A stretch of DNA of 64,000 bases from Longimicrobiales bacterium. Lineage in GTDB: Bacteria; Gemmatimonadota; Gemmatimonadetes; Longimicrobiales; Gaopeijiaceae. The position numbers and the translations under genes were made by a program. Below are positions 1 to 64,000 of the stretch, in pieces. The stretch is taken from assembly GCA_958295645.1 (NCBI GenBank), contig OY282361.1, forward strand, positions 828,927-892,926. Direction: 5' to 3'. The stretch's first letter is position 1, and every line of letters begins with the position of its first letter. The notes below the pieces were generated by a model. It ran no database searches and had not been told where the DNA came from. It worked only from the letters and a program-made list of their open reading frames with translations.

Positions 1-1
1 C

Positions 2-913
2 GCCGTCCTCCGCGACACCGGGTGCGCCATGATCGGCCAGACCCGCGAGATCGCGCCGCTGGACCGCCGGCTCTACGCGCTGCGGGACGTGACGGCGACG
101 GTTGCCTCCCTGCCGCTGATCACCGCCTCGATCATGTCCAAGAAGCTGGCGGAGACCCTGGACGGCTTGGTGCTGGACGTGAAGGTGGGAAGCGGCGCCT
201 TCCTGTCGTCGGCCGAAGAGGCGCGTGCGCTGGCCGAGGCGATGGTGCGGGTGGGCGCCTCTCGGGGACTGGAGGTGACGGCCGTGCTGTCGGCGATGGA
301 CCGGCCTCTGGGGCGGGCCGTCGGCCACGGGCTGGAGGTGGAGGAGGCCGTCGAGTGCCTGTCGGGCGGCGGGCCGGAGGACTTGCGCGAACTGACGGTG
401 GAGCTGGCCGCGGAGATGGCGTTGGCCGGCGGCTTGGCGGCGTCGCTGGACGAGGGACGCGGCGCTGCAGAAGCGCTCTTGGCGTCGGGCGCGGCGCTGG
501 AGCGCTTCTGCCGGATGGTGAGCGCGCAGGGGGGCGATCCCGGCTTCGTCGCATCCGGCCGGGGATTGCCCGCGGCGCCGCTGCAACGCCCGGTCCTCGC
601 GGCTCGGGCGGGCGTGGTGGCTGCGGTGGAACCCCGCGAGCTGGGGTATGCGTTGGTCGCCCTGGGCGGCGGCAGAACTCGGCAGGATCAGGAGATCGAT
701 CCGAGGGCGGGCTTCCGCCTCGAAGTCCAGGTGGGCCAGGAGGTGGAGGAGGGCCGGCCGCTGGCCGTCGTGCATGGGGCGGGCGAAGATCGGATCGCGG
801 CCGCCGAGAGGGCGGTGGCCGGCGCGTTCCGGATTGCGGAGTCGGCGGATACGGACGGCCTGCCCTTGATCCTGGAGCGGTTGAGCGCGTCCGAGAACTC
901 GCGCCTCGGTTAG
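2..913 (+). CDS. deoA: Pyrimidine-nucleoside (thymidine) phosphorylase, C-terminal part
   Basis: The enzyme splits thymidine or uridine with phosphate in nucleoside salvage in the cytoplasm. The frame is already open at base 2, so the N-terminal third lies outside the window. What is visible matches the family: IGQT followed by the LYALRDVTATV segment, then SIMSKKLAE, then DGLVLDVKVGSGAF, and the C-terminal alpha/beta domain with a GGGR...D stretch near residues 220-230 of the visible part. It ends with TAG and is followed after about 60 bases by an oppositely oriented gene. Whether it prefers thymidine or is a broad pyrimidine phosphorylase (pdp) cannot be decided from this fragment. Confidence 0.93.
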   Translation, partial: AVLRDTGCAMIGQTREIAPLDRRLYALRDVTATVASLPLITASIMSKKLAETLDGLVLDVKVGSGAFLSSAEEARALAEAMVRVGASRGLEVTAVLSAMDRPLGRAVGHGLEVEEAVECLSGGGPEDLRELTVELAAEMALAGGLAASLDEGRGAAEALLASGAALERFCRMVSAQGGDPGFVASGRGLPAAPLQRPVLAARAGVVAAVEPRELGYALVALGGGRTRQDQEIDPRAGFRLEVQVGQEVEEGRPLAVVHGAGEDRIAAAERAVAGAFRIAESADTDGLPLILERLSASENSRLG

Positions 914-972
914 CTCGGCGGGTCGCGGGGAGACAGCAGCGCGGCGCTGGCGCTTGTCGCGAGGCGCCCGGC

Positions 973-1224
973 CTAGGAATCGCTGGCGAACACCTCGTAG
1001 ACGATTCCTTCGCGGGCCAGGGCGGTCTCGAGTTCGGCGGCGGCGCCCGCCTGGATCTTCAGCGCGATCCCGCACTTGGCTTCGGACTGCGGAGGCGCGG
1101 GAACCACCTCGGCGGGGATCGACTGCTCGCGCGCCACGTCCTCCGCCCACATGGCATGGTGGGTCGTCTTGAAGACGAAAGTGCGGGGGCCGGAGTCAGC
1201 TGCAGGTGCGGGTTGGCTCGTCAT
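973..1224 (-). CDS. DUF3343 family small protein (83 aa)
   Basis: Small cytoplasmic protein of the DUF3343 family, which has been described as putative Se/S-carrier-like. It shows the conserved central pattern EAKCGIALK, with a single cysteine near residue 51, and the typical alternation of short beta strands and helices. The start is ATG at 1224, which overlaps the TGA of the penicillin-binding protein gene by four bases (ATGA), so it is the second gene of a two-gene unit and translation is probably coupled. A longer upstream reading of this frame inside the PBP gene has no coding logic. Function is unproven; the family link rests on the CGIALK motif and size. Confidence 0.8.
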   Translation of the reverse strand: MTSQPAPAADSGPRTFVFKTTHHAMWAEDVAREQSIPAEVVPAPPQSEAKCGIALKIQAGAAAELETALAREGIVYEVFASDS

Positions 1225-3452
1225 CGGGGTTCGCGTGGAAGGGAAGGGGAGGGGGAGGACGGCCCGCTTTCGCGGTCGCAGGCCTTCGTGGGCTCGGTGC
1301 CCGGAAGGTAATGCTCGTCGTAGGCGTCCGAGTCGGGACACCAGCGAGAGGCCAGCGTGCCGGTCTTGCCGTCGATTCGGCGGATGACGACGCCTTCGGG
1401 CCAGGCCCAGCGCATGGGCACCGGCAGGACGGCCTCGCTGCCCGCCTCCGCACCCTCCGCCGAGAGGCTGTCCCCGGCAGGCGCCCCGCCCCCGCCGTCC
1501 CATCCGTAGTAGAGACGTCTCGCGAATTCGCCCCACACCGGCGAGGCGAACCGGCCGCCGGTCGCGCCCTCCACGATAGGAATCGGCTGGTCCATGCCGA
1601 ACCACACCGCCGCCACCAAGTTGGGCGTAAACCCGATGAACCAGATGTCGCTGCCCTCGTTCGTGGTGCCGGTCTTGCCGGCGGCCGGCACTTCACGCGG
1701 CAAGCCCGCGCGCAGGCGCACCCCGGTGTAGCCCGTGCCGCGCGGGTTGTCCACCACGTCCTCCAACAAGGAGACCGTCAGCCGTGCCACGGCGGGATCC
1801 AGCGCCCGCTCCCTTTCGGGCTGGGGCTCCCACAGCGCTTCGCCGTCGGCGCTCTCGACCCGGAGGATGGGGAAGGGCCGCACGCGCTCGCCCAGGGTAG
1901 CCAGCGTGGCGTACGCTTCCAGCATCTGAACCGGGATCACCTCGGCGGCGCCGATGGTGGTGGACGGAAACGGCTCGACTTCGGTTCGGATCCCCAGCCG
2001 GTGGGCCATCTGGGCGACCGACTCCAGTCCGATCCTCATGCCGGTCTTGATGGAGGCCATGTTGATCGACCGCCGAAGCCCTTCCCGAATGGTGATCCAC
2101 CCCGCGAACTCGGGGTTGTAGTTGCTCGGACGCCAAGTCGTCCCGTCGGCCTGGTCCAAGACGACGGGACCGTCCAGAACCATCTCCGAGGCGGGAATGC
2201 CGTTTTCCAGCGCGGCGGCGTAGACGAACGGCTTGAAGGACGAGCCTGCTTGGCGGCGGGCCTGCGTCGCGCGGTTGAACTTCGATTCGCCGAAGTCGCG
2301 TCCCCCGATCATCGCCCGCACTTGGCCCGTGACCGGATCGGCGGCGACGAACATGCCCTGGACGTAGGGCAGACCCCCGGCGCCGCGGCTCGCCGCGCTG
2401 TCGGAGACCTCGCCGTAGCGCGGATGCGGGTAGTCGGGCCAGTTTTCGATCCGGCTCCACCCATTGGCCATCGCCGCCTCCGCCGCCATCTGCATGTCGA
2501 GGTCCAAGGTGGTGTAGACCTTGAGTCCGGCGTTGTTGAGCAGCCGGTTGCCGAACCGGTCGTCGACGAGCACGCGCACCCACTCGACGAAGTAGGGCGC
2601 CCGGGTCTCGACGGTCTTGGCGCGCTCGGTGGGCACGGGCTCGGCCTGCCAGCGCTCCACATCGGCCTCCTCCAGGTATCCTTGGCGGCCCATCAGGGTC
2701 AGCACGAGGTCGCGCCGCCGCTTGGCGGCCTCGGGGCGCCGCAACGGGGAGTAGCGTTCCGGCAGGTTGGCGACGGCGGCCAGAAGCGCGGCTTCGGCCG
2801 GGTTCATGTCGGTCGCGTTCTTGCCGAAGTAGTTCCTCGAAGCGGTCTGGATTCCGTACCAGCCGTGGGCCAGCCCGATCTGGTTCATGTACGCTTCGAT
2901 GATCTGGTCCTTCGTGTACGCGTCCTCGAGCGCGAGCGCGACTTGCCACTCCTTGAGCTTGCGCACGACCCGCTTCTCGAAGCCCAGGCGCTCGGTCCAC
3001 ATGTTGCGGGCGAGCTGCTGCGTGATCGTGCTGCCGCCTCCGCCGGAGAGCGACAAGGTTCGCGCGGCCTCCAGCACTGCCCGCGCAATGCCTCTCCAAT
3101 CGAGCCCCCGGTGGCTGTAGAAGCGGCGGTCTTCGATGGCGATGAACGCCTGCGGCACGTAGGGAGGCAGGCTCGACAGCGAGACCGGCGTTCGCCGCTC
3201 CGCCCCGATTTCGGCCACCAGCTGTCCGTCGCGGGAGTAGATCTTGCTCGTCTGGCGAGGCTCGTACGTGTAGATTTGGGCGATCGACGGGCAGTCGTTG
3301 CAGAGGTTTCGCCAAGCTCCGGCGGCCGCGCCGAAGAGCCCCGCGGCAAGGAAGAGGAAAACGAGCCAGACCGTCTTCGGAACGCGCGCGATCCGGGCTC
3401 TGCCCCGGGCGGCCAGTCGCGGGCCGCCGGCCGCCAGTCGCAGTCGAATCAT
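1221..3452 (-). CDS. mrcA: Class A penicillin-binding protein (PBP1A type)
   Basis: Bifunctional peptidoglycan synthase of 743 residues, anchored in the inner membrane by one N-terminal helix (about residues 25-45). The GT51 glycosyltransferase domain shows IAIEDRRFYSHRG near residue 97 with the catalytic Glu, then GGSTITQQLARN. The transpeptidase domain has the serine motif SSFK near residue 402, SIN near 462 and KTGT near 590. All three active-site motifs are intact, so both activities are expected. It is transcribed away from the HExxH lipoprotein gene, and the DUF3343 gene overlaps its stop. A TAnnTTTG-like promoter element sits 43 bases upstream of the ATG. Confidence 0.96.
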   Translation of the reverse strand: MIRLRLAAGGPRLAARGRARIARVPKTVWLVFLFLAAGLFGAAAGAWRNLCNDCPSIAQIYTYEPRQTSKIYSRDGQLVAEIGAERRTPVSLSSLPPYVPQAFIAIEDRRFYSHRGLDWRGIARAVLEAARTLSLSGGGGSTITQQLARNMWTERLGFEKRVVRKLKEWQVALALEDAYTKDQIIEAYMNQIGLAHGWYGIQTASRNYFGKNATDMNPAEAALLAAVANLPERYSPLRRPEAAKRRRDLVLTLMGRQGYLEEADVERWQAEPVPTERAKTVETRAPYFVEWVRVLVDDRFGNRLLNNAGLKVYTTLDLDMQMAAEAAMANGWSRIENWPDYPHPRYGEVSDSAASRGAGGLPYVQGMFVAADPVTGQVRAMIGGRDFGESKFNRATQARRQAGSSFKPFVYAAALENGIPASEMVLDGPVVLDQADGTTWRPSNYNPEFAGWITIREGLRRSINMASIKTGMRIGLESVAQMAHRLGIRTEVEPFPSTTIGAAEVIPVQMLEAYATLATLGERVRPFPILRVESADGEALWEPQPERERALDPAVARLTVSLLEDVVDNPRGTGYTGVRLRAGLPREVPAAGKTGTTNEGSDIWFIGFTPNLVAAVWFGMDQPIPIVEGATGGRFASPVWGEFARRLYYGWDGGGGAPAGDSLSAEGAEAGSEAVLPVPMRWAWPEGVVIRRIDGKTGTLASRWCPDSDAYDEHYLPGTEPTKACDRESGPSSPSPSLPREPR

Positions 3453-3495
3453 CTCGTTCGCAAGTCGGTGATGGTGTTCAGGCGTCGCACCGCCC

Positions 3496-3503
3496 CAAAT
3501 CTA
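3496..3503 (-). promoter_or_regulatory. Candidate TAnnTTTG promoter element for the PBP gene
   Basis: On the minus strand this reads TAGATTTG, an exact match to the TAnnTTTG -7 element known in Bacteroidota. It lies 43 bases before the PBP ATG. No clear -33 element is visible, so the assignment is tentative. The same motif at the same 43-base distance occurs before two other genes in this window. Confidence 0.4.
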
Positions 3504-3595
3504 ATCGCCCCCTTGCCGTCCGATTCTCGTTGCCGTCCGATCTCTCCGAAGTCGTTCGATCTCCCGCTCCCGTTGCCGGACACGGCCCGTCGCCG

Positions 3596-4873
3596 ATGAA
3601 CTCCGTGTTGCGACGGGCCGCCGCGGCGGTTGTGCTGGGCTTGGGCGCCAGTTGCGCGCGCGCTCCCGACCCGCTGGTGAACGGGGACCCTGCCTTGGCC
3701 TCGCTCGCCGCGGAACTGCTGCCGGAGGCCGAGCGCAGGTCGGGAATGCGCGCCGTCGGCCCGATCCGCGTGTCGGCCAAGACGAAGGCGGAGCTGGAGA
3801 CGTTCCTGGTCGAGAAGCTCGCGGAGGAGATGCCTCGACCGGCCGAGACCGCGGCGCCGTACGTGGCCCTGGGGCTCCTGCCTTCGGGGCTCGACCTCGG
3901 GAACCTGCTTCTGTCGCTCCACATGGAGCAGGTGGCGGGCTTCTACGAGCCCGACTCGGCGGCGCTGTTCGTGATCGCGGACCAGTCGCAGAACCTGCTG
4001 AGGCCGCTCTTGGTCCACGAACTGGTGCACGCGATTCAGGATCAGCACGTGAGCTTGGACTCGTTGACGGATCCGGGGCTGGGCAACGACGCGCGCATGG
4101 CGGCCAGGGCGGCCGTCGAGGGCCACGCCATGTTGGCGACGATGGAGTGGGCGGCGGGGCGCGACCTCGCCCGGCACGAGGCGGAGGCGATGCGGGCCTC
4201 GGTCCTGGCAGAGGCGGAAGATCGGTACCCCTTGCTGGCGGCGGCGCCGGCGGTCGTCCGGGAGGCGATGCTGTTTCCGTACCTCGAAGGCGTGAGCTTC
4301 GTGCAGGAGGTCCGGCGGCGGGGCGAAGGCCGTGCGGCGCCGTTGGGGGCGCTTCTGCCGCTCTCCACCGAACAGGTCGCGGATCCGGGCACGTTGCTGG
4401 GGACGCTCGCAGACCCGCCGGTGAGACTCGCGTTTTCGCGCACTGGGGCGGGCGGGGAGGCTCTTGGGGACGCTCGCGCCGCCGCCGCTTCGGGCGCCCA
4501 GGCCGCGGTTGCGCGCACCGAGTCCGGGGTGGGAGCCAGGCCGGTGCGCCAAGACAACTTGGGCCAGATGGAGCTGGGGGTGTTGGCCGAGGCCTGGGGC
4601 GGCGACCGGTCGTTGGCCCGGGGTTGGGAGGGCGACGTCTACGCGCTGTTCGGCTCGCGGGGACGGTGGTCGTTGCGTTGGATCGTGGTTTGGGACGAGC
4701 CTGCGCGCAGGGACGCCTTCGTTGCCTGGGCGGCGGGGGCGCCGGGGACGCCGCTGGGAGTTCGGGTGGCGCCGGTGGAGGTGGAGGGGTTGCCGGGAGC
4801 GGAGGTCGTGTCCGGCAGGCCGCCGCCGGGCTGGGTGGTTCGGATCGTTCGAGACGAGAAGGCGCCGGCGTGA
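3596..4873 (+). CDS. Predicted lipoprotein with HExxH metallopeptidase-like motif
   Basis: 425-residue exported protein. I chose ATG 3596 because it directly precedes a signal peptide with a lipobox-like LGASC ending near residue 20; the in-frame ATG at 3530 would put 22 extra residues before it. The middle carries HELVHAIQDQ (His near residue 142), the HExxH pattern of zinc peptidases, followed by a long helical segment. I cannot name the peptidase family, and a third zinc ligand is not obvious. Its stop overlaps the GTG of aroB (GTGA), so it is the first gene of the 3596-10288 operon. A role in envelope proteolysis is inference only. Confidence 0.75.
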   Translation: MNSVLRRAAAAVVLGLGASCARAPDPLVNGDPALASLAAELLPEAERRSGMRAVGPIRVSAKTKAELETFLVEKLAEEMPRPAETAAPYVALGLLPSGLDLGNLLLSLHMEQVAGFYEPDSAALFVIADQSQNLLRPLLVHELVHAIQDQHVSLDSLTDPGLGNDARMAARAAVEGHAMLATMEWAAGRDLARHEAEAMRASVLAEAEDRYPLLAAAPAVVREAMLFPYLEGVSFVQEVRRRGEGRAAPLGALLPLSTEQVADPGTLLGTLADPPVRLAFSRTGAGGEALGDARAAAASGAQAAVARTESGVGARPVRQDNLGQMELGVLAEAWGGDRSLARGWEGDVYALFGSRGRWSLRWIVVWDEPARRDAFVAWAAGAPGTPLGVRVAPVEVEGLPGAEVVSGRPPPGWVVRIVRDEKAPA

Positions 4874-5985
4874 AGGGTCCGCGCCAAGTCCGGGTTCGCT
4901 CGGCATCGGGGGGGTACACGGTCCACGTGGGGTCCGGCGCGGTGGAACTCGCGGGCGAGGCGGCGAGGCGGGCTGCGCCTTCGGGAAGGTGCGCGCTGGT
5001 GGCCGACGCGCGGGTCGCGGCGCTCTGGGGGGACCGCGTGACGGGCGTCCTGGCCGAAGCGGGAATGGACGTGACGAGGGCGGCGTTCCCGGCCGGGGAA
5101 GCGAACAAGACGCGCGAGACCTGGGCCCGCCTGACCGACGAGCTGCTGGAGGCGGGCCTCGGCCGCGACTGCTGCGTCGTTGCGTTGGGGGGCGGCGTCT
5201 CCGGCGACTTGGCCGGGTTCGTGGCGGCCACGTACCTGCGGGGCGTGCCAGTGCTGCAGATCCCGACGACCACCCTCGCGATGATCGACGCCTCGGTGGG
5301 GGGCAAGACCGGCGTCGATCACCCGGCGGGCAAGAATCTCGTGGGAGCCTTTCACCCGCCCTGCGCCGTGCTGGCCGATCCGTGCTTTCTGGACACGTTG
5401 CCGACGGGCCGCAGGGCCGAGGGGTTCGCCGAGGCCGTCAAGCACGGCGTGGTCGCCGACGCTTCCTATGCGCGCTGGCTGGCGGCGAAGGCCGCGTCGT
5501 TGCTCGGCGCGGAGGCGGACTCGGTGGAGCAGGCCGTCGCGAGGTCGGTGGAGATCAAGGCGGAGATCGTCTCCGGCGACGAGTTCGAGGCGGGCCGCCG
5601 CCAAGTCCTCAACTTCGGCCACACCGTGGGGCATGCGCTCGAGGCCGCCTCCGGCTACGCGTTGCCGCACGGGCGCGCCGTCGCCGCCGGCATGGTGGCG
5701 GAGGCCCGCATCGGCGAAGAGGCCGGCGTCACGGCGCCGGGCACGGCGGACGAGGTGGCCGCCCTGGTGCGCGCATTCGGGTTGTCCGCGCGCTGGCCCG
5801 CCTCCGCGGACCCCACCGGGCTGGCGGCCCTCATGTCCAAGGACAAGAAGACCCGGGGCGGCGTCGTGCACGTCGTCCTCTTGGAGGAGGTGGGACGAGT
5901 CCAGGCCGCGGCGGATGCGGCCGTGCCGGTTCCCGCGGCCGAGCTCCTGCGAATCATGCAGCGATGGGGCCGTGAGTCCGATTGA
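4870..5985 (+). CDS. aroB: 3-dehydroquinate synthase
   Basis: Second enzyme of the shikimate pathway: turns DAHP into 3-dehydroquinate in an NAD- and metal-dependent reaction in the cytoplasm. The 371-residue product has the usual length. Recognisable segments are the glycine-rich LGGGVSGDLAGFVAATYLRG, QIPTTTLAMIDASVGGKTGVD, AEAVKHGV, and LNFGHTVGHALE with zinc-ligand histidines, and a C-terminal MSKDKKTRGG. The GTG start at 4870 overlaps the preceding stop (GTGA). An acyl-CoA synthetase gene follows in the same operon with 65 bases between stop and likely start. Confidence 0.96.
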   Translation: MKGPRQVRVRSASGGYTVHVGSGAVELAGEAARRAAPSGRCALVADARVAALWGDRVTGVLAEAGMDVTRAAFPAGEANKTRETWARLTDELLEAGLGRDCCVVALGGGVSGDLAGFVAATYLRGVPVLQIPTTTLAMIDASVGGKTGVDHPAGKNLVGAFHPPCAVLADPCFLDTLPTGRRAEGFAEAVKHGVVADASYARWLAAKAASLLGAEADSVEQAVARSVEIKAEIVSGDEFEAGRRQVLNFGHTVGHALEAASGYALPHGRAVAAGMVAEARIGEEAGVTAPGTADEVAALVRAFGLSARWPASADPTGLAALMSKDKKTRGGVVHVVLLEEVGRVQAAADAAVPVPAAELLRIMQRWGRESD

Positions 5986-6050
5986 CTCCGGCGGGCCAAT
6001 CCGCCAAACTCCAAGTGCCCGCCGCGCAAGGCATGTTGGCCGGAGGACAC

Positions 6051-7664
6051 ATGGCGCCTCTTGAGCGCTCGCAGGACATCACAATCTCGTCGCTCCTGGC
6101 CCGGCGCGCCGCCGAGCGCCCCGCGGCCCCGCTCCTGCTGTCGGAGGACGGAGCGCTCTCCTACGCCGAAGTGGACCGCCAGGCCACGGCCATGGCGGCG
6201 TCGCTCGCCAACCTGGGCCTGCGGGAGAACGACCGAATCGCGCTCGTTCTGCCTGCTTGGCCGGAATTCGCCATCGCCGCGTTTGCCGCCGTCAAGCTCG
6301 GCGCCGTGCTCGTGCCCCTGGATCCCCGGCTGTCCTCCGCCGACTTGCGCTACCGTCTCCGCCACTCGGGGGCCGCCTGCGCGATCTCCGCCGAAGACGC
6401 CTACGGCATCGACTACCTCCAGCTCTTCGAGAACTTGCTGGTCGACCTGCCGGAACTCGAGCACGTCGTCACCGTGGGCAAGGAAGACCTGTGGCACGAC
6501 GACCGCATCTTCCAATGGGAAGACCTCGTCTCGGCCGGCGAGGGCCGCAGCTTCTCGGCGCCGCCCCTCGAACCCGGCAAGTCGTTCGCGATCCTGTACA
6601 CGTCGGGCGTCTCCGGCAAGCCGAAGGGCGTCGAGCTGAGCCACGCCAACGTGATCCATGCGGCCGGCGAGACCATCCGGGCCGCGGGGCTGATGGCCGG
6701 CGACGTGGTCGTGGGGGTCACTGCGCTCTTCCACGTCTTCGGCCTGGGACCCGGGCTCGTGGGCACGGTGATGGGCGGCGCCAGCCTCGTGCTCCAGGAC
6801 GGCTTCGATCCCGCCGAGACGCTTGGCCTCGTGGAGCGCCACGACGCCACGGTGCACTACGGAGTGCCCACCCTGTTCGCCATGGAGCTGGACGCAGCCG
6901 AGCGCCGAGGACGCTTTCCCCGATCCGTGCGCGTCTGCGTGGCCTCGGGAGCGCCGGTGCGGGACGGCTTGGCCAAGCGGATCGAAGAGGGCTTCGGCGC
7001 CCCTCTGCTGGTGGCCTACTCGCTGACCGAGGCCGCCTCCACGCTTGCGGTCACACGTCCCGAGGACCCCCCGGACAAGCGCGCCTCGACGCTGGGACGC
7101 CCTGTCAAGGACACGAGCGTGCGCGTCGCCAGCGACGACGGCGACACGCTGCCGCCCGAGAGCGTGGGCGAACTCTGGGTGCGCGGGCCGGGCGTGATGC
7201 GCGGCTACCACCGGCAGCCCCGGGAGACGGGCCACGTCCTCGACGGCGACGGACACGTGCGCACCGGCGACATCGGCATGGTGGACGCGGACGGCTACAT
7301 CCACTTGGTCGGGCGGCGCGACGACGTGATCATCCGCGGCGGCTACAACGTGCACCCGAGCGAAGTCGAAGACCGTTTGGCCGCCCATCCGGCCGTGGAC
7401 CGAGCAGCGGTGGTCGGCGTTTCCGACGACGTCTTGGGCGATGCGATTTTCGCTTGCGTCGTCCTGGTGGAGGGCGGCGTCGTCACCCCTGCCGAGCTTC
7501 GCGAATGGGGCGCGACGACGCTGGCCGCGTACAAGTTGCCCGACTCGGTTACTTTCATGGACGATCTTCCCCTCACGAGCACTGGCAAGGTTTCGCGCAA
7601 CGAATTGGCGCGCATGGTGTCGGCGGGGGGACTCAACGCACTAAGGCAGAACGAAGACAACTGA
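6051..7664 (+). CDS. AMP-forming acyl-CoA synthetase (class I adenylate-forming)
   Basis: Activates a carboxylic acid to its acyl-adenylate and then to the CoA thioester. The 537-residue protein shows the phosphate-binding loop YTSGVSGKPKG near residues 183-193, the YSLTEAA A5-type motif, GDIGMVDADGYIHLVGR near 405, GGYNVHPSEVE, and the C-terminal catalytic lysine in STGKVSRNEL near 509. ATG 6051 is preferred over the in-frame TTG at 5982 because GGAGG lies just before it. The substrate (fatty acid versus aromatic acid) cannot be read from sequence. Its stop shares one base with the next start (TGATG). Confidence 0.9.
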   Translation: MAPLERSQDITISSLLARRAAERPAAPLLLSEDGALSYAEVDRQATAMAASLANLGLRENDRIALVLPAWPEFAIAAFAAVKLGAVLVPLDPRLSSADLRYRLRHSGAACAISAEDAYGIDYLQLFENLLVDLPELEHVVTVGKEDLWHDDRIFQWEDLVSAGEGRSFSAPPLEPGKSFAILYTSGVSGKPKGVELSHANVIHAAGETIRAAGLMAGDVVVGVTALFHVFGLGPGLVGTVMGGASLVLQDGFDPAETLGLVERHDATVHYGVPTLFAMELDAAERRGRFPRSVRVCVASGAPVRDGLAKRIEEGFGAPLLVAYSLTEAASTLAVTRPEDPPDKRASTLGRPVKDTSVRVASDDGDTLPPESVGELWVRGPGVMRGYHRQPRETGHVLDGDGHVRTGDIGMVDADGYIHLVGRRDDVIIRGGYNVHPSEVEDRLAAHPAVDRAAVVGVSDDVLGDAIFACVVLVEGGVVTPAELREWGATTLAAYKLPDSVTFMDDLPLTSTGKVSRNELARMVSAGGLNALRQNEDN

Positions 7665-9643
7665 TGGTGAACCCCTATTCCCGGGGGCCTCGCGCCGACC
7701 CTAGACCGGTACCGGCGGAGGCGCCCAACGCCGCATTGCTCATCGATTTCGACAACGTCACGATGGGAATGCGGAGCGACTTGGCAAAAGAACTTCAGAC
7801 GTTGCTCGGCACCGACATCATCAAGGGCAAGGTGACGGTGCAGCGAGCATACGCGGACTGGCGCCGCTACCCGCAGTACATCGTGCCTCTTTCCGAGGCG
7901 TCGATCGACCTCATCTTCGCCCCGGCCTACGGCAGTTCCAAGAAGAACGCCACGGACATCCGAATGGCCATCGACGGCATGGAGCTTGTCTTCATCCGTC
8001 CCGAGATCGGAACGTTCATCCTGCTGACGGGCGACTCGGACTTCTCGAGCCTTGTCCTGAAGCTCAAGGAATACGGCAAGTACGTGATCGGCATCGGCAT
8101 TCAGGAGTCCAGTTCGGACATCCTCGTGCAGAACTGCGACGAGTACTATTCGTACACGTCTCTCGCCGGCCTCAGCAAGACGTCCAACGGCAAGTCGGCC
8201 GCCGCCGATCCTTGGCAATGCGCGACGGAGGCCCTGGAGCGGATGGCCTCCCGGGGCGACGTGATGCGGTCCGACCGTCTCAAGCAGGTGATGATGGAGA
8301 TGTCGCCGGGCTTCGACGAACGGAACCTGGGATTCAGGAAGTTCTCGAGGTTCTTGGTGGAGGCCGCCAGCAGGGGGCTGATGCAGATCGAGCGGGGCCA
8401 GAACGGACAGTATTCGGTGGCGTTGCCCGGGGACGGGAAGGCGGCTGCCGGGCCGAAAGCCGGCGGAGCGGCCAGAACCGGCGACGGGGGGAAGTCCGGC
8501 GAGGGGCGCAAGTCCGGCGGAGGCGCCAAGGCCGGCGAGAACGGCAAGGACGCCGGACGCGGGAAGGCCGGCGAGAGGACCAAGACGGCCGAGACGCCCA
8601 GCGGCCGGGAAGCTGCGAGCCGCAAGGAGAGCCCGGGAAAGCGTGCCGGCGACGACGCCCACGCCCGGGACGGCGCTCGTGCAGAGGACGGAGCCCGTTC
8701 CGAACGAGCCGGCGCGGCGAATCCCGCCCCGGCGCTGGACCTCTTGCGGCGGGCGCTCGAGGGCTTCCACGAGAGGGGCCGGCACAGCGTGAGGGATTCG
8801 ACCGTCAAGCGGAGGCTGCTGTCGATGAATCCGAGCTTCGACGAGAGCGCTCTGGGCTTCTCCAAGTTCAGCAAGTTCCTTCAGTTCGCGGCGGATCAGC
8901 GCCAAGTCGCCTTGGCTCCGTTGGAGGGTGGCGGCTTCGAAGTGCGCCTGCGCAGGAACGGCCGAGAGTCCGGCTCCGTCCCGGACGGTGCGGGCGAGCC
9001 GCCCAGGACGGCCCAGGCTGGCGGAGGACGCGAGCACGGTTCCGCCGGCGAGAGTGCGGAGGCCTCCGTGGATGCGAAGGCGCTCGGCCTGCCCTCCGCG
9101 GAGGACGCCGTGACGAGCTACTTGGCGAACCGCTACCGCGGCGTGGGCGTGAAGACGGCCGAGACGCTGGTGAGCGCTTTCGGCCCGCAGCTCTTCTCGG
9201 TGTTGCAGCGGGATCCGGACAAGGTGCGCAAGCTGTTGCCCCCGGGCCGGGCGGACCGCGTGCTGCTCGCCTGGAAGGAGGACTACGAACGGCGGGTTGG
9301 GCAGGTCAAGGCAAAGGCGAAGGCCGCGGAGCCGGTTGCCGGCCGTCCGCGGGGACATCGAGGCGACCGGCCCCGTCCCCGTTCAAATGCGCAGGCCGCG
9401 AACGTCCCGCAACATCGAGAGCCGAGCGAGGGAACGGAGGAGGGCAGGCGAGCGAGCGAGTCGTCCGCGCCGGACGCCCCGGGGCGGAGCAGGACCGCCC
9501 AACGGGAACTGGCCGGCTTGGCGTTGCAGGAAGAGCCGGTGGTTCAGGAAGCGGCCGCCGAGCCCGAGAAGTCGTCCGGGATCGTCGGTTTCTTGAAGCA
9601 GGCGGCCCGGCGCACCAGGGGCCGTGGCGGCCGGGAGGGCTGA
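7664..9643 (+). CDS. NYN-domain protein with two LOTUS/OST-HTH domains
   Basis: 659-residue protein that probably handles RNA. Residues about 20-180 form a NYN (LabA/DUF88, PIN-like) nuclease fold with acidic residues in LLIDFDNV, ATDIRMAIDGME and LLTGDSDFSS. Two OST-HTH/LOTUS winged-helix modules follow at about 184-255 and 360-430; both share the pattern SPGFDE/NPSFDE..LGF.KFS.FL, so one looks like a copy of the other. A low-complexity Lys/Gly/Ala linker joins them. A segment at about 479-545 (YRGVGVKTAETLVSAFG) looks like helix-hairpin-helix, and the tail is basic and disordered. It is coupled to the acyl-CoA synthetase gene (TGATG). NYN plus LOTUS proteins are known; the added HhH-like end is unusual. 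Confidence 0.88.
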   Translation: MVNPYSRGPRADPRPVPAEAPNAALLIDFDNVTMGMRSDLAKELQTLLGTDIIKGKVTVQRAYADWRRYPQYIVPLSEASIDLIFAPAYGSSKKNATDIRMAIDGMELVFIRPEIGTFILLTGDSDFSSLVLKLKEYGKYVIGIGIQESSSDILVQNCDEYYSYTSLAGLSKTSNGKSAAADPWQCATEALERMASRGDVMRSDRLKQVMMEMSPGFDERNLGFRKFSRFLVEAASRGLMQIERGQNGQYSVALPGDGKAAAGPKAGGAARTGDGGKSGEGRKSGGGAKAGENGKDAGRGKAGERTKTAETPSGREAASRKESPGKRAGDDAHARDGARAEDGARSERAGAANPAPALDLLRRALEGFHERGRHSVRDSTVKRRLLSMNPSFDESALGFSKFSKFLQFAADQRQVALAPLEGGGFEVRLRRNGRESGSVPDGAGEPPRTAQAGGGREHGSAGESAEASVDAKALGLPSAEDAVTSYLANRYRGVGVKTAETLVSAFGPQLFSVLQRDPDKVRKLLPPGRADRVLLAWKEDYERRVGQVKAKAKAAEPVAGRPRGHRGDRPRPRSNAQAANVPQHREPSEGTEEGRRASESSAPDAPGRSRTAQRELAGLALQEEPVVQEAAAEPEKSSGIVGFLKQAARRTRGRGGREG

Positions 9644-9658
9644 CCCGCGCCCCGCGAC

Positions 9659-10288
9659 ATGCCGGCCTGCCCGAGCCCGGCCTCGGCGCGGCTCGTCTCC
9701 ACGAGGCGGCCTCCGCCCGCCGGGCTTCTCGAAGGAGAATGCCGCGAGGCTGCCCGCCGGCTGCTGGGGGCGGCGCTGTCTTCCACGGTGGACGGCCGCG
9801 AGACGAGCGGCGTGATCGTGGAGGCGGAAGCCTACCTGGGGCCGCACGACCCGGCCAGCCATGCGCGAGCCTCGACCGGGCGAACCGCCCGCAACGACGC
9901 CATGTTCGGCGACTCCGGCACTCTGTACGTCTACCTCTCTCACGGCTTGCATCACTGCGCCAACGTCGTGACCGGAGAACGTGGAGATCCCGCCGCCGTG
10001 CTGATCCGCTCGCTCGAGCCGGTGAAGGGCCTCGCGGTCATGGCGGAGCGGCGCGGCCGCGAGACGGACCTGTGCAGCGGGCCGGGGCGGCTGTGCCAAG
10101 CGTTGGGGATCACGCTCCGCCACAACGGACATTCGCTGCGCCGTCCGCCGGTGCGGCTGCTCGAAGGCGCGTCGTTCGCCGACTCGCAAGTCGGCGTCTC
10201 CGGCCGAATCGGCGTCTCCCGCGCCGCGGACTGGCCGTTGCGGTTCTTCGTGAAGGGCCATCCGGCCGTGAAGGCGCCCCGGCAGTAG
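9659..10288 (+). CDS. DNA-3-methyladenine glycosylase (AAG/Mpg family)
   Basis: Removes alkylated purines from DNA to start base-excision repair. The 209-residue protein shows the family active-site strand VEAEAYLG (Glu near residue 55), the DPASHA and GRTARNDAMF segment, and YVYLSHGLHHCANVV, equivalent to the YGxxxCxN substrate-pocket motif, followed by AAVLIRSLEP and SGPGRLCQALGI. Length is typical for bacterial members. It starts 15 bases after the NYN gene and is probably the last gene of the operon, since the next 70 bases contain a candidate promoter for the following unit. Confidence 0.93.
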   Translation: MPACPSPASARLVSTRRPPPAGLLEGECREAARRLLGAALSSTVDGRETSGVIVEAEAYLGPHDPASHARASTGRTARNDAMFGDSGTLYVYLSHGLHHCANVVTGERGDPAAVLIRSLEPVKGLAVMAERRGRETDLCSGPGRLCQALGITLRHNGHSLRRPPVRLLEGASFADSQVGVSGRIGVSRAADWPLRFFVKGHPAVKAPRQ

Positions 10289-10308
10289 CGACATGCGCCG
10301 TCCTTCGT

Positions 10309-10316
10309 TAGCTTTG
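10309..10316 (+). promoter_or_regulatory. Candidate TAnnTTTG promoter element before the DUF4153 unit
   Basis: TAGCTTTG matches TAnnTTTG exactly and lies 43 bases before the ATG of the short leader frame at 10360. No convincing upstream -33/-35 element is visible. Confidence 0.4.
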
Positions 10317-10337
10317 TAATGCAAAGTCCATCTCGCA

Positions 10338-10353
10338 CCTCTTCGGAAAGAGG
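10338..10353 (+). promoter_or_regulatory. Small hairpin covering the leader ribosome-binding site
   Basis: CCTCTT-CGGA-AAGAGG forms a perfect six-base stem with a four-base loop. The 3' arm contains most of the AGAGGA ribosome-binding site of the leader frame that starts at 10360, so folding could limit initiation. This is visible in the sequence; regulation is inference. Confidence 0.35.
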
Positions 10354-10359
10354 AAACTC

Positions 10360-10461
10360 ATGAAGGCGAATCATCCACTGAACGAACCCGCGTGCCGAGA
10401 AGGCCGGAGGGGGCGCGCTTCGGCCCTCGCAGCTGCGCCGTCTAGCGGAGCCGCAACATGA
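10360..10461 (+). CDS. Possible 33-aa leader peptide upstream of DUF4153 gene
   Basis: A short open frame with ATG preceded by AGAGGA at five bases. It encodes 33 residues rich in Arg, Ala and Glu, and its TGA overlaps the ATG of the DUF4153 gene by four bases (ATGA at 10458-10461). Good ribosome-binding site, coupling overlap and a promoter-like element 43 bases upstream argue for translation. The product has no recognisable domain and no membrane segment, so it may serve only to couple ribosomes into the next gene. Chance is not excluded, because short open frames are frequent in such GC-rich DNA. Confidence 0.4.
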   Translation: MKANHPLNEPACREGRRGRASALAAAPSSGAAT

Positions 10462-12365
10462 AGGCGGCGCCCATTCGACGACTGGCCTCCAAGGGCCGCG
10501 CAACCGCCGTGAGGTTTCCCGAAGTCCTCGTGTGCGCCGCGGTCGCCGTCGTGGGCGGCGTGGTCGGCGTCAACGAGGAAGGCAACGACGCCACGGTTTG
10601 GGTCAAGCTCTGGATGGCGGGCAGCCTGGGACTCCCTCTCTTCGCGGCGCTCGCGTTGGCGAGCGAACGCCATGGCTGGGCGACCCTGACGCGGGGACTG
10701 GCGACGGTCGGCGGCATGGCTGTTCTCGCCGTCGTCTTCGTCGCCTTCGGGCGGTGGGGAGAAGCAAGCTGGGGACAGCGCTACATCCACCTGTCCGCCA
10801 CGCTGCACATGGCCGTTGCGGTCGTCCCTTACGTGCGGGCCAAGGAGCCCTGGGGCTTCTGGCACTACAACCGGTCGTTGCTCTTCCGCTTCGCGATGGC
10901 CGGGGTGTACGCCGCGGCGACCTTCGCCGGGCTTGCGCTGGCCCTGGCGGCGATCGACAATCTGCTGGGGGTCGACGTCCCCGACATCACCTATCCCCGG
11001 GTCTTCTTCGTCGCCGCCTTCGGGTTGCACCCGTTGATCTTCCTGGCCGGAGTGCCGCGGGACTTCCACGCACTGGAGGCGGTTCGGGAGTACCCGGCGT
11101 GGTTGCGCGTGTTCTCCCAGCACGTGATGCTGCCGTTGGTCGCGCTGTACGTTGCGATCCTCATGGTCTACATGGGGAAGATCCTCCTGACGGGCACTTG
11201 GCCGAGCGGCTGGATCAGCTACTTGGTGTCGGGGCTGGCCGTGGCGGGCATCTTCTCGCTCCTCATGGTGCATCCCGAGCGAATGCGCACCGAGCACAGC
11301 TGGATCGACCACTACGCGCTGGCGTTCTGGATCGCCGTCCTGCCTTCGGCCGGGATGGTCGGCATGGCGCTCTGGCAGCGGTTCCAGCAGTACGGAGTGA
11401 CGGAGAGACGCTATCTGCTGGGACTGCTGGCGGTTTGGCTGGCCGGGGCGGCGGTGCACCGCGTGGTCACGCGCACCCGCGACATCAAGTCGATTCCGCT
11501 GGCGCTGGCCGTCTTGGGCGCGTTGTCCTTCGTGGGACCGTGGTCGGCCTACGCGGTCGCCGAGAGGAGCCAGACGGCCCGCATCGAGCGGATATTGTCG
11601 GCGCGCGGCGTCCTCGACGAAGGGGCCCTCGCGGCTTCAGCGCAGGAGATTCCCTTCGACGAGTGGCGGCAGGTCGAAGACGCCGTGGCGTACCTCGTGG
11701 ACAACCACGGAACGGACATCATCGACGCCTGGTCCGGCGGCGTCCGGGAGGCGGCCGGCATCTTGGCGGACGAGGACGGGGAACCAGCCGGCCAGGCTGC
11801 CGGGAACGCCCGGGTAGCTCGGGTCATGGAGCGCCTGGGGGTGCTCCCGGGTCCCAGCGGGCGGCCCGTCGAGATTAGGGCCGCGTCGCCGGCGATGCCC
11901 GTCTCGGCAGGCGGCTACGACCTGCTGCTGGCTCATTGGGAGCGCGCAGAGGCGTGGGTGCCGCGGGACCGGGAAGGGTCGCCGGCCGGATCCGAGGCCA
12001 TCCCGCCCGGACAGGAGCCGTCGGACTCCCCCGAGGGCGACACCGTGGCCGTGCGCCTGTCGGAAGACGGCCGGGAGATCGTGGTCGCGTTCCTGGGGCA
12101 GGAGTCGAGGGCCTCTCTGGATCGCCTGATCCAATTGGCCGCGAGCCCGCGCGCTCAGGTGAGCGACGGCCGTAGCGAAGCCTTCGCGGAGACTCTGGAA
12201 GCGCCCGTCGAAGCGCTGGCGCTGGACTTGCCCGACCTGCTCGGCGGCGCGCGTCTCCTGCTTCGGCGGCTTCGCGTGGAGCGCTTGGACGACGGGCCCG
12301 CGGCCACGGAATTCTCCGTCGAAGCCCTGTTGCTGCGGACCAGTTCGGAGGACGCGCCCGGGTAG
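10458..12365 (+). CDS. DUF4153 integral membrane protein
   Basis: 635-residue inner-membrane protein. About ten hydrophobic segments fill residues 15-370, including the DUF4153-like stretches NRSLLFRFAMAGVYAAATF, FGLHPLIFLAG, MVYMGKILLTGTWP and GWISYLVSG. The C-terminal 260 residues are soluble, with two similar patches (SAQEIPFDEWR.., then a region after a Pro/Glu-rich linker), and may face the periplasm. The biochemical function of DUF4153 is not known to me. A CGGAG site lies seven bases before the ATG. The NhaC antiporter gene follows after about 37 bases on the same strand. Confidence 0.8.
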   Translation: MKAAPIRRLASKGRATAVRFPEVLVCAAVAVVGGVVGVNEEGNDATVWVKLWMAGSLGLPLFAALALASERHGWATLTRGLATVGGMAVLAVVFVAFGRWGEASWGQRYIHLSATLHMAVAVVPYVRAKEPWGFWHYNRSLLFRFAMAGVYAAATFAGLALALAAIDNLLGVDVPDITYPRVFFVAAFGLHPLIFLAGVPRDFHALEAVREYPAWLRVFSQHVMLPLVALYVAILMVYMGKILLTGTWPSGWISYLVSGLAVAGIFSLLMVHPERMRTEHSWIDHYALAFWIAVLPSAGMVGMALWQRFQQYGVTERRYLLGLLAVWLAGAAVHRVVTRTRDIKSIPLALAVLGALSFVGPWSAYAVAERSQTARIERILSARGVLDEGALAASAQEIPFDEWRQVEDAVAYLVDNHGTDIIDAWSGGVREAAGILADEDGEPAGQAAGNARVARVMERLGVLPGPSGRPVEIRAASPAMPVSAGGYDLLLAHWERAEAWVPRDREGSPAGSEAIPPGQEPSDSPEGDTVAVRLSEDGREIVVAFLGQESRASLDRLIQLAASPRAQVSDGRSEAFAETLEAPVEALALDLPDLLGGARLLLRRLRVERLDDGPAATEFSVEALLLRTSSEDAPG

Positions 12366-12402
12366 CGGACGAGTGCGGGCGGCAGACGTTAGTTTGTTCG
12401 GC

Positions 12403-13821
12403 ATGAGCGATCCAGGTTGGATTTCGATCCTGCCGCCGTTGCTGGCAATCGGCTTGGCCATCGCGACGCGCCAAGTCTACCTGTCGTTGGCGGGCGGCAT
12501 CTGGCTGGGCTGGTCCATCCTGCACGGCTGGAACTTCGCCTCCGGGCTGGCGGAGACGATCGAGTCGGCGGTGCGCGTGCTGGCCTCGCCCGGCGACGCC
12601 AAGGTGATCATGTTCACGCTGGTCATGGGCGCGCTGATCGCCACGCTGGGGTCCTCGGGCGGAGTGGCGGGGTTCGTCGCCTGGCTGGAGCGGAACCGCT
12701 GGGTGACCAACGGACGCCGTGCGCAATTCCTGGCCTGGGCCACCGGCGTGGTCATCTTCATCGAGTCCAACATCACGGTGCTGGTGGCCGGCTCCGTCTC
12801 CCGGCCGCTCTTCGACCGCTTCCGCGTGTCGCGGGAGAAGCTCGCCTACCTGATCGACTCCACCAGCGCGCCGATATGCATCCTGATTCCGCTGAACGCC
12901 TGGGGAGCGTACAACTTGCGGCTCCTGGCGGACGAGGGGATGGGCGACTCGGCCGCTTGGATCCTGCTGCTCAAGTCGATCCCCTTCAACTTCTACGCCT
13001 TCGCCGCCGTGATTCTGGCGCTGGCGGTGGCCGCGCTGCGGCTCGACTGGGGTCCCATGAAGCGCGCCGAAGCGCGGGCCGCAGGCGGCGAGGTCCTCCG
13101 CCCCGGAGCCACCCCGATGATGGACGAGGGCGTGCTGGGCGGCGACGGGGATCCGTCCATCCGCCCGAGGGCCGCGAACATGGTGGCGCCGGTGGTGGCC
13201 CTCGTCGTGCTCATGCCCGCCGGGTTGTGGGTGACGGGAGACGGCAACCTCACGGCCGGGGACGGCTCGACCGCGGTGCTCTGGGCTTCGCTCGGCGCGC
13301 TGGCGGTGGCCTGGGCGATGCTCCTGGCCCAGCGCGCCTGTTCCGTGGACAAGCTGGTGCGCACCGCTCTCAAGGGGGCGGGCGGCCTGGTCCCGCTGGC
13401 GCTCATTCTCGTCCTGGCGCTCGCGCTCAAAGAGGTCGCGGGCGAACTGGGGACGGGCGCCTACGTGGCGGGCGTCGCCGAGGGAACGCTGCCGCCCGCG
13501 GCCTTCCTGCCGCTGGTCTTCCTGGTCTCGTCGGCGGTCGCGTTCTCGATCGGGTCGAGCTGGGGGACCTTCGCCATCATGATTCCGATCGCGGTTCCGG
13601 TTGCCGGGCTCATGGAGCTGGCGCCTGCGCCGTTCCTGGCCGCCGCGTTGTCGGGCGGAATCTTCGGCGATCACTGCTCCCCCGTGAGCGACACGACGAT
13701 CGTATCTTCAATGGCCTCCGCGACCGACCACGTGGACCACGTGCGGACCCAGCTGCCCTACGCCTTGGCGGGAGGCGCGGTCGCGGCCGCCTGCTTCGCC
13801 CTGACCGGGGCCTTCTTGTAA
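12403..13821 (+). CDS. NhaC-family Na+/H+ antiporter
   Basis: Inner-membrane antiporter of about 472 residues that exchanges sodium (or another small cation or organic ion) for protons. It opens with WISILPPLLAIGLAIATRQVY and has some ten to twelve hydrophobic segments. Conserved loop features of the family are GVVIFIESNITVLVAGSVSRPLFDR, LIDSTSAPICILIPLNAWG, and near the end SIGSSWGTFAIMIPIAVP and GDHCSPVSDTTIVSS. I chose ATG 12403; the in-frame GTG at 12373 would add ten non-membrane residues. There is no clear ribosome-binding site before 12403. TTAGTTTG lies only nine bases upstream, so a leaderless message is possible. Confidence 0.9.
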   Translation: MSDPGWISILPPLLAIGLAIATRQVYLSLAGGIWLGWSILHGWNFASGLAETIESAVRVLASPGDAKVIMFTLVMGALIATLGSSGGVAGFVAWLERNRWVTNGRRAQFLAWATGVVIFIESNITVLVAGSVSRPLFDRFRVSREKLAYLIDSTSAPICILIPLNAWGAYNLRLLADEGMGDSAAWILLLKSIPFNFYAFAAVILALAVAALRLDWGPMKRAEARAAGGEVLRPGATPMMDEGVLGGDGDPSIRPRAANMVAPVVALVVLMPAGLWVTGDGNLTAGDGSTAVLWASLGALAVAWAMLLAQRACSVDKLVRTALKGAGGLVPLALILVLALALKEVAGELGTGAYVAGVAEGTLPPAAFLPLVFLVSSAVAFSIGSSWGTFAIMIPIAVPVAGLMELAPAPFLAAALSGGIFGDHCSPVSDTTIVSSMASATDHVDHVRTQLPYALAGGAVAAACFALTGAFL

Positions 13822-13841
13822 CCGGTCTCGGCAGCTGCAGC

Positions 13842-13855
13842 CCGGCCGCGGCCGG
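13842..13855. repeat. 14-base perfect palindrome between nhaC and etfB
   Basis: CCGGCCGCGGCCGG is self-complementary and sits in the 67-base gap between the antiporter stop and the etfB GTG. It could form a short hairpin, but there is no U-run, so I do not call it a terminator. Confidence 0.4.
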
Positions 13856-13888
13856 AGGAGAGGCCCCAGCCCACCTGCGAGCAACCCA

Positions 13889-14638
13889 GTGAACATCGCC
13901 GTGTGCATCAAGCGGGTGCCCGACACGGGAACCCGGATTCGCATCGCCGAGACGGGCGACGGCGTCGAGACCGACGGCGTGAAGTACGTCATGGGCCCGT
14001 ACGACGAGTTCGCGGTGGAGGCCGCGCTGCAGCTGGCGGAGGCCGCGGAAGGGGGAGAGGTGGCCCTGCTGGCGTACGGCCCTCCGGCCACGCAGGAAGC
14101 GTTGCGGTCGGGCTTGGCGATGGGCGCGCATCGGGCGGTCTTGCTGGCGGGCGAACCGACGATGGACGGATGGGCCACGGCCCGCACGTTGGCGGCGGAG
14201 CTGTCGGGCTGGGAGGCGGATCTGGTCTTGTTCGGAGTCAAGGCGGTGGACAGCGACCAGCAGCAGGTCGGGCCGATGGTGGCCGAGCTGCTGGGCCGGC
14301 CCTGTGCGACGGCCGTCTCGTCGATGGACGTGTCGGAGGGCGTGGCGACATGCCGCAGGGTCGTCGAAGGCGGTCGCGAAGTGGTCGAGATGACCCTGCC
14401 CGCCGCGGCCACGATCACGAAGGGCCAGTACGAGCCGCGCTACGCGTCGCTGCGGGGGATCATGGCGGCCAAGCGGAAGCCGTTGGAGCAGAAGGCGGCC
14501 AAAGAGGCGGCGGTGGAGCTGGTGGTCGAGGCGCTGGAGTATCCGCCGCCGCGCCCGCCCGGGCGGATCCTCGGCGAGGGGCCGGCGGCGGCGGCGGAGC
14601 TCGTGCGCCTGTTGCGCGAAGAAGACAAGGCGATCTAG
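13889..14638 (+). CDS. etfB: Electron transfer flavoprotein beta subunit
   Basis: Small subunit of the soluble flavoprotein that collects electrons from acyl-CoA and related dehydrogenases. The 249-residue protein starts MNIAVCIKRVPDT and contains the family patterns VMGPYDEFAVEAAL, VLFGVKAVDSDQQQVGP and LPAAATITKGQYEPRYASL. The last matches the EtfB signature region that contacts AMP and the alpha subunit. GTG 13889 is the only start close to the N-terminal motif. The alpha subunit gene follows after two bases, so the two are co-translated. No bifurcating partner genes are nearby; an ordinary respiratory Etf is the simplest reading. Confidence 0.95.
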   Translation: MNIAVCIKRVPDTGTRIRIAETGDGVETDGVKYVMGPYDEFAVEAALQLAEAAEGGEVALLAYGPPATQEALRSGLAMGAHRAVLLAGEPTMDGWATARTLAAELSGWEADLVLFGVKAVDSDQQQVGPMVAELLGRPCATAVSSMDVSEGVATCRRVVEGGREVVEMTLPAAATITKGQYEPRYASLRGIMAAKRKPLEQKAAKEAAVELVVEALEYPPPRPPGRILGEGPAAAAELVRLLREEDKAI

Positions 14639-14640
14639 CC

Positions 14641-15669
14641 GTGGGCGAGAAAGCGGGCGGCGGCGGAGCAGCGGGCGAGCGCGGGGCTGGCCGCGTGCTC
14701 GCGGTGGCCGAAGTGGCGGGCGGGACGTTGCGAGGCGCGTCCTTGGAGGTGGTCTCGGCGGCGCGGAGGCTTGCGGACGCGTGGGGTGGCGCGGTGGACG
14801 CGGTGGTGTTGGGCGAGCCCGGCGCGGCCGAAGCGGCTTCGGGGCTGGCCAAGTGGGGGGCCGACCGCGTCGTCGGCATCGAGGCGGCGGGGTTCGGGGC
14901 GGCCGGCCCAGGCGCGCATGCGGGCGCCGTGGCCGCGACGGTGCGGGAAGGCAGCCACCGGGCGGCGCTGTTTTCGGCGACTCCCTCGGGCAGGGACGTG
15001 GCGCCGCGGGTGGCGGCCAAGTTGCGGTGTCCGCTGCTCACCGACGTGACGGCCTTGGACGTCCAGGGAGGGAGCGTGACCGCGATCCGGCCCGCGTACG
15101 CCGGCAAGGTGCTGGCCCGCGTCCGTTGCACTGGCGATCGCCTGCTGGCCTCGTTGCGGCCGAACGCCTTGTCGGCGGTTGCGAGTCCCCGCGAGCCCGT
15201 CGTCGAAGTTCGGCCTCCCGACCCGGAGACGGGCAGCGAGGGTTACCGAGTCGCCGGGTTCGAGCCGTCCGGCGGCGCCTTCGTGGACGTGTCGGAAGCC
15301 AGCGTCGTGGTTTCGGGCGGACGGGGCATGAAAGCGCCCGAGAACTGGGGCGTCCTCGAAGACCTCAGGGACGCTCTGGGCGAGGCCGCGGCCCTGGGGG
15401 CTTCGCGCGCCGTGGTGGATGCGGGTTGGCGTCCCCACGCCGAACAGGTCGGACAGACGGGCAAGACCGTGACCCCCGACCTCTACTTCGCGATCGGCAT
15501 ATCCGGCGCCGTCCAGCACTTGGCCGGCATGCGCACCGCCAAAGTCGTGGTCGCCGTGAACGCGGACCCGGACGCCCCGATATTCGGCGTGGCCGACTAC
15601 GGGATCGTGGGCGATCTGTTCGAAGTCGTGCCGGCCATCGCCGAGGCCGTCCGCAAGCTGGGCGGATAG
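14641..15669 (+). CDS. etfA: Electron transfer flavoprotein alpha subunit
   Basis: Large FAD-binding subunit paired with EtfB, 342 residues. The N-terminal half is the EtfA/B-like domain ([20 protein letters not shown]). The C-terminal FAD-binding part begins at [11 protein letters not shown], followed by [40 protein letters not shown] and [21 protein letters not shown], a full match to the family signature. The GTG start at 14641 gives a Gly/Ala-rich N-terminus of about 20 residues before the domain. Electrons would pass onward to an Etf:quinone oxidoreductase, which is not in this window. Confidence 0.95.
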
Positions 15670-15675
15670 CGGACC

Positions 15676-16266
15676 TCAGCCTCCGGGCGGGCCTCCCAGG
15701 AACTCGACCGGGTCGACTTCCCGGCCCCAGCGCCACACTTCCAGATGCAGGTGGGGACCGGCCGCGGCTCCCGACTGGCCTGTCTTGCCGAGGACGGTCC
15801 CCTTGTCCACTTCCCGCCCGGCCGCGACCGACACTTCGGACAGGTGGGCGTACACGGAGAGCAGGCTCTCGCTGTGGTCCACCCAGACGACTTGGCCGTA
15901 TCCGCTCATCGGACCGGCGAAGCGCACGCGGCCCGGCAGCAGGGGGAGCACGGGAGTTCCGACGGGAACCGCGATGTCGAGGCCGCGGTGCACGTCTGGC
16001 AACATCCCTTCCATGCGAAATCCATAAGGCGAGGCCAACGGGCCGCGCACCGGCCATTGGGGCGCCTGGCAAGAGGCCGCGAGCGACGCCAGCGCCAGGA
16101 CGCCCGCGGCCCGCGTCGTTGCCGCCCGTCGCGCTCGCGCGAAGAGGCCCGGCCCGCGGCACACCCGCGCCAGAACGCCCGCGGCTCGCGTCGCCGCCCG
16201 TCGCGCTCGCGGGAACAGACCCGGCCCGCGGCACACCAGCATTGCGGCGCCCGCCTCCCGCGTCAT
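15676..16266 (-). CDS. M23 (LytM/NlpD-type) lipoprotein peptidase
   Basis: Predicted envelope endopeptidase or amidase activator of 196 residues. The C-terminal 120 residues form an M23 domain with HRGLDIAVPVGTPV and GPHLHLEVW (His pair near residues 169-171), so zinc ligands appear intact. Upstream is a lipobox-like SLAASC near residue 66. The N-terminal 55 residues are a tandem duplication of an Arg-rich, signal-like unit. ATG 16266 overlaps the TGA of moeA (ATGA); an ATG two codons earlier is equally possible. It is transcribed convergently with etfA, with six bases between the two stops. Confidence 0.85.
   Translation of the reverse strand: MTREAGAAMLVCRGPGLFPRARRAATRAAGVLARVCRGPGLFARARRAATTRAAGVLALASLAASCQAPQWPVRGPLASPYGFRMEGMLPDVHRGLDIAVPVGTPVLPLLPGRVRFAGPMSGYGQVVWVDHSESLLSVYAHLSEVSVAAGREVDKGTVLGKTGQSGAAAGPHLHLEVWRWGREVDPVEFLGGPPGG
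16092..16238 (-). repeat. Tandem duplication (75 + 72 bases) in M23 signal region
   Basis: Copy 16092-16166 and copy 16167-16238 are nearly identical and differ by one missing codon and a few substitutions. In protein the unit is roughly VCRGPGLF.RARRAAT(T)RAAGVLA, present twice before the lipobox. The reading frame is preserved. Confidence 0.85.
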
Positions 16267-17543
16267 TGCCATGCGCCCGGCAACAGCATCACGCGCACCT
16301 CTTCGCCCTGCGCCACCAAGCGGCTCTCCTCGGGCACCACCGCCAGTCCGTCCGCCTCCCGCAACGAGCGTACCAAGCCGCTGCCTTGAGGTCCGGCGAG
16401 GCGGCAGCGCGGACCTCCCGCTGCCAGACCCCGGTCCAGCCGCACCCGCAGGAACTGGGTCGCGCCGCGGGATCCCGCCAAGTCTTCCCCGGCCGTTGCG
16501 GCGGCGAACACGCCTTCGGGCTCGGACACCCCAAGCAAGGCGCGCAGGTACGGCACGGCCAGCACGTGGAAGGTCACGAATGCGGAGGCCGGGTTGCCCG
16601 GCAGCCCGAAGACCGGAACGCTCCGGCCCGCATGGGGCAGGAGTCCGAATGAGACCGGGCTTCCCGGCCGGATGCGCGCCCGCCAGAAGCGGAGCTCGAA
16701 CCCCTGCCGCGCGAGGACGCGCTTCACGAGGTCCCGTTCCCCCATGGACGCGCCCCCCGTCGCCACCAGCACGTCCGCCGCCTGCAGTCCCTCCAGCTTC
16801 TCCTCGATGGCCGCCGCCTCGTCGGCCGCCACGCCCAGATCCACCGCGACGCCTCCCGCCTCGGCCACGCCCGCGACGATCATCCCCCGGTTGGTGTCCG
16901 GCACCGCCCGTCCCTGCACGACTTCGCCGAACCGGCTCGGCCCGGCCAGCTCGCTGCCGCTCGACAACACTCCGACGCGCGGCCTGCGGCGCACCGCCAC
17001 CCGGGTTCGGCCGCAGGCCAGGAGAACCGCCAGCGCTCCCGAATGCACCACCGCGCCCGCCGGCAGGGCCTCTTCTCCCTCCCGCAAGTCTTGCCCCGCG
17101 GCCCGGACGTGCCTGCCCAGGTCGTCGGTTCGGTGCACCGTCACGAACCCCGGCTGAGCCTCTCCGTCCGTGTGCTCCACGCGCACGACGGAGTCGAACC
17201 CGGCCGGCAACGGCGCCCCCGTCATGATCCGCACCGCGGACCCGGCGGGCAGGTCGTCGAGCGGAACGGCGCCCGGGTACGAGGTTGCCGTCACGGGAAG
17301 CCGGAGATCCGGAGGGGCGGGGTCGGGCAGGTCGCCGCTGCGCACGGCGAACCCGTCCATCGCGCTGTTGTCCCAGGCGGGCAAGGTGGCCCGGGCGCGA
17401 ACCGGCTCCGCAAGGACGCGTCCCAAGGCCTCGTTCGCCGCCACTTGTTCCGCCGGCATCGGCGTCGTCGCGTCCGCCAGCACGCGACTCAAGGCCTCGG
17501 GGTACGACAGCCAGTCGGCGCGGAGGCACTCGAAGCCGGCCAT
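16263..17543 (-). CDS. moeA: Molybdopterin molybdenumtransferase
   Basis: Inserts molybdate into adenylated molybdopterin in the last step of molybdenum cofactor synthesis. The 426-residue protein has family features in order: AWDNSAMDGFAV near residue 60, PAGSAVRIMTGAPLP, VLSSGSEL, the cofactor-binding TGGASMGERDLV, and GLPGNPASAFVTF. Length is typical. It leads a two-gene minus-strand unit with the M23 lipoprotein (ATGA overlap) and lies 12 bases downstream of the outer-membrane protein gene. The other Moco gene here, moaC, is about 9 kb away, so the pathway genes are scattered. Confidence 0.95.
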   Translation of the reverse strand: MAGFECLRADWLSYPEALSRVLADATTPMPAEQVAANEALGRVLAEPVRARATLPAWDNSAMDGFAVRSGDLPDPAPPDLRLPVTATSYPGAVPLDDLPAGSAVRIMTGAPLPAGFDSVVRVEHTDGEAQPGFVTVHRTDDLGRHVRAAGQDLREGEEALPAGAVVHSGALAVLLACGRTRVAVRRRPRVGVLSSGSELAGPSRFGEVVQGRAVPDTNRGMIVAGVAEAGGVAVDLGVAADEAAAIEEKLEGLQAADVLVATGGASMGERDLVKRVLARQGFELRFWRARIRPGSPVSFGLLPHAGRSVPVFGLPGNPASAFVTFHVLAVPYLRALLGVSEPEGVFAAATAGEDLAGSRGATQFLRVRLDRGLAAGGPRCRLAGPQGSGLVRSLREADGLAVVPEESRLVAQGEEVRVMLLPGAWQ

Positions 17544-17555
17544 GTCGCCCGCGAG

Positions 17556-18248
17556 TCAGAACCGCAAAGAGAGACCGACCGACAAGCCGTACCCCGCGAC
17601 CCACTCGCGCTCCACCACGCCGTCGGGATACTTGGCCTCGTCGTCGAAGCCGTTGGGAGTTCGGAGCCGCCAGAGCATCATCTCGCCGTCCATCCGCAAC
17701 ATGAGGCGCGACCCGAGCGCGATGCGAAGCCCGGTCCCGGCCGAAGCCGTGAACGCGGTCCCGAAGTCGAAGCGGTCCGCAGCGTCGAGCGACTCCTCCA
17801 GTTCGCCGGCGTCGGCGGCGTCGTACGCCATGCCCGCGCCCGCGAAGACGAAAGGGCTGAGGGCGCGCCAAGTCCTTCGCCCGGTCAGGCTGAATCCCAA
17901 GCGAACGCTGGCCATCAGCATGGCCACGTCCGTGTCGCCGATCACGCGGTCGTCTGCGGCCCGGCGCGGATCGATCACGTGGCGGCTCCCCTGCGAATAG
18001 CTGGCCAAGCCCTCGAAGAAGAGCGGGCCGCTCACTTCGATTGCGTACCTTCCTCCGAAGGACCAGTCCAAGCTCGGACCAAGGTTCAGCGAGCCCCGTC
18101 CGAAGGAAAACACCGTCCCGGCTGCGCCCGCCTCCTGTCCGTGCTCGATGTGGCGATAGGACGAGGGGACGACCTGCGCCGCGGCCGGTCTTGCGACGGT
18201 CGCAATCAGCGTCAGCAGTGGCGCCAAAGCGCCGATGGCACGGGACAT
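17556..18248 (-). CDS. Predicted outer-membrane beta-barrel protein
   Basis: 230-residue exported protein. ATG 18248 opens a clear signal peptide (hydrophobic core about residues 5-20, cleavage after ARPAAAQ). The mature part has alternating amphipathic strands typical of small OmpA/OprW-like barrels (RYAIEVSGPLFFEGLASYSQ, ALSPFVFAGAGMAYD, RLMLRMDGEMMLW) and ends GLSVGLSLRF, with a C-terminal Phe as in BAM substrates. No specific family or cargo can be named. moeA follows after 12 bases on the same strand. An ATG at 18294 is possible but would place 15 polar residues ahead of the signal. Confidence 0.8.
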   Translation of the reverse strand: MSRAIGALAPLLTLIATVARPAAAQVVPSSYRHIEHGQEAGAAGTVFSFGRGSLNLGPSLDWSFGGRYAIEVSGPLFFEGLASYSQGSRHVIDPRRAADDRVIGDTDVAMLMASVRLGFSLTGRRTWRALSPFVFAGAGMAYDAADAGELEESLDAADRFDFGTAFTASAGTGLRIALGSRLMLRMDGEMMLWRLRTPNGFDDEAKYPDGVVEREWVAGYGLSVGLSLRF

Positions 18249-18443
18249 GGCCGGGCAAGGCGTCCGGTCGGGGGGACGGGCGGCGACAGCAAGCATGAAT
18301 CTAATCGGAATCGCCCGCCGGGAGACGGAGCGGGAGGCGGACGCACGCCGGGCGGCGCGTGGGCCACGGCAGGCGGGGCGACAGTTGTTTATATTCCGTT
18401 GCGCTGTACGACGGCCGAGCGTTGTGCGACGGCTGCATACTCC

Positions 18444-19256
18444 ATGGTGAAGGGGCTCGGATTGGCGATTCGCTGCTCGACGTGTGGCGAGACGCTTCGC
18501 GCCGGCGAGGAGCGTTGCCCGACCTGCGGCTCCGTCGTCGGCCGCCGCCCGTCGCCGGCCTCCCGACCGGACGTTCGCCAGTGCATGCGTTGCGGATTCG
18601 CAGGCGAGCCCGTCTTGTATTTCCGCAAGGGCAGCCACCGCGCGATTCTGATAGCGGCCGGCATCTTCACCTACGGCATCGGCGGCCTCGTCTACTACGC
18701 GGCCCGGCGCAAGCATCCGGTCTGCCCTCGGTGCGGGATTGGCTGGGAGCATGCTCGCGAGGTGGGCGAGACGCCCGCGCTGGCGCCGGCCGAAAGCGGC
18801 GGCTCGAGCGTGGTGGCGGCGTCGCGGCCCCCGTGGGGAGGTGCCGTCCGACGCGTGGCCGGAGCCGGCTTGGCGGGGCTCGGAGCGTTCTTGATCGTTG
18901 CCGTCGGCGCTGCGCAGCAGGTGCTTGAGGCCGCGCTGGTCGGATCGGCCATGGGACTGGCGGGCTCCGCGCTGCTCTTGTCCGGGCGGCGAGCTCTGCA
19001 GAAGCGCCGCCAAGCGGTCTTCAACCGCCTGTGTCGCAGAGTGCTGATGCTCGCGCGCCAGCGGGGCGCCGTGGTCACGGTCACGGAGGTCGCCACCGAA
19101 CTCGACCTCTCGTTGCCGGCGGCGGAGAAGCTCCTGCAGGCGATGGACGACGGGTTGCGGGTCCGGTCCGAAGTCAGCGAAGAAGGCATCATCTACTACG
19201 AGTTCCCGGAGGTCAAGCACGGCGCCAAGCTTCGCGAGATAGCGCCGTCGGCCTGA
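18444..19256 (+). CDS. Zinc-ribbon membrane protein with winged-helix-like C-terminus
   Basis: 270-residue protein of unknown role. The N-terminus has a zinc ribbon CSTCGETL..EERCPTCGS (residues 10-31) and a second Cys set, CMRCGF...CPRCGIGW, split by a hydrophobic stretch (AILIAAGIFTYGIGGLVYYAA). Two further hydrophobic helices lie at about 145-180. The last 70 residues (VTVTEVATELDLSLPAAEKLLQAMDDGLRVRSEV..YYEF) resemble a winged helix. So it may be a membrane-tethered regulator; this is inference. A TATATT-like element lies 46 bases upstream of the ATG. An 82-residue gene follows after 24 bases. Confidence 0.65.
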   Translation: MVKGLGLAIRCSTCGETLRAGEERCPTCGSVVGRRPSPASRPDVRQCMRCGFAGEPVLYFRKGSHRAILIAAGIFTYGIGGLVYYAARRKHPVCPRCGIGWEHAREVGETPALAPAESGGSSVVAASRPPWGGAVRRVAGAGLAGLGAFLIVAVGAAQQVLEAALVGSAMGLAGSALLLSGRRALQKRRQAVFNRLCRRVLMLARQRGAVVTVTEVATELDLSLPAAEKLLQAMDDGLRVRSEVSEEGIIYYEFPEVKHGAKLREIAPSA

Positions 19257-19280
19257 CGCCGACTTCAGCCGAACCTGCTT

Positions 19281-19529
19281 ATGCGAAAGTTCGTGGACGA
19301 CAAAGGAAGGACTTGGACGGCGTCGGTCGCCCGGAGCGAGAGCGGCGACTACAAGGGGCGTTGCCACTTGGCGCTGGAAGAGGCGAGTTCCGCGGGAAAG
19401 CGCCGCGTGGAACTCGCGGACGTTCGCTGGAACTCGTTGCGGACGGGCGAGAGAACGGTGGAGACGATGTCGGACGTCGAGTTGCGGCGCCGGTTGCGCG
19501 CCGCTCTGGGGCGAGACGCGCGTTCCTAG
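19281..19529 (+). CDS. Small conserved-looking hypothetical protein (82 aa)
   Basis: 82-residue soluble protein starting MRKFVDDKGRTWTASV with SGDYKGRCHLAL and a closing helix MSDVELRRRLRAAL. No family that I can name. The ATG, the sense-strand composition and the position 24 bases after the zinc-ribbon gene support a real gene in the same unit. It has no signal peptide, no Cys and no membrane segment apart from one Cys at residue 28. Function unknown. Confidence 0.6.
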   Translation: MRKFVDDKGRTWTASVARSESGDYKGRCHLALEEASSAGKRRVELADVRWNSLRTGERTVETMSDVELRRRLRAALGRDARS

Positions 19530-19668
19530 TGACGCCGAGGCCGCTCCGGGCCATGGCGGACCTCTGCGCGGCGGAACTCTGAGCAGCCCAGGCAGGTGTT
19601 CGGAGGGGTCGTCCCAGGGGAACTCGGAGAGCGGGGGCGTTCGCTCGTCCCGGGCTCTCCACCTCTTC

Positions 19669-21204
19669 GTGGGCGCTCTGTCCGCGGCGGGGGGCTTGCA
19701 TGTTCTGTTGCGGACTTCGGGGCGCGGCGCCGCGTTGGCGGGCGACTCGATGGCGATGTGGTCGGCCTCGATCAACCTGCTGGCGGGCGACGGCTTGGTG
19801 GACTTCTCGGGCGAGCCGCTGACGCTCTGGCCGCCGCTCTTCTCGTTCGTGCTGGCGGCCGCGGCCTGGGTCGGCCTGGATCCGCTGGAGGCGGGCCGCT
19901 GGCTGAACGCGGCGGCCTTCGCCGGGACGATCCTGCTTGCCGGTCTCTGGCTCGCCAAGCTCGTTCGGTCGCGGGCGGTCGCGGCCGGGGGAGCGCTGGC
20001 GGTCGCGGTCTCGTATCCGCTGAACGTGTATGCGGCCTATCTGTTGACCGAGCCCTTGACGATCCTGTTCATCCTGGCCGGGCTCGTTCATCTGGACGGG
20101 TTCCTGCACCGTCGGCGAGGCATGTCCGCCTTGCTGTGGGCAGGCGCCTTCGCGGCCTTGGCGACGGTGACGCGGTATCCGGGCGTTGCGCTGGTGTTGG
20201 CCGGAACGGGCGCCCTGCTGTGGAACCGAAGCGCCCCGCTCGCCCGCAGGATGAGGCACGCGGCGGTCTTCGGGGCGGTCTCGTCGGCGCCGCTGGCGGT
20301 GGTCCTGGCCAGAAACTGGGCCGCGACGGGGACCGCGACGGGCCACCGGGACGTCTTCGCGGCGGGGCACGGCTTGTTGGATTCTCTCGTCTCCACCGCC
20401 AAGTCGCTTGCTACTTGGGCGGTTCCAGGCGCGGGGCCGGAGTGGTTCCCCCATCTGCCGTGGATCGCCGCCGCCGCCCTGCCTCTCGCCGCCGCCGTCG
20501 CGTTGGTCGCGTTCCCGGGAGCGCTGCGTCGCGGGACCTCCGCTGCCGCGCCCGCGGTGGATCCGGCGGCCCGCACGTGTCTCCTGTTTGCGGCGGTCTA
20601 CCTCGTCTTCCTGTTCGCGACGACCGCCCGGAACGCCGGACAACCGATCGACAGCCGGTACCTCTTGCTCCTGTTCGTCCCGGTGGTCGTTGCGGGCGCG
20701 CTGCTCGCGGACCGCTTCCTGCGCTTCCCCGCGCCGGGGCGAAGCGCAGTCGCCAAGCGGGCGGCCGCCACCGTCGCGTTGGCCGGTTGCCTGGTCCACT
20801 TCGGCTTCGCGGTTCGCAAGAACGTGGGGGTCACGAAGGAATGGATGGATCGCGGCGACGCCACCTGGGCCGCTCTCAACAGCGCGTACTGGGACGGATC
20901 GGAGACGCTGCGGCGCGTAGGCGGCGAGCGGTTGGACAGCGTGGTCTACAGCAACGCGGCCGCCTTGCTCTGGCATCGCGACGCCACGGCGCCCCCGGGG
21001 ACGTATCGTCACTTGCCGCTGAAGACGCCGCAGTTGGCGCGCGGCTTGGATCCGGGCGGCGCCGTCGTGTGGTTCGACGGCCTGCTGTATCGCCTGACGG
21101 AATACGGCGCCGAGGAACTCTCTGCGATGCCGGGCGTCGAGGTCCTGACCACCTGGCCGGACGGCAAGCTGCTCCGGGCCGGCTCGGCCGAGGGCGGGCT
21201 CTAG
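19669..21204 (+). CDS. GT-C type membrane glycosyltransferase (PMT/GT39-like)
   Basis: 511-residue polytopic inner-membrane protein with about eleven hydrophobic segments. The first periplasmic loop carries GDSMAMWSASINLLAGDGL, where an Asp normally acts in GT-C enzymes, followed by a Pro-rich WPPLFSFVLAAA. Later features are YLLTEPLTILFIL, VTRYPGVALVLAG and NAGQPIDSRYLLLLFVPVV, all common in lipid-phosphate-sugar dependent transferases. The last 110 residues are soluble. Donor and acceptor cannot be inferred. GTG 19669 is the first start before the opening helix; no strong ribosome-binding site is visible there. Confidence 0.7.
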   Translation: MGALSAAGGLHVLLRTSGRGAALAGDSMAMWSASINLLAGDGLVDFSGEPLTLWPPLFSFVLAAAAWVGLDPLEAGRWLNAAAFAGTILLAGLWLAKLVRSRAVAAGGALAVAVSYPLNVYAAYLLTEPLTILFILAGLVHLDGFLHRRRGMSALLWAGAFAALATVTRYPGVALVLAGTGALLWNRSAPLARRMRHAAVFGAVSSAPLAVVLARNWAATGTATGHRDVFAAGHGLLDSLVSTAKSLATWAVPGAGPEWFPHLPWIAAAALPLAAAVALVAFPGALRRGTSAAAPAVDPAARTCLLFAAVYLVFLFATTARNAGQPIDSRYLLLLFVPVVVAGALLADRFLRFPAPGRSAVAKRAAATVALAGCLVHFGFAVRKNVGVTKEWMDRGDATWAALNSAYWDGSETLRRVGGERLDSVVYSNAAALLWHRDATAPPGTYRHLPLKTPQLARGLDPGGAVVWFDGLLYRLTEYGAEELSAMPGVEVLTTWPDGKLLRAGSAEGGL

Positions 21205-21246
21205 GGCTCCTTAGAACGTCATAGAGGGAAAATGCACGTAATTGAG

Positions 21247-21278
21247 GGCAGTTGCGGGACGCTGAGACGCTAACTGCC
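21247..21278. terminator. Weak stem-loop between convergent genes
   Basis: GGCAGTT (21247-21253) can pair with AACTGCC (21272-21278) across an 18-base loop in the 65-base gap between the glycosyltransferase and acyltransferase stops. There is no U-tract, and the 3' arm runs into the acyltransferase coding end, so a terminator role is only a guess. Confidence 0.25.
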
Positions 21279-22115
21279 GGCGAGCGGATCCGGCGCGGGT
21301 CTGGGACGCGCCCTGACCGGCTTCTTCTTGGCGGGCTTGGCGGGCGAGCCCACGTACACGGTGCTGGGCCTGGTGTCGCGCGTGACTACGGCTCCGGCGC
21401 CGATCATGGAATCGGCCCCGAGCTCCACCCCGGCGAGAACCGTCGCGTGGTAGGCGATCCTGACTCGTTCGCCGACGACCGTCTGCGGAGTTCGCACGCG
21501 CTGGGCGTCGGAGACGTCGTGGCTGTGCGAGTACACGTTGGCGTAGTCGGAGATCGAGGCGCCGTCGCCGATCCGAATGCCCCCGCGGTCGTCGAGCAGC
21601 ACGTGGCGGTGGACCACGACGTCGTCGCCCACTTCAAGCCCGTAGCCGAACGTCAGCTTCACGAAATGAAAGGCTTTGAAGTTCTCCCCGCAGCTCGCGA
21701 ATATCCTCTTCGCCAGCATCCGGCGGAACTTCACCCCCAGATGCACGTTCTCGCCGAGCAGGCTTTTGTCGAACATCTCCCACAACCAGATCAGCGGCTT
21801 GACGCTTCGGTACCGCTCGACGTCGGTCTCGGCGTAGTACTCGGGCTCGAGCGTGATCCTCCGGGGATCGAGCTGGTCGAGCAGGACGCGAGTCGGCAAC
21901 GTCAGCTGGCCAGGAGCCGCGTCCTCTTCGGTCATGACTCCGCCCGGCAGGAAGATGTCTCCCAACACCCTCCGGCAGAACTCGTTGCGATCGGTGCCGG
22001 GGTCCGACAGCTCCTCGTCCAGCGCGGCGATCCATCGGTCGTACCTGCGTTCGGCGCCGCCCCCGATCGGGACCCTCCGCAGAGGGAGGAAGCGATAGTC
22101 GTGCGATGGCGGCAT
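21270..22115 (-). CDS. Hexapeptide-repeat acyltransferase
   Basis: 281-residue cytoplasmic enzyme, probably an O-acetyltransferase for a sugar or glycolipid. The C-terminal half shows left-handed beta-helix repeats: VGDDVVVHRHVLLDDRGGIRIGDG, VVGERVRIAYHATVLAG and GADSMIGAGAVVTRDTRP, ending YVGSPAK, the standard tail of the CysE/LacA/NodL class. Catalytic-type histidines lie in YSHSHD near residue 200. The N-terminal 140 residues are an extension that I do not recognise. It is convergent with the glycosyltransferase gene, so the two may act on the same surface glycan; that is inference. Confidence 0.82.
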   Translation of the reverse strand: MPPSHDYRFLPLRRVPIGGGAERRYDRWIAALDEELSDPGTDRNEFCRRVLGDIFLPGGVMTEEDAAPGQLTLPTRVLLDQLDPRRITLEPEYYAETDVERYRSVKPLIWLWEMFDKSLLGENVHLGVKFRRMLAKRIFASCGENFKAFHFVKLTFGYGLEVGDDVVVHRHVLLDDRGGIRIGDGASISDYANVYSHSHDVSDAQRVRTPQTVVGERVRIAYHATVLAGVELGADSMIGAGAVVTRDTRPSTVYVGSPAKPAKKKPVRARPRPAPDPLAGS

Positions 22116-22185
22116 GTCGGGCGGTTCGGCGTGCTTGGTGGCGCCGCACGGACGCGGAGCTGCACCCGGGCGGAGTAGAAGAATA

Positions 22186-22280
22186 ATCGCGGCGGCTTGC
22201 GCGGGGGGCAGGGCATCGGCGGCCCCGGTTCACGCCCGCGTCGGATCGCGGCGGCTTGCGCGGAGGGCAGGGCATCGGCG
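22186..22280 (+). repeat. 36-base direct repeat, period 59, upstream of 22293 gene
   Basis: Copies 22186-22221 and 22245-22280 (core CGGCGGCTTGCGCGG.GGGCA followed by GGGCATCGGCG-type ends) differ at a single base. They occupy most of the gap between the divergently transcribed acyltransferase and the small gene at 22293, where promoters must lie. Confidence 0.8.
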
Positions 22281-22292
22281 TTATTGATCCCT

Positions 22293-22697
22293 ATGCACGA
22301 CGTGTTGCGGTCCCGCGTGATGCGGAAGATCGAAAGCCTCCCGGAGGCGCAGATGTACGCCGTCTTGGACTACATCGACTTCCTGGAGTCGAAGTACGCG
22401 CCGGCCGAGAAGAAGAGGCGCGCGGGCGGGTTGCAGAGGCTCGCCGAGGGCCTCGAGGACGGCCTGCGCAAGCGCGCGTTCAACCCGTCCAACCTGCGCG
22501 AGGCCTTCCAGGTCATCGCGGCCGCCGACCGGGCGTTGAGCGGCGTGGCCGAGGCGGGCCGTCACATTCTGGGGGAGATCTCGGGGGGCGGACGGACGGA
22601 GGAAGGCGAGACCGGCGACGGCGCGGAGGACGCGGACCCGCGGCCCGGCAGGCGCCGCGGCCCGGCCTCCAGCGAAGGCCGCAGGCCTGGAGATTGA
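22293..22697 (+). CDS. Small DUF2281-like hypothetical protein (134 aa)
   Basis: 134-residue soluble protein. Residues 1-35 read as a helix-turn-helix pair, VMRKIESLPEAQMYAVLDYIDFLESKYA, close to the DUF2281 pattern (LPE...VLDFIDFL.SK), often found in small proteins of toxin-antitoxin-like or housekeeping context. The middle is an amphipathic helix, and the last 45 residues are acidic/basic low complexity. There is no toxin gene next to it; guaB follows after 35 bases. No ribosome-binding site is evident before ATG 22293, and TTATTGATCC lies directly upstream, as at guaB. Function unknown. Confidence 0.65.
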   Translation: MHDVLRSRVMRKIESLPEAQMYAVLDYIDFLESKYAPAEKKRRAGGLQRLAEGLEDGLRKRAFNPSNLREAFQVIAAADRALSGVAEAGRHILGEISGGGRTEEGETGDGAEDADPRPGRRRGPASSEGRRPGD

Positions 22698-22727
22698 TTG
22701 ACCACGCGCGGCCGCAGCGGGTATATT
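22698..22727 (+). promoter_or_regulatory. Sigma70-like promoter of guaB, probably leaderless
   Basis: TTGACC (22698-22703), an 18-base spacer and TATATT (22722-22727) form a near-consensus promoter. Only five bases separate the -10 from the guaB ATG, so the message would begin at or next to the start codon. No Shine-Dalgarno site is present. Confidence 0.65.
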
Positions 22728-22732
22728 GACCC

Positions 22733-24217
22733 ATGCCGCGCGGCCAGGACACCCCGGATCTCACGCCAGTGAAGCGTTTCCCGGAAGCCCTCACGTTCGA
22801 CGACGTCCTGTTGACGCCCGGACGTTCCGAAGTCCATCCGAAGGACGTGGACGTCTCCACGCGGCTGACCGCCCGCATCGGCCTCCAGGTGCCGCTCCTG
22901 TCCGCGGCGATGGACACCGTTACGGAAGCCGCGATGGCCATCGCGATGGCGCGCGAAGGCGGGGTCGGCGTCGTCCACAAGAACATGCCGGTGGACCGCC
23001 AAGCCGAGGAGGTGGATCGCGTCAAGCGGTCCGAGAGCGGCATGATCCTCAAGCCGATCACGCTGGAGCCCGGCGCGCCGATCGGGCGGGCGCACGAGTT
23101 GATGACCCGCTTCTCGATAAGCGGCGTTCCGATCGTCGAGGAAGGCGGCGAGCTGGTCGGCATCGTCACCAACCGCGACCTGCTGTTCGAGGTCGATCTC
23201 GACAGGCCCGTCTCGGCCTTGATGACATCGGAGGGATTGGTCACCGCGCCCGAGGGGACCACGCTGGACGAGGCGGAGGGCATCCTGCACGGCCACCGCA
23301 TCGAGAAGCTGCCCGTCGTCGACGACCAGGGGCGCTTGGTGGGGCTGATCACGGTCAAGGACATCGCCAAGCGCCGTCAGTTTCCCAACGCCTGCAAGGA
23401 CGATCACGGCCGGCTTCGCGTCGGCGCGGCCATCGGGGCGTCGGCGCAGGACCTGGACCGCGCCCGGGCGCTCGTCGCGGCGAGCGCGGACTTCCTCGTG
23501 GTAGACACGGCGCACGGCCATGCGGAGGGCGTCCTGCGCGCGGTGGCCCGCGTCCGGGAGGCGTTTCCGGACCAGGATCTGATCGCGGGCAACGTGGCCA
23601 CGGCCGAGGGCGCCCGCGCCCTGGCGGAACGCGGCGCGAACGCGATCAAGGTGGGCGTGGGACCGGGGTCGATCTGCACGACCCGCGTGGTGACGGGGGT
23701 CGGCGTGCCGCAGCTGACCGCGGTGATGGAGGCCGTGCGCGGCGTCGAGGGCGAGGTGCCGGTCGTCGCCGACGGCGGAATCCGCTATTCCGGGGACGCG
23801 GTCAAGGCGTTGGCCGCCGGAGCGAGCTGTGTCATGATGGGCTCGGTGCTGGCGGGGACCGAGGAGTCGCCGGGCGAGGCGTTCTTGCTCGAGGGCCGGC
23901 GCTTCAAGGTGGTGAGGGGGATGGGGTCTCTGTCCGCGATGGAGGACGGGTCGGCCGATCGGTACTTTCAGGACGGCGGGCCGCGAAAGCTGGTGCCGGA
24001 GGGGATCGAGGCGCGAGTGCCGTACAAGGGGCCGGTGTCGGACACGGTGTTCCAGCTGGTCGGCGGACTCCGCAGCGGCATGGGATACTGCGGGGCCGCC
24101 TCGCTGGAGCGGTTGAGGGCGGACGCTCGTTTCGTGCGCGTGACGGCGGGCGGCCTGCGCGAGTCTCATCCCCACGACGTGACGATCACCCGCGAGGCCC
24201 CGAACTATTCGCACTGA
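22733..24217 (+). CDS. guaB: IMP dehydrogenase
   Basis: Oxidises IMP to XMP with NAD, the committed step of GTP synthesis. The 494-residue protein shows [12 protein letters not shown] and [12 protein letters not shown] at the start. Two CBS domains are inserted at about residues 100-215 ([21 protein letters not shown] and [19 protein letters not shown]). The catalytic loop [11 protein letters not shown] has the active Cys near residue 313, then GGIRYSGD and [14 protein letters not shown]. The ATG at 22733 aligns with the usual N-terminus and is placed so close to the promoter that translation is probably leaderless. Confidence 0.97.
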
Positions 24218-24287
24218 GACGCTAACGGTCGTCCTGCGGCCGGGCCGGTTCGCGTCCCTTGCGGTCCTTCCGGCCGCTTCCGTTGCG

Positions 24288-25496
24288 ATGGCTCTGGCGT
24301 CCGCGTGCGGAACGCGCCTGCCTGCGCCCCCGCCGTTGCCGGACGCCGGCGGCGGGGCGCCCCTGGACCACCGTCTTCCGGGCCGCGTGTCGCCGGCCCC
24401 TCCGCGGCCGCTCGTCGGCGCACGGCCTTCCACCGACGCAATCCTAGGATCTCCGTGGGCCGTGCACGAAGACATGGACGGCTACGTCGAGCGTTGGGTG
24501 GAGATATGGCTGAACCGGGAGCAAGGCGCCTTCGAGCGGGCGCTGGTGCGGATGGGCCGCTACGAGGACTTCGTGTCCGGCGAAATCGCCAAGCGAGGAA
24601 TGCCGCCTTCTCTCAAGTACCTCCCGCTGATCGAAGGGGGCTACTACCCCAAGGCGTTGTCTCCCGTCGGAGCCGGGGGCATCTGGCAGTTCATGCCGGA
24701 AACCGCCCGCTGGCTCGGCCTCGGCGTCGGACCGCTCGTGGACGAGCGCTTCGATCCCTACCTGGCGACGCCCGTCGCGCTGGGCTACCTAGCGCAGCTG
24801 CGCAAGCAGTTCAGTTCCTGGTTCCTGGCGCTGGCCGCCTACAACTCCGGCCCCGGGCGCGTTGAACGAATCCTTCGAGAGCACGTCGGCGACATCCCGC
24901 GCAGCGACGGCCTCTTCTGGCGCATCCGCGCCCACCTGCCCGCGGAGACGCGCGACTTCGTCCCCAAGTACTTGGTCGCCGCACGTGTCGCCGAAGACCC
25001 GCGCCTCTATGGATTCGCCCCGGGCGCCAAGGACGCCTCCCTCGTCCTCGACACGGTGGCAGTGCAGGGCGCCGCCTCCATCGACGTCGTCGCGGAGGCG
25101 GCCGGCCTCTCCGAAGACACCGTCCGGTTCCTGAATCCGCATTTGGTGCGTGGCCTCGCGCCGGAGGGCACGACCACGGTCCTGCGGCTTCCCCGCGGGG
25201 TCGCGGCGGCCTTCTCGCGACGTTTCGCGGCGATTCCTCCGGACGAACGGGTCACCTTCTACGAGCACACCGTGGCGGCGGGCGAGACCTTGTGGGACAT
25301 CGCTCGCCGCTACGACGTCGGAGTTGCCGAGATTCGGGCGGCCAACCCGGCGGTGGAGCCCCTGCGATTGCAGATCGGCACGGTGCTCGTGATTCCCAGG
25401 CGGGGCCACTTGCCCCGTGCGGCCGCCGGAACCGGCGGGGTCGGCGTGGCCTTCAGCCCTGTTCCCACTCTCCGGACCGGCCTCCCGATTTCTTGA
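24288..25496 (+). CDS. Membrane-bound lytic transglycosylase with LysM (MltD type)
   Basis: Cleaves the glycan backbone of peptidoglycan in the periplasm. The SLT domain at about residues 100-200 shows YLPLIEGGYYPKALSPVGAGG with the catalytic Glu near 116, WQFMPETARWLGL, and LAAYNSGPGRV. A degenerate repeat follows, and a LysM domain closes the protein (HTVAAGETLWDIARRYDV at about 325-375). The true start is unclear: ATG 24288 leaves only MALASAC before a lipobox-like cysteine, whereas an in-frame CTG at 24234 would give a proper lipoprotein signal. It overlaps the 3' end of moaC tail-to-tail by 44 bases. Confidence 0.9.
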   Translation: MALASACGTRLPAPPPLPDAGGGAPLDHRLPGRVSPAPPRPLVGARPSTDAILGSPWAVHEDMDGYVERWVEIWLNREQGAFERALVRMGRYEDFVSGEIAKRGMPPSLKYLPLIEGGYYPKALSPVGAGGIWQFMPETARWLGLGVGPLVDERFDPYLATPVALGYLAQLRKQFSSWFLALAAYNSGPGRVERILREHVGDIPRSDGLFWRIRAHLPAETRDFVPKYLVAARVAEDPRLYGFAPGAKDASLVLDTVAVQGAASIDVVAEAAGLSEDTVRFLNPHLVRGLAPEGTTTVLRLPRGVAAAFSRRFAAIPPDERVTFYEHTVAAGETLWDIARRYDVGVAEIRAANPAVEPLRLQIGTVLVIPRRGHLPRAAAGTGGVGVAFSPVPTLRTGLPIS

Positions 25497-25938
25497 CGAG
25501 CCGCACGAACTCGATGCTCATGGCCCGGTCGGCCGCCTTCAGCATGTCGTAGGCGGCGAGCAACGCCACCGAGACCGCCGTCATCGCCTCCATCTCGGCG
25601 CCCGTGCGTCCGGCGACCCGCGCCGAGGCGACAGCGCGCAGGCCGGGCAACGACGAATCCAGCTCCACGTCCACGGCGACGCTGGCCTCCGGGAGCGCAT
25701 GGCACAGAGGAATCAGCTCCGCGGTGCGCTTGCCTCCCATGATTCCGGCGATCCGCGCTACTTGCTCCACGTCGCCCTTGGGGTTGTCTCCGCCCTCGAG
25801 CAGGCGATAGGCGCGCGGCGAGCAGCGCAGGACGCCTTCGGCCACGGCCTCGCGGCGGGTCCTCCCCTTGCCCGTCACGTCCACCATGGCCGCCTTGCCG
25901 CCGTCGCCCAGATGCGTGAGCGGATTGTCGTCGTTCAT
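25453..25938 (-). CDS. moaC: Cyclic pyranopterin monophosphate synthase
   Basis: Makes cyclic pyranopterin monophosphate with MoaA at the start of molybdenum cofactor synthesis. The 161-residue protein is full length, with MVDVTGKGRTRREA, KGDVEQVARIAGIMGGKRT, LIPLCHALP and TGAEMEAMTAVSVALLAAYDM followed by a Lys-containing KAADR, all core family features. ATG 25938 overlaps the stop of holB (ATGA). Its 3' end runs 44 bases into the end of the converging transglycosylase gene. No moaA, moaD or moaE is visible nearby. Confidence 0.95.
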   Translation of the reverse strand: MNDDNPLTHLGDGGKAAMVDVTGKGRTRREAVAEGVLRCSPRAYRLLEGGDNPKGDVEQVARIAGIMGGKRTAELIPLCHALPEASVAVDVELDSSLPGLRAVASARVAGRTGAEMEAMTAVSVALLAAYDMLKAADRAMSIEFVRLVKKSGGRSGEWEQG

Positions 25939-27104
25939 CGTCGTCCTCCGAAGGTGTCCTTCAGGTCCAGGAGCATGGCCGAAATCAGCAGTTGAGGGTT
26001 CGCGTTGCCACTGGCGAGCGCTTGGGCCTCTTCCACGTGCTCGACCGCCGCGGCGACTTGTCCGGGCGACAGCCGCAGACGGCCGGCGGCGCTCCGCAAG
26101 AACGAAAGTTGGTCCGCGTTGACGACGTGGTCGTCGCGCCCCAAGCAGACCGCGCCCAGATCGCGAATCCAGAGCGCGAGGGCGGCGAGCAGATCCAACT
26201 GCGATCTCGCTCCGCCCGCACTGAACTCCAGTGCGCGCGCGTAGGCGGCGCCGCTTTTGCCCTCCGTGGCGGCCCTCAGCAGGGCCAGCGCCCGGTTGCG
26301 CGCTTCCGTCAGGGCGCTGGAAGAGTCGAGGAACCGCAGCGCGACCCCGATGGACCCCTGCGAAAGCGCCGCGGCGGAGTCCGCTTCGGCGGGTTGCGCA
26401 TCGCATTCCTCCACCAAGAACGCCGAGACGCTCTCGGGGGGCAGAGGCGGTATGCGAATCGGCAACGTGCGCGACCGGATCGTGTCCAGGAGACTCCCCG
26501 GCTTGCTGGACGTGAGGATGAAGCGGCAGGGGCCGGGCGGCTCCTCGAGGAGCTTGAGCAGAGCGTTGGCCGCCTCCGGGCTCGCTTCCTGCGGGACGAG
26601 ATGCTCGGCCTCTCCGACGATGAAGACGTGTTCCTCCGCCGTGGCGGGGCGGCGGTGGGCCTGCTTGCGCAGAGCCCGGACCACGGCGAGGTAGATGCCC
26701 CTGACTTCGCCGCCGGGTTCCGTCCGAAGGGGATTCGCGCGCAGCTCGCCCAGCCTCTCGTGGCGCGCGCTTTCGAGCGCTTCTTCGAGCTTGGCGCGGC
26801 CGGAGACGCCCTTGGGCCGGGGCAACGGGAAGTACCAGTGGATGTCGGGGTGCTCCAAGCGGAGCGCCCGGCGGCAGCTTCCGCAACGGTCGCAAGGCTT
26901 GTCGGGCTCGGCGCAAAGGCGAGTGCGCGCCATCCAGTGGGCGAGCGACTGCTTCCCGCACCCGGGGGGCCCGTGGAGCAGCACGGTGCCCGGCAGCATC
27001 CCCCGGGCCAGCGCGCGCCGAAGCGACCTGCGGAGACCTTCGTGCCCGCGAAAACGCGGCATTGCGGACTTGCGGATGTCCCGCTGCGGGATCGCATTGG
27101 CCAT
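25935..27104 (-). CDS. holB: DNA polymerase III delta-prime subunit
   Basis: Clamp-loader subunit of about 389 residues. It has an AAA+ N-terminal domain: FRGHEGLRRSLRRAL, Walker A GPPGCGKQS near residue 45, a Cys4 zinc module in CAEPDKPCDRCGSC, and EAEHLVPQEASPEAANALLKLLEEPP, the DnaX/HolB Walker B and sensor region. RFILTSSKPGSLLDTIRSR matches the SRC-like box. The C-terminal helical part is less conserved. The in-frame ATG at 27062 (MPRFRGHEGL) is an attractive alternative start, since it sits right before the domain. moaC follows with an ATGA overlap. Confidence 0.9.
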   Translation of the reverse strand: MANAIPQRDIRKSAMPRFRGHEGLRRSLRRALARGMLPGTVLLHGPPGCGKQSLAHWMARTRLCAEPDKPCDRCGSCRRALRLEHPDIHWYFPLPRPKGVSGRAKLEEALESARHERLGELRANPLRTEPGGEVRGIYLAVVRALRKQAHRRPATAEEHVFIVGEAEHLVPQEASPEAANALLKLLEEPPGPCRFILTSSKPGSLLDTIRSRTLPIRIPPLPPESVSAFLVEECDAQPAEADSAAALSQGSIGVALRFLDSSSALTEARNRALALLRAATEGKSGAAYARALEFSAGGARSQLDLLAALALWIRDLGAVCLGRDDHVVNADQLSFLRSAAGRLRLSPGQVAAAVEHVEEAQALASGNANPQLLISAMLLDLKDTFGGRR

Positions 27105-27202
27105 CTGGGGTCTCCTCGGGTCCCGCTTTCGCCTCTACGCGAGCGGCGCGACGCCTCGCCCGTGCCGGAAGAGCCGGAGGACGGCGTCGTTCTGCTCGCC
27201 GA

Positions 27203-28273
27203 TCAAGAATGTGCCAGCGGGCGGGGCAGGCGGCAACGCGCGGCGCCCCAGGCGTCGTCCGTCGATTGCGACGCGAGATGGATTGCCAAGCGCACGGCTT
27301 CGGTCATGGACGAGGGGTCGGCGGCGTCCTGGCCTGCGATGGCGAATGCCGTGCCATGGTCGGGAGAGGTGCGCGGGAACGGAAGGCCGATGGTCGCGTT
27401 GACGCCTCGCCGAAAGGCCGCGGTCTTGAAGGCGGCCATGCCCACGTCGTGATACGGCGCCACCACGGCGTCGAACTCGCCGGAGAAGGCCCGGCCGAAG
27501 ACGGTGTCGGCGGGAAACGGACCGGAGACGACGGCGGGATCGTCCTCCAGGATCTCCAGCGCGGCGGGGTAGACGGCTTGCTCCTCGGAACCGAAGAGGC
27601 CGCCGTCCGAGGCGTGAGGATTGAGTGCGCAAAGAGCAATGCGCGGGACGGCGATTCGCCAGTGGGCGCGCAGTGCGGCCGAGAGCAGGCGGGTCTGGGA
27701 GACCAGCAGGCCGGAGGTCACGAGGGCGGGCACCTGGGCCAAGGCGACGTGCGTGGTTGCGAGCAGCACTCGCTTGGGCGCGGCCCTGGGTGAGCCGCCC
27801 CTCGACGCAGACTGGCTCTGCGCGGCATGCGCTTCGTCGGCGCACATGAGCATTCCGACCCGAGCCGCGCCGCAGAGTTCCGCCAGCATCTCGGTGTGCC
27901 CGGGCCGGTAGCCCGCCCGCGCCAGCGCCGGTTTCTCCAACGGGGCGGTCACGACTGCGCTCGCCTCGCCGCCCAGCGCCAACGCCGTCGCCCGTTCGAC
28001 GGCCAGTCCCGCCGCCCGTCCCGGCGCCAAGCCGGCCGCGCCCCCCTCCACCGGTTCGAACTCGCAGCAACGGGGCAGGGAGGCGAAGGCCTCGGCGCAC
28101 TCCACGGGACCGACAACGCGCGCGAAGTACGCAGTCCCCTCCCGCGCAAGTGCGGCTAGCGCCTTTGCGGCCACCTCAGGTCCCACGCCCCGCGGGTCGC
28201 CCGCCGTCACCGCCAAGCGCGGGACGTCCGCTTGCAGCCGCACGCCCCGCGGGTCGCCCGCCGTCACCGCCAA
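27203..28273 (-). CDS. pdxA: 4-hydroxythreonine-4-phosphate dehydrogenase
   Basis: NAD- and metal-dependent enzyme of the DXP-dependent pyridoxal phosphate route. Family segments are clear: TAGDPRGVGPEVAAKAL, PLEKPAL, GHTEMLAELC, ALNPHASDGGLFGSEE, GPFPADTVF, DAVVAPYHDVGMAAFKTAAF and GLPFPRTSPDHGTAFAIAG, with metal-ligand histidines. The start region is duplicated: LAVTAGDPRGV occurs twice, 19 codons apart. The frame can begin at TTG 28273, CTG 28237 or TTG 28216; the last two place the N-terminus where the family normally has it. A nearby ATG at about 28299 is out of frame and meets TGA after ten codons. Confidence 0.92.
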   Translation of the reverse strand: MAVTAGDPRGVRLQADVPRLAVTAGDPRGVGPEVAAKALAALAREGTAYFARVVGPVECAEAFASLPRCCEFEPVEGGAAGLAPGRAAGLAVERATALALGGEASAVVTAPLEKPALARAGYRPGHTEMLAELCGAARVGMLMCADEAHAAQSQSASRGGSPRAAPKRVLLATTHVALAQVPALVTSGLLVSQTRLLSAALRAHWRIAVPRIALCALNPHASDGGLFGSEEQAVYPAALEILEDDPAVVSGPFPADTVFGRAFSGEFDAVVAPYHDVGMAAFKTAAFRRGVNATIGLPFPRTSPDHGTAFAIAGQDAADPSSMTEAVRLAIHLASQSTDDAWGAARCRLPRPLAHS

Positions 28274-28278
28274 GCGCG
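28184..28278 (-). repeat. 38-base exact direct repeat (period 57) at pdxA start
   Basis: 28184-28221 and 28241-28278 are identical and lie 57 bases apart, so 19 codons at the beginning of pdxA are duplicated in frame. Similarity continues imperfectly upstream of both copies (CAAGCGG plus a few bases), with one base missing in the distal copy. Confidence 0.9.
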
Positions 28279-28337
28279 AACCGCCGCTTGTGGCATGGCC
28301 GCAGCCTCCACCCGTCTACGCCGGGTCACGACCGGAC

Positions 28338-29696
28338 TCAGTTGGACTTGATTTCGACGTACGTCTTGGCCCGGAGCCCATCCAGCAGCGCCGCGAAGCG
28401 CTTCTGCTGAACCAGGCTGGTGCGGATGTCGTCGCGCAGGTCTTCGAACTCGAACGCTCCGGCCTCGCGGGTGCCCACGACCTTGAGAACGGCGAAGTGC
28501 TCCTTGCCCCGGTACGAGAACTGGATGGGGCCGAGGACTTCTCCGACGGTTTGTTCCCCGCCGAGCGGCGCCAGGTACGCAGGCGGAAGCATCTGCGCGA
28601 CTTGCTGCCGCGGCACGGTGGCCGAATCGGCCCGGAAAGGGAAGACCAGCGGATCGTGGTGCTCGTCTATGATCTCGCGGAGGCTCCGCCCGTCTCGCGC
28701 CTGCGCAGTCAAATCCTCGGCGAGGTCGCGCGCCCGCGCCAAGTCGGCGGTTCCCGTCTCGGGAATGACGAGAATGTGGCGGGCCCGGCGTTCGGCGAAG
28801 CGCACTTGGTCGACCTGGATGATGTGGTATCCGAAGTTGGTCTCGACGACCTCGCTGACCTGTCCTTCGAGCAGGCTGAAGGCGGCGTCCTCGAACTCCT
28901 CGACGAAGGCGCCCTCCCTGCGGAACCATCCCAGGTCCCCGCCCGCAGGGGCCGATCCGGGATCCTGCGAGTACGTTCGGGCCAGCTCGGCAAAGTCCTC
29001 TCCGGCCCGCGCCCTTTCCAGCAGGGACTGGGCCGTGGCCCGGGCGGCCGCCTTCGCAGAGTCGGCCGGCGCCACCGACAGCACGGCCTGCAGGAAGGTG
29101 ATGGTCGCCGGCCGCTCCTGCAACGTCTCCCGGCCCGCCTCGAACATGGCCCGCATTTCCTCTTCCGAGACCTCCACCGCCGTGCCGCCCATGTTCATCT
29201 GCAGGAAGAGCTCGACGAGCTTCTGTTGGCGGACTTGCTCGCGCAGCCTCTCGCGGTATCCCTGCACGGTGAGCCCGGCGCTCTGCAACGCCTGTTCCAT
29301 CTCGGAGCGCGAGCTGTAGTTGCCTTGCACGTCGTCGAAATGCGCTTGGACCGCCTCCTCGACGGCAGTTTCCTCGACCGAGAGCAAGGTGTCGGCGGCG
29401 GCCGTTTGCAACACGATCTGGTGATTCACCAAGTCGTCGAGCTGCTCGCGGAGGAACTGGTCGCGCTCGGCGCTGCCCTCCGGGGGAACCGGCTGTCCTT
29501 GGCTCCGTAGCTCGTTCTCCCGCTGGAGAAGCTGGGAAAGGAGGATGACGGAGTCCCCGACCACGGCCACCACTCGGTCCACCGGCAACCTCTCGGCAGC
29601 CTGTCCCTGGAGGGGGACGGGAAGAGTTGCAGCGGCCAGGAGGGCCGCGGCGAGGCGGCTTCCGAGGCGGTTCTGGCGCAATGGCCTGCACGACAT
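28338..29696 (-). CDS. surA: SurA-like periplasmic peptidyl-prolyl isomerase
   Basis: Periplasmic chaperone of 452 residues for outer-membrane proteins. A signal peptide spans about residues 1-33 (LAAALLAAATLPVPLQGQAAE). The SurA N-terminal domain begins VDRVVAVVGDSVILLSQL. A parvulin domain lies at about 180-290 with FAELARTYSQDPGSAPAGGDLGWF and FGYHIIQVDQV, followed by a second, poorer parvulin-like part (ARDGRSLREIIDEHHDP ... KEHFAVLKVV). It is one of two parvulin genes in a row; the other is the tail of the mfd frame, 46 bases upstream. pdxA follows downstream, an order also known from Gram-negative surA-pdxA operons. Confidence 0.92.
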   Translation of the reverse strand: MSCRPLRQNRLGSRLAAALLAAATLPVPLQGQAAERLPVDRVVAVVGDSVILLSQLLQRENELRSQGQPVPPEGSAERDQFLREQLDDLVNHQIVLQTAAADTLLSVEETAVEEAVQAHFDDVQGNYSSRSEMEQALQSAGLTVQGYRERLREQVRQQKLVELFLQMNMGGTAVEVSEEEMRAMFEAGRETLQERPATITFLQAVLSVAPADSAKAAARATAQSLLERARAGEDFAELARTYSQDPGSAPAGGDLGWFRREGAFVEEFEDAAFSLLEGQVSEVVETNFGYHIIQVDQVRFAERRARHILVIPETGTADLARARDLAEDLTAQARDGRSLREIIDEHHDPLVFPFRADSATVPRQQVAQMLPPAYLAPLGGEQTVGEVLGPIQFSYRGKEHFAVLKVVGTREAGAFEFEDLRDDIRTSLVQQKRFAALLDGLRAKTYVEIKSN

Positions 29697-29742
29697 GCGA
29701 AAACTCCCCTGAAAGCGAACGAACCTGCGCGGCGGCTAGCGG

Positions 29743-31221
29743 CTAGTAGGGTTGGAGGGCCCGCACCCGCCGGGTGGTTGTCGCCACGCGGTGGGCGTGG
29801 ACGCTCCATGCGCCCCCGGCTCTCAAGAGAAAGCTAACGTTGCCGAGAGGGACGATCGGCTGCTGGCCCGAGACCACGCGCACAAGGGCGGCTTCGACCA
29901 GGGCTTCGACCCGCTCGGCCGGCGTGGCCGGCTGAGGAAGCGAGCCGCTCTCGCGTTGCAGGGCTTCGACAGGCTCCGCGGGCATGGCCGGCTGCGCTTC
30001 CGCCTCCTGCAACGAATCGGCCGCGCCGGGCGCCGGTCCCGCCGCCGGGTCCGGGTCGTCGTGGAGCCCGATTCGCCGGGCGCGTTCCCGGATGGCCTCG
30101 CGCGCCTCGGCGGCCAGCGAGTCCCTCTCCGCGTCGCTCGGCGAAAGGCCGCGGGCGCGCGCCTCGGCGAACAGAAGTTCCTCGCGGCCGAGCCGGAGGA
30201 GAGCCGCCTCAAGCTCTTCGTCGGAGGCGCCGGCCACTCCTTCGGCGAATCCGTCCGGCGAACGTCGCGCCAGGAATACGAAGTCGGAAGCCGTGTACGC
30301 GCCGCCGCTCCATGTGAGCAACGGGCGTTCGCCGGCACGCGGGGCGAGGCGGGAGGGCCGCGACCGGGCCAGTGCGCGGGAGGCCTCCACCGCGCCGCTC
30401 GCGAGGGCCAATCCGGCCGCGGAGTCCAGCATCTGCACGAAGGCCGCCTCCACCTCTGCGAGGCGTTCGAGCCGGATGAGCGCGCGAAAGTCGTCGGCCA
30501 CCTCCGAGAGTTCGGGGATGTCGATGCGCTCCAGCTTCAGCAAGTGGTACCCCAGCCGGGTCCTGACGGGGCCGCCCACCTCGCCGGGGCTCATGCCGAA
30601 CACGGCGCTGTCCACGGGGCCCAGCATCTCCCCCCGCACGAAGCTGCCCAGACTCCCGCCGCGCCTCGCATTGCCCGCGTCGTCGCTGAAGGCCGCGGCC
30701 AGGCGCGCGAAGTCCTCGCCCTCGGCCAAGCGCGCCCGCAGAGCGTTGGCCGCCGCCAAGACGCTGTCCTGCTGCAGCCGCGTCGCGTCCGTCGGGAAGA
30801 GCAGCAGGATTTGGGAGGCGGTCGCGCGGGCCCCGGGCAACTCCGCGGCGAAGCGCTCGGCCATTTCCCGCTCGCTGACGACCGTGTCCACCTCGAGCGC
30901 GTCCTCGCGGAGACGTTCCAACATCCGTTCGCGGAGCCCCGGTTCGATGGCCTCGCCGACATCGAGGCCGCCCAGCGTGGGGTCGGACGTCATCTCGGTC
31001 GCCAGCAACGTGTAGTCCACCCACAACTCGGCCACCACCCGCACCACCTGCGTGTCCGCGGGAACCGTGCTGTGCTCCGCCACGAGGGCCGCCGCCCCCT
31101 CCACGTCCAGCCGGTGTCCGGCCGCTTCGGCCAGGGGACCCCCGCCGCAACCGCCCGCCAGCAACGCGGCACCCACAGCGACCAACGGCGCCCGAGTCCG
31201 ACTCCCCCCGTTGCGCGGTTG
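29743..31221 (-). other. Parvulin lipoprotein segment downstream of Mfd in the same frame
   Basis: Region that by content is an independent exported protein. RNGGSRTRAPLVAVGAALLAGGC is a textbook lipoprotein signal split here by description only: Arg-rich start, hydrophobic core, LAGG/C lipobox. A parvulin-type isomerase domain follows (ATASQILLLFPTD, FARLAAAFSDDAGNARRGGSLG, RTRLGYHLLKLERI) and a long C-terminal helical part (ESGSLPQPATPAERVEALVE). Such a chaperone works outside the cytoplasm, which conflicts with a covalent link to Mfd. It is therefore more likely translated separately, from TTG 31185 or another non-standard start, than as a fusion. Confidence 0.7.
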
Positions 31222-34200
31222 GACGAGGGGCTTGCCCGCCTGAGCTCCGTCCGCTCGTCCTTGTTCCGAGGGCTTGCCCGCGCCGGAGCCGCCGGTCCCT
31301 CCCAGGGCGTCCAGCGCACCAACCGCGATTCCCGTCAGGCGCTCCTCAGTCCCGCTCTCCAGCACGACCGAGAGGGGCGCGAGGCGGGGAACCTCCACGC
31401 TCACGTCTTCGCCGCCCAGCGCATCTGCGAGCGCCGACATCCTGGGCGCCACGTCCTGCCGGAAGTCCAGCCGCGCACGTCGTCCGTGCACGTGAATGCG
31501 GGCTGCTCCGGCGTCTCGGCCCGCTTGGGCGAGCAGGGCTTGGTCCACGAGTCTCCTCGCTTCAGGGGGAAGAGGTCCGAACCGGTCGGCCATCTCCTCG
31601 GCCAGCCGGGCCGCATCGCCACGATCCGAAACGCCTGCCAACCGCCGGTAAACATGGAGCTTCTGCCGCTCGTCGGCCACATAGTCGGACGGCAAGTAGG
31701 CGCCTTGCTCCATGGCGACCTCGGGCTTGGGAAAGTCGCGCCGCCCGGGCTGGTTGCGGATTCGCTGGACGGCTTGGTTCAGAAGCCGCAGGTAGGTCTC
31801 GACTCCCACCGCGTGCGCAAAGCCGGACTGGTCGTCGCCCAGCAGGTTGCCGGCGCCGCGCGCTTGCAGGTCGCGCAGGGCGATCTGATAGCCGCTGCCC
31901 AGCTCCGTGTAGTGCTCCAGCACGCTCAGCCGCCCGGCGGCCTCCTCGGAAATGCGTTCCGGGGCGATCAGATAGCAGTAGGCGCGCCGATCCGACCTGC
32001 CCACCCGGCCGCGTATCTGATACAGTTGCGACAGGCCGAAGCGATCCGCCCGGTCCACGATCAGCGTGTTGGCGTTCGAAACGTCCAGACCGTTCTCGAT
32101 GATCGCCGAGCACACCAACACGTCGGTGCGGCCGCCGGCGAACTCGGTCATGGTCCGGTGGAGCCGGCTCGCGCGCATCTGGCCGTGGGCGACGTCCACG
32201 CGGGCCGAGGCCACGAGGGCGCGCACGCGTTCGGCCGCGGTCTCGATGGTCTCCACGCGGTTGTGGAGGAAGAACACTTGGCCGCCGCGGTCGATCTCCC
32301 GCTCGCAGGCCTCCGCCACGACTCGGTCGTGCCAGGGAACGACGCGCGTGACGATGGGGAGGCGGTCGCGGGGCGGCGTGCGGATCAGCGACATGTCTCG
32401 GATGCCGGCCAGCGAGAGATGGAGCGTGCGGGGAATCGGGGTGGCCGAGAGCGTGAGCACGTCCACCGACGTCCGCAGCTGCTTGAGCCGTTCCTTCTGC
32501 CGCACGCCCAGGCGCTGTTCCTCGTCGACGACCAGCAGGCCCAGGTCCTTGAAGACGATGTCGCCCGACAGCAGCCGGTGCGTGCCCACGACCACGTCCA
32601 CGGCGCCGTCTCGCAAGCCGGCCAGGACTTCGCGCTGCTTGGCGGTCCCTTCGAAGCGCGACAACGAGGCGACCTGCACGGGGTAGGTGTCCAGGCGTTC
32701 CTTGAACGACCCGGCGTGCTGCGCCGCCAAGACCGTGGTCGGGGCCAGGACGGCCACCTGCTTTCCGTCCTGGACGGCCTTGAACGCGGCCCGCACGGCG
32801 ACCTCGGTCTTCCCGTATCCGGCGTCCCCGCAGACGAGGCGGTCCATGATTGCGGGGGATTCCATGTCGCGCTTGACCTCTTCCGCCGCGCGCCGCTGGT
32901 CGGGGGTGTCCTCGTAGGGAAACGCGGACTCCATTTCGCGTTGCCAGCGCGTGTCGTGCGAGAACGCGTGTCCCGGCTTGGACTTGCGCAGCGCGTACAG
33001 GTCGAGGAGCTCGGCCGTCATCCGCTGGATCGCCTCTTCGGTTCTGCGCTTCAGATTCCGCCAGCGCCGTCCGCCGATGCGGTCGAGGCGCGGCGGCTCC
33101 GCTTCGGCGTCGGGCGCGACCCAGCGCTCGACTTGGTCCAGCGCGTGGACGGGCACGCGCAACAGCTCCTCGCCGGCGTAGACGATCACCAGCGCATCGA
33201 GCGATTCGCCGCCGATCTCGAAGCGTTCCAGGCCTCGAAAGCGGCCGATGCCGTGGTCCATGTGCACGACGTGGTCGCCCGGCGACAGCTGGGCGAGGCT
33301 CTCGACGGAGGCGGCTCCGCGGAACCGGCGCGTGGAGGGCCGCCGAAGCCGGCGGCGGAATATCTCGTGGTCGGTGAGGACGTTGGCGGGCGGCGAGGCG
33401 GTGGGCAGGCGAAACCCTCCGGAGATGCTGCCGGCGACGACGGTGCAGCCTGCGGACGGGGCGCCCTGCCGGTCCGACACGAGTTCCTCGATCCTTGTCG
33501 CCTGGCTTTGGTTCTCGCAGAGGATCGTGGTCGAGGCGCCCGCTCCCGCCGCGGTCGCCAGGAACTTCCGAAGGACCTGCGTGCTGCGATCCACGTGCGG
33601 CGGGGGGAGGGCCGAGAACACGACATCGCCCGCCGGCGTCTCGGTCGTGTGGAGCCGGGCGAAGCGGGCCGCGCGCTCGGCGAACCTGCGCGGCTCCAGG
33701 AACAGCTCCGCCGGGGCGACGGCGGGATTGCCGTGGCGCTTGGCCCGTTGGAAGCGGCGGCTCGCCTCCCGCCAAAGGGCCTCCGCCTCGCCGGCCCAGT
33801 CCGCTTCTCCGTCGCGGACCAAGACGGCGCCGCCCGGCAGGCGGTCCAAGAGCGAGGCGGGCCCTTCGCCCACCGCTCTGTGGTCGCCGTCGTGTCTTGC
33901 GGCCGTCCGAAGCCGATCCGGCGCGCTGGGCGCCCTGGCCTCGCCGCCGTCGAAGGCGACCGGCAAGATGTCCACGCTCTGCACGACGTGGGTCGAGAGC
34001 TGGTCGCGTACGTCGAAGAGGCGCACCGACTCCACGTCGTCGCCGCTGAACTCGATTCGGGCCGGGCCGGCCGCCCCCAGCGAGAACACGTCCACGATCC
34101 CGCCGCGCACGGCGTAGCACCCCACTTCTTCGACGGTGGGCACGCGACGGAAGCCCCGGTCTTCGAGGGCCCCGATCACGGCGTCGCGGCCGGCGGGCGT

Positions 34201-34704
34201 TCCGGCGGCGACGGTGAAGCGAAGTCCGGCCAAGTCGCCTGGGATTCGGGCCACCTCCTGCAACGCGCGGCGCGTGGCCACCAGGATGCGCGCCCGGCCG
34301 GCCAGCACGGACTCCACCGCCTCCACTCTCTGGCCGGACGCCTCGGGCGACTCGCCGCCGCCGTCCTCGGCGGCGAGCTCGCGTTGCGGATAGTGCACGG
34401 CGGCCCCAGGGGCCAAGACCTCCAGGTCGCCGAAGCGCTCCTCGGCTTCGGCCGGCCCGGGCGCAACGACCACCCAGAGGCGGTTCGCCATTCCGTCCGA
34501 CAAGGCGGCCACCAGCGCCATGGGCAACGAGCCCGCCGTCCCGCCGACCGTTCGCCGCTGGCCGGGCGGCGGCATTCCCGCAACCAGCGCTTCGAACGCC
34601 CCCGTCGAGGCCGCAGCCGCGGCGGCGGGATGACGGCCGGACCACGCGGACATCCTCTGGGCTTTCGGCGAGCCTGCCGCGCGAGTCGAGCTACTGGCCG
34701 GCAC
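29743..34704 (-). CDS. mfd: Mfd transcription-repair coupling factor, fused in frame to a parvulin lipoprotein
   Basis: The first ~1135 residues are a complete Mfd, which removes stalled RNA polymerase and recruits UvrA. Visible parts: UvrB-like N-terminal domain (RRALQEVARIPGDL), RNA-polymerase-interacting module (GDHVVHMDHGIGRFRGLE near 490-510), helicase Walker A GDAGYGKTE near 623, VVDEEQRLGV near 725, LTLSATPIPRTL, and the TRG/D7 end. Without any stop the frame continues through a Gly/Lys-rich linker into RNGGSRTR and a lipobox LLAGGC at 1186, then a ~468-residue parvulin protein. No ATG or GTG lies in frame at that boundary before the hydrophobic core; a TTG at 31185 is the nearest. ATG 34653 (MSAWSGRH) is a better Mfd start than GTG 34704. 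Confidence 0.9.
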   Translation of the reverse strand: MPASSSTRAAGSPKAQRMSAWSGRHPAAAAAASTGAFEALVAGMPPPGQRRTVGGTAGSLPMALVAALSDGMANRLWVVVAPGPAEAEERFGDLEVLAPGAAVHYPQRELAAEDGGGESPEASGQRVEAVESVLAGRARILVATRRALQEVARIPGDLAGLRFTVAAGTPAGRDAVIGALEDRGFRRVPTVEEVGCYAVRGGIVDVFSLGAAGPARIEFSGDDVESVRLFDVRDQLSTHVVQSVDILPVAFDGGEARAPSAPDRLRTAARHDGDHRAVGEGPASLLDRLPGGAVLVRDGEADWAGEAEALWREASRRFQRAKRHGNPAVAPAELFLEPRRFAERAARFARLHTTETPAGDVVFSALPPPHVDRSTQVLRKFLATAAGAGASTTILCENQSQATRIEELVSDRQGAPSAGCTVVAGSISGGFRLPTASPPANVLTDHEIFRRRLRRPSTRRFRGAASVESLAQLSPGDHVVHMDHGIGRFRGLERFEIGGESLDALVIVYAGEELLRVPVHALDQVERWVAPDAEAEPPRLDRIGGRRWRNLKRRTEEAIQRMTAELLDLYALRKSKPGHAFSHDTRWQREMESAFPYEDTPDQRRAAEEVKRDMESPAIMDRLVCGDAGYGKTEVAVRAAFKAVQDGKQVAVLAPTTVLAAQHAGSFKERLDTYPVQVASLSRFEGTAKQREVLAGLRDGAVDVVVGTHRLLSGDIVFKDLGLLVVDEEQRLGVRQKERLKQLRTSVDVLTLSATPIPRTLHLSLAGIRDMSLIRTPPRDRLPIVTRVVPWHDRVVAEACEREIDRGGQVFFLHNRVETIETAAERVRALVASARVDVAHGQMRASRLHRTMTEFAGGRTDVLVCSAIIENGLDVSNANTLIVDRADRFGLSQLYQIRGRVGRSDRRAYCYLIAPERISEEAAGRLSVLEHYTELGSGYQIALRDLQARGAGNLLGDDQSGFAHAVGVETYLRLLNQAVQRIRNQPGRRDFPKPEVAMEQGAYLPSDYVADERQKLHVYRRLAGVSDRGDAARLAEEMADRFGPLPPEARRLVDQALLAQAGRDAGAARIHVHGRRARLDFRQDVAPRMSALADALGGEDVSVEVPRLAPLSVVLESGTEERLTGIAVGALDALGGTGGSGAGKPSEQGRADGAQAGKPLVQPRNGGSRTRAPLVAVGAALLAGGCGGGPLAEAAGHRLDVEGAAALVAEHSTVPADTQVVRVVAELWVDYTLLATEMTSDPTLGGLDVGEAIEPGLRERMLERLREDALEVDTVVSEREMAERFAAELPGARATASQILLLFPTDATRLQQDSVLAAANALRARLAEGEDFARLAAAFSDDAGNARRGGSLGSFVRGEMLGPVDSAVFGMSPGEVGGPVRTRLGYHLLKLERIDIPELSEVADDFRALIRLERLAEVEAAFVQMLDSAAGLALASGAVEASRALARSRPSRLAPRAGERPLLTWSGGAYTASDFVFLARRSPDGFAEGVAGASDEELEAALLRLGREELLFAEARARGLSPSDAERDSLAAEAREAIRERARRIGLHDDPDPAAGPAPGAADSLQEAEAQPAMPAEPVEALQRESGSLPQPATPAERVEALVEAALVRVVSGQQPIVPLGNVSFLLRAGGAWSVHAHRVATTTRRVRALQPY

Positions 34705-36652
34705 GGGCTGGCCCTTGCCGCTCCGCCTGTCCGCCCCGAAGCCGCCGCGGCGCGGCGACCAGGCTCTCGGCCAAGAGCAGTCCGAGCAGCAGAACGATCA
34801 TCGCCCGCCAGGGCTCCGGCCCGCGTCGCGCGCGAAAGATGCCGTCCCTCCACCCCGGCAGATCGTCCGCCACCGCGACCACGCCCGGAATTGCGCTGCG
34901 CAGTTCCGCCATCGAGGCCCGCGCCAAGTCCATTTCGGCAACGGGCGCGTTGACCGCAACGGAGTCGATCACGCTGTCGCCGGCCAGCGCTTCGTAGAAC
35001 CCGGCCAACCGGGTCTCGAGGAAAGGTCGTCCCTCGTCCACGCCGCGCTCGGCGCCGTCCGGCCCCCGAATGCGCGAGGCGCCGGCGGGCACGGGGAACG
35101 GGGAGCCGGCTTCCACTGTCGAGCCGGAACCGGTCCCGCCCAGACGGTCGACGATCCACTCGAGCAAGGGGATCATGGCGGCCGAGACCGGCACGCGGGT
35201 CGCCTCCAGGTTCAGGGGCGAGGCGACGAGCATGAACGGGCCGGAGTCCGCGCGGCCCTCGATCAGCCAGGGGTCGCCGGTCGAGAGGGACAGCAACGCG
35301 GATCCGGGCCGCGGGAGGGGTGCGGACGCCGGAGCGATGCGGTGGAAGACGGACACTTCGGCATCGTCCAGGGCCGCGGGCGGGCCGCCGGCCGCTTCGG
35401 ACGATCCGCCGGCCGCCAAGCGGGCGCCGCCGACCGCCGGCCGTTCGTACAAGAAAGGGACGCCTGCCTCGGCCAGCCTGCGGTTGAGGGCCGGCAGCAA
35501 GGCCGGGTCTCCGGCCGGCAGCACGACCACCGCCTGGGAAGGCTCCCGCTGGTCCAGTCCTTCGCCCGCCGCGCTGAACAGCACGGCCGCCGCCCGGACG
35601 GGCACGCGCACGACGCGGCCGTGTTCCTCCATGACCGCCAGCGCTTCCGTCAAGAAGAAGCCGGCGGGACCCGCAACCCCGACCGGCGTGGCCTCCCGGA
35701 CGCGCAACGCGAAGTAGCGTCTGTCGTCGGCCGCCAGCGCGTCCGAGTCGATCTCGGCGTAACCGTCCACCCGCCCCGCAGCGAAGGGTCCGGCCGGCAG
35801 ACGAACCGTGGCCCCGGGAGGTGCGGAGGCCGCCGCGCGAACGCTGCCGCCCACGTACAGCCGCACCCCCACCGCATCCTCCGCTTCGCCGCCAGCCACG
35901 GCCACGGCCACCTCCGCACGCCGTCCGGCGAGCGGCCGCAGACCTCCGTCGAACGAGACCATTCGCACCCCGCGGTTGCGCATGTCGCCGCCGGGCGCCG
36001 CGAACACGACGACGGGTATGCCGCTCAGCGCGTCCGCGCCCGGCAGTCCAGCGGCGAGCCCCGACGCCTGCATGTCGGTGAGGAGATGGACCTCGCGCGC
36101 GGGCAGCACGCTCTGGCCGACGATCTCTCTGGCCCGCCGAACCGTCCTCGGCAAGTCGGCCGGCCCGTGGCTGGGACTCGTCTCGGCGACCGCGTCGCCT
36201 GCGCCGGCGGCGCTTGCCCGGATTGCCGGGACCCACGGCGTCCCCGCGCGCAACACCCAGACGACGTCGTCGTGGCCGGCCTTCGCGACGCTCTCCATGG
36301 CCGCCGCCTTGATGGCCTCCAGCCGCCGCCGTCCCTCCTCCACGACCGAAGCGCTCATCGAGTTGTCGATCACGATCGCGAGCGCGGTGGGTTCGTGGCT
36401 GCCTCCTTCGCCCGCGAAGTGGAGCCGGGCGCCGAGCAGCACGACGACGATCACGACCGCGATGCGCAACAGCAGGAGAAGCAGCTGTTCGGAGCGGATG
36501 CGGCGAGCGTGATCCCTTTCGGTCCGCAACAGGTAGCGGATCGCTGGAAACGAGAAGGTCCGGCTTTCCTGGCGCAGAAGGAAGTGCAGCGCCAACGGCA
36601 CGAGAACCGCCCCGCCGGCCAGGAGGAACCAGGGTGCGAGGAATCCGATCAA
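34691..36652 (-). CDS. BatA-like membrane protein with vWA domain
   Basis: 653-residue inner-membrane protein. It begins LIGFLAPWFLLAGGAVLVPLALHFLLR, the BatA N-terminal helix, and a second helix at about 60-80 (LLLLLLRIAVVIVVVLL). A von Willebrand A domain with the MIDAS motif IDNSMSAS near residue 92 follows. The centre is beta-rich and unrecognised; a last helix (MIVLLLGLLLAESLVA) lies near the end. The start is TTG 36652, whose last bases overlap the TGA of the DUF58 gene (TTGA). Bat-type proteins occur with MoxR ATPases and DUF58; no MoxR is in the window. The role (envelope or stress function) is not established. Confidence 0.8.
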   Translation of the reverse strand: MIGFLAPWFLLAGGAVLVPLALHFLLRQESRTFSFPAIRYLLRTERDHARRIRSEQLLLLLLRIAVVIVVVLLGARLHFAGEGGSHEPTALAIVIDNSMSASVVEEGRRRLEAIKAAAMESVAKAGHDDVVWVLRAGTPWVPAIRASAAGAGDAVAETSPSHGPADLPRTVRRAREIVGQSVLPAREVHLLTDMQASGLAAGLPGADALSGIPVVVFAAPGGDMRNRGVRMVSFDGGLRPLAGRRAEVAVAVAGGEAEDAVGVRLYVGGSVRAAASAPPGATVRLPAGPFAAGRVDGYAEIDSDALAADDRRYFALRVREATPVGVAGPAGFFLTEALAVMEEHGRVVRVPVRAAAVLFSAAGEGLDQREPSQAVVVLPAGDPALLPALNRRLAEAGVPFLYERPAVGGARLAAGGSSEAAGGPPAALDDAEVSVFHRIAPASAPLPRPGSALLSLSTGDPWLIEGRADSGPFMLVASPLNLEATRVPVSAAMIPLLEWIVDRLGGTGSGSTVEAGSPFPVPAGASRIRGPDGAERGVDEGRPFLETRLAGFYEALAGDSVIDSVAVNAPVAEMDLARASMAELRSAIPGVVAVADDLPGWRDGIFRARRGPEPWRAMIVLLLGLLLAESLVAAPRRLRGGQAERQGPARAGQ

Positions 36653-37578
36653 GGGAGCCGCTGGCGCTTCCAGAGGTAGGCGCGAAGCGCGTGCGACAGC
36701 GAGGCGCTGGTGTCGATCGTGGAGTACGCGATTCCGCGTCCCGCGAGCTTGGTTTCCCATTCCGCGACGGCCTGCTCGACGGCCTCCCGGTAGTGGCGGC
36801 GCATGTCGGCGACCGACACCTCCAGCGCCTCTCCCGTCTCGGGATCGACGAACCGGGTGCGGCCGGTGGCGGGCAGGTCCCGCTCGCCGGGATCGATCAA
36901 GTGGAACACCATCACTTCGTGCCCCGTGTGCTGAAGGTAGAACAGCGCCTTGGCCGTTCCGGCCGGGTCGACCAGCAGGTCCGACACCAGGACGACCAAG
37001 CCCTTTCGCTTCAATCGCATGGCGACGTCCCGAAGCGCGGTCTCCGCGTTGGTGCGCCCGCCGCTCGCCAGCGCATTCAGATGCTTCAGCAGGAGACGCC
37101 AGTGCACCTTGCCGCCGCGGCAGCGGATTTGCCTCACGATCCGCTCGTCGAACGCCATCAGTCCCACGATGTCGCCCTGCCGAATCAAGATCAGCGAGAC
37201 GGCCGCGGCCAAGTGCTTGGCGTACCAGAGCTTGGAGGGCAAGGTCCTGCGGGACGACCAGGCCATCGACTCGCTCACGTCGAGCAGCAGGTGCGCGCGC
37301 AGATTCGTCTCCTCTTCGTACTGCTTGACGTAGAACCGGTCCGACCGGGCGAACATTCGCCAGTCCAGCGTCCGCAGGTCGTCGCCCGGACGGTAGGCGC
37401 GCAACTCCGCGAACTCCGCCGAGAAGCCGCGGTTCGGCGACCGATGGAGCCCCAGAAGGAAGCCCTGCACGACTTGGCGGGCCACGATGTCGATGCCCCC
37501 CAGTTGCGCCAGCGTCTCGGGGCCGAGCAGATCCGCTCGCCGATCGCGGTGGGGGGTGACGGTTTCGTTGGTTGCCAT
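36649..37578 (-). CDS. DUF58 domain protein
   Basis: 309-residue protein of the DUF58/vWA-like class that accompanies MoxR AAA ATPases. It shows SPNRGFSAEFAELRAYRPGDDLRTLDWRMFARSDRFYVKQYE, the DUF58 signature, and the metal-site-like LLDVSESMAW near residue 97, then LVVLVSDLLVDP. No membrane helix is present, so it is probably cytoplasmic. First gene of the long minus-strand run and coupled to the BatA-like gene by TTGA. Its ATG lies 247 bases from the divergent DUF1592 gene. That gap holds no gene; TATGTTGT at 37768 is the only promoter-like word I see there, facing the plus strand. Confidence 0.88.
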   Translation of the reverse strand: MATNETVTPHRDRRADLLGPETLAQLGGIDIVARQVVQGFLLGLHRSPNRGFSAEFAELRAYRPGDDLRTLDWRMFARSDRFYVKQYEEETNLRAHLLLDVSESMAWSSRRTLPSKLWYAKHLAAAVSLILIRQGDIVGLMAFDERIVRQIRCRGGKVHWRLLLKHLNALASGGRTNAETALRDVAMRLKRKGLVVLVSDLLVDPAGTAKALFYLQHTGHEVMVFHLIDPGERDLPATGRTRFVDPETGEALEVSVADMRRHYREAVEQAVAEWETKLAGRGIAYSTIDTSASLSHALRAYLWKRQRLP

Positions 37579-37825
37579 GACCGTTGAATTTGGAAGAAAC
37601 GCGGGGAAGGGAACAGCCGTCCCCGGGCTCCCTTGCCGGGGCCGTCTTCGCCGTGGACGCCGATTCTCGGCGCGCAGGGGGCTTGGCGGGGTCTACGATC
37701 GCCGTCTCGCAGGGGCCGTCGCCGATTCCCGCTGCGCAGGGACTGGCCCGCCGAGCACGTGCGGCACTATGTTGTTGTCGTAGAGGCGCAACCCGCGAAG
37801 ACCACAACCGGGGAGGCGAGTCCGC

Positions 37826-40354
37826 GTGCCGAGAACTCTTTTCGCAGCCTTCGTGCTGGCTGGTTTGGCTTTGATCATCGCCGCGGGCGAGGCGGGATCC
37901 GGCCCGGCGAGCGCCTCTCCGGTGGCGATCCAGGCCTCTGCGGCAATGGCTCAAGCGTCTTCGGCAACGACCCAGGCGTCTCCCGCGAACGCGAGCGCCT
38001 CCGCCGCGACCGGCCGGATTCGCTCGGCCGCCGTCCCGGGCCCGCGCGACGAGGTCGTCCAGCAGTACTGCGTGCGCTGCCACAACGAGCGCCGTTTGCT
38101 GGGCAACCTCTCGCTGGAGGACTTCGACGCGGCCGACCCGGCCTCCAACGCGCCCGTGGCCGAGAAGATGATCCGCAAGCTTCGGGCGGGCATGATGCCG
38201 CCTCCGGGCGCCCGGAGGCCCGCGCCCGACGTGCTCGTGGACTTGGCGGTCGCGCTGGAAGACGGGATCGATGCGGACGCCGCTCGCCGCCCGAACCCCG
38301 GCCGCCGCTCCTTCCAGCGTCTGAACCGAGCCGAGTACGCCCGCGCCGTGCAGGACCTGCTGGGGCTCGAGATCGACGCCTCGGCCTTCCTGCCCGGAGA
38401 GACGCTGAGCGCCGGCTTCGACAACGTGGCGGACGTCCAGCACCTCTCGGCCACGTTGCTCGAGGCCTACATGAGGGCGGCCAGCCAAGTCGCCCGGCTC
38501 GCGCTGGGCGACGCCCGGGCCACGCCGTCCGAGACGACGTACGAGGTCTCTCGCTACGCCGAGCAGCGCAGCCACGTTCCAGGAGCGCCCTTCGGCACCC
38601 GCGGCGGCATCTCCGTGGTCCACAACTTCCCCGCCGACGGCGAGTACCTGTTCCGCTTGGCCTTCCAGCACGAGTCGACGGGCAACTTCTTCGGCCAGAC
38701 CGCCCCGTTCGACGAGCATGTCGAGATATCGGTGGACGGCCTCCGGGTCGCGCTGATTCCGATGGATCGCTGGATGCACCGCCAGGATCCGAACGGCATG
38801 GAGCTGAAGGCCGGCCCCGTGCGCGTCGCCGCCGGGCCCCGCCGCGTCTCAGCGGCATTCCTGAAGCTGGCCGACGGGCCGGTCGAAGACCTCGTCTCGC
38901 CGCACGAGTGGTCGCTGGCCGACAAGAAGATCGGTTACTCCTACGGCATCACCGGACTGGCCCACCTGCGAGACATGGCGATCGGCGGCCCCTACGACGC
39001 GACGGGCGTCACGCCGTCGCCCGCCTCGCGCCGGGTGATGGTTTGCCGCCCCGCCGAGCCGGCCGAAGAGCTCGCCTGCGCCCGCCGCGTCGCGAAAGAC
39101 CTGGCGATCCGCGCGTTTCGCCGCCCCGTCGCCTCCTCCGAAGTCGACGACTTGATGGAGCTGTTCGAGCAAGGCGCGGCCGAAGGAGGATTCGCGGTCG
39201 GCGTGCGCACGATCCTGCAGGGCGTGCTCGCGAGCCCGGACTTCATCTTCCGCTTCGAACCGCAACCGCCCGGCGTGCGGCCAGGGGACGTCTACGAGAT
39301 CGGGGGCCCGGCGCTGGCCTCCCGGCTCTCCTTCTTCCTTTGGGGACGCCCGCCCGACGCCGAGTTGGCCGGGGTCGCCTCCGCCGGCCGTCTGGCCGAA
39401 CCCGGCCTCTTCGAAGAGCAGTTGGACAGGATGCTCGCGGATCCGAGGGCCGAGGCTCTCGGCTCGCGGTTCGCGTCGCAGTGGCTGCGCCTTCAGGACC
39501 TGGACAAGGTCCATCCCGACGCGCTCCGCTTCCCCGACTTCCACGCGCAACTGGCGTCGGACATGCGCCGCGAGACCGAGATGTTCTTCCACGGGCTCGT
39601 CGCCGAGGGCGGCACCCTCTGGGACCTCCTCTCGGCCGACTACTCCTACATGAACGAGCGCCTCGCCCGCCACTACGGGATTCCCGGCGTGGCCGGCCCG
39701 CATTTCCGCAAGGTGCGCTATGTGCGCTCCGAACGGCGCGGCCTCCTGGGGCACGGCAGCATCCTCACGCTTACGTCCCATGCCAACCGCACGTCGCCCG
39801 TGCTGCGAGGCAAGTGGGTCATGGAAGTGCTGCTGGGCACGCCCCCGCCCCCGCCGCCTGCCGACGTGCCCGACCTCGACGCGACCGCCGACGCCGACGC
39901 AGGCCGCTTCCTCACCGTGCGCGAGAAGTTGGAGGCGCACCGTTCCAACCCGGCCTGCAGTTCCTGCCACCGCGTGATCGACCCCGTCGGCCTGGCCTTG
40001 GAGAACTTCGACGTGACCGGCGCCTGGCGCATTCGCGACCGCGGGAACTTGGTGGAGACGACGGGCGAACTCTACGACGGCTCGCCGATCGAGGGCCCGG
40101 AGGACCTGAGAACGGCGCTGTTGGGGCGCAAGGAGTCGCTGGCGAGGTCGTTCGCCGAGAACCTGCTGGCCTACGCGCTGGGCCGCAGGGTCGAGTACTA
40201 CGACATGCCCGTGGTGCGGCGCGTCGCGAGGGCGGCGGCGGACGACGACTACCGGCTCTCCGCGTTCGTGCGGGAGGTGGCGCGCAGCGATCCGTTCCGC
40301 TTGGCCCGGGCCGAGGCGGCCGCGGGCGCATCCCCGGACAGAGAACCCTTCTGA
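37826..40354 (+). CDS. Secreted DUF1587/DUF1592/DUF1588/DUF1585 cytochrome-type protein
   Basis: 842-residue exported protein with an N-terminal signal (LFAAFVLAGLALIIAAGEA). The order of modules is: heme-binding CVRCH (about 82-86) in a planctomycete-type cytochrome segment, DUF1587 (RSFQRLNRAEYARAVQDLLGLE), a carbohydrate-binding-like beta region, DUF1592 (LWDLLSADYSYMNERLARHYGI), DUF1588 (GHGSILTLTSHANRTSPVLRG ... CSSCHRVIDPVG, second CxxCH near 711) and DUF1585 at the end (LGRRVEYYDMPVV). Function is unknown. The Ala/Ser/Gln-rich region after the signal is a 21-base repeat. GTG 37826 starts the signal peptide. The DUF1552 gene follows after 14 bases, the usual partner. Confidence 0.9.
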   Translation: MPRTLFAAFVLAGLALIIAAGEAGSGPASASPVAIQASAAMAQASSATTQASPANASASAATGRIRSAAVPGPRDEVVQQYCVRCHNERRLLGNLSLEDFDAADPASNAPVAEKMIRKLRAGMMPPPGARRPAPDVLVDLAVALEDGIDADAARRPNPGRRSFQRLNRAEYARAVQDLLGLEIDASAFLPGETLSAGFDNVADVQHLSATLLEAYMRAASQVARLALGDARATPSETTYEVSRYAEQRSHVPGAPFGTRGGISVVHNFPADGEYLFRLAFQHESTGNFFGQTAPFDEHVEISVDGLRVALIPMDRWMHRQDPNGMELKAGPVRVAAGPRRVSAAFLKLADGPVEDLVSPHEWSLADKKIGYSYGITGLAHLRDMAIGGPYDATGVTPSPASRRVMVCRPAEPAEELACARRVAKDLAIRAFRRPVASSEVDDLMELFEQGAAEGGFAVGVRTILQGVLASPDFIFRFEPQPPGVRPGDVYEIGGPALASRLSFFLWGRPPDAELAGVASAGRLAEPGLFEEQLDRMLADPRAEALGSRFASQWLRLQDLDKVHPDALRFPDFHAQLASDMRRETEMFFHGLVAEGGTLWDLLSADYSYMNERLARHYGIPGVAGPHFRKVRYVRSERRGLLGHGSILTLTSHANRTSPVLRGKWVMEVLLGTPPPPPPADVPDLDATADADAGRFLTVREKLEAHRSNPACSSCHRVIDPVGLALENFDVTGAWRIRDRGNLVETTGELYDGSPIEGPEDLRTALLGRKESLARSFAENLLAYALGRRVEYYDMPVVRRVARAAADDDYRLSAFVREVARSDPFRLARAEAAAGASPDREPF
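37925..38005 (+). repeat. Imperfect 21-base tandem repeat (about four units)
   Basis: Units such as GCAATGGCTCAAGCGTCTTCG and GCAACGACCCAGGCGTCTCCC encode a seven-residue pattern close to xxQASxA, repeated right after the DUF1592 signal peptide. It probably forms a flexible linker between signal and cytochrome domain. Confidence 0.65.
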
Positions 40355-40368
40355 AGAAAGCGACTGCG

Positions 40369-41751
40369 ATGCACTTCATCACGGGGAAGGCGGTTCCCAG
40401 GCGGACGTTCCTCCGCGGGGCAGGGGCCGCCGTCTCGTTGCCCTTCCTGGACGCCATGATCCCGGCGGGAATCCGGGCGGCCGCGCGCCCGGAGGACCCG
40501 ACCCGGCTGGTCGCCATCGAGATGGTTCACGGCGCGGCGGGAAGCAACGAATGGGGGGCGTCGCGGAACTACTGGTCGCCGTCGCAGACGGGTCGCGACT
40601 TCGACTTGGCGCCGGGCGCCCTGAGCCCGCTCGAGCCCTTCCGCGACTATCTGACCATCGTCAGCGACACCGACGTCGAGCCCGCCGAGGCCAAGAAGCC
40701 GAAGGAGATCGGCGGAGACCACTTCCGGTCCAGCGCGACGTTCCTCACCCAGGCGCATCCGAGGCAGACCGAAGGATCGGACATCTTCGTCGGCACCTCC
40801 CTGGACCAGGCGTACGCGCAGCGCTTCGGGCGCGACACCCCGCTGCCGTCCATGCAGCTCTGCATCGAGAACGTGGACCAGTCCGGAGGTTGCGCATACG
40901 GCTACGCCTGCGTGTACACGGACACGATCAGCTGGGCCTCGCCGACCGAGCCCCTCCCGATGGTTCGCGACCCGCGCGTCGCCTTCGACCAGTTGTTCGG
41001 CGCAGGCGGCAGCTCCCAGGAGCGCGCGGCACGCCGCCGAGCCAACCGCAGCGTGCTGGACTTCATCGCTCGCCGGGTCGGGGAGCTGCGCAGGAATCTC
41101 GGCGCCGCCGACGTGGCCCGCTTGGATCAGTACCTCGAGAACGTGCGCGAGCTCGAACGCCGCATCCAGCGCGTCGAGGCCCGCAACACGAGCGGCGAGG
41201 AGCGCCAGTTGCCGGAGGCTCCGGCCGGCGTGCCCGACTCCTTCGAAGAACACGTCAAGCTCATGTTCGACCTGCAGGCCCTCGCCTTCGCCGCCGACGT
41301 CACCCGCGTCTTCTCCTTCAAGATGGGACGCGATTCCTCGGCTCGCGTGTACCCCGAGAGCGGCGTGGACAAGCCCTTCCATCCTGCGTCCCACCACGGC
41401 GGCAACGAAGACAACATCTCCGACTTCGCGCAGATCAACCGGTACCACGTCGGCATGCTGCCGTACTTCCTGGAGCGCCTCCAGTCCACGATGGAGGGGG
41501 AGACGCACCTGCTGGACAAGACGCTGGTGGTCTACGGATCGCCGATGGGAGACCCCAACGTCCACAACCACAAGCGCTGCCCGCTGTTCCTCGCCGGCGG
41601 CGCCAACGGCAGGCTGGACGGGGGCCTGCATCTGCGCGCGCATCCGGGGACGCCCATGGCCAACGTGATGCTGTCGGTGGGACACGCGCTCGGCATGGAC
41701 GACATGGAACGCTTCGGAAACAGCGCCGGCGCATTCCCCTTGGCGCTCTAG
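40369..41751 (+). CDS. DUF1552 family exported protein (Tat-type signal)
   Basis: 460-residue protein that regularly pairs with DUF1592 cytochromes. The N-terminus PRRTFLRGAGAAVSLPFLDAM has a twin-arginine motif and a hydrophobic core, so export of a folded protein is likely. Later features are GGDHFRSSATFLTQAHP, SLDQAYAQRFG, LCIENVDQSGGCAYGYACVYT, SVLDFIARRVGELRRNLG and LVVYGSPMGDPNVHNHKRCP, with several Cys and His that might hold metal. Sulfatase-like topology has been suggested for such families, but I see no proof. ATG 40369 is preferred because no other start fits the Tat motif. Confidence 0.88.
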   Translation: MHFITGKAVPRRTFLRGAGAAVSLPFLDAMIPAGIRAAARPEDPTRLVAIEMVHGAAGSNEWGASRNYWSPSQTGRDFDLAPGALSPLEPFRDYLTIVSDTDVEPAEAKKPKEIGGDHFRSSATFLTQAHPRQTEGSDIFVGTSLDQAYAQRFGRDTPLPSMQLCIENVDQSGGCAYGYACVYTDTISWASPTEPLPMVRDPRVAFDQLFGAGGSSQERAARRRANRSVLDFIARRVGELRRNLGAADVARLDQYLENVRELERRIQRVEARNTSGEERQLPEAPAGVPDSFEEHVKLMFDLQALAFAADVTRVFSFKMGRDSSARVYPESGVDKPFHPASHHGGNEDNISDFAQINRYHVGMLPYFLERLQSTMEGETHLLDKTLVVYGSPMGDPNVHNHKRCPLFLAGGANGRLDGGLHLRAHPGTPMANVMLSVGHALGMDDMERFGNSAGAFPLAL

Positions 41752-41767
41752 GCCGCCGGCGCCCGCA

Positions 41768-43660
41768 GTGTTCGGCCTCCTCCGCTCGCGCCTCCGCCCC
41801 CGGCTCGCCCGCCCGCGCCCGAGGTCTCTTCGTCCCGCGTTCCGGGCGGCCTTCTTCGCGCCCTTGGCTGGACTCGCGACGGCCTCGCAGGAGCCGCCGC
41901 CGGTTCGGCACGAGGCGGAAGGGATCGCAACCCCGGCCCCGGCCGCGATGAGCGCTCGCTTGGCGGCCCTGCGCCCTAGCCCCGTCGCGGACGCCGCGAT
42001 GAGAGGAGACGCGGAGGCCGTCGCCCGGCTCCTCGCTGCCGGCGCGGATGTCGATGCGCCCCAAGGCGACGGAATGACGGCGCTCCACTGGGCCGCGCGC
42101 AACGACGACCCGTCCTTGGTCCGGGTTCTGCTGGACGCGGGCGCCGACGTGGCCGCGGGCACGCGGATCGGCAGCTACACGCCGCTCCACATGGCCGCCG
42201 AGACCGGCGCCGGCGAGGTCGTGGAAGAGCTCTTGCAGGCGGGGGCGGATCCGGAGGCAGAGGCGGAGGGCGCCGGCGGAGCACGCCCGCTTCACTTGGC
42301 GGCCGCCTCGGGGAACGAACGTGCGGTGACTGCCTTGCTGGCCGCCGGAGCCGCCGTGAACGCCCCGGAGCAAGCGTGGGGGCAGACGCCGCTCATGTTC
42401 GCAGCGTCGGCCGGGCGGACGAAAGCGATTCGGACATTGCTGGAGGCGGGAGCCGACCCCTCGATTCGGACGAGGGTCGTGGACGTGGCCGCGAGGGCCG
42501 TGGCCGACAGGATCGAGCGCGCGCAACGCAACGAGGCGATCAAGCAGGGTCGGCCGTGGGACCTGGAGGCGGCGCGCGCACGGCGCCAACAGCAGGCGCA
42601 GGCCCGGGAGCTGGCCGAGGCCGCCTCGCGCCTGGAAGGCGAGACCCGGATGATCGAAGAGCCGGAGCCCTTGTCCTACGGAGAACTCGTGGGCGGCCAT
42701 GGCGGCTTCACCGCGCTTCTGCACGCCGTTCGCGAAGGGCACGCCGAGGCCGCCGTGGCGCTCCTGGACGGCGGGGCCGGCATCGACCAAGCGAGCGGCG
42801 GAGACGGGACGAGTCCGCTGCTCATGGCCGTCGTCAACGGCCGCTTCGACTTGGCGACATCGCTCCTGGACAGGGGGGCGGATCCCAATCTCGCCAGCCA
42901 CGCCGGCACGACCCCCCTCTTCGCCGCCGTCAACACGTACTGGGCGCCCAAGTCGCGCTATCCCCAACAGCACGCGTACATGCAGCAGGAGCACACGTAT
43001 CTCGAGGTGATGCAGAAGTTGCTGGACGCGGGCGCCGACGCCAACGCCCGCCTGGAGCGGCACCTCTGGTTCGTTTCGTTCAACTTCGACCTGTTGCAGG
43101 TCGATCTCACCGGGGCGACGCCCTTCTGGCGAGCCGCCTACGCCTTGGACGTGGAGGCGATGCGCTTGCTCGTGGCCCACGGCGCCGACCCCGGCATCCC
43201 CACCCGCATGGTTCCCCGCCGCCGGTACGGACGGGACTCCAGAGCGCAGGAGGACCATTCCGGGTTGCCGCCCGTCCCCCTGAACGGCCCGGCCGTCCAT
43301 CCCATCCACGCCGCCTCGGGCGTGGGGTACGGACAGGGCTTCGCCGGCAACGCCCACCGCCACGTGCCGGACGGTTGGATCCCCGCGGTGCGCTACTTGG
43401 TCGAGGAACTCGGCGCCGACGTCGACGCCCGCGACCACGACGGCTACAGTCCGCTTCACCACGCCGCCGCGAGAGGGGACGACGCGCTCATCCTCTACTT
43501 GGTCTCGCAGGGCGCCGACATCACTCACGTGAGCCGGGAGGGCCGCACCACGGCCGACATGGCCAACGGCCCGGTGCAACGCATCCAGCCCTTCCCGGCC
43601 ACCGTCGCGCTTCTCGAGCGGCTGGGCGCGTCCAACAATCACAACTGCGTTTCGTGCTGA
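41768..43660 (+). CDS. Exported ankyrin-repeat protein
   Basis: 630-residue protein with an Arg-rich start, a hydrophobic stretch ([12 protein letters not shown]) that may act as a signal peptide, and at least eight ankyrin repeats. Clear ones begin [77 protein letters not shown] and [18 protein letters not shown]; more lie near 300-440 and 540-600. A helical insert sits at about 235-290. It follows the DUF1552 gene after 16 bases, so the triad is probably one operon. The GTG start at 41768 is tentative. A scaffold role for the two secreted partners is inference. Confidence 0.85.
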
Positions 43661-43709
43661 TCGCCAACTTCGTGCCGATCGCGAACGGTTTCCTTCCGGC
43701 CACGTCTCG

Positions 43710-45511
<1,802 letters not shown>

Positions 45512-45515
<4 letters not shown>

Positions 45516-46666
45516 CCCGCGAAGCCGCCGCCGCGCCCGCCGAGCGGCCCGCATGTCCCGCGCCTCTCGAGCGGCCTGCCAGTCTCGCGCCCACCGAGCG
45601 GCCCGCATGTCCCGCACCTCCGAAGCGGCCTGTCGGTCCCGCGCCTCCCAAGCGGCTCGGGGTCCTGGGCACGCTCGTTCTGGACACCGTCGACCGCCCG
45701 GGGCACGCGCTGGCGCCCGGACTCTGGGGCGGCATCGCCTATTCGCTCGCCGCCTTCGATCACGTGCTCCCGCCCGGCTGGACGATCGTTCCGCTGGTCA
45801 AGCTGGGCGCGGACTTGGCCGAGCCGGGAAGGCGTTGCCTGCGGACGTTGTCCTGCTCCGCCGACCTGAGCCGGATTCGGGTGATGGGCGAACGCAACAA
45901 CCAAGTCGAGCTGCGCTACTCCTCGTCCGGTCGGCGGACCGAGCGGTTGCACGGGGGAGTGCCCGGGTGGTCGGGAGAGGAGATCGCGCGGCTCCTGCCG
46001 CCGCTGGACGCCCTCTACGTGAACTTCATTTCCGGGATGGAGCTGGACCTGGAGGCGGCGCGCCGCCTGCGCCGAGTTGCCGCGGGCCCCGTCTACGCCG
46101 ACCTCCATTCGCTCTTCCTGGGCGTCGAAAGCGACGGCCGTCGTTCGCCCCGAGCGCTGCCCGAGGCCGCGGACTTCGCGGCCTGCTTCGACTTCGTGCA
46201 GATGAACGAGGACGAATTCGCGCTGTTCCAGTCCAGTTCCGGCTCCGGCGTGTCGGCTGCGGCGCACGCCATGCGGGGCCGCGCCAAGTTGCTTGCGGTC
46301 ACGCGAGGCCCGGGCGGCGCGGATCTTGTCCAGGCGCCGGATGGGATAGCGACGCCCGAGACGACCCGCGTCCCGCCCGCACGGAGTTGCCAGGACGGCG
46401 ACCCCACCGGATGCGGAGACGCCTGGGGAGCCGCCTTCTTCGCCCGGCTGCTCGACGGCGCGCCGCCGTCCCACGCGGCCGCCGATGCCAACGCCGTGGC
46501 CGCCGCCAACCTGGATTGCAGCGGCGCCCTCGCATTCCGCGCCGCATTGGCTCGTCGTCGGCCGGGGGCCACCCGTCCGCCGCGTCTCGACGCCTCCGCC
46601 GCTTGGGTCGCCGACGGCCCGCCACCCGCCGCCGAGCCGGCTCCGCCACGGGAAGTCCGCCCGTGA
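45512..46666 (+). CDS. PfkB-family carbohydrate kinase with Pro-rich repeat N-terminus
   Basis: 384-residue ribokinase-type enzyme. After a 45-residue Pro/Arg/Ala repeat, the fold begins [16 protein letters not shown]. Substrate-side segments include [13 protein letters not shown] and [13 protein letters not shown], with [13 protein letters not shown] as in ribokinases. The catalytic C-terminal motif is [15 protein letters not shown] near residue 296, where family members usually have GAGDAF; the base Asp is kept. The substrate is unknown. It overlaps lepA (GTGA) and the next gene (GTGA). Its place in front of a HATPase/STAS pair is unusual and suggests a regulatory or metabolite-linked role. 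Confidence 0.85.
45539..45661 (+). repeat. 27-base tandem repeat, about 4.5 units
   Basis: Units at 45539, 45566, 45593 and 45620 plus a partial at 45647 encode nine residues each: [41 protein letters not shown]. Units 1 and 3 are nearly identical, so a two-unit block has been copied. Confidence 0.85.
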
Positions 46667-47544
46667 GAGTGCTCGACGTTCCCGCGTCGCTCGACTACCG
46701 CAACGTCGAGTCGCTGTACCAAGCGCTGGCGGACGCGGCGGCCGACCCGGTTCTCTTCGACGCGCGCCGCCTCCGTTGGGTGGACCCGAACGGAATGACG
46801 GCGCTGCTCGCCGCCGGAACCACGTCGGCCCGCCGCAGCGGGACGCAACCTCGCATCTCGCTTCCCGAGGACGCGGAGGTGACCAGCTACCTGAGCCGCA
46901 TGGGCTTCATGCGCGAGGCCGCGGTCGTGTTCGCCGGCGTTCCGCGCGTCCCGGCCCGGCCTGCCTCCCGCGCCTCCGACGTGTTGCTGGAGGTGACGCC
47001 GGTCGCCACCAACACCGACGTGCACGCTGTGGTGGATCGCGTCCAGCGCCGCGCCGGCGCCATCTTGCTGTCGCTGCGGTATCCTGCGGCCGCCGTGGTC
47101 AAGTTCTCCGTCATTCTGTCCGAGGTCTGCCAGAACATCACCGAGCACGCCGACGGCCGGGGGTGGGTGGCGGCCCAGTCCTACAACTGGACCAAGCGCT
47201 TGGGCAGGCGCGTCGTGGTCATCGCGGTCTCCGACGTGGGAAGGGGATTTCGGGCGTCGTTGGCGGACGGCCACGCGGCTCGTTTCGGGGACATGTGGGG
47301 GGATGCCAAGGCGCTGGAGGCCGCGTTCCTGCATGGATTCACGCGCTTTCCGGACACCGGGCGAGGACAGGGCTTGCAGCAGATCCGAAAGCAGGTCCGG
47401 CGATGGAACGGCCTCGTCTCGATACGCAGCGGAACCGCGCAGATCGCCGACGCGCCCGAGTGGACGGAATCACCGCCGATGAGGGACGGCCTTGCTGCGT
47501 TTCCGGGCGCCCAGATCAACATCATGCTACCCGAGCGCGGATGA
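46663..47544 (+). CDS. STAS-like + HATPase (anti-sigma-kinase-like) protein
   Basis: 293-residue cytoplasmic protein. The first ~100 residues look like a STAS fold (PVLFDARRLRWVDPNGMTALLAAG). The rest is a GHKL ATPase: N-box LSEVCQNITEHA near residue 150, G1 SDVGRGF near 190, G2 GRGQGLQQIRKQV near 235. There is no His-phosphorylation domain and no membrane segment, so it resembles RsbW-type serine kinases rather than sensor kinases. GTG 46663 overlaps the PfkB stop (GTGA), and its own stop overlaps the next gene (ATGA). A phosphorylation target in the following STAS-like protein is a natural hypothesis. Confidence 0.82.
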   Translation: MRVLDVPASLDYRNVESLYQALADAAADPVLFDARRLRWVDPNGMTALLAAGTTSARRSGTQPRISLPEDAEVTSYLSRMGFMREAAVVFAGVPRVPARPASRASDVLLEVTPVATNTDVHAVVDRVQRRAGAILLSLRYPAAAVVKFSVILSEVCQNITEHADGRGWVAAQSYNWTKRLGRRVVVIAVSDVGRGFRASLADGHAARFGDMWGDAKALEAAFLHGFTRFPDTGRGQGLQQIRKQVRRWNGLVSIRSGTAQIADAPEWTESPPMRDGLAAFPGAQINIMLPERG

Positions 47545-48119
47545 CTGACCCCGTCCGCCGGATCCACATCGACCTCGGCGAAATAGCGCGCGAAGCGGCG
47601 ACCCCGGTCGGCGCCAATCTGGTGACTCGCCCCACCGGCCGCGCGGTTCGAGGCGCCATCGAGACGAGGCTGGCCGGAGTCCGTCGGCCGGCAGTGACCG
47701 TGGTCGACTTCAGTCGAGTCAGCGTCCTGGACTTCAGCTGCGCCGACGAAGTGGTCGCCAAGCTCCTGCTCCGGCATCTCGATCCCGAAGCCCCGCGCGG
47801 CTCCTACTTCCTCTTTCGCGTGCTGGACGACGTGCGCGCCCATTCCATATCGGAGGTTCTGGACCGACATCGCCTAGCCGCCGTATGCGACGTCTGCGGC
47901 AACCGCTTCCGCCTCTTGGGCACCGTCTCCTCCGACGAACAGGCCGCGTGGGCCGCCGTCGAATCGCGCGGCCGACTTGCGCCCGGCGACGCGGCGGCGC
48001 TACTGGGTCGGCGCGGAGAGGAGGCGGTGCTGTCCCTCGCCCGGCGCCGGCTGGTCTACTGCGGTCCCGGCGGCGAGACCACTGCGCTAAGCACTCTGAT
48101 TCGCGACCGATCGCGGTAG
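47541..48119 (+). CDS. STAS-like (DUF4325-type) protein with winged-helix-like end
   Basis: 192-residue protein. Residues about 45-105 contain VTVVDFSRVSVLDFSCADEVVAKLL, the strand-loop-helix of STAS or DUF4325 proteins; the Ser in DFSCAD stands where RsbV-type antagonists are phosphorylated. A CDVCGNRF pair of cysteines follows near 116. The last 60 residues (WAAVESRGRLAPGDAAALLG..EAVLSLARRRLVYC) look like a winged helix. So it could be both kinase target and DNA- or RNA-binding effector. It is the last gene of the lepA unit, four bases before the end of a converging gene. Function is unproven. Confidence 0.75.
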   Translation: MTDPVRRIHIDLGEIAREAATPVGANLVTRPTGRAVRGAIETRLAGVRRPAVTVVDFSRVSVLDFSCADEVVAKLLLRHLDPEAPRGSYFLFRVLDDVRAHSISEVLDRHRLAAVCDVCGNRFRLLGTVSSDEQAAWAAVESRGRLAPGDAAALLGRRGEEAVLSLARRRLVYCGPGGETTALSTLIRDRSR

Positions 48120-48121
48120 AG

Positions 48122-48133
48122 CGCTAGCTAGCG
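48122..48133. repeat. 12-base perfect palindrome between convergent genes
   Basis: CGCTAGCTAGCG is self-complementary. It separates the STAS-like gene stop from the stop of the small AAA partner, which it includes. Possibly a short bidirectional hairpin; no U-run is present. Confidence 0.4.
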
Positions 48134-48285
48134 GCCTCGGGTCGGCGTTCGCCGCTCCTGTACAGATTCGTCAGACTCTCGAAGAACTGTCGAAAGCTCG
48201 GCGAGCGACTGTCTTGCGGTTCCACAAGTGCGCCCATGCGACGCGCTCCCTTCTCTTCGAGCAAGAAGACGATGCGACTCGTCAC
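48124..48285 (-). CDS. Small partner protein (53 aa) of the AAA ATPase
   Basis: A 53-residue frame starting GTG 48285 and overlapping the TGA of the AAA ATPase gene by four bases (GTGA). The product begins MTSRIVFLLEEKGARRMGAL and continues with SPSFRQFFESLTNLY; it is soluble, with no known domain. An upstream GTG at 48318 inside the ATPase gene would add eleven residues. The coupling overlap and protein-like composition argue for a real gene; a competing frame at 48128-48328 has an Arg/His-rich, unlikely product. It may be complete or the stump of a longer lost partner. Confidence 0.5.
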   Translation of the reverse strand: MTSRIVFLLEEKGARRMGALVEPQDSRSPSFRQFFESLTNLYRSGERRPEAAS

Positions 48286-49601
48286 GGTGCCGTCTTGCCC
48301 AGAAATCCCTGCTTCCACAATGCTCCAAGCGAATCTCCTTCCCTCAACAACTTCACAAGCAATTCGTGCTTGGAAGCACGATACGCCGTAGAAAAACCAT
48401 CCTCCTTGACCAGCCAGAACACTTCGTCAAGCTTGACGCCGTTGACGAAGTCGGGCGAATGCGTGGACGCGAACACTTGGCCGCCCCGCCTAGCATAGTT
48501 GCGAAACTCCTCGGACAGCTCGTGCAGCAAATCGGGATACAACTGGTTCTCTGGTTCTTCGATCGCCAACAAGGGGTGCGGCTTGGGATCGTTGAGCAAT
48601 ATCAGATATGCGAACATCTTAATGGTTCCGTCCGAGACGTAACGCGCAATGAAGGGGTCTTGAAACGTGCCGTCACGAAACTGCAGCACCAAACGTCCGT
48701 CGTCGGTCGACTTTGCCTTCACATCTCGAATGCCGGGAACGCGATCTCGCATGGACTTAAGAACTAGATCGAAGCGGTCCGAATGCTGTTCATAAAGATA
48801 TTGGGCCACTTGGGCCACGTTGTCTCCACGGGTCGAAAGGTGCTCAGCGAAACCGGCTTCGGCGCTTGGGCGCGCTTCCGAGATGTGGAAATCCGAAATA
48901 TGCCAATTCTCGATCAAACTCCTAAACTCCGCCACGACGCGAAACTTCTCGAACTGGCCCAACCCTTTGATCGCCAAGACGTCCGGGCTCTCGAGCTTGT
49001 ACTCCTCCCGTTGCTCTTTGGCATCGGCTTGGCCGTACGCGGCCTCATTGGTAATTGCATTCCCGGATCCCCGGCTGAAGTCCAAGAAATGCCATGGCTT
49101 GCCGTACTGGCCGCGCCTATAGCGGAGAAGCTCTCGTTCGACGACCGGCCGAGTTGTCGCGCCGTCGAGCCCGACGCGAAGCATGTACGTCGCCAAGCGT
49201 CCGCCGCTCTCGCGAAACTTGATGGTGATCTCGATGGGGCCATTGTGGCCACGGCTGACGAGGCTACGAAAGCCGCCCCGCTTGGCCACGGCCGACGCGA
49301 CGTTTTGGGTCAGTGCGTCCTTGAGGAAGGAGAACACGTCGAACAACGTGCTCTTTCCGGCGCCGTTCGCCCCGACAACGACAACAAGCGGACGGAGGTC
49401 GGACAGGGTGACCCTCTTGAACAGGCGGTAGTTCTTGATGTCGATTTGTTCGATCTGCGTCTCGCGTTCTCCCCCGGCATGCCGGAACCTGGACGCCTCA
49501 ACGATAGCCCTGCGGGAGAGGCTTCGACCAGAGCCGCCGACCTGACCCCCGCGCGGTCCGGGGGGCGCCAAGCGCCAAGACCGCGTCGAGACGTAGGGCA
49601 T
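48282..49601 (-). CDS. AAA family ATPase (RecF/OLD-like, COG4637 type), lower-GC
   Basis: SMC/RecF-like ATPase. Recognisable from about 49460: QIEQIDIKNYRLFKRVTL, Walker A GANGAGKST, then YVSDGTIKMFAYLILL (signature), Walker B LLAIEEPENQLYPDL, and the His switch FASTHSPDFV, ending LGALWKQGFLGK. Such ATPases often act in phage-defence pairs. The first in-frame ATG is far upstream at 49601 and adds about 47 Arg/Pro-rich residues. A better position is ACG at 49460, eight bases after GGGGGAG, which looks like a mutated ATG. Hand count of 48601-48660 gives 29 G+C of 60, against 45 of 60 at 47641-47700, so this gene is probably acquired. Confidence 0.85.
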   Translation of the reverse strand: MPYVSTRSWRLAPPGPRGGQVGGSGRSLSRRAIVEASRFRHAGGERETQIEQIDIKNYRLFKRVTLSDLRPLVVVVGANGAGKSTLFDVFSFLKDALTQNVASAVAKRGGFRSLVSRGHNGPIEITIKFRESGGRLATYMLRVGLDGATTRPVVERELLRYRRGQYGKPWHFLDFSRGSGNAITNEAAYGQADAKEQREEYKLESPDVLAIKGLGQFEKFRVVAEFRSLIENWHISDFHISEARPSAEAGFAEHLSTRGDNVAQVAQYLYEQHSDRFDLVLKSMRDRVPGIRDVKAKSTDDGRLVLQFRDGTFQDPFIARYVSDGTIKMFAYLILLNDPKPHPLLAIEEPENQLYPDLLHELSEEFRNYARRGGQVFASTHSPDFVNGVKLDEVFWLVKEDGFSTAYRASKHELLVKLLREGDSLGALWKQGFLGKTAP

Positions 49602-49699
49602 GTCGGTGGAACGGGTCGAGCGCGGTCGAGGACCGGGTGGGCTCCAGAGCGGCCTGGGTAGATTACGGGCGGGCGGCAATCACGCAACCGGAGGCGGCG

Positions 49700-50896
49700 A
49701 TGGCGAGGCAGGAAGGGCAGGAGACGGAGACGGGCGGGAAGCGGCTCGGCCCGGCGACTGTGGCGATACATGCGGGTCCGGCGGAGCGCAGGCCGGGTGC
49801 GCCGGTGGTGGCGCCTCTCGTGCGGAGTTCCACCTTTCATTGGTCCTCCCCGGCCGACGGCGGCGAGTTGCTCTACACGCGCTACGGCAACAACCCCAGC
49901 CAAGCTTCCCTGGGGGCAAAGCTCGCCGCGTTGGAGGGCGCCGAGGCCGCGTTGGCGCTGGCGAGCGGCATGGCCGCCATCTCCATGACGCTGCTGGCCG
50001 CGACGGAGGCGGGGGACCACATCGTGTCGAGCCGCTACATCTACGGCGCGACTCACACCTTGCTCGCCCACGAACTTCCGCGGCGCGGCGTGACGACCAC
50101 GTTCGTGGACCCGATCGATCCCGCCTCTTGGGACGCCGCCGTCACCGACCGCACGAAGGTCGTCTACGTCGAGCTGCCCACGAATCCCGCCTTGCGAGTC
50201 TTCGACGTCGAGCCCGCCCGCCGCGCCGCCGACCGGGCTGGGGCGATCTTGGCCGCCGACGTCACGTTCGCCACGCCCGTCAACTTCCGCGCCGCCGAGC
50301 ACGGCGTGGATGCGGTTCTCCATTCGGCGACGAAGTACTTGGGCGGCCACTCCGACCTGATCGCGGGCACGGTCGCCGGCAGCCGCGACCTCGTCGCGGG
50401 CGTGGCCAAGATGATGAAGCTGTACGGCCCGTCCATCGACCCCGAGGCGGCTTGGTTGCTCGACCGGGGGTTGCGAACCCTGCCTGCGCGAATGGAGCGC
50501 CACAACCGCTCGGCCCATGAACTCGCGCAGTGGCTGGCGGAGGCGGAGGGCGTACGGGCCGCCATTCATCCCGGGTTGCCGTCGCATCCCGACCATGCGG
50601 TCGCGCGCCGATTGCTGACGGGTTGCGGCGGCATGGTCTCCGTGATCCTGGAAGGCGGAGGGCGTGCGGCGGACAAGTTCTGCTCCGGCCTGGAGCTCGC
50701 GGCTCCGGCGCCGTCGCTGGGCGGCGTCGAGACGCTCGTGTCGCAACCGCGCTACACGTCCCACGCCGGCCTGACTCTCGCCGAACGCGAGGCCGCGGGC
50801 ATCCCCGACGGCTTCGTGCGCATTTCCGTCGGCCTGGAAGACGTGGAGGACTTGAAGGCGGACTTTGCCCGGGCGCTTTCCTTGGCGGGGGACTGA
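49700..50896 (+). CDS. PLP-dependent Cys/Met-metabolism enzyme (gamma-synthase/lyase)
   Basis: 398-residue member of the cystathionine gamma-synthase / methionine gamma-lyase fold. It has the aromatic PLP loop YTRYGNNPSQASLGAKLA, the SGMAAISMTLLA segment, YVELPTNPALRVFD, ADVTFATPVNFR, and the PLP-binding lysine in HSATKYLGGHSD near residue 212. The C-terminal part has MVSVILEGG and SLGGVETLVSQP. Which reaction it performs (synthase, beta-lyase or gamma-lyase) cannot be told from these motifs. ATG 49700 has GGAGG directly upstream and is preferred over an in-frame start at 49637. Confidence 0.9.
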   Translation: MARQEGQETETGGKRLGPATVAIHAGPAERRPGAPVVAPLVRSSTFHWSSPADGGELLYTRYGNNPSQASLGAKLAALEGAEAALALASGMAAISMTLLAATEAGDHIVSSRYIYGATHTLLAHELPRRGVTTTFVDPIDPASWDAAVTDRTKVVYVELPTNPALRVFDVEPARRAADRAGAILAADVTFATPVNFRAAEHGVDAVLHSATKYLGGHSDLIAGTVAGSRDLVAGVAKMMKLYGPSIDPEAAWLLDRGLRTLPARMERHNRSAHELAQWLAEAEGVRAAIHPGLPSHPDHAVARRLLTGCGGMVSVILEGGGRAADKFCSGLELAAPAPSLGGVETLVSQPRYTSHAGLTLAEREAAGIPDGFVRISVGLEDVEDLKADFARALSLAGD

Positions 50897-50942
50897 TCGA
50901 GCGCCAGCCTTCCGAGGCCGCGCTGGGCGGCTCGCCGAAAGT

Positions 50943-52625
50943 CTATTCCTCCGCCATGAACGGATAGCGGAAGTCTCGGGGCGGATTCAGGTTTTCCTTG
51001 AGCGTGCGCGGCGTGAGCCACTTGAGCACGCTCAGGATCGAGCCCGCCTTGTCGTTGGTGCCCGACGCCCGTCCGCCGCCGAAAGGCTGTTGTCCCACGA
51101 CCGCCCCCGTCGGCTTGTCGTTGACGTAGAAGTTGCCCGCCGCATACCGCAGCGTCGCCATGGCCTCTTGAACGGCGCTCCGGTCGCGGGCGAAGACCGC
51201 GCCCGTCAAGCCGTACGGCGACGTGGAGTCCGCCAAGGCGAGCGTCTCGCTCCACTTGCCGTCGGGGTAGGCGTGGACGGTCACGACCGGCCCGAAGATC
51301 TCGTCGCACATGGACTCGCAACCAGGGTCGTCGGCTTCGACGATGGTCGGGCGAATGAAGAAGCCCTCCTTGCCCGTACACGTGCACGCCGGGGCGTCGG
51401 TCCGATCCGCGGCACGGCTTCCCGAACACGTGCACGTGCCCCCGGCGACGACTCTGGCCCCGTCTCCCGCCTCGGCCCGAGCGACGTAGCCGCGAATCTT
51501 GTCGAACGCTCCCCTGTCGATGACCGCGTTGACGAAGTTGCGAAAGTCGGCCGGATCGCCCATGGCGAGCCCTTCGGTCTCCGCAACGAGCGAATCCTTC
51601 AGGCGGCGCCACAACGACTTGGGCACGTAGACGCGCGAGGCGGCCGAGCACTTCTGCCCCTGGTACTCGAACGCTCCACGCACGATCGCCGTCCGCAGCG
51701 CGTCCAAGCCGGCGGACTCGTGCGCGACGATGAAGTTCTTGCCGCCGGTCTCGCCCACGAGCCGGGGGTAGGATCGGTATCGCGCGATGTTTCTGCCCAC
51801 CGTCGTCCACAGAGATCGGAAGACCTCGGTCGAACCCGTGAAGGCAAGCCCGCCGAACTCGGGATGCCCCAAGGCCGCATCGGTGATCTCGCGCGGGTCG
51901 CCCGGCACGAAGTCGATCACGCCCGGAGGCAGTCCGGCTTCCTCCAGCAGCTTGTAGGTGTGGTACCCGGACAGGACGGCGTGCTTGGAGGGCTTCCACA
52001 GGACTCCGCAACCCGCCAAGGCGGGCATCCCCGCCAAGTTGGCGCCGATCGCGGTGAAGTTGAACGGACTGACCGCGTACACGAATCCCTCGAGCGGCCG
52101 GTGGTCGGTGCGGTTCCACACGCCGTCGCTCGAATGCGGCTGCTGCTCGAGGACCTCCTCCAGGAAGGCCGCGCCGTAGCGGTAGAAGTCGACGGTCTCG
52201 CAGGCCGCGTCGATTTCGCTCTGAAAGGCGTTCTTGCTCTGGCCCAGCATCGTGGCCGCGTTCAGCCTGGACCGCCACGACGACGACAGCATCTCCGCCG
52301 CCCGAAGAAAGACCGCGACCCGATCCTCCCAAGGCCACGAAGCCCATTCGCGCCGGGCCTCCCGGCTTCCCTCGACGGCTCGGCGCGCCTCTTCGGTCCC
52401 TGCGCAGTGCCAGACGCCGAGGCGAAGCGACAGATCGTGCGGCGCGCAGACGGGCTGGATGTTGCCGGAGCGAACTTCCTGGCCTCCGATGATCGCCGGA
52501 ATGTCCACTTCCTCGCCGGACATGCGCTCCAGCTCGGCCTTGAGTTCCGCCCGTTCCGGGCTTCCCGGCGCGTAGTCGAAGACGGGTTCGTTGAAGGGTT
52601 CGGGGACGCGGAAGTTTCCTGCCAT
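50943..52625 (-). CDS. pruA: L-glutamate gamma-semialdehyde dehydrogenase (P5C dehydrogenase)
   Basis: Oxidises the proline-breakdown product P5C/glutamate semialdehyde to glutamate with NAD. About 560 residues, the length of the group without proline dehydrogenase domain. It starts FRVPEPFNEPVFDYAPGSPER and contains SPFNFTAIGANL, KPSKHAV, FTGSTEVF, catalytic Glu in LVGETGGKN and the nucleophile in GQKCSAASR near residue 323, plus YVNDKPTGAVVGQQPFGG. ATG 52625 follows GGAGAAAG at a good distance; TTG 52643 is an alternative. An unusual Cys-rich insert (CTCSG ... CTCTG) lies near residue 405 and is flanked by direct repeats. Confidence 0.94.
   Translation of the reverse strand: MAGNFRVPEPFNEPVFDYAPGSPERAELKAELERMSGEEVDIPAIIGGQEVRSGNIQPVCAPHDLSLRLGVWHCAGTEEARRAVEGSREARREWASWPWEDRVAVFLRAAEMLSSSWRSRLNAATMLGQSKNAFQSEIDAACETVDFYRYGAAFLEEVLEQQPHSSDGVWNRTDHRPLEGFVYAVSPFNFTAIGANLAGMPALAGCGVLWKPSKHAVLSGYHTYKLLEEAGLPPGVIDFVPGDPREITDAALGHPEFGGLAFTGSTEVFRSLWTTVGRNIARYRSYPRLVGETGGKNFIVAHESAGLDALRTAIVRGAFEYQGQKCSAASRVYVPKSLWRRLKDSLVAETEGLAMGDPADFRNFVNAVIDRGAFDKIRGYVARAEAGDGARVVAGGTCTCSGSRAADRTDAPACTCTGKEGFFIRPTIVEADDPGCESMCDEIFGPVVTVHAYPDGKWSETLALADSTSPYGLTGAVFARDRSAVQEAMATLRYAAGNFYVNDKPTGAVVGQQPFGGGRASGTNDKAGSILSVLKWLTPRTLKENLNPPRDFRYPFMAEE
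51371..51436 (-). repeat. 18-base direct repeat, period 48, inside pruA
   Basis: 51371-51388 and 51419-51436 agree at 16 of 18 bases and share CACGTGCACG. Their spacing of 48 bases equals 16 codons, so an in-frame 16-residue insertion with two CTC(S/T)G patches results. Confidence 0.75.
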
Positions 52626-52668
52626 CGCGGCTTTCTCCGGCAAAAGGCGGTTTCGGGTTAGGGGCGCA

Positions 52669-52676
52669 CAAAGTTA
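52669..52676 (-). promoter_or_regulatory. Candidate TAnnTTTG promoter element for pruA
   Basis: On the minus strand TAACTTTG matches TAnnTTTG and lies 43 bases before ATG 52625. No -33 TTTG is visible on that strand. It is back-to-back with the mrp promoter candidate. Confidence 0.4.
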
Positions 52677-52692
52677 ACGATGCGCCGCCGCG

Positions 52693-52724
52693 TTTGACGC
52701 TCGGCGGCGCCCCCGGTAGCTTTT
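52693..52724 (+). promoter_or_regulatory. Candidate mrp promoter (TTTG...TAGCTTTT / TTGACG...TAGCTT)
   Basis: TTTG at 52693-52696, 20 bases, then TAGCTTTT at 52717-52724 fits the TTTG-N20-TAnnTTTG layout known from Bacteroidota. Read as sigma70, TTGACG and TAGCTT are 17 bases apart. The mrp ATG is 71 bases downstream. Confidence 0.5.
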
Positions 52725-52795
52725 CGGGCTGTCTTGCCTATGCTGGGCAGGTAACGGTGCGGGCGCGATGCGAATCACCACCGGAGTCTCCCCGC

Positions 52796-53950
52796 ATGAA
52801 CGTTGCCGAACCAACCGCCTCCCCCAACGAATCCGAGCTGGCGGACGCCGTCCGGCGAGCCTTGGCGGCCGTGATCAACCCCGCCACCCAGCAGGATGTG
52901 GTGTCCGGCGGGCAGGTCTCGAACGTCGCCGTGGATTCTGACGGCCAGGTGCGTTTCGCGTTTGCGCTGCGCCAGGGCGATCCGGGCGCCATCGTGCGGC
53001 AAGCGCGCGCGGCTGCGGAGGCCGTCGAAGGGATCGTGCGGGCCAAGGTGGACGTGGAGTTGCCGCAGACGCCTGCTGCAGCAGCATCGTCGCCGAAGGC
53101 GCCCGCCCGGAAGCAGGGACTGGCGCCGGGATCCGTCCCCGCGCCCGTGCCGCAACCCGGCATCCTGCCCGGGGTCAAGCGGATCGTGGCGGTGAGTTCG
53201 GGCAAGGGCGGGGTGGGGAAGTCGATGGTGGCGACGAATCTGGCCGTGGCCGCGGCTCAGCGGGGCCTCGTGGCGGGGTTGCTGGATGCGGACATCTACG
53301 GGCCCAACATCCCCGTCATGTTCGGCGAGGAGCGCCGGCCTTCGGTGACCGGAGCGAAGGGATCCGAGATGATCGCGCCGCTGGACAAGCACGGCGTGCG
53401 CTTGATGAGCCTGGGCTTCCTGCTGAAGCGCGAGCAGCCCGCCATCATGCGCGGCCCGCTGATCTCCGGCGTGCTCAAGCAGTTCATGGAGCAAGTCTCC
53501 TGGGGGCCCCTGGACTTGCTGGTGGTGGACATGCCGCCGGGCACGGGAGACGCCCAGCTCTCCTTGGTTCAGACCGTGGAGCTGGACGGCGCCGTCATGG
53601 TGACGACGCCGCAGAAGGTGGCGACCGGCGACGTGCTGCGCGGCGTCAGGATGTTCGAGCGCGTCAACACGCGCGTGCTGGGCGTGGTCGAGAACATGTG
53701 CGGCTTCCAGCTGCCCGGCTCCGAGGAAGTGGTGGACCTGTTCGGGCGCGGGGGAGGGGAGGCGCTGGCCCGCGAGCTGTCGATCCCGTTCCTGGGCCGA
53801 ATTCCGCTTGACCTAGCCGTCCGCGAGGCGGGCGACAGGGGAATGCCGACGGTCTTGTCGGCGCCCGACTCCCAGGCGGGAGACGCCCTGCAAGAGATCG
53901 CCGGCCGCTTGCTGGCCGCCCTCGACCAACTGGCGCCGAGGGCGCCGTAG
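52796..53950 (+). CDS. mrp: Mrp/NBP35-family P-loop ATPase
   Basis: Iron-sulfur cluster carrier-type ATPase of 384 residues. An N-terminal DUF59/MIP18-like domain (LADAVRRALAAVINPATQQDVVS) is joined by an Ala/Pro linker to the ParA-like domain: deviant Walker A SSGKGGVGKS near residue 135, DADIYGPNIPVMFG, MRGPLISGVLKQF, VVDMPPGTGDAQL and TTPQKVATGDVLRG. The segment that usually holds a CPxC metal site reads ENMCGFQLPGSEEVVDLFG, with only one Cys, so cluster binding there would differ. ATG 52796 precedes the DUF59 part directly. Cytoplasmic. Confidence 0.93.
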   Translation: MNVAEPTASPNESELADAVRRALAAVINPATQQDVVSGGQVSNVAVDSDGQVRFAFALRQGDPGAIVRQARAAAEAVEGIVRAKVDVELPQTPAAAASSPKAPARKQGLAPGSVPAPVPQPGILPGVKRIVAVSSGKGGVGKSMVATNLAVAAAQRGLVAGLLDADIYGPNIPVMFGEERRPSVTGAKGSEMIAPLDKHGVRLMSLGFLLKREQPAIMRGPLISGVLKQFMEQVSWGPLDLLVVDMPPGTGDAQLSLVQTVELDGAVMVTTPQKVATGDVLRGVRMFERVNTRVLGVVENMCGFQLPGSEEVVDLFGRGGGEALARELSIPFLGRIPLDLAVREAGDRGMPTVLSAPDSQAGDALQEIAGRLLAALDQLAPRAP

Positions 53951-53975
53951 CGGTCGCTCTAGGAGCAACCGCCCC

Positions 53976-54209
53976 CTAGTCCCCCTCCAGCCATTGGCGG
54001 TCGGCCGCCGAGAGCGTGCCCCTTCTGACCTTGGCCAGCACTTTGAGGACGATCCAGACGACCAGCATGACGGGGGCCACCTTGAGGAGAAGGAAGCTGG
54101 CGATGACGCCGGTCAGGCCTAGCAACGCGCCCACGACCTGGAGGACGATCCAGACGGCCATGATGCTCACGATGCCCACGGCCAAGAATGTCAACAGGGT
54201 CCCGATCAT
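53976..54209 (-). CDS. Small two-helix membrane protein (77 aa)
   Basis: 77-residue protein made of two hydrophobic segments (about residues 3-24, FLAVGIVSIMAVWIVLQVV, and 36-57, VIASFLLLKVAPVMLVVWIV), followed by a short basic and then acidic tail (KVRRGTLSAADRQWLEGD). No family is recognised. It is convergent with mrp and separated from it by 25 bases. A TATATT element on its strand lies about 58 bases upstream. It could be a small envelope protein of the neighbouring stress operon, but it is transcribed separately as far as the gap suggests. Confidence 0.65.
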   Translation of the reverse strand: MIGTLLTFLAVGIVSIMAVWIVLQVVGALLGLTGVIASFLLLKVAPVMLVVWIVLKVLAKVRRGTLSAADRQWLEGD

Positions 54210-54267
54210 CGTTCCTCTCGGCTAACCGACGGGAGCCGCCGGGCGTGCCGGCAACCACGACGCAATC

Positions 54268-54273
54268 AATATA
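54268..54273 (-). promoter_or_regulatory. Candidate -10 box for the 77-aa membrane protein
   Basis: TATATT on the minus strand, within TATATTGA, the same eight bases seen at the guaB promoter. It is 58 bases from the ATG at 54209. No -35 box is recognised. Confidence 0.3.
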
Positions 54274-54311
54274 ACGTCATGGCTTTGTCCCGGTTCGGCG
54301 GTCGGTCGAGA

Positions 54312-54366
54312 CATCCATCGCGCTCCGGTCGGCATCCGTCGCGCTCGATCCGGCATCCGTCCTGCC
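54312..54366. repeat. 21-base tandem repeat, about 2.6 units
   Basis: Units at 54312, 54333 and 54354 (partial) share CATCC.TCGCGCTC...CGG. They fill the 209-base gap between the small membrane protein and the toastrack gene; no gene is seen there. Confidence 0.75.
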
Positions 54367-54418
54367 GCGGCCGAACTTGCGCAGCAGGGCCGCGCCACGC
54401 CCGGCTCGCGGTTGCGCG

Positions 54419-55480
54419 CTAGGGCACCCATCGCAGATCGACGCTGCCGAGGGCCGCGGTGATCTCGATGTCCAGCTTGTGGTCCGCGTCGTCCCAGTTC
54501 AGCGAGTAGTGCCCGTCGTCGCGCTTGACCATGCCGTCCAGGTCGAACGAGGCCAGGAAACGGGGAGCGTCGCGGCGCACGCGCACGCCGAGCGACTCGG
54601 GGACGCGCAGCATCAAGGCGCCGAGTCCCATGTCGACGACCAAGCGGGCTTCGGTCTGCCACGATCCCTGCAAGTCGAGCGTAACCGCTCCCACCCCGGC
54701 CCTCACCGCGACCCGCTCCGCGTTGAGGTTGCCGAGGCCCGAAATCCTAAAATCGGCGGCGCCGACTTCGAACACCGCCGACTCCATGAGCATTGGATTG
54801 GGTTCGTCGATGCGCACCACGGACTCGGAGGCGCCCGTGCTCATTTCCATCCGCTCCAAGGGTACGCCCGTGAGGTCCAACTCGGCATGGCCGGCGCCGA
54901 AGCTGATGTCGAGGTCGACCGGCACGGAGGTGGGGAGCCTCAGGTCGAGCTTGTCCTCCCGGCCCTCCCTTCCCAGCCCCCGTGCACGGCGGCCTTCCAG
55001 GGACGCGACGCCGACGCGAAGGCGGCCGTTCTCGTAGTCCAGCTTGGGAAGCACGGCGTCCTCGTCGAAGCGTATGCGGGCTTGATAGAGGAGGTTGCGG
55101 TCGGTCGCGGGCCGAACGGTCAGGACTCCGGCGCCGTAGCTGATCCGCACACGAAGCTCCTCTTCGCCGGTCACGGTCCGCGACTTGGTGATCGTCTTCC
55201 ACTTCTGCAAGTACGAGCGGGCCTCGGCGGCCCAATGAACCTCAGTGGGCCAAAGGGCTGCCTTCGCCCAATGGGTTGCGGCGGGCCGGGTTGCGGCGGG
55301 CCAATGGGTTTCGCCGGGCAAGCGGGCTTCGGCGGAAGCGGCGAACGACGCCGACGCCACAAGGGCCGCTGAGAGGGCACAAGCTAACCGGCGCTGGCCG
55401 CACCGCGATCCGGCATTCATGTCCGGCCCGCAACGCGCCGTCCCCCGCCGCGAGGGCCAAGGATCTTGGAGCCGCGCCAT
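54419..55480 (-). CDS. Exported toastrack / DUF2154-like protein
   Basis: About 353 residues. The C-terminal 250 residues are repeated short beta strands with Gly turns: ELRVRISYGAGVLTVRP, VDLDISFGAGHAELDLTGV, FEVGAADFRISGLGNL, VRAGVGAVTLDLQG and VVDMGLGALMLRVPE. This is the right-handed beta-prism pattern of toastrack (DUF4097/DUF2154, LiaF-end) domains linked to envelope-stress systems. A signal peptide is best seen from the internal ATG 55420 (LACALSAALVASASFAASAEA); the frame also opens at ATG 55480, one base from the upstream stop (TGATG). A His/Trp/Ala repeat follows the signal. Last gene of the sigma operon. Confidence 0.75.
   Translation of the reverse strand: MARLQDPWPSRRGTARCGPDMNAGSRCGQRRLACALSAALVASASFAASAEARLPGETHWPAATRPAATHWAKAALWPTEVHWAAEARSYLQKWKTITKSRTVTGEEELRVRISYGAGVLTVRPATDRNLLYQARIRFDEDAVLPKLDYENGRLRVGVASLEGRRARGLGREGREDKLDLRLPTSVPVDLDISFGAGHAELDLTGVPLERMEMSTGASESVVRIDEPNPMLMESAVFEVGAADFRISGLGNLNAERVAVRAGVGAVTLDLQGSWQTEARLVVDMGLGALMLRVPESLGVRVRRDAPRFLASFDLDGMVKRDDGHYSLNWDDADHKLDIEITAALGSVDLRWVP
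55273..55302. repeat. 15-base exact tandem duplication in toastrack gene
   Basis: GGGTTGCGGCGGGCC occurs at 55273-55287 and again at 55288-55302, in the segment just after the signal peptide. It preserves the frame (five codons). Confidence 0.85.
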
Positions 55481-57174
55481 CACTTGCCGTCCTCTTCGCC
55501 GTTGCTGGACTCGCCTTCGCCGGGCTCGTCCGCCGCGGAGTCATTCTGGCTCGGTTCGTCCGCCGCGGTGCTCGCCGGCTCCCCGTTCGCATCTTGCGAA
55601 TCCGGGTCGCCGTGGTTGTCGCGGCTCTCCGGCTCCGGCTCGCTGGCGGTTGCGAAGTCCTCGTGGGAGGACCAGGCGGCGGCCTCCAAGTCGTCTTCGA
55701 GTCCCCAACCTGCACGAGGGTTCTTGCCGCCTCGCGTTGTGATCACCGCGCCGAGACCGGTGGCAACGGTGGCAAACACCATCAGCCCTGCGGCCGCTTG
55801 GACGAGACGTCCGGTCCAGCCGACGAGCGGAAGAGCGCCGAGCAGGTCGGCGGCCGCGTACGGCACCAGCAACGCGCCGATTCCGACGAGGCTGAGATGC
55901 ACGGGATTCTGGCGATCCGCCCAATCCAGGAAGCGGACGTTGCGATCCAGGAGCCAGCGTCCGACGTTGCGGCTGGCCGCCGTGAACCCGATGAAAGCGA
56001 TTGCCACGACCGCCACCGGGAACAACGGCACCCAGATCAGGAGCCCCGGGATGCCGATGATGGTGATCGCCAACGCCGCGATTCCCAGCAGGTAGGCCGG
56101 CAACGCCAGGAAGGCCCCGGCCAGCCCCGCGGCAACGTTCTTCGCCGGATTGCGGCCGGCCGCCTGGGCCACCACGTCTCCGCGCTCGCCGGCAAGCTTG
56201 GTCGCTCCGGCGGCGAGCAAGCCCACGACGACGAGGCAGAACGCCGTTCCCATCAGGCCCTCCAATGCGCGCCCGATCCGGCCGAAGAAAGAGGGGCCGC
56301 GACTAGGGCTGCGGTCGCGGCCCATTTCCATGGCGGCCTCCCGCAGCTCCCGCCGCAGTTCGGCGCGAAGCCGATCCCTCTCCCGCTCTTCAGCGCGGCG
56401 GAGCTCCCGCCGGATGTCGACGATCTCGCCGCGAATGGTTCCGCCGCGCCGTTCCACGCTTGATTCCAGGAGGTGGAGGTCTCCGAGCATCCGCGCACCC
56501 TCGTGCAGCACCACGGCCCCGTCTACCGCAACCACGTCGCCGTGCACCGTGCCGAACACGTCGAGACGCCCGTCGGCGATCACCAGACTACCGTCCACCG
56601 ACGCGCTCGACTCGACCACGTAGTCTTCCTTGGCCACTACTCTGAAGGGGTTGCCGCCGATGTAGCTCAACGCCTCCAAGAATCCTTCGACCTGGGTGGC
56701 TTCGGCCACCTCGGCGGACCAGTCCCCCGTCGTTGCCAACCGGCTGGCGCTGTTGGCGGCCGCCCCACCGGCCGGACGAAGAGCGGCCTCCAGAGCTCCG
56801 TCCACACCGGCCATGATCTCTCGGTCGGCGCCGGAAAGCGTCTCCGAGGGACCCCACTGCAACAGGCGTTGCGCCAACGGCCCGTTCGCCAGAGGGAGGA
56901 CGTCGGCCAGCAACTCTCTCCACGCTTGGTCGGCTTGGCCGGCCGCCTCGTAGCGGCCCAGGATCTCGTCGTTGGCGCGGGCGGTTCCGTCCGCGAAGGA
57001 CAACGCGAACTGGCTGCCGTCCGAGAACTCCAGGTGCAGGGACGCCTCCTGGCCGGAAACGACGACGCTGTTCGAGACGACGGTGCGCTCCTGCGCCGAG
57101 GCCGCCGCGCAACTCGCGACGAAAAAAGCGCCGGCGAAGGCCGCGACCGTCCGGGGGCTGTCAAACCGATGCAT
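55480..57174 (-). CDS. Bactofilin-like membrane protein
   Basis: 564-residue protein. ATG 57174 opens a signal-like hydrophobic stretch (TVAAFAGAFFVASCAAASAQ). Residues about 185-245 resemble a polymer-forming/bactofilin module (SLVIADGRLDVFGTVHGDVVAVDGAVVLHEGARMLGDL). A charged coiled-coil-like helix follows (RRELRRAEERERDRLRAELRREL), then four to six hydrophobic helices at about 300-470, and an acidic Ser/Glu-rich tail. The gene overlaps the anti-sigma gene by 14 bases upstream and the toastrack gene by one base downstream. The combination suggests envelope sensing or scaffolding; the exact role is unknown. Confidence 0.78.
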   Translation of the reverse strand: MHRFDSPRTVAAFAGAFFVASCAAASAQERTVVSNSVVVSGQEASLHLEFSDGSQFALSFADGTARANDEILGRYEAAGQADQAWRELLADVLPLANGPLAQRLLQWGPSETLSGADREIMAGVDGALEAALRPAGGAAANSASRLATTGDWSAEVAEATQVEGFLEALSYIGGNPFRVVAKEDYVVESSASVDGSLVIADGRLDVFGTVHGDVVAVDGAVVLHEGARMLGDLHLLESSVERRGGTIRGEIVDIRRELRRAEERERDRLRAELRRELREAAMEMGRDRSPSRGPSFFGRIGRALEGLMGTAFCLVVVGLLAAGATKLAGERGDVVAQAAGRNPAKNVAAGLAGAFLALPAYLLGIAALAITIIGIPGLLIWVPLFPVAVVAIAFIGFTAASRNVGRWLLDRNVRFLDWADRQNPVHLSLVGIGALLVPYAAADLLGALPLVGWTGRLVQAAAGLMVFATVATGLGAVITTRGGKNPRAGWGLEDDLEAAAWSSHEDFATASEPEPESRDNHGDPDSQDANGEPASTAADEPSQNDSAADEPGEGESSNGEEDGK

Positions 57175-58054
57175 ACTTGCCATCCATTTCCGTCGCGCCT
57201 GCGACGTTCTTGTACAGGACCCACGCGGAAAGCATCCCCAGCCCGCCCGCCACGCAGAGACCGAGGGCCGCCGCCGAAAACGAGGCGGCGGAGACGCCGT
57301 CGAGCATTCCATACGCCTCGCGAACCACGGGACTCCGCGCCAGCGCCCCGAACACGGCTTCCGCCACCCCCGACACGGCTCCGGACGCCTTCGTCCATGC
57401 GAACGCGGCCAAGTTGGGCAACGTCACCATGGGCTTGCTCAGGACCAAGTAGGCCGCCACCGCCACGACCGCCACCGGGCCCGTGGCCGCTCCCGACACG
57501 AAGGCCAAGCGCCGCCCCTCGCGCGGCCACGCCCACTTCCGAATCCAAGCCAGCGCTCCCTCCAGCGAACGGGCGGGGCGCGGGGCGGGGCGCAGGCGCG
57601 CCACCACGCGCTCGGCGAATCCGTCCTGCGGCGCGAAGCCGGGGAGCCGGCCGAGACCCTCGATCAGCCGCCGCGAGGACGCCATCGCCGCCGCCGCTTC
57701 TGGATCCCGCGCAACGAAGGCGGCGAGCGCTCGCGCCTGCCGGGGAGCCAGCGCTCCTTCCGCGGCCGCCGCGAACGGATCCAGCGCCAGCGAGCCCGAC
57801 GTCGCCAGCCAAGCCCGCGCTCGGGCCCATCCCCGGGGCTGCACGTGGCAACTGGCCAGGACGCGAACCGCGAAGCCGCGCCGCGGACGATGCGCATCGA
57901 GCGCTCCGAGCCGGGCGAACAGGGACCGGTAGGTGGCAAGCTCGCTCGCCAGCCGTCCGTCCCGGGCGGCCCTGGCCTCGAAGTCCGCAACGGCCGCAAC
58001 GTTCAGCTCGCCGTCGAGATACGAGAGGATTCGTTGGGTTTGCGCGCTGTTCAT
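57161..58054 (-). CDS. Anti-sigma-factor-like membrane protein
   Basis: 297-residue protein starting MNSAQTQRILSYLDGEL, the N-terminal helix typical of anti-sigma domains, but without the HxxxCxxC zinc motif. Two membrane segments lie at about 190-210 (GPVAVVAVAAYLVL) and 265-285 (AALGLCVAGGLGMLSAWVL). Paired repeats GFAVRVLASCHVQPRGW and GFAERVVARLRPAPRP suggest an internal duplication. ATG 58054 is preceded by GGGAGAGG and is preferred over an in-frame start at 58189. It lies between the ECF sigma gene and the bactofilin-like gene. The anti-sigma role is inferred from position and N-terminus. Confidence 0.7.
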   Translation of the reverse strand: MNSAQTQRILSYLDGELNVAAVADFEARAARDGRLASELATYRSLFARLGALDAHRPRRGFAVRVLASCHVQPRGWARARAWLATSGSLALDPFAAAAEGALAPRQARALAAFVARDPEAAAAMASSRRLIEGLGRLPGFAPQDGFAERVVARLRPAPRPARSLEGALAWIRKWAWPREGRRLAFVSGAATGPVAVVAVAAYLVLSKPMVTLPNLAAFAWTKASGAVSGVAEAVFGALARSPVVREAYGMLDGVSAASFSAAALGLCVAGGLGMLSAWVLYKNVAGATEMDGKYASV

Positions 58055-58185
58055 TTCGCCTCTCCCGACGGTCTGCACGGCGTGATTCGCTCGGTTGGCA
58101 CTACGGCGGACTCGGCGCCCCGGTTTCAAGTTTTCGGGGGCCGGGCCGGGCGCCGCGGGAGGCGTCGTCGGGGCTGGCGCGGTCG

Positions 58186-58839
58186 TCATTCGGGCGCGTT
58201 CGGGTCCAAGTGGGCCAGCAGTTCCCGGAGCTCGAGGCGAGCCCGGTGTATGTAGGTCTTCACGGTGCCCAACGGCAAGTCCATGATTTGCGCGATCTCC
58301 TCGTACGAATAGCCTTCCACGTGACGCAGCACGGTGGCGGTTCGGTAGTGGGGGCGCAACTTGCCGATGGCCGCTTCGATCTGGTCGCCCAGCTCGCGGT
58401 TCTCCGCGTATTCCTCGGGACTCTCGTCCTCCGACTCCAGTTCGATCCGGGTCTGGGCGAGCTCGCTCTCCGTGACGGCCGTGGGCGCGCCGTCGATCGA
58501 CACGGTGTCGAGGCGTCGCTTGCGCAGGTAGTCGATAGCCAGATTGTTGGCGATCTTGAACAGCCAGCTGGAGAGCTTGTAGCGGGGACTGTAGGTGCCG
58601 ATCGCGTTGTATGCCCGGACAAAGGACTCCTGGGCCAGGTCTTCCGCGAGTTCCCGGTCTCTCACCATGCGGTAGAGGAGGGAGAAGACGGGCCTCTCGT
58701 AGCGGCGCAAAATCTCGCGAAACGCCCGCTCGTCCCCTTCGGCGGCGCGGGCTGCAAGCGTCTGGTCGCTAGGTTCCGATGAATCCACGGAGGGGAACTG
58801 TCGGCAAGAGGAACCACGCGGGCTAGGCGGGAGAAGCAA
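58186..58839 (-). CDS. ECF RNA polymerase sigma factor (RpoE-like)
   Basis: Sigma-70 family factor of about 200-217 residues with only regions 2 and 4. Region 2: FREILRRYERPVFSLLYRMV, then LAEDLAQESFVRAYNAI and WLFKIANNLAIDYLRKRR. Region 4: LRPHYRTATVLRHVEGYSYEEIAQIMDLPLGTVKTYIHRARLEL. It heads the minus-strand unit with the anti-sigma-like gene 131 bases downstream, and likely drives an envelope-stress regulon. The start is uncertain: TTG 58839 opens the frame, but GTG 58788 fits the family length better. Neither has a good ribosome-binding site. Confidence 0.92.
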   Translation of the reverse strand: MLLPPSPRGSSCRQFPSVDSSEPSDQTLAARAAEGDERAFREILRRYERPVFSLLYRMVRDRELAEDLAQESFVRAYNAIGTYSPRYKLSSWLFKIANNLAIDYLRKRRLDTVSIDGAPTAVTESELAQTRIELESEDESPEEYAENRELGDQIEAAIGKLRPHYRTATVLRHVEGYSYEEIAQIMDLPLGTVKTYIHRARLELRELLAHLDPNAPE

Positions 58840-58991
58840 CGCGGCCGAACAACGAAGATACGTAAGCCGTCGGCTCCGCGTTCAGTTCCCGCTCGTTTCC
58901 GGCGCGCCCCGCGGCCTCCTATCTTTCGTCTTCCGCGCCGGACGTCGCGTTTCGGCCTGTTCCGAGTTTCGGACCCGAAGGAGACTGGCCC

Positions 58992-59738
58992 GTGGCCGCG
59001 CCGACAGAGGCGGAGCCCGCCGCGGGGGCCGAGCGCGCCGAGCAGGTGCGCAGGCTCTTCGGCGAGATCGCTCCGCGCTACGACTTGCTCAACCGCCTGC
59101 TCAGCCTGCGGATCGACCAACGGTGGCGCCGCCGGGCTCTCCGCCGCCTCGCCTGGGAAGAGGCTCCCGACGCCATCTACCTGGACGCTTGCGCGGGCAC
59201 TTTCGATCTGGCTTTGGAACTGGTTCGCCGCCCAGGCTTCGCGGGCCGCGTCGTGGGAACGGACTTCGCGCTGCCCATGCTGGCCGCGGGCGGCTCCAAG
59301 ATTCGGGGACGCACGGTGTGGCCCGTCTGCGGGGACGCCACGCGTCTGCCGTTCCCCGGCGAGGCGTTCGCGGGAGCGGTCGTGGGATTCGGGGTGCGCA
59401 ACTTGGCCCAGCTCGAGACGGGCCTTCGCGAGTGCTGCCGCGTGCTGAGGCCGGAAGGCCGGCTTGTGGTCTTGGAGTTCACCGTCCCGCCGGGTCGACT
59501 CCTGCGCTTGCTCTACATGCTGTATTTCGAGCACGTGCTGCCCCGCGTCGGCCGGCTCGTGTCGGGACACGGCTGGGCGTATTCGTACCTGCCCAAGTCG
59601 GTGAAGGGGTTCCCGGGCCCTGCCGGCTTGGCCGGGGTCATGGAGGACGCGGGCTTCGGGGACGTGCGCTGGGAGCTGGTTACGGGCGGGATCGCGGCAA
59701 TTCACGTGGGGACGAAGGCGGCTCGGCCAGAACGGTGA
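58992..59738 (+). CDS. ubiE: Demethylmenaquinone / ubiquinone methyltransferase
   Basis: SAM-dependent C-methyltransferase of 248 residues for the last step of menaquinone (and, where made, ubiquinone) synthesis. It has RYDLLNRLLSLRIDQRWRR at the start, a SAM loop around YLDACAGTFDLALEL, GTDFALPMLA, and the UbiE/MenG signature GVRNLAQLETGLRECCRVLRPEGRLVVLEFTVP. The end, GFGDVRWELVTGGIAAIHVG, is standard. GTG 58992 is preceded by AAGGAGA. With menG-only genomes as the likely background, menG is an equally good name. Its 3' end overlaps the M16 gene tail-to-tail by 59 bases. Confidence 0.94.
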   Translation: MAAPTEAEPAAGAERAEQVRRLFGEIAPRYDLLNRLLSLRIDQRWRRRALRRLAWEEAPDAIYLDACAGTFDLALELVRRPGFAGRVVGTDFALPMLAAGGSKIRGRTVWPVCGDATRLPFPGEAFAGAVVGFGVRNLAQLETGLRECCRVLRPEGRLVVLEFTVPPGRLLRLLYMLYFEHVLPRVGRLVSGHGWAYSYLPKSVKGFPGPAGLAGVMEDAGFGDVRWELVTGGIAAIHVGTKAARPER

Positions 59739-61200
59739 CGGGACCGAGTTCGGAGGCCGAGCCGTCGAAGCGCGTGGTGTCGCCCAGCAGGAGAATGGTC
59801 ATTCGAGCGGGGTCCACGTGGTCGCGAAAGACTTTGTGGACGGCGGTCGGCGTCACGCGTCGAATGCCCTCCGCATAGGTCTCCAGCCAGTCCGCCGGCA
59901 GCCCCAGGTTCCGGTAGGCCAAGCTGCGCGCCACGATCTGGGAAGGCGTGCGGAAGTTGAAGGCGAAGCCGTTGGACGCTTCGTCGATCTGGCGGGCGAC
60001 TTCGGCGCTGGGCGGGGGACTGGCCCGCATCGAATCGATGACGGCCAGGAGCAGGCGGGCCGCCGCCAGCGTGGTCTCGGGCTTGGTGCTCGTCAGGGCG
60101 CCCACGAGGCCGTCGCTCCGCCGGGGCGTCGTCCAAAGCGACGAGGCGCTGTACGCCAGCCCCTCGCGCGTCCGCACGGCTTGGTTCAGGCGGCTCGAAA
60201 GGCCGGAGGCCCCCAGAATGGCGTGGCCCACGCGCGACGCGAAATACGCGGGCGTGCCGTCCCTTCGCACCGAGCTGGAGTGGGCGAGGACCACGACGCT
60301 CTGCTCCGTCCTCTTGTGCAGCACGAACACCCCGGGCTCGGCGCGGATGCGCGGTCGCGGCTCCTCCGGCAGCAGACCGCCGGAACAGGGCGGCCAGCCG
60401 TCCAGCATCGCCTCGATCAAGGCCGCGGCCTGCTCCCAGCGGATGTCGCCGACCACGCCCAGGGCCATGTTGCCGGGGCAGACGACCGCTCGGTGCACGA
60501 ACCGAAGCCGCTCCGGCGCCAAGTCGGCCGGTTCCAGATCGGCGGGCTCCATGTTCCACCCGACCGGGTGGTCTCCGTACATGATCGTGTTGAAGCGGCG
60601 GAAGGCGAGCGAAGTAGGATCGTCGGCTTGGCGCCGCACGCGCTCGAGCTCCGCGCCGCGCCAGATCTCCACCTCGGCCGAGTCGAAGCGCGGGTTGCGC
60701 AGCATCGAAGACCAAAGCGTCACGGCTTCGTCCACGTGCTCGGCCAGCGTGTTGACCCACGACGAACTTCCGCCTCCGCCCTGGCCGAAGCTCATCGACA
60801 GAGCCAACGTCTCGATGCGTTCGTCCACTTCCGCGGGGGTCAGGTCGGTCGTCCCGCCGGTGCGCATCAGGGCCGGAAGCCCGGAGACGGCCGCGAAGCG
60901 CTCGCGGGGGAAGCGGCGCACCCCGCCCTTGAACGTGGCGTACACGGTGACGAGCGGAAGGCTGCGGTCCTCCAGGAAGAAGACCGGCACCTCGGCGACC
61001 GTCTCGGTCCTGACCCGCGGAGGCGAGAACTCGAGCTCCGGGAACTCCATGGCCTCGATACGCGCGCGGACGGATTCGTTCTGCGTCCGCACGGGCTCCT
61101 GAGCCCAGGCCGCGGCCGAGCCGGGGTCCGATCCGGCGCCGGGCCAAAGCGCCGCCGCCGGGAGGACCGCTGCCAAGCAAGCCGTCCGAGCGATGCTCAA
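59680..61200 (-). CDS. M16 family protein, non-catalytic partner
   Basis: 506-residue exported protein with the M16 two-lobe layout (FFLEDRSLPLVTVYATFKGG; later GPVCPGN-type region GNMALGVVGDIRWEQAAALIE; C-terminal SSRLNQAVRTREGLAYSASS). The zinc motif HxxEH is absent: where it should be the sequence reads AAVSGLPALMRTGGT. Signal-like start LSIARTACLAAVLPAAALW. TTG 61200 overlaps the TGA of the upstream M16 gene (TTGA). It therefore forms a heteropair with the catalytic partner, as in PqqF/MPP-like bacterial pairs. Substrates unknown. The 3' end overlaps ubiE by 59 bases on the other strand. Confidence 0.88.
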   Translation of the reverse strand: MSIARTACLAAVLPAAALWPGAGSDPGSAAAWAQEPVRTQNESVRARIEAMEFPELEFSPPRVRTETVAEVPVFFLEDRSLPLVTVYATFKGGVRRFPRERFAAVSGLPALMRTGGTTDLTPAEVDERIETLALSMSFGQGGGGSSSWVNTLAEHVDEAVTLWSSMLRNPRFDSAEVEIWRGAELERVRRQADDPTSLAFRRFNTIMYGDHPVGWNMEPADLEPADLAPERLRFVHRAVVCPGNMALGVVGDIRWEQAAALIEAMLDGWPPCSGGLLPEEPRPRIRAEPGVFVLHKRTEQSVVVLAHSSSVRRDGTPAYFASRVGHAILGASGLSSRLNQAVRTREGLAYSASSLWTTPRRSDGLVGALTSTKPETTLAAARLLLAVIDSMRASPPPSAEVARQIDEASNGFAFNFRTPSQIVARSLAYRNLGLPADWLETYAEGIRRVTPTAVHKVFRDHVDPARMTILLLGDTTRFDGSASELGPVTVLAEPPSSPRELPRSRP

Positions 61201-62786
61201 GGCGGACTCTTGCGGACCATGGTGGCGACCGTGCGGCGCGATTCGACCAAGTAGCGCGTCGCGGCCTCCTGCACGTCGGCAGGCGCCACTTGGCTGATTC
61301 GCCGCGACCACCGGAACGTCTCGCGCCAGTCGCCCAGCGCGGCTTCGGACTCGGCCAGCTGGCTGGCGAGCTCCAGGTTGGACGAGAGCCGACGGTACTC
61401 GCCTGCTCGGAGCTGGTTTCGGATCCTCGCGAGCGCGGCGGGCTCGGGCGGCGCCGCCTTGATCCGGCCGATCTCCTCGTAGACGGCGCGCTCCAGGTCG
61501 CCGGGGGCGTGCGGGGCGCGGGGCACCGCGGAGACGATGAAGAGGCCGGGGTGCGCGGATCCTGGACCCAGCCGCGCGGAGACGTGAACGGCGGAGCGGT
61601 CGCGGGCCACCAGACGTTGGTAGAGACGAGTGGTGCGGCCTCCCGTGAGCAGGGCCGCCAGGACTGCAAGGGCGGGGGCGTCGGCGTGCGAACGCGAGAC
61701 GGCCTTCCAGCCGATCGCCATCCGGGGCTCCGCGTCGAACTCGACCGTGACGCGGCGCTCGCCCGCTTGTTCGGGCTCGGGCGGCGGCAGTGGGGGCGCC
61801 GGCGGCCCCGAGGGAATCCCTCCGAAGTACTCGTCGGCCCAGGAGGCCGCTTGGCCCGCGTCAAGGTCCCCCACGACGGCCACGACCGCGTTTTGCGCTC
61901 CGTAGTGCGCGCGAAAGAAGTCCTCCACCTGGGGCCGGCCGAGCCGCTCCAAGTCGGAGGCCCGTCCGGCCACCGGCACGCCGTAGGGGTGTTCCTGGAA
62001 AGCCGCGGCCAGAAGGGCGGCCTCCAGCACGCCCCCCGGACTGGCTTCCAGCCGCATGCGCCGCTCCTCCCGGACCACGTCGAGTTCGGTGAAGAACTCC
62101 CGGAAGACGGGATTGGCGGCGCGGTCGGACTCCAGCGCGAACCAGAGTTGGGCTCGGTTGGCCGGCAGTTCGACGAAGTAGCTCGTGGCCTCGTGCGACG
62201 TGGTGGCGTTGAGGCTACGTGCTCCGGCGGTGGAGAGAATCTGATTGAACTCGTTGGGGATTATATGGATACGTGCATCGTCTTCAAGTTTTGCTATAGA
62301 TGAATCGAAACGTGCGGCGCGAGCGGAATCCGGAAAGCGCGCGCCAGTCTCGGCGACCAGCGAATCGCGGGTTCGGTCGATCTGGTCCATGAGCACGCTC
62401 TCCGCCGGCCAGTCGCGCGTGCCGACTTCACGCGACCCCTTGAAGAGCAGATGCTCGAGCACGTGCGCCGCGCCGGTATGGCCGGGACGCTCGTTGACCG
62501 ATCCCACCGGATAGTGGACGACGAAGGCGACCGTGGGCGACTGGCGCCGCTCCAGGAAGAGGAACGTCATGCCGTTGGCGAGCCTGTGCCGCAGGACGGG
62601 AAGCTGCTCGCCGGGCGCTGGGGACTGAGCCTGTTGCGGGTCGCGGGCCGGTGCCTCCTGCGCCGTCGGCGAGGCCGAAGCCGAAGAGACGAGAAGGTGC
62701 GCCGCGGCGGTTGCCGCGAAGGCGGGGCGAAGGCATGGACGGCCGCGCCAAGGCCCGGCCCTAGCGCGGAACGGAGGCGGGGTCAC
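61197..62786 (-). CDS. M16 family zinc peptidase, catalytic subunit
   Basis: 529-residue exported metallopeptidase. After a signal-like segment (FAATAAAHLLVSSASASPT) come VLRHRLANGMTFLFLERR and the inverted zinc motif HVLEH near residue 109 (TGAAHVLEHLLFKG), with the downstream Glu in LDVVREERRMRLE. Later features are HPYGVPVAG and FFRAHYGAQNAVVAVVGD. An insert at about 135-195 (DQIDRTRDSLVAETG..) widens the domain. GTG 62786 overlaps the fpg stop (GTGA), and its own stop overlaps the partner gene. Likely acts in the periplasm on peptides or misfolded proteins. Confidence 0.92.
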   Translation of the reverse strand: MTPPPFRARAGPWRGRPCLRPAFAATAAAHLLVSSASASPTAQEAPARDPQQAQSPAPGEQLPVLRHRLANGMTFLFLERRQSPTVAFVVHYPVGSVNERPGHTGAAHVLEHLLFKGSREVGTRDWPAESVLMDQIDRTRDSLVAETGARFPDSARAARFDSSIAKLEDDARIHIIPNEFNQILSTAGARSLNATTSHEATSYFVELPANRAQLWFALESDRAANPVFREFFTELDVVREERRMRLEASPGGVLEAALLAAAFQEHPYGVPVAGRASDLERLGRPQVEDFFRAHYGAQNAVVAVVGDLDAGQAASWADEYFGGIPSGPPAPPLPPPEPEQAGERRVTVEFDAEPRMAIGWKAVSRSHADAPALAVLAALLTGGRTTRLYQRLVARDRSAVHVSARLGPGSAHPGLFIVSAVPRAPHAPGDLERAVYEEIGRIKAAPPEPAALARIRNQLRAGEYRRLSSNLELASQLAESEAALGDWRETFRWSRRISQVAPADVQEAATRYLVESRRTVATMVRKSPP

Positions 62787-63688
62787 CGGTCGGCCGCCGG
62801 CGGGAGCGCCTGGCAATGCGGACAGAGGAAGGCCGAGCGGCCTCCGAAGACGATGCGTTCGATGGCGGCGGCGCAGCGGGGGCAAGGGTTGCCGACGGAG
62901 CCGTAGGCGCGCAGCGCAGGGCCGAACCCGCCCGGCTGGCCCGAGGCCGTGAGGTAGTTGCGCAGGGTGGTGCCCTGGGCGCGGATCGCCTCGCGCAGGA
63001 CTCTGCGCAGGCAGCGGTGGAGGCGGACGGCCGCCCGGGCGGAGAATTCGTTGGCGCGACGCATGGGGTGGACGGCGGCGTGCCAGAGGGACTCCACGGC
63101 GTAGATGTTGCCGATCCCGGCGATCTTGCGCTGGTCGAGAAGGAGCGAGCGCACGGGAGACTTGGAGGACTCCAGGATCCGCTGCAGGCGCCTCGCGGTG
63201 AAGCTGGGAGCGAGCGGCTCCGGACCCAGCCGGGCCGACCAAGCCGGCCAGTCCCGGCGGGGCACGTACGACAGCCGGCCGAAGCGGCGGACGTCGTCGT
63301 AGGCGACCGCGCCCCCTCCCTCGAGATGGACGAAGACGGCGCAATGCCGTGCCGACGGCGGCGGCCGCGAACCCGGCGACGGCAGCAGGCGCCCGGTCAT
63401 CCCCAGGTTGACGACGATGCGATCCTCGTCGTCCAGGAGGACCACGACGTTCTTCCCCCGCCTCCCCACGGCCCGCACGCGCTTGCCCTCGGCGGCGGCC
63501 AAGCCGGAGGCGGACCTCGCGACGCCAGCCGCCTCCTCGCACCGTTTCCGCCCGGCCCGGCCCGCCGCGCGCAGGCCGGCGTTCGCGACGACATCCGGAC
63601 GCAGCACGGTCACCCGGGCGACCGTGCGCCCCGCGAGGAAGACGTCGAGGCCCCTCGAGATGGTCTCCGCCTCGGGGAGCTCGGGCAC
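62783..63688 (-). CDS. mutM: Formamidopyrimidine-DNA glycosylase
   Basis: Removes 8-oxoguanine and ring-opened purines from DNA and nicks the backbone. It begins MPELPEAETISRGL, so the catalytic Pro and Glu are exposed after Met removal. The beta-clam lysine lies in EGKRVRAVGRRGKNVVV; LGMTGRLL, DDVRRFGRL, KIAGIGNIYAVESLW and AQGTTLRNY follow. The C-terminal zinc finger has Cys pairs at 269/272 and 289/292. An Ala/Arg-rich insert of about 25 residues after residue 40 is unusual. Full length at 301 residues. It is the first gene of a three-gene unit with the M16 pair. Confidence 0.95.
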   Translation of the reverse strand: MPELPEAETISRGLDVFLAGRTVARVTVLRPDVVANAGLRAAGRAGRKRCEEAAGVARSASGLAAAEGKRVRAVGRRGKNVVVLLDDEDRIVVNLGMTGRLLPSPGSRPPPSARHCAVFVHLEGGGAVAYDDVRRFGRLSYVPRRDWPAWSARLGPEPLAPSFTARRLQRILESSKSPVRSLLLDQRKIAGIGNIYAVESLWHAAVHPMRRANEFSARAAVRLHRCLRRVLREAIRAQGTTLRNYLTASGQPGGFGPALRAYGSVGNPCPRCAAAIERIVFGGRSAFLCPHCQALPPAADR

Positions 63689-63695
63689 GTTGCGG

Positions 63696-64000
63696 CTAGC
63701 CCAGCTTCACGGCGGTTCCGGTGGCCGACACCATGAGCATCCCGTTGCCGGAGCCAAGCACTTCGTAGTCCAAGTCCACCGCGACCACGGCGTCCGCGGC
63801 CCGGCCGTTCGCTTCGGCCGCCATCTCCCGCAACGCCTCTTCACGGGCCGACTTCAAGGCGTCCTCGTAGGCGCCCGCGCGGCCGCCCACGATGTCGCGC
63901 AGGCCGGCCATGATGTCCTTGAAGATGTTCGCGCCGATGATGGCCTCGCCCGTGACGATGCCCAGGTATTCGGCGACCTGCCGTCCTTCGATCGACGGCG
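63696..64000 (-). CDS. YbjQ/UPF0145 heavy-metal-binding-like protein, cut by window edge
   Basis: The C-terminal ~100 residues are visible; the frame is open to the right edge. Segments [44 protein letters not shown] and [29 protein letters not shown] match the small UPF0145 (YbjQ) family, which forms ring oligomers; the heavy-metal-binding name is historical. ATG 63911 is internal to the domain, so the real start lies beyond the window. It ends seven bases before the mutM ATG and may be in the same unit. Confidence 0.9.

Follow-up and report, generated by a model that had tools for sequence, protein, structure and literature searches.

One of the closest described counterparts of the locus analysed here is FbcH, the cytochrome b-c1 precursor of Bradyrhizobium, which is reportedly cut at an internal signal peptide. 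The window, a stretch of 64,000 nucleotides from a Longimicrobiales bacterium, resembles FbcH in that two intact proteins share a single open reading frame and are separated in it by an internal export signal. FbcH, however, is said to join two subunits of a membrane complex and to be processed by the general signal peptidase, whereas the signal in the window is a lipoprotein signal that follows a cytoplasmic DNA translocase, and its processing is putative.

With regard to the boundary between the two genes, coupled translation at ATGA and TGATG overlaps is well documented (PMC6728339), and such overlapping pairs show termination-reinitiation coupling (PMC6728339, PMC10666635). This is the arrangement between mfd and ppi in several close relatives. 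In contrast, the window lacks both signals, and read-through replaces the coupling.

The joint reading frame

An uninterrupted open reading frame without a stop, of 1653 codons, extends over positions 29743-34704 of the reverse strand. It encodes, in this order, a complete Mfd, a low-complexity linker of ~31 residues and a complete parvulin-type lipoprotein (PPI). The preliminary description had placed Mfd and the lipoprotein in one such frame, and both the frame and the profile matches agree with it. The features of the locus are as follows.

31317..34704, reverse strand: Mfd (transcription-repair coupling factor), residues 1-1129 of the joint frame (TIGR00580, Pfam and PDB matches)
31204..31296, reverse strand: low-complexity linker TGGSGAGKPSEQGRADGAQAGKPLVQPRNGG, free of stops in all reverse frames and of in-frame starts, with a weak codon signal
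31270..31281, reverse strand: first copy of GCGGGCAAGCCC (exact match)
31228..31239, reverse strand: second copy of GCGGGCAAGCCC (exact match)
31150..31203, reverse strand: internal lipoprotein signal SRTRAPLVAVGAALLAGG, with charged n-region and hydrophobic core (hydropathy, charge)
31183..31185, reverse strand: TTG, the nearest canonical in-frame start, which would leave just 12 residues ahead of the lipid cysteine and lack a charged n-region
31147..31161, reverse strand: lipobox LAGGC, with the codon of the lipid-acceptor cysteine at 31147-31149 (sequence; aligned with CGPGPLAEA of relatives)
29743..31149, reverse strand: mature parvulin-type lipoprotein (PPI), residues 1186-1653, including the stop (PF00639/PF13616; aligned relatives)
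30529..30810, reverse strand: PpiC/rotamase domain, residues 1299-1392 (Pfam match)
28338..29696, reverse strand: surA-like gene, next in the operon (SurA_N and Rotamase matches)

The Mfd part scores 929.4 bits against TIGR00580 (cut-off 800), exhibits the Pfam domains in Mfd order up to residue 1086 (UvrB_inter, CarD_TRCF_RID, DEAD, Helicase_C, TRCF) and matches solved Mfd structures in the PDB at E-values of 1e-190 to 1e-200. Its homology with relatives extends to ...ALDALGG, at about 31297, and its evolutionary distance to the outgroup is average for the clade. No second mfd is present in the genome.

The homology of PPI with relatives begins at the lipobox, at about 31149, and its identity to eight aligned relatives is 46-59%. 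The rotamase domain places it in the PpiC/rotamase family (PF00639, E-value 6.7e-20, 72.3 bits against a cut-off of 21.7). The genome contains no close second ppi, the nearest paralogue being 32% identical over part of the length only. Decay of PPI was rejected, as its evolutionary rate is near normal: the distance to the outgroup is 2.43, slightly high within a clade range of 2.04-2.50.

Active parvulins exhibit a histidine in an RHILV-like motif. In the alignment with the eight relatives, a glutamine is found at this place in the PPI family, within the motif ASQILL, of which Q, I, and L are invariant; PPI may therefore act as a chaperone without being an active isomerase. The C-terminal region of PPI also exhibits, at about 29860-29950, an insertion resembling a short duplication (QPAMPAEPVEAL...QPATPAERVEAL), which is absent from all eight aligned relatives.

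Export signal and translation starts

The segment SRTRAPLVAVGAALLAGG followed by cysteine comprises a charged n-region, a hydrophobic core and the lipobox cysteine, as expected for a lipoprotein; APLVAVGAALLAGG-C is present, with R/K upstream. Its mean hydropathy (1.86) and charge (+3) lie inside the range of the real signal peptides of relatives. Nevertheless, PPI has no N-terminal signal peptide with a start codon of its own, since no ATG, GTG or TTG occurs from 14 to about 66 codons before the cysteine. No in-frame ATG, GTG or TTG lies between the C-terminus of Mfd and the hydrophobic core; TTG 31185, GTG 31176 and TTG 31164 are the in-frame starts closest to the lipobox, and the next one upstream, GTG 31365, is within mfd. 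The codon scan thus agrees with the preliminary description, according to which no in-frame ATG or GTG precedes the core and the nearest start is TTG 31185.

A scan of the three reverse frames from 31500 to 30800 found stops only at 31403, 31348, 31337, and 30992, all in the two other frames, and no reverse frame has a stop between 31337 and 30992. A spacer of ~45 codons without a stop in one frame is unremarkable at 70% GC (chance of about 0.4 by our own estimate), and frames that stay open over long stretches by accident are frequent here; for example, the ETF-alpha frame is open back across ETF-beta. The joint absence of stop and start, set against all the relatives, is not what chance would be expected to give.

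Translation could begin internally, at TTG 31185 or at a codon within mfd such as GTG 31365, and yield PPI next to the read-through product or as the main product. Beginning at GTG 31365, the signal peptide would have a long n-region, and signal regions of 35-41 residues are found in six relatives (L128, L129, L136, L139, L140, and L142); non-ATG starts also occur in the operon, pdxA apparently using CTG in several relatives. On the other hand, TTG 31185 leaves 12 uncharged residues before the cysteine, which is below the usual length of a lipoprotein signal, no Shine-Dalgarno-like sequence was seen by eye at a proper distance, and without an mfd stop termination-reinitiation supplies no ribosomes. 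We consider the production of two such products quite unlikely.

The junction in relatives

The nearest named relatives are Longimicrobiales/Gemmatimonadota MAGs, and PPI was present in 58/58 genomes of the first search for relatives. The mfd-ppi junction, at which the preliminary description had proposed to look for a stop codon, was read in 84 relatives, of which 83 were readable, G027 having an N-filled mfd end. The two genes are adjacent and an mfd stop precedes ppi in 83/83 readable relatives, so that a stop-free junction occurs in 0/83; in the class-wide sample, too, every other frame-spanning match contains a stop. Every relative with a located lipobox has an ATG, GTG or TTG at a workable distance. 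Four candidates for a second joint frame were rejected: the frame of G027 (open over 1775) contains 291 N at the mfd end, and G029, G044, and G078, picked up through a single long match or an extended open frame, each have an mfd stop. The search for relatives yielded neither a congeneric genome nor a second strain.

Within the closest clade, L124, L126, L129, L133-L135, L138, L141, L143, L144, and L150 have a ppi start that is offset from the mfd stop by -1 (ATGA), +2 (TGATG), +4, +7 or -11/-14, in some cases via alternative starts. Several of these Mfds have variable C-terminal tails that reach into the ppi start. The Longimicrobiales contig OX639991.1 (L134/G024) carries the same two proteins in the same order and strand, with a second parvulin (surA-like) gene next to them, its Mfd and PPI being about 74% and about 54% identical to those of the window. 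Unlike the window, it has an mfd stop and a ppi ATG, which overlap by 4 bases if the upstream ATG is used.

As all 83 readable relatives keep mfd and ppi apart, the joint frame is a derived state of one genome. On these comparisons it is a one-genome oddity, caused by a small mutation or a sequence error, and no established new fusion protein. The preliminary description had taken a stop and a normal start in relatives to speak against a fusion; the relatives do have both, which tells against conservation of the fusion but has no bearing on its presence in this genome itself. It had also offered a lost mfd stop, a non-standard start or a Mfd-tethered product. The comparison with relatives bears out the first, as an event derived in this genome, and goes beyond it in that the start was lost too.

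A maintained functional fusion, purposely tying Mfd to the membrane through the chaperone, would be in keeping with the continuous frame and with the integrity of both parts. We regard it as highly improbable, since it is conserved in no relative, there is no known reason for a DNA translocase at the envelope, and the lipobox and n-region are still of the free-lipoprotein type.

A proposed loss of the gene boundary

In the closest clade the stop and start signals often overlap or nearly touch, so that one small indel can erase both together. We propose that a single indel of the right phase across this overlap would have removed both signals and left the frames in register. A mere shift of the frame by one base within the linker was discarded: as the linker has no stop in any reverse frame, the mfd stop could not be restored in this way, and the stop itself must have been lost or changed. 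Collapse of the overlap accounts for the joint frame in one step, whether the organism itself carries the change or the consensus alone does.

We give about an even chance to the explanation that an ordinary two-gene boundary was lost recently in a single lineage, and that the internal lipoprotein signal may still direct the export of PPI and its cleavage from Mfd. It is favoured by the normal signal, by the near-normal rates of Mfd and PPI, and by the lack of a second mfd and of a close second ppi. It is weakened by the occurrence of the joint frame in one genome only, as a consensus error of a few bases at the stop/start overlap looks alike, and by the weak codon-usage signal of the linker. 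The GC content by codon position is 0.80/0.69/0.74 in the linker versus 0.75/0.51/0.88 in Mfd, and both these values and the codon-usage scores of the linker are intermediate between coding and non-coding, as expected of former spacer or tail sequence that would have turned coding recently.

The preliminary description had further noted a repeat in the linker and suggested that a duplication had deleted the boundary. The 12-mer GCGGGCAAGCCC does occur in exactly two copies, whereas the 42-nt units that hold them agree outside it at about 12/30 positions (by eye), which is the level given by GC-rich sequence. As the flanks differ, this is not a clean duplication, and a tandem duplication via the 12-mer was rejected.

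An error of consensus or assembly, in which the organism has the usual overlapping stop and start and the consensus lacks a few bases of the junction, is less likely but a serious alternative. The joint frame occurs in no other genome among the relatives and the class sample, the overlap in relatives means that one small error erases both signals, and a homopolymer, a run of 6 G, lies near the expected ppi start. Against this, a single-base frameshift in the linker is insufficient, and the neighbouring genes that are best defined all have their full length (IMPDH 1-449/450, LepA 2-594/595, PBP1A 1-531/535, and P5C dehydrogenase 2-532/533), so the assembly shows no sign of many indels. The genome is one 2.89 Mb contig, and sponge-associated relatives were sequenced with HiFi (PMC12398682); it is plausible that this genome also comes from accurate long reads, which we do not count as evidence.

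If the loss of the boundary is real, an ATGA-type overlap can collapse to a fusion in one mutational step, even for products of different compartments, and the question arises whether an internal lipoprotein signal still exports and releases its cargo. Should it be an error, it shows that overlapping gene boundaries have to be called with caution in metagenome assemblies.

A possible two-protein precursor

Under the loss of the boundary, the frame would now act as a two-protein precursor, a step that is less certain than the indel. As mfd has no stop, ribosomes that finish it must go on into PPI, and Mfd would be made first. The segment SRTRAPLVAVGAALLAGGC is arranged like a lipoprotein signal, its positive charges lying toward the cytoplasm, so that an internal signal is the model needing the fewest assumptions; it would engage Sec while Mfd stays in the cytoplasm, PPI being exported behind about 1170 cytoplasmic residues. 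Lipoprotein signal peptidase would then cut before the lipidated cysteine and free PPI as a lipoprotein, leaving a short hydrophobic tail on Mfd; molecules that escape the cut would hold Mfd at the membrane, for which the hydrophobic core is short as a stable anchor, and this weakens the proposal. With a single mfd and no close copy of PPI elsewhere in the genome, the joint frame has to supply both activities, if they are needed. Synthesis of a periplasmic lipoprotein in one chain with a DNA-repair translocase of the cytoplasm, followed by a cut at the internal lipobox by lipoprotein signal peptidase, is unlikely. A tryptic peptide across the Mfd tail or across ADGAQAGKPLVQPR of the joint frame would support read-through.

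Operon context and the start of pdxA

The operon comprises mfd, ppi, surA, and pdxA, and a second parvulin gene follows mfd-ppi in most relatives. In L128, L133, L134, L138, L140, L142, L143, and L150, pdxA apparently starts at CTG (near 7.7-7.9 kb of each locus). The CTG lies on the surA stop in L133, L138, L143, and L150 (CTGA overlap) and one base past it in L128, L134, L140, and L142 (TGAACTG). No in-frame ATG, GTG or TTG is found back to the preceding stop in L138, L140, and L142, nor for 180 codons or more before the conserved N-terminus in L133, L143, and L150. These positions suggest a conserved CTG start fed by termination of surA, and gene callers restricted to ATG/GTG/TTG would truncate pdxA. 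CUG initiation complexes are the subject, at least in part, of a structural study (PMC11497404). In the window, pdxA exhibits at 28191-28278 an in-frame tandem duplication of 57 nt of its first codons (LAVTAGDPRGVRLQADVPR then LAVTAGDPRGVGPEV), and a TTG is its only start.
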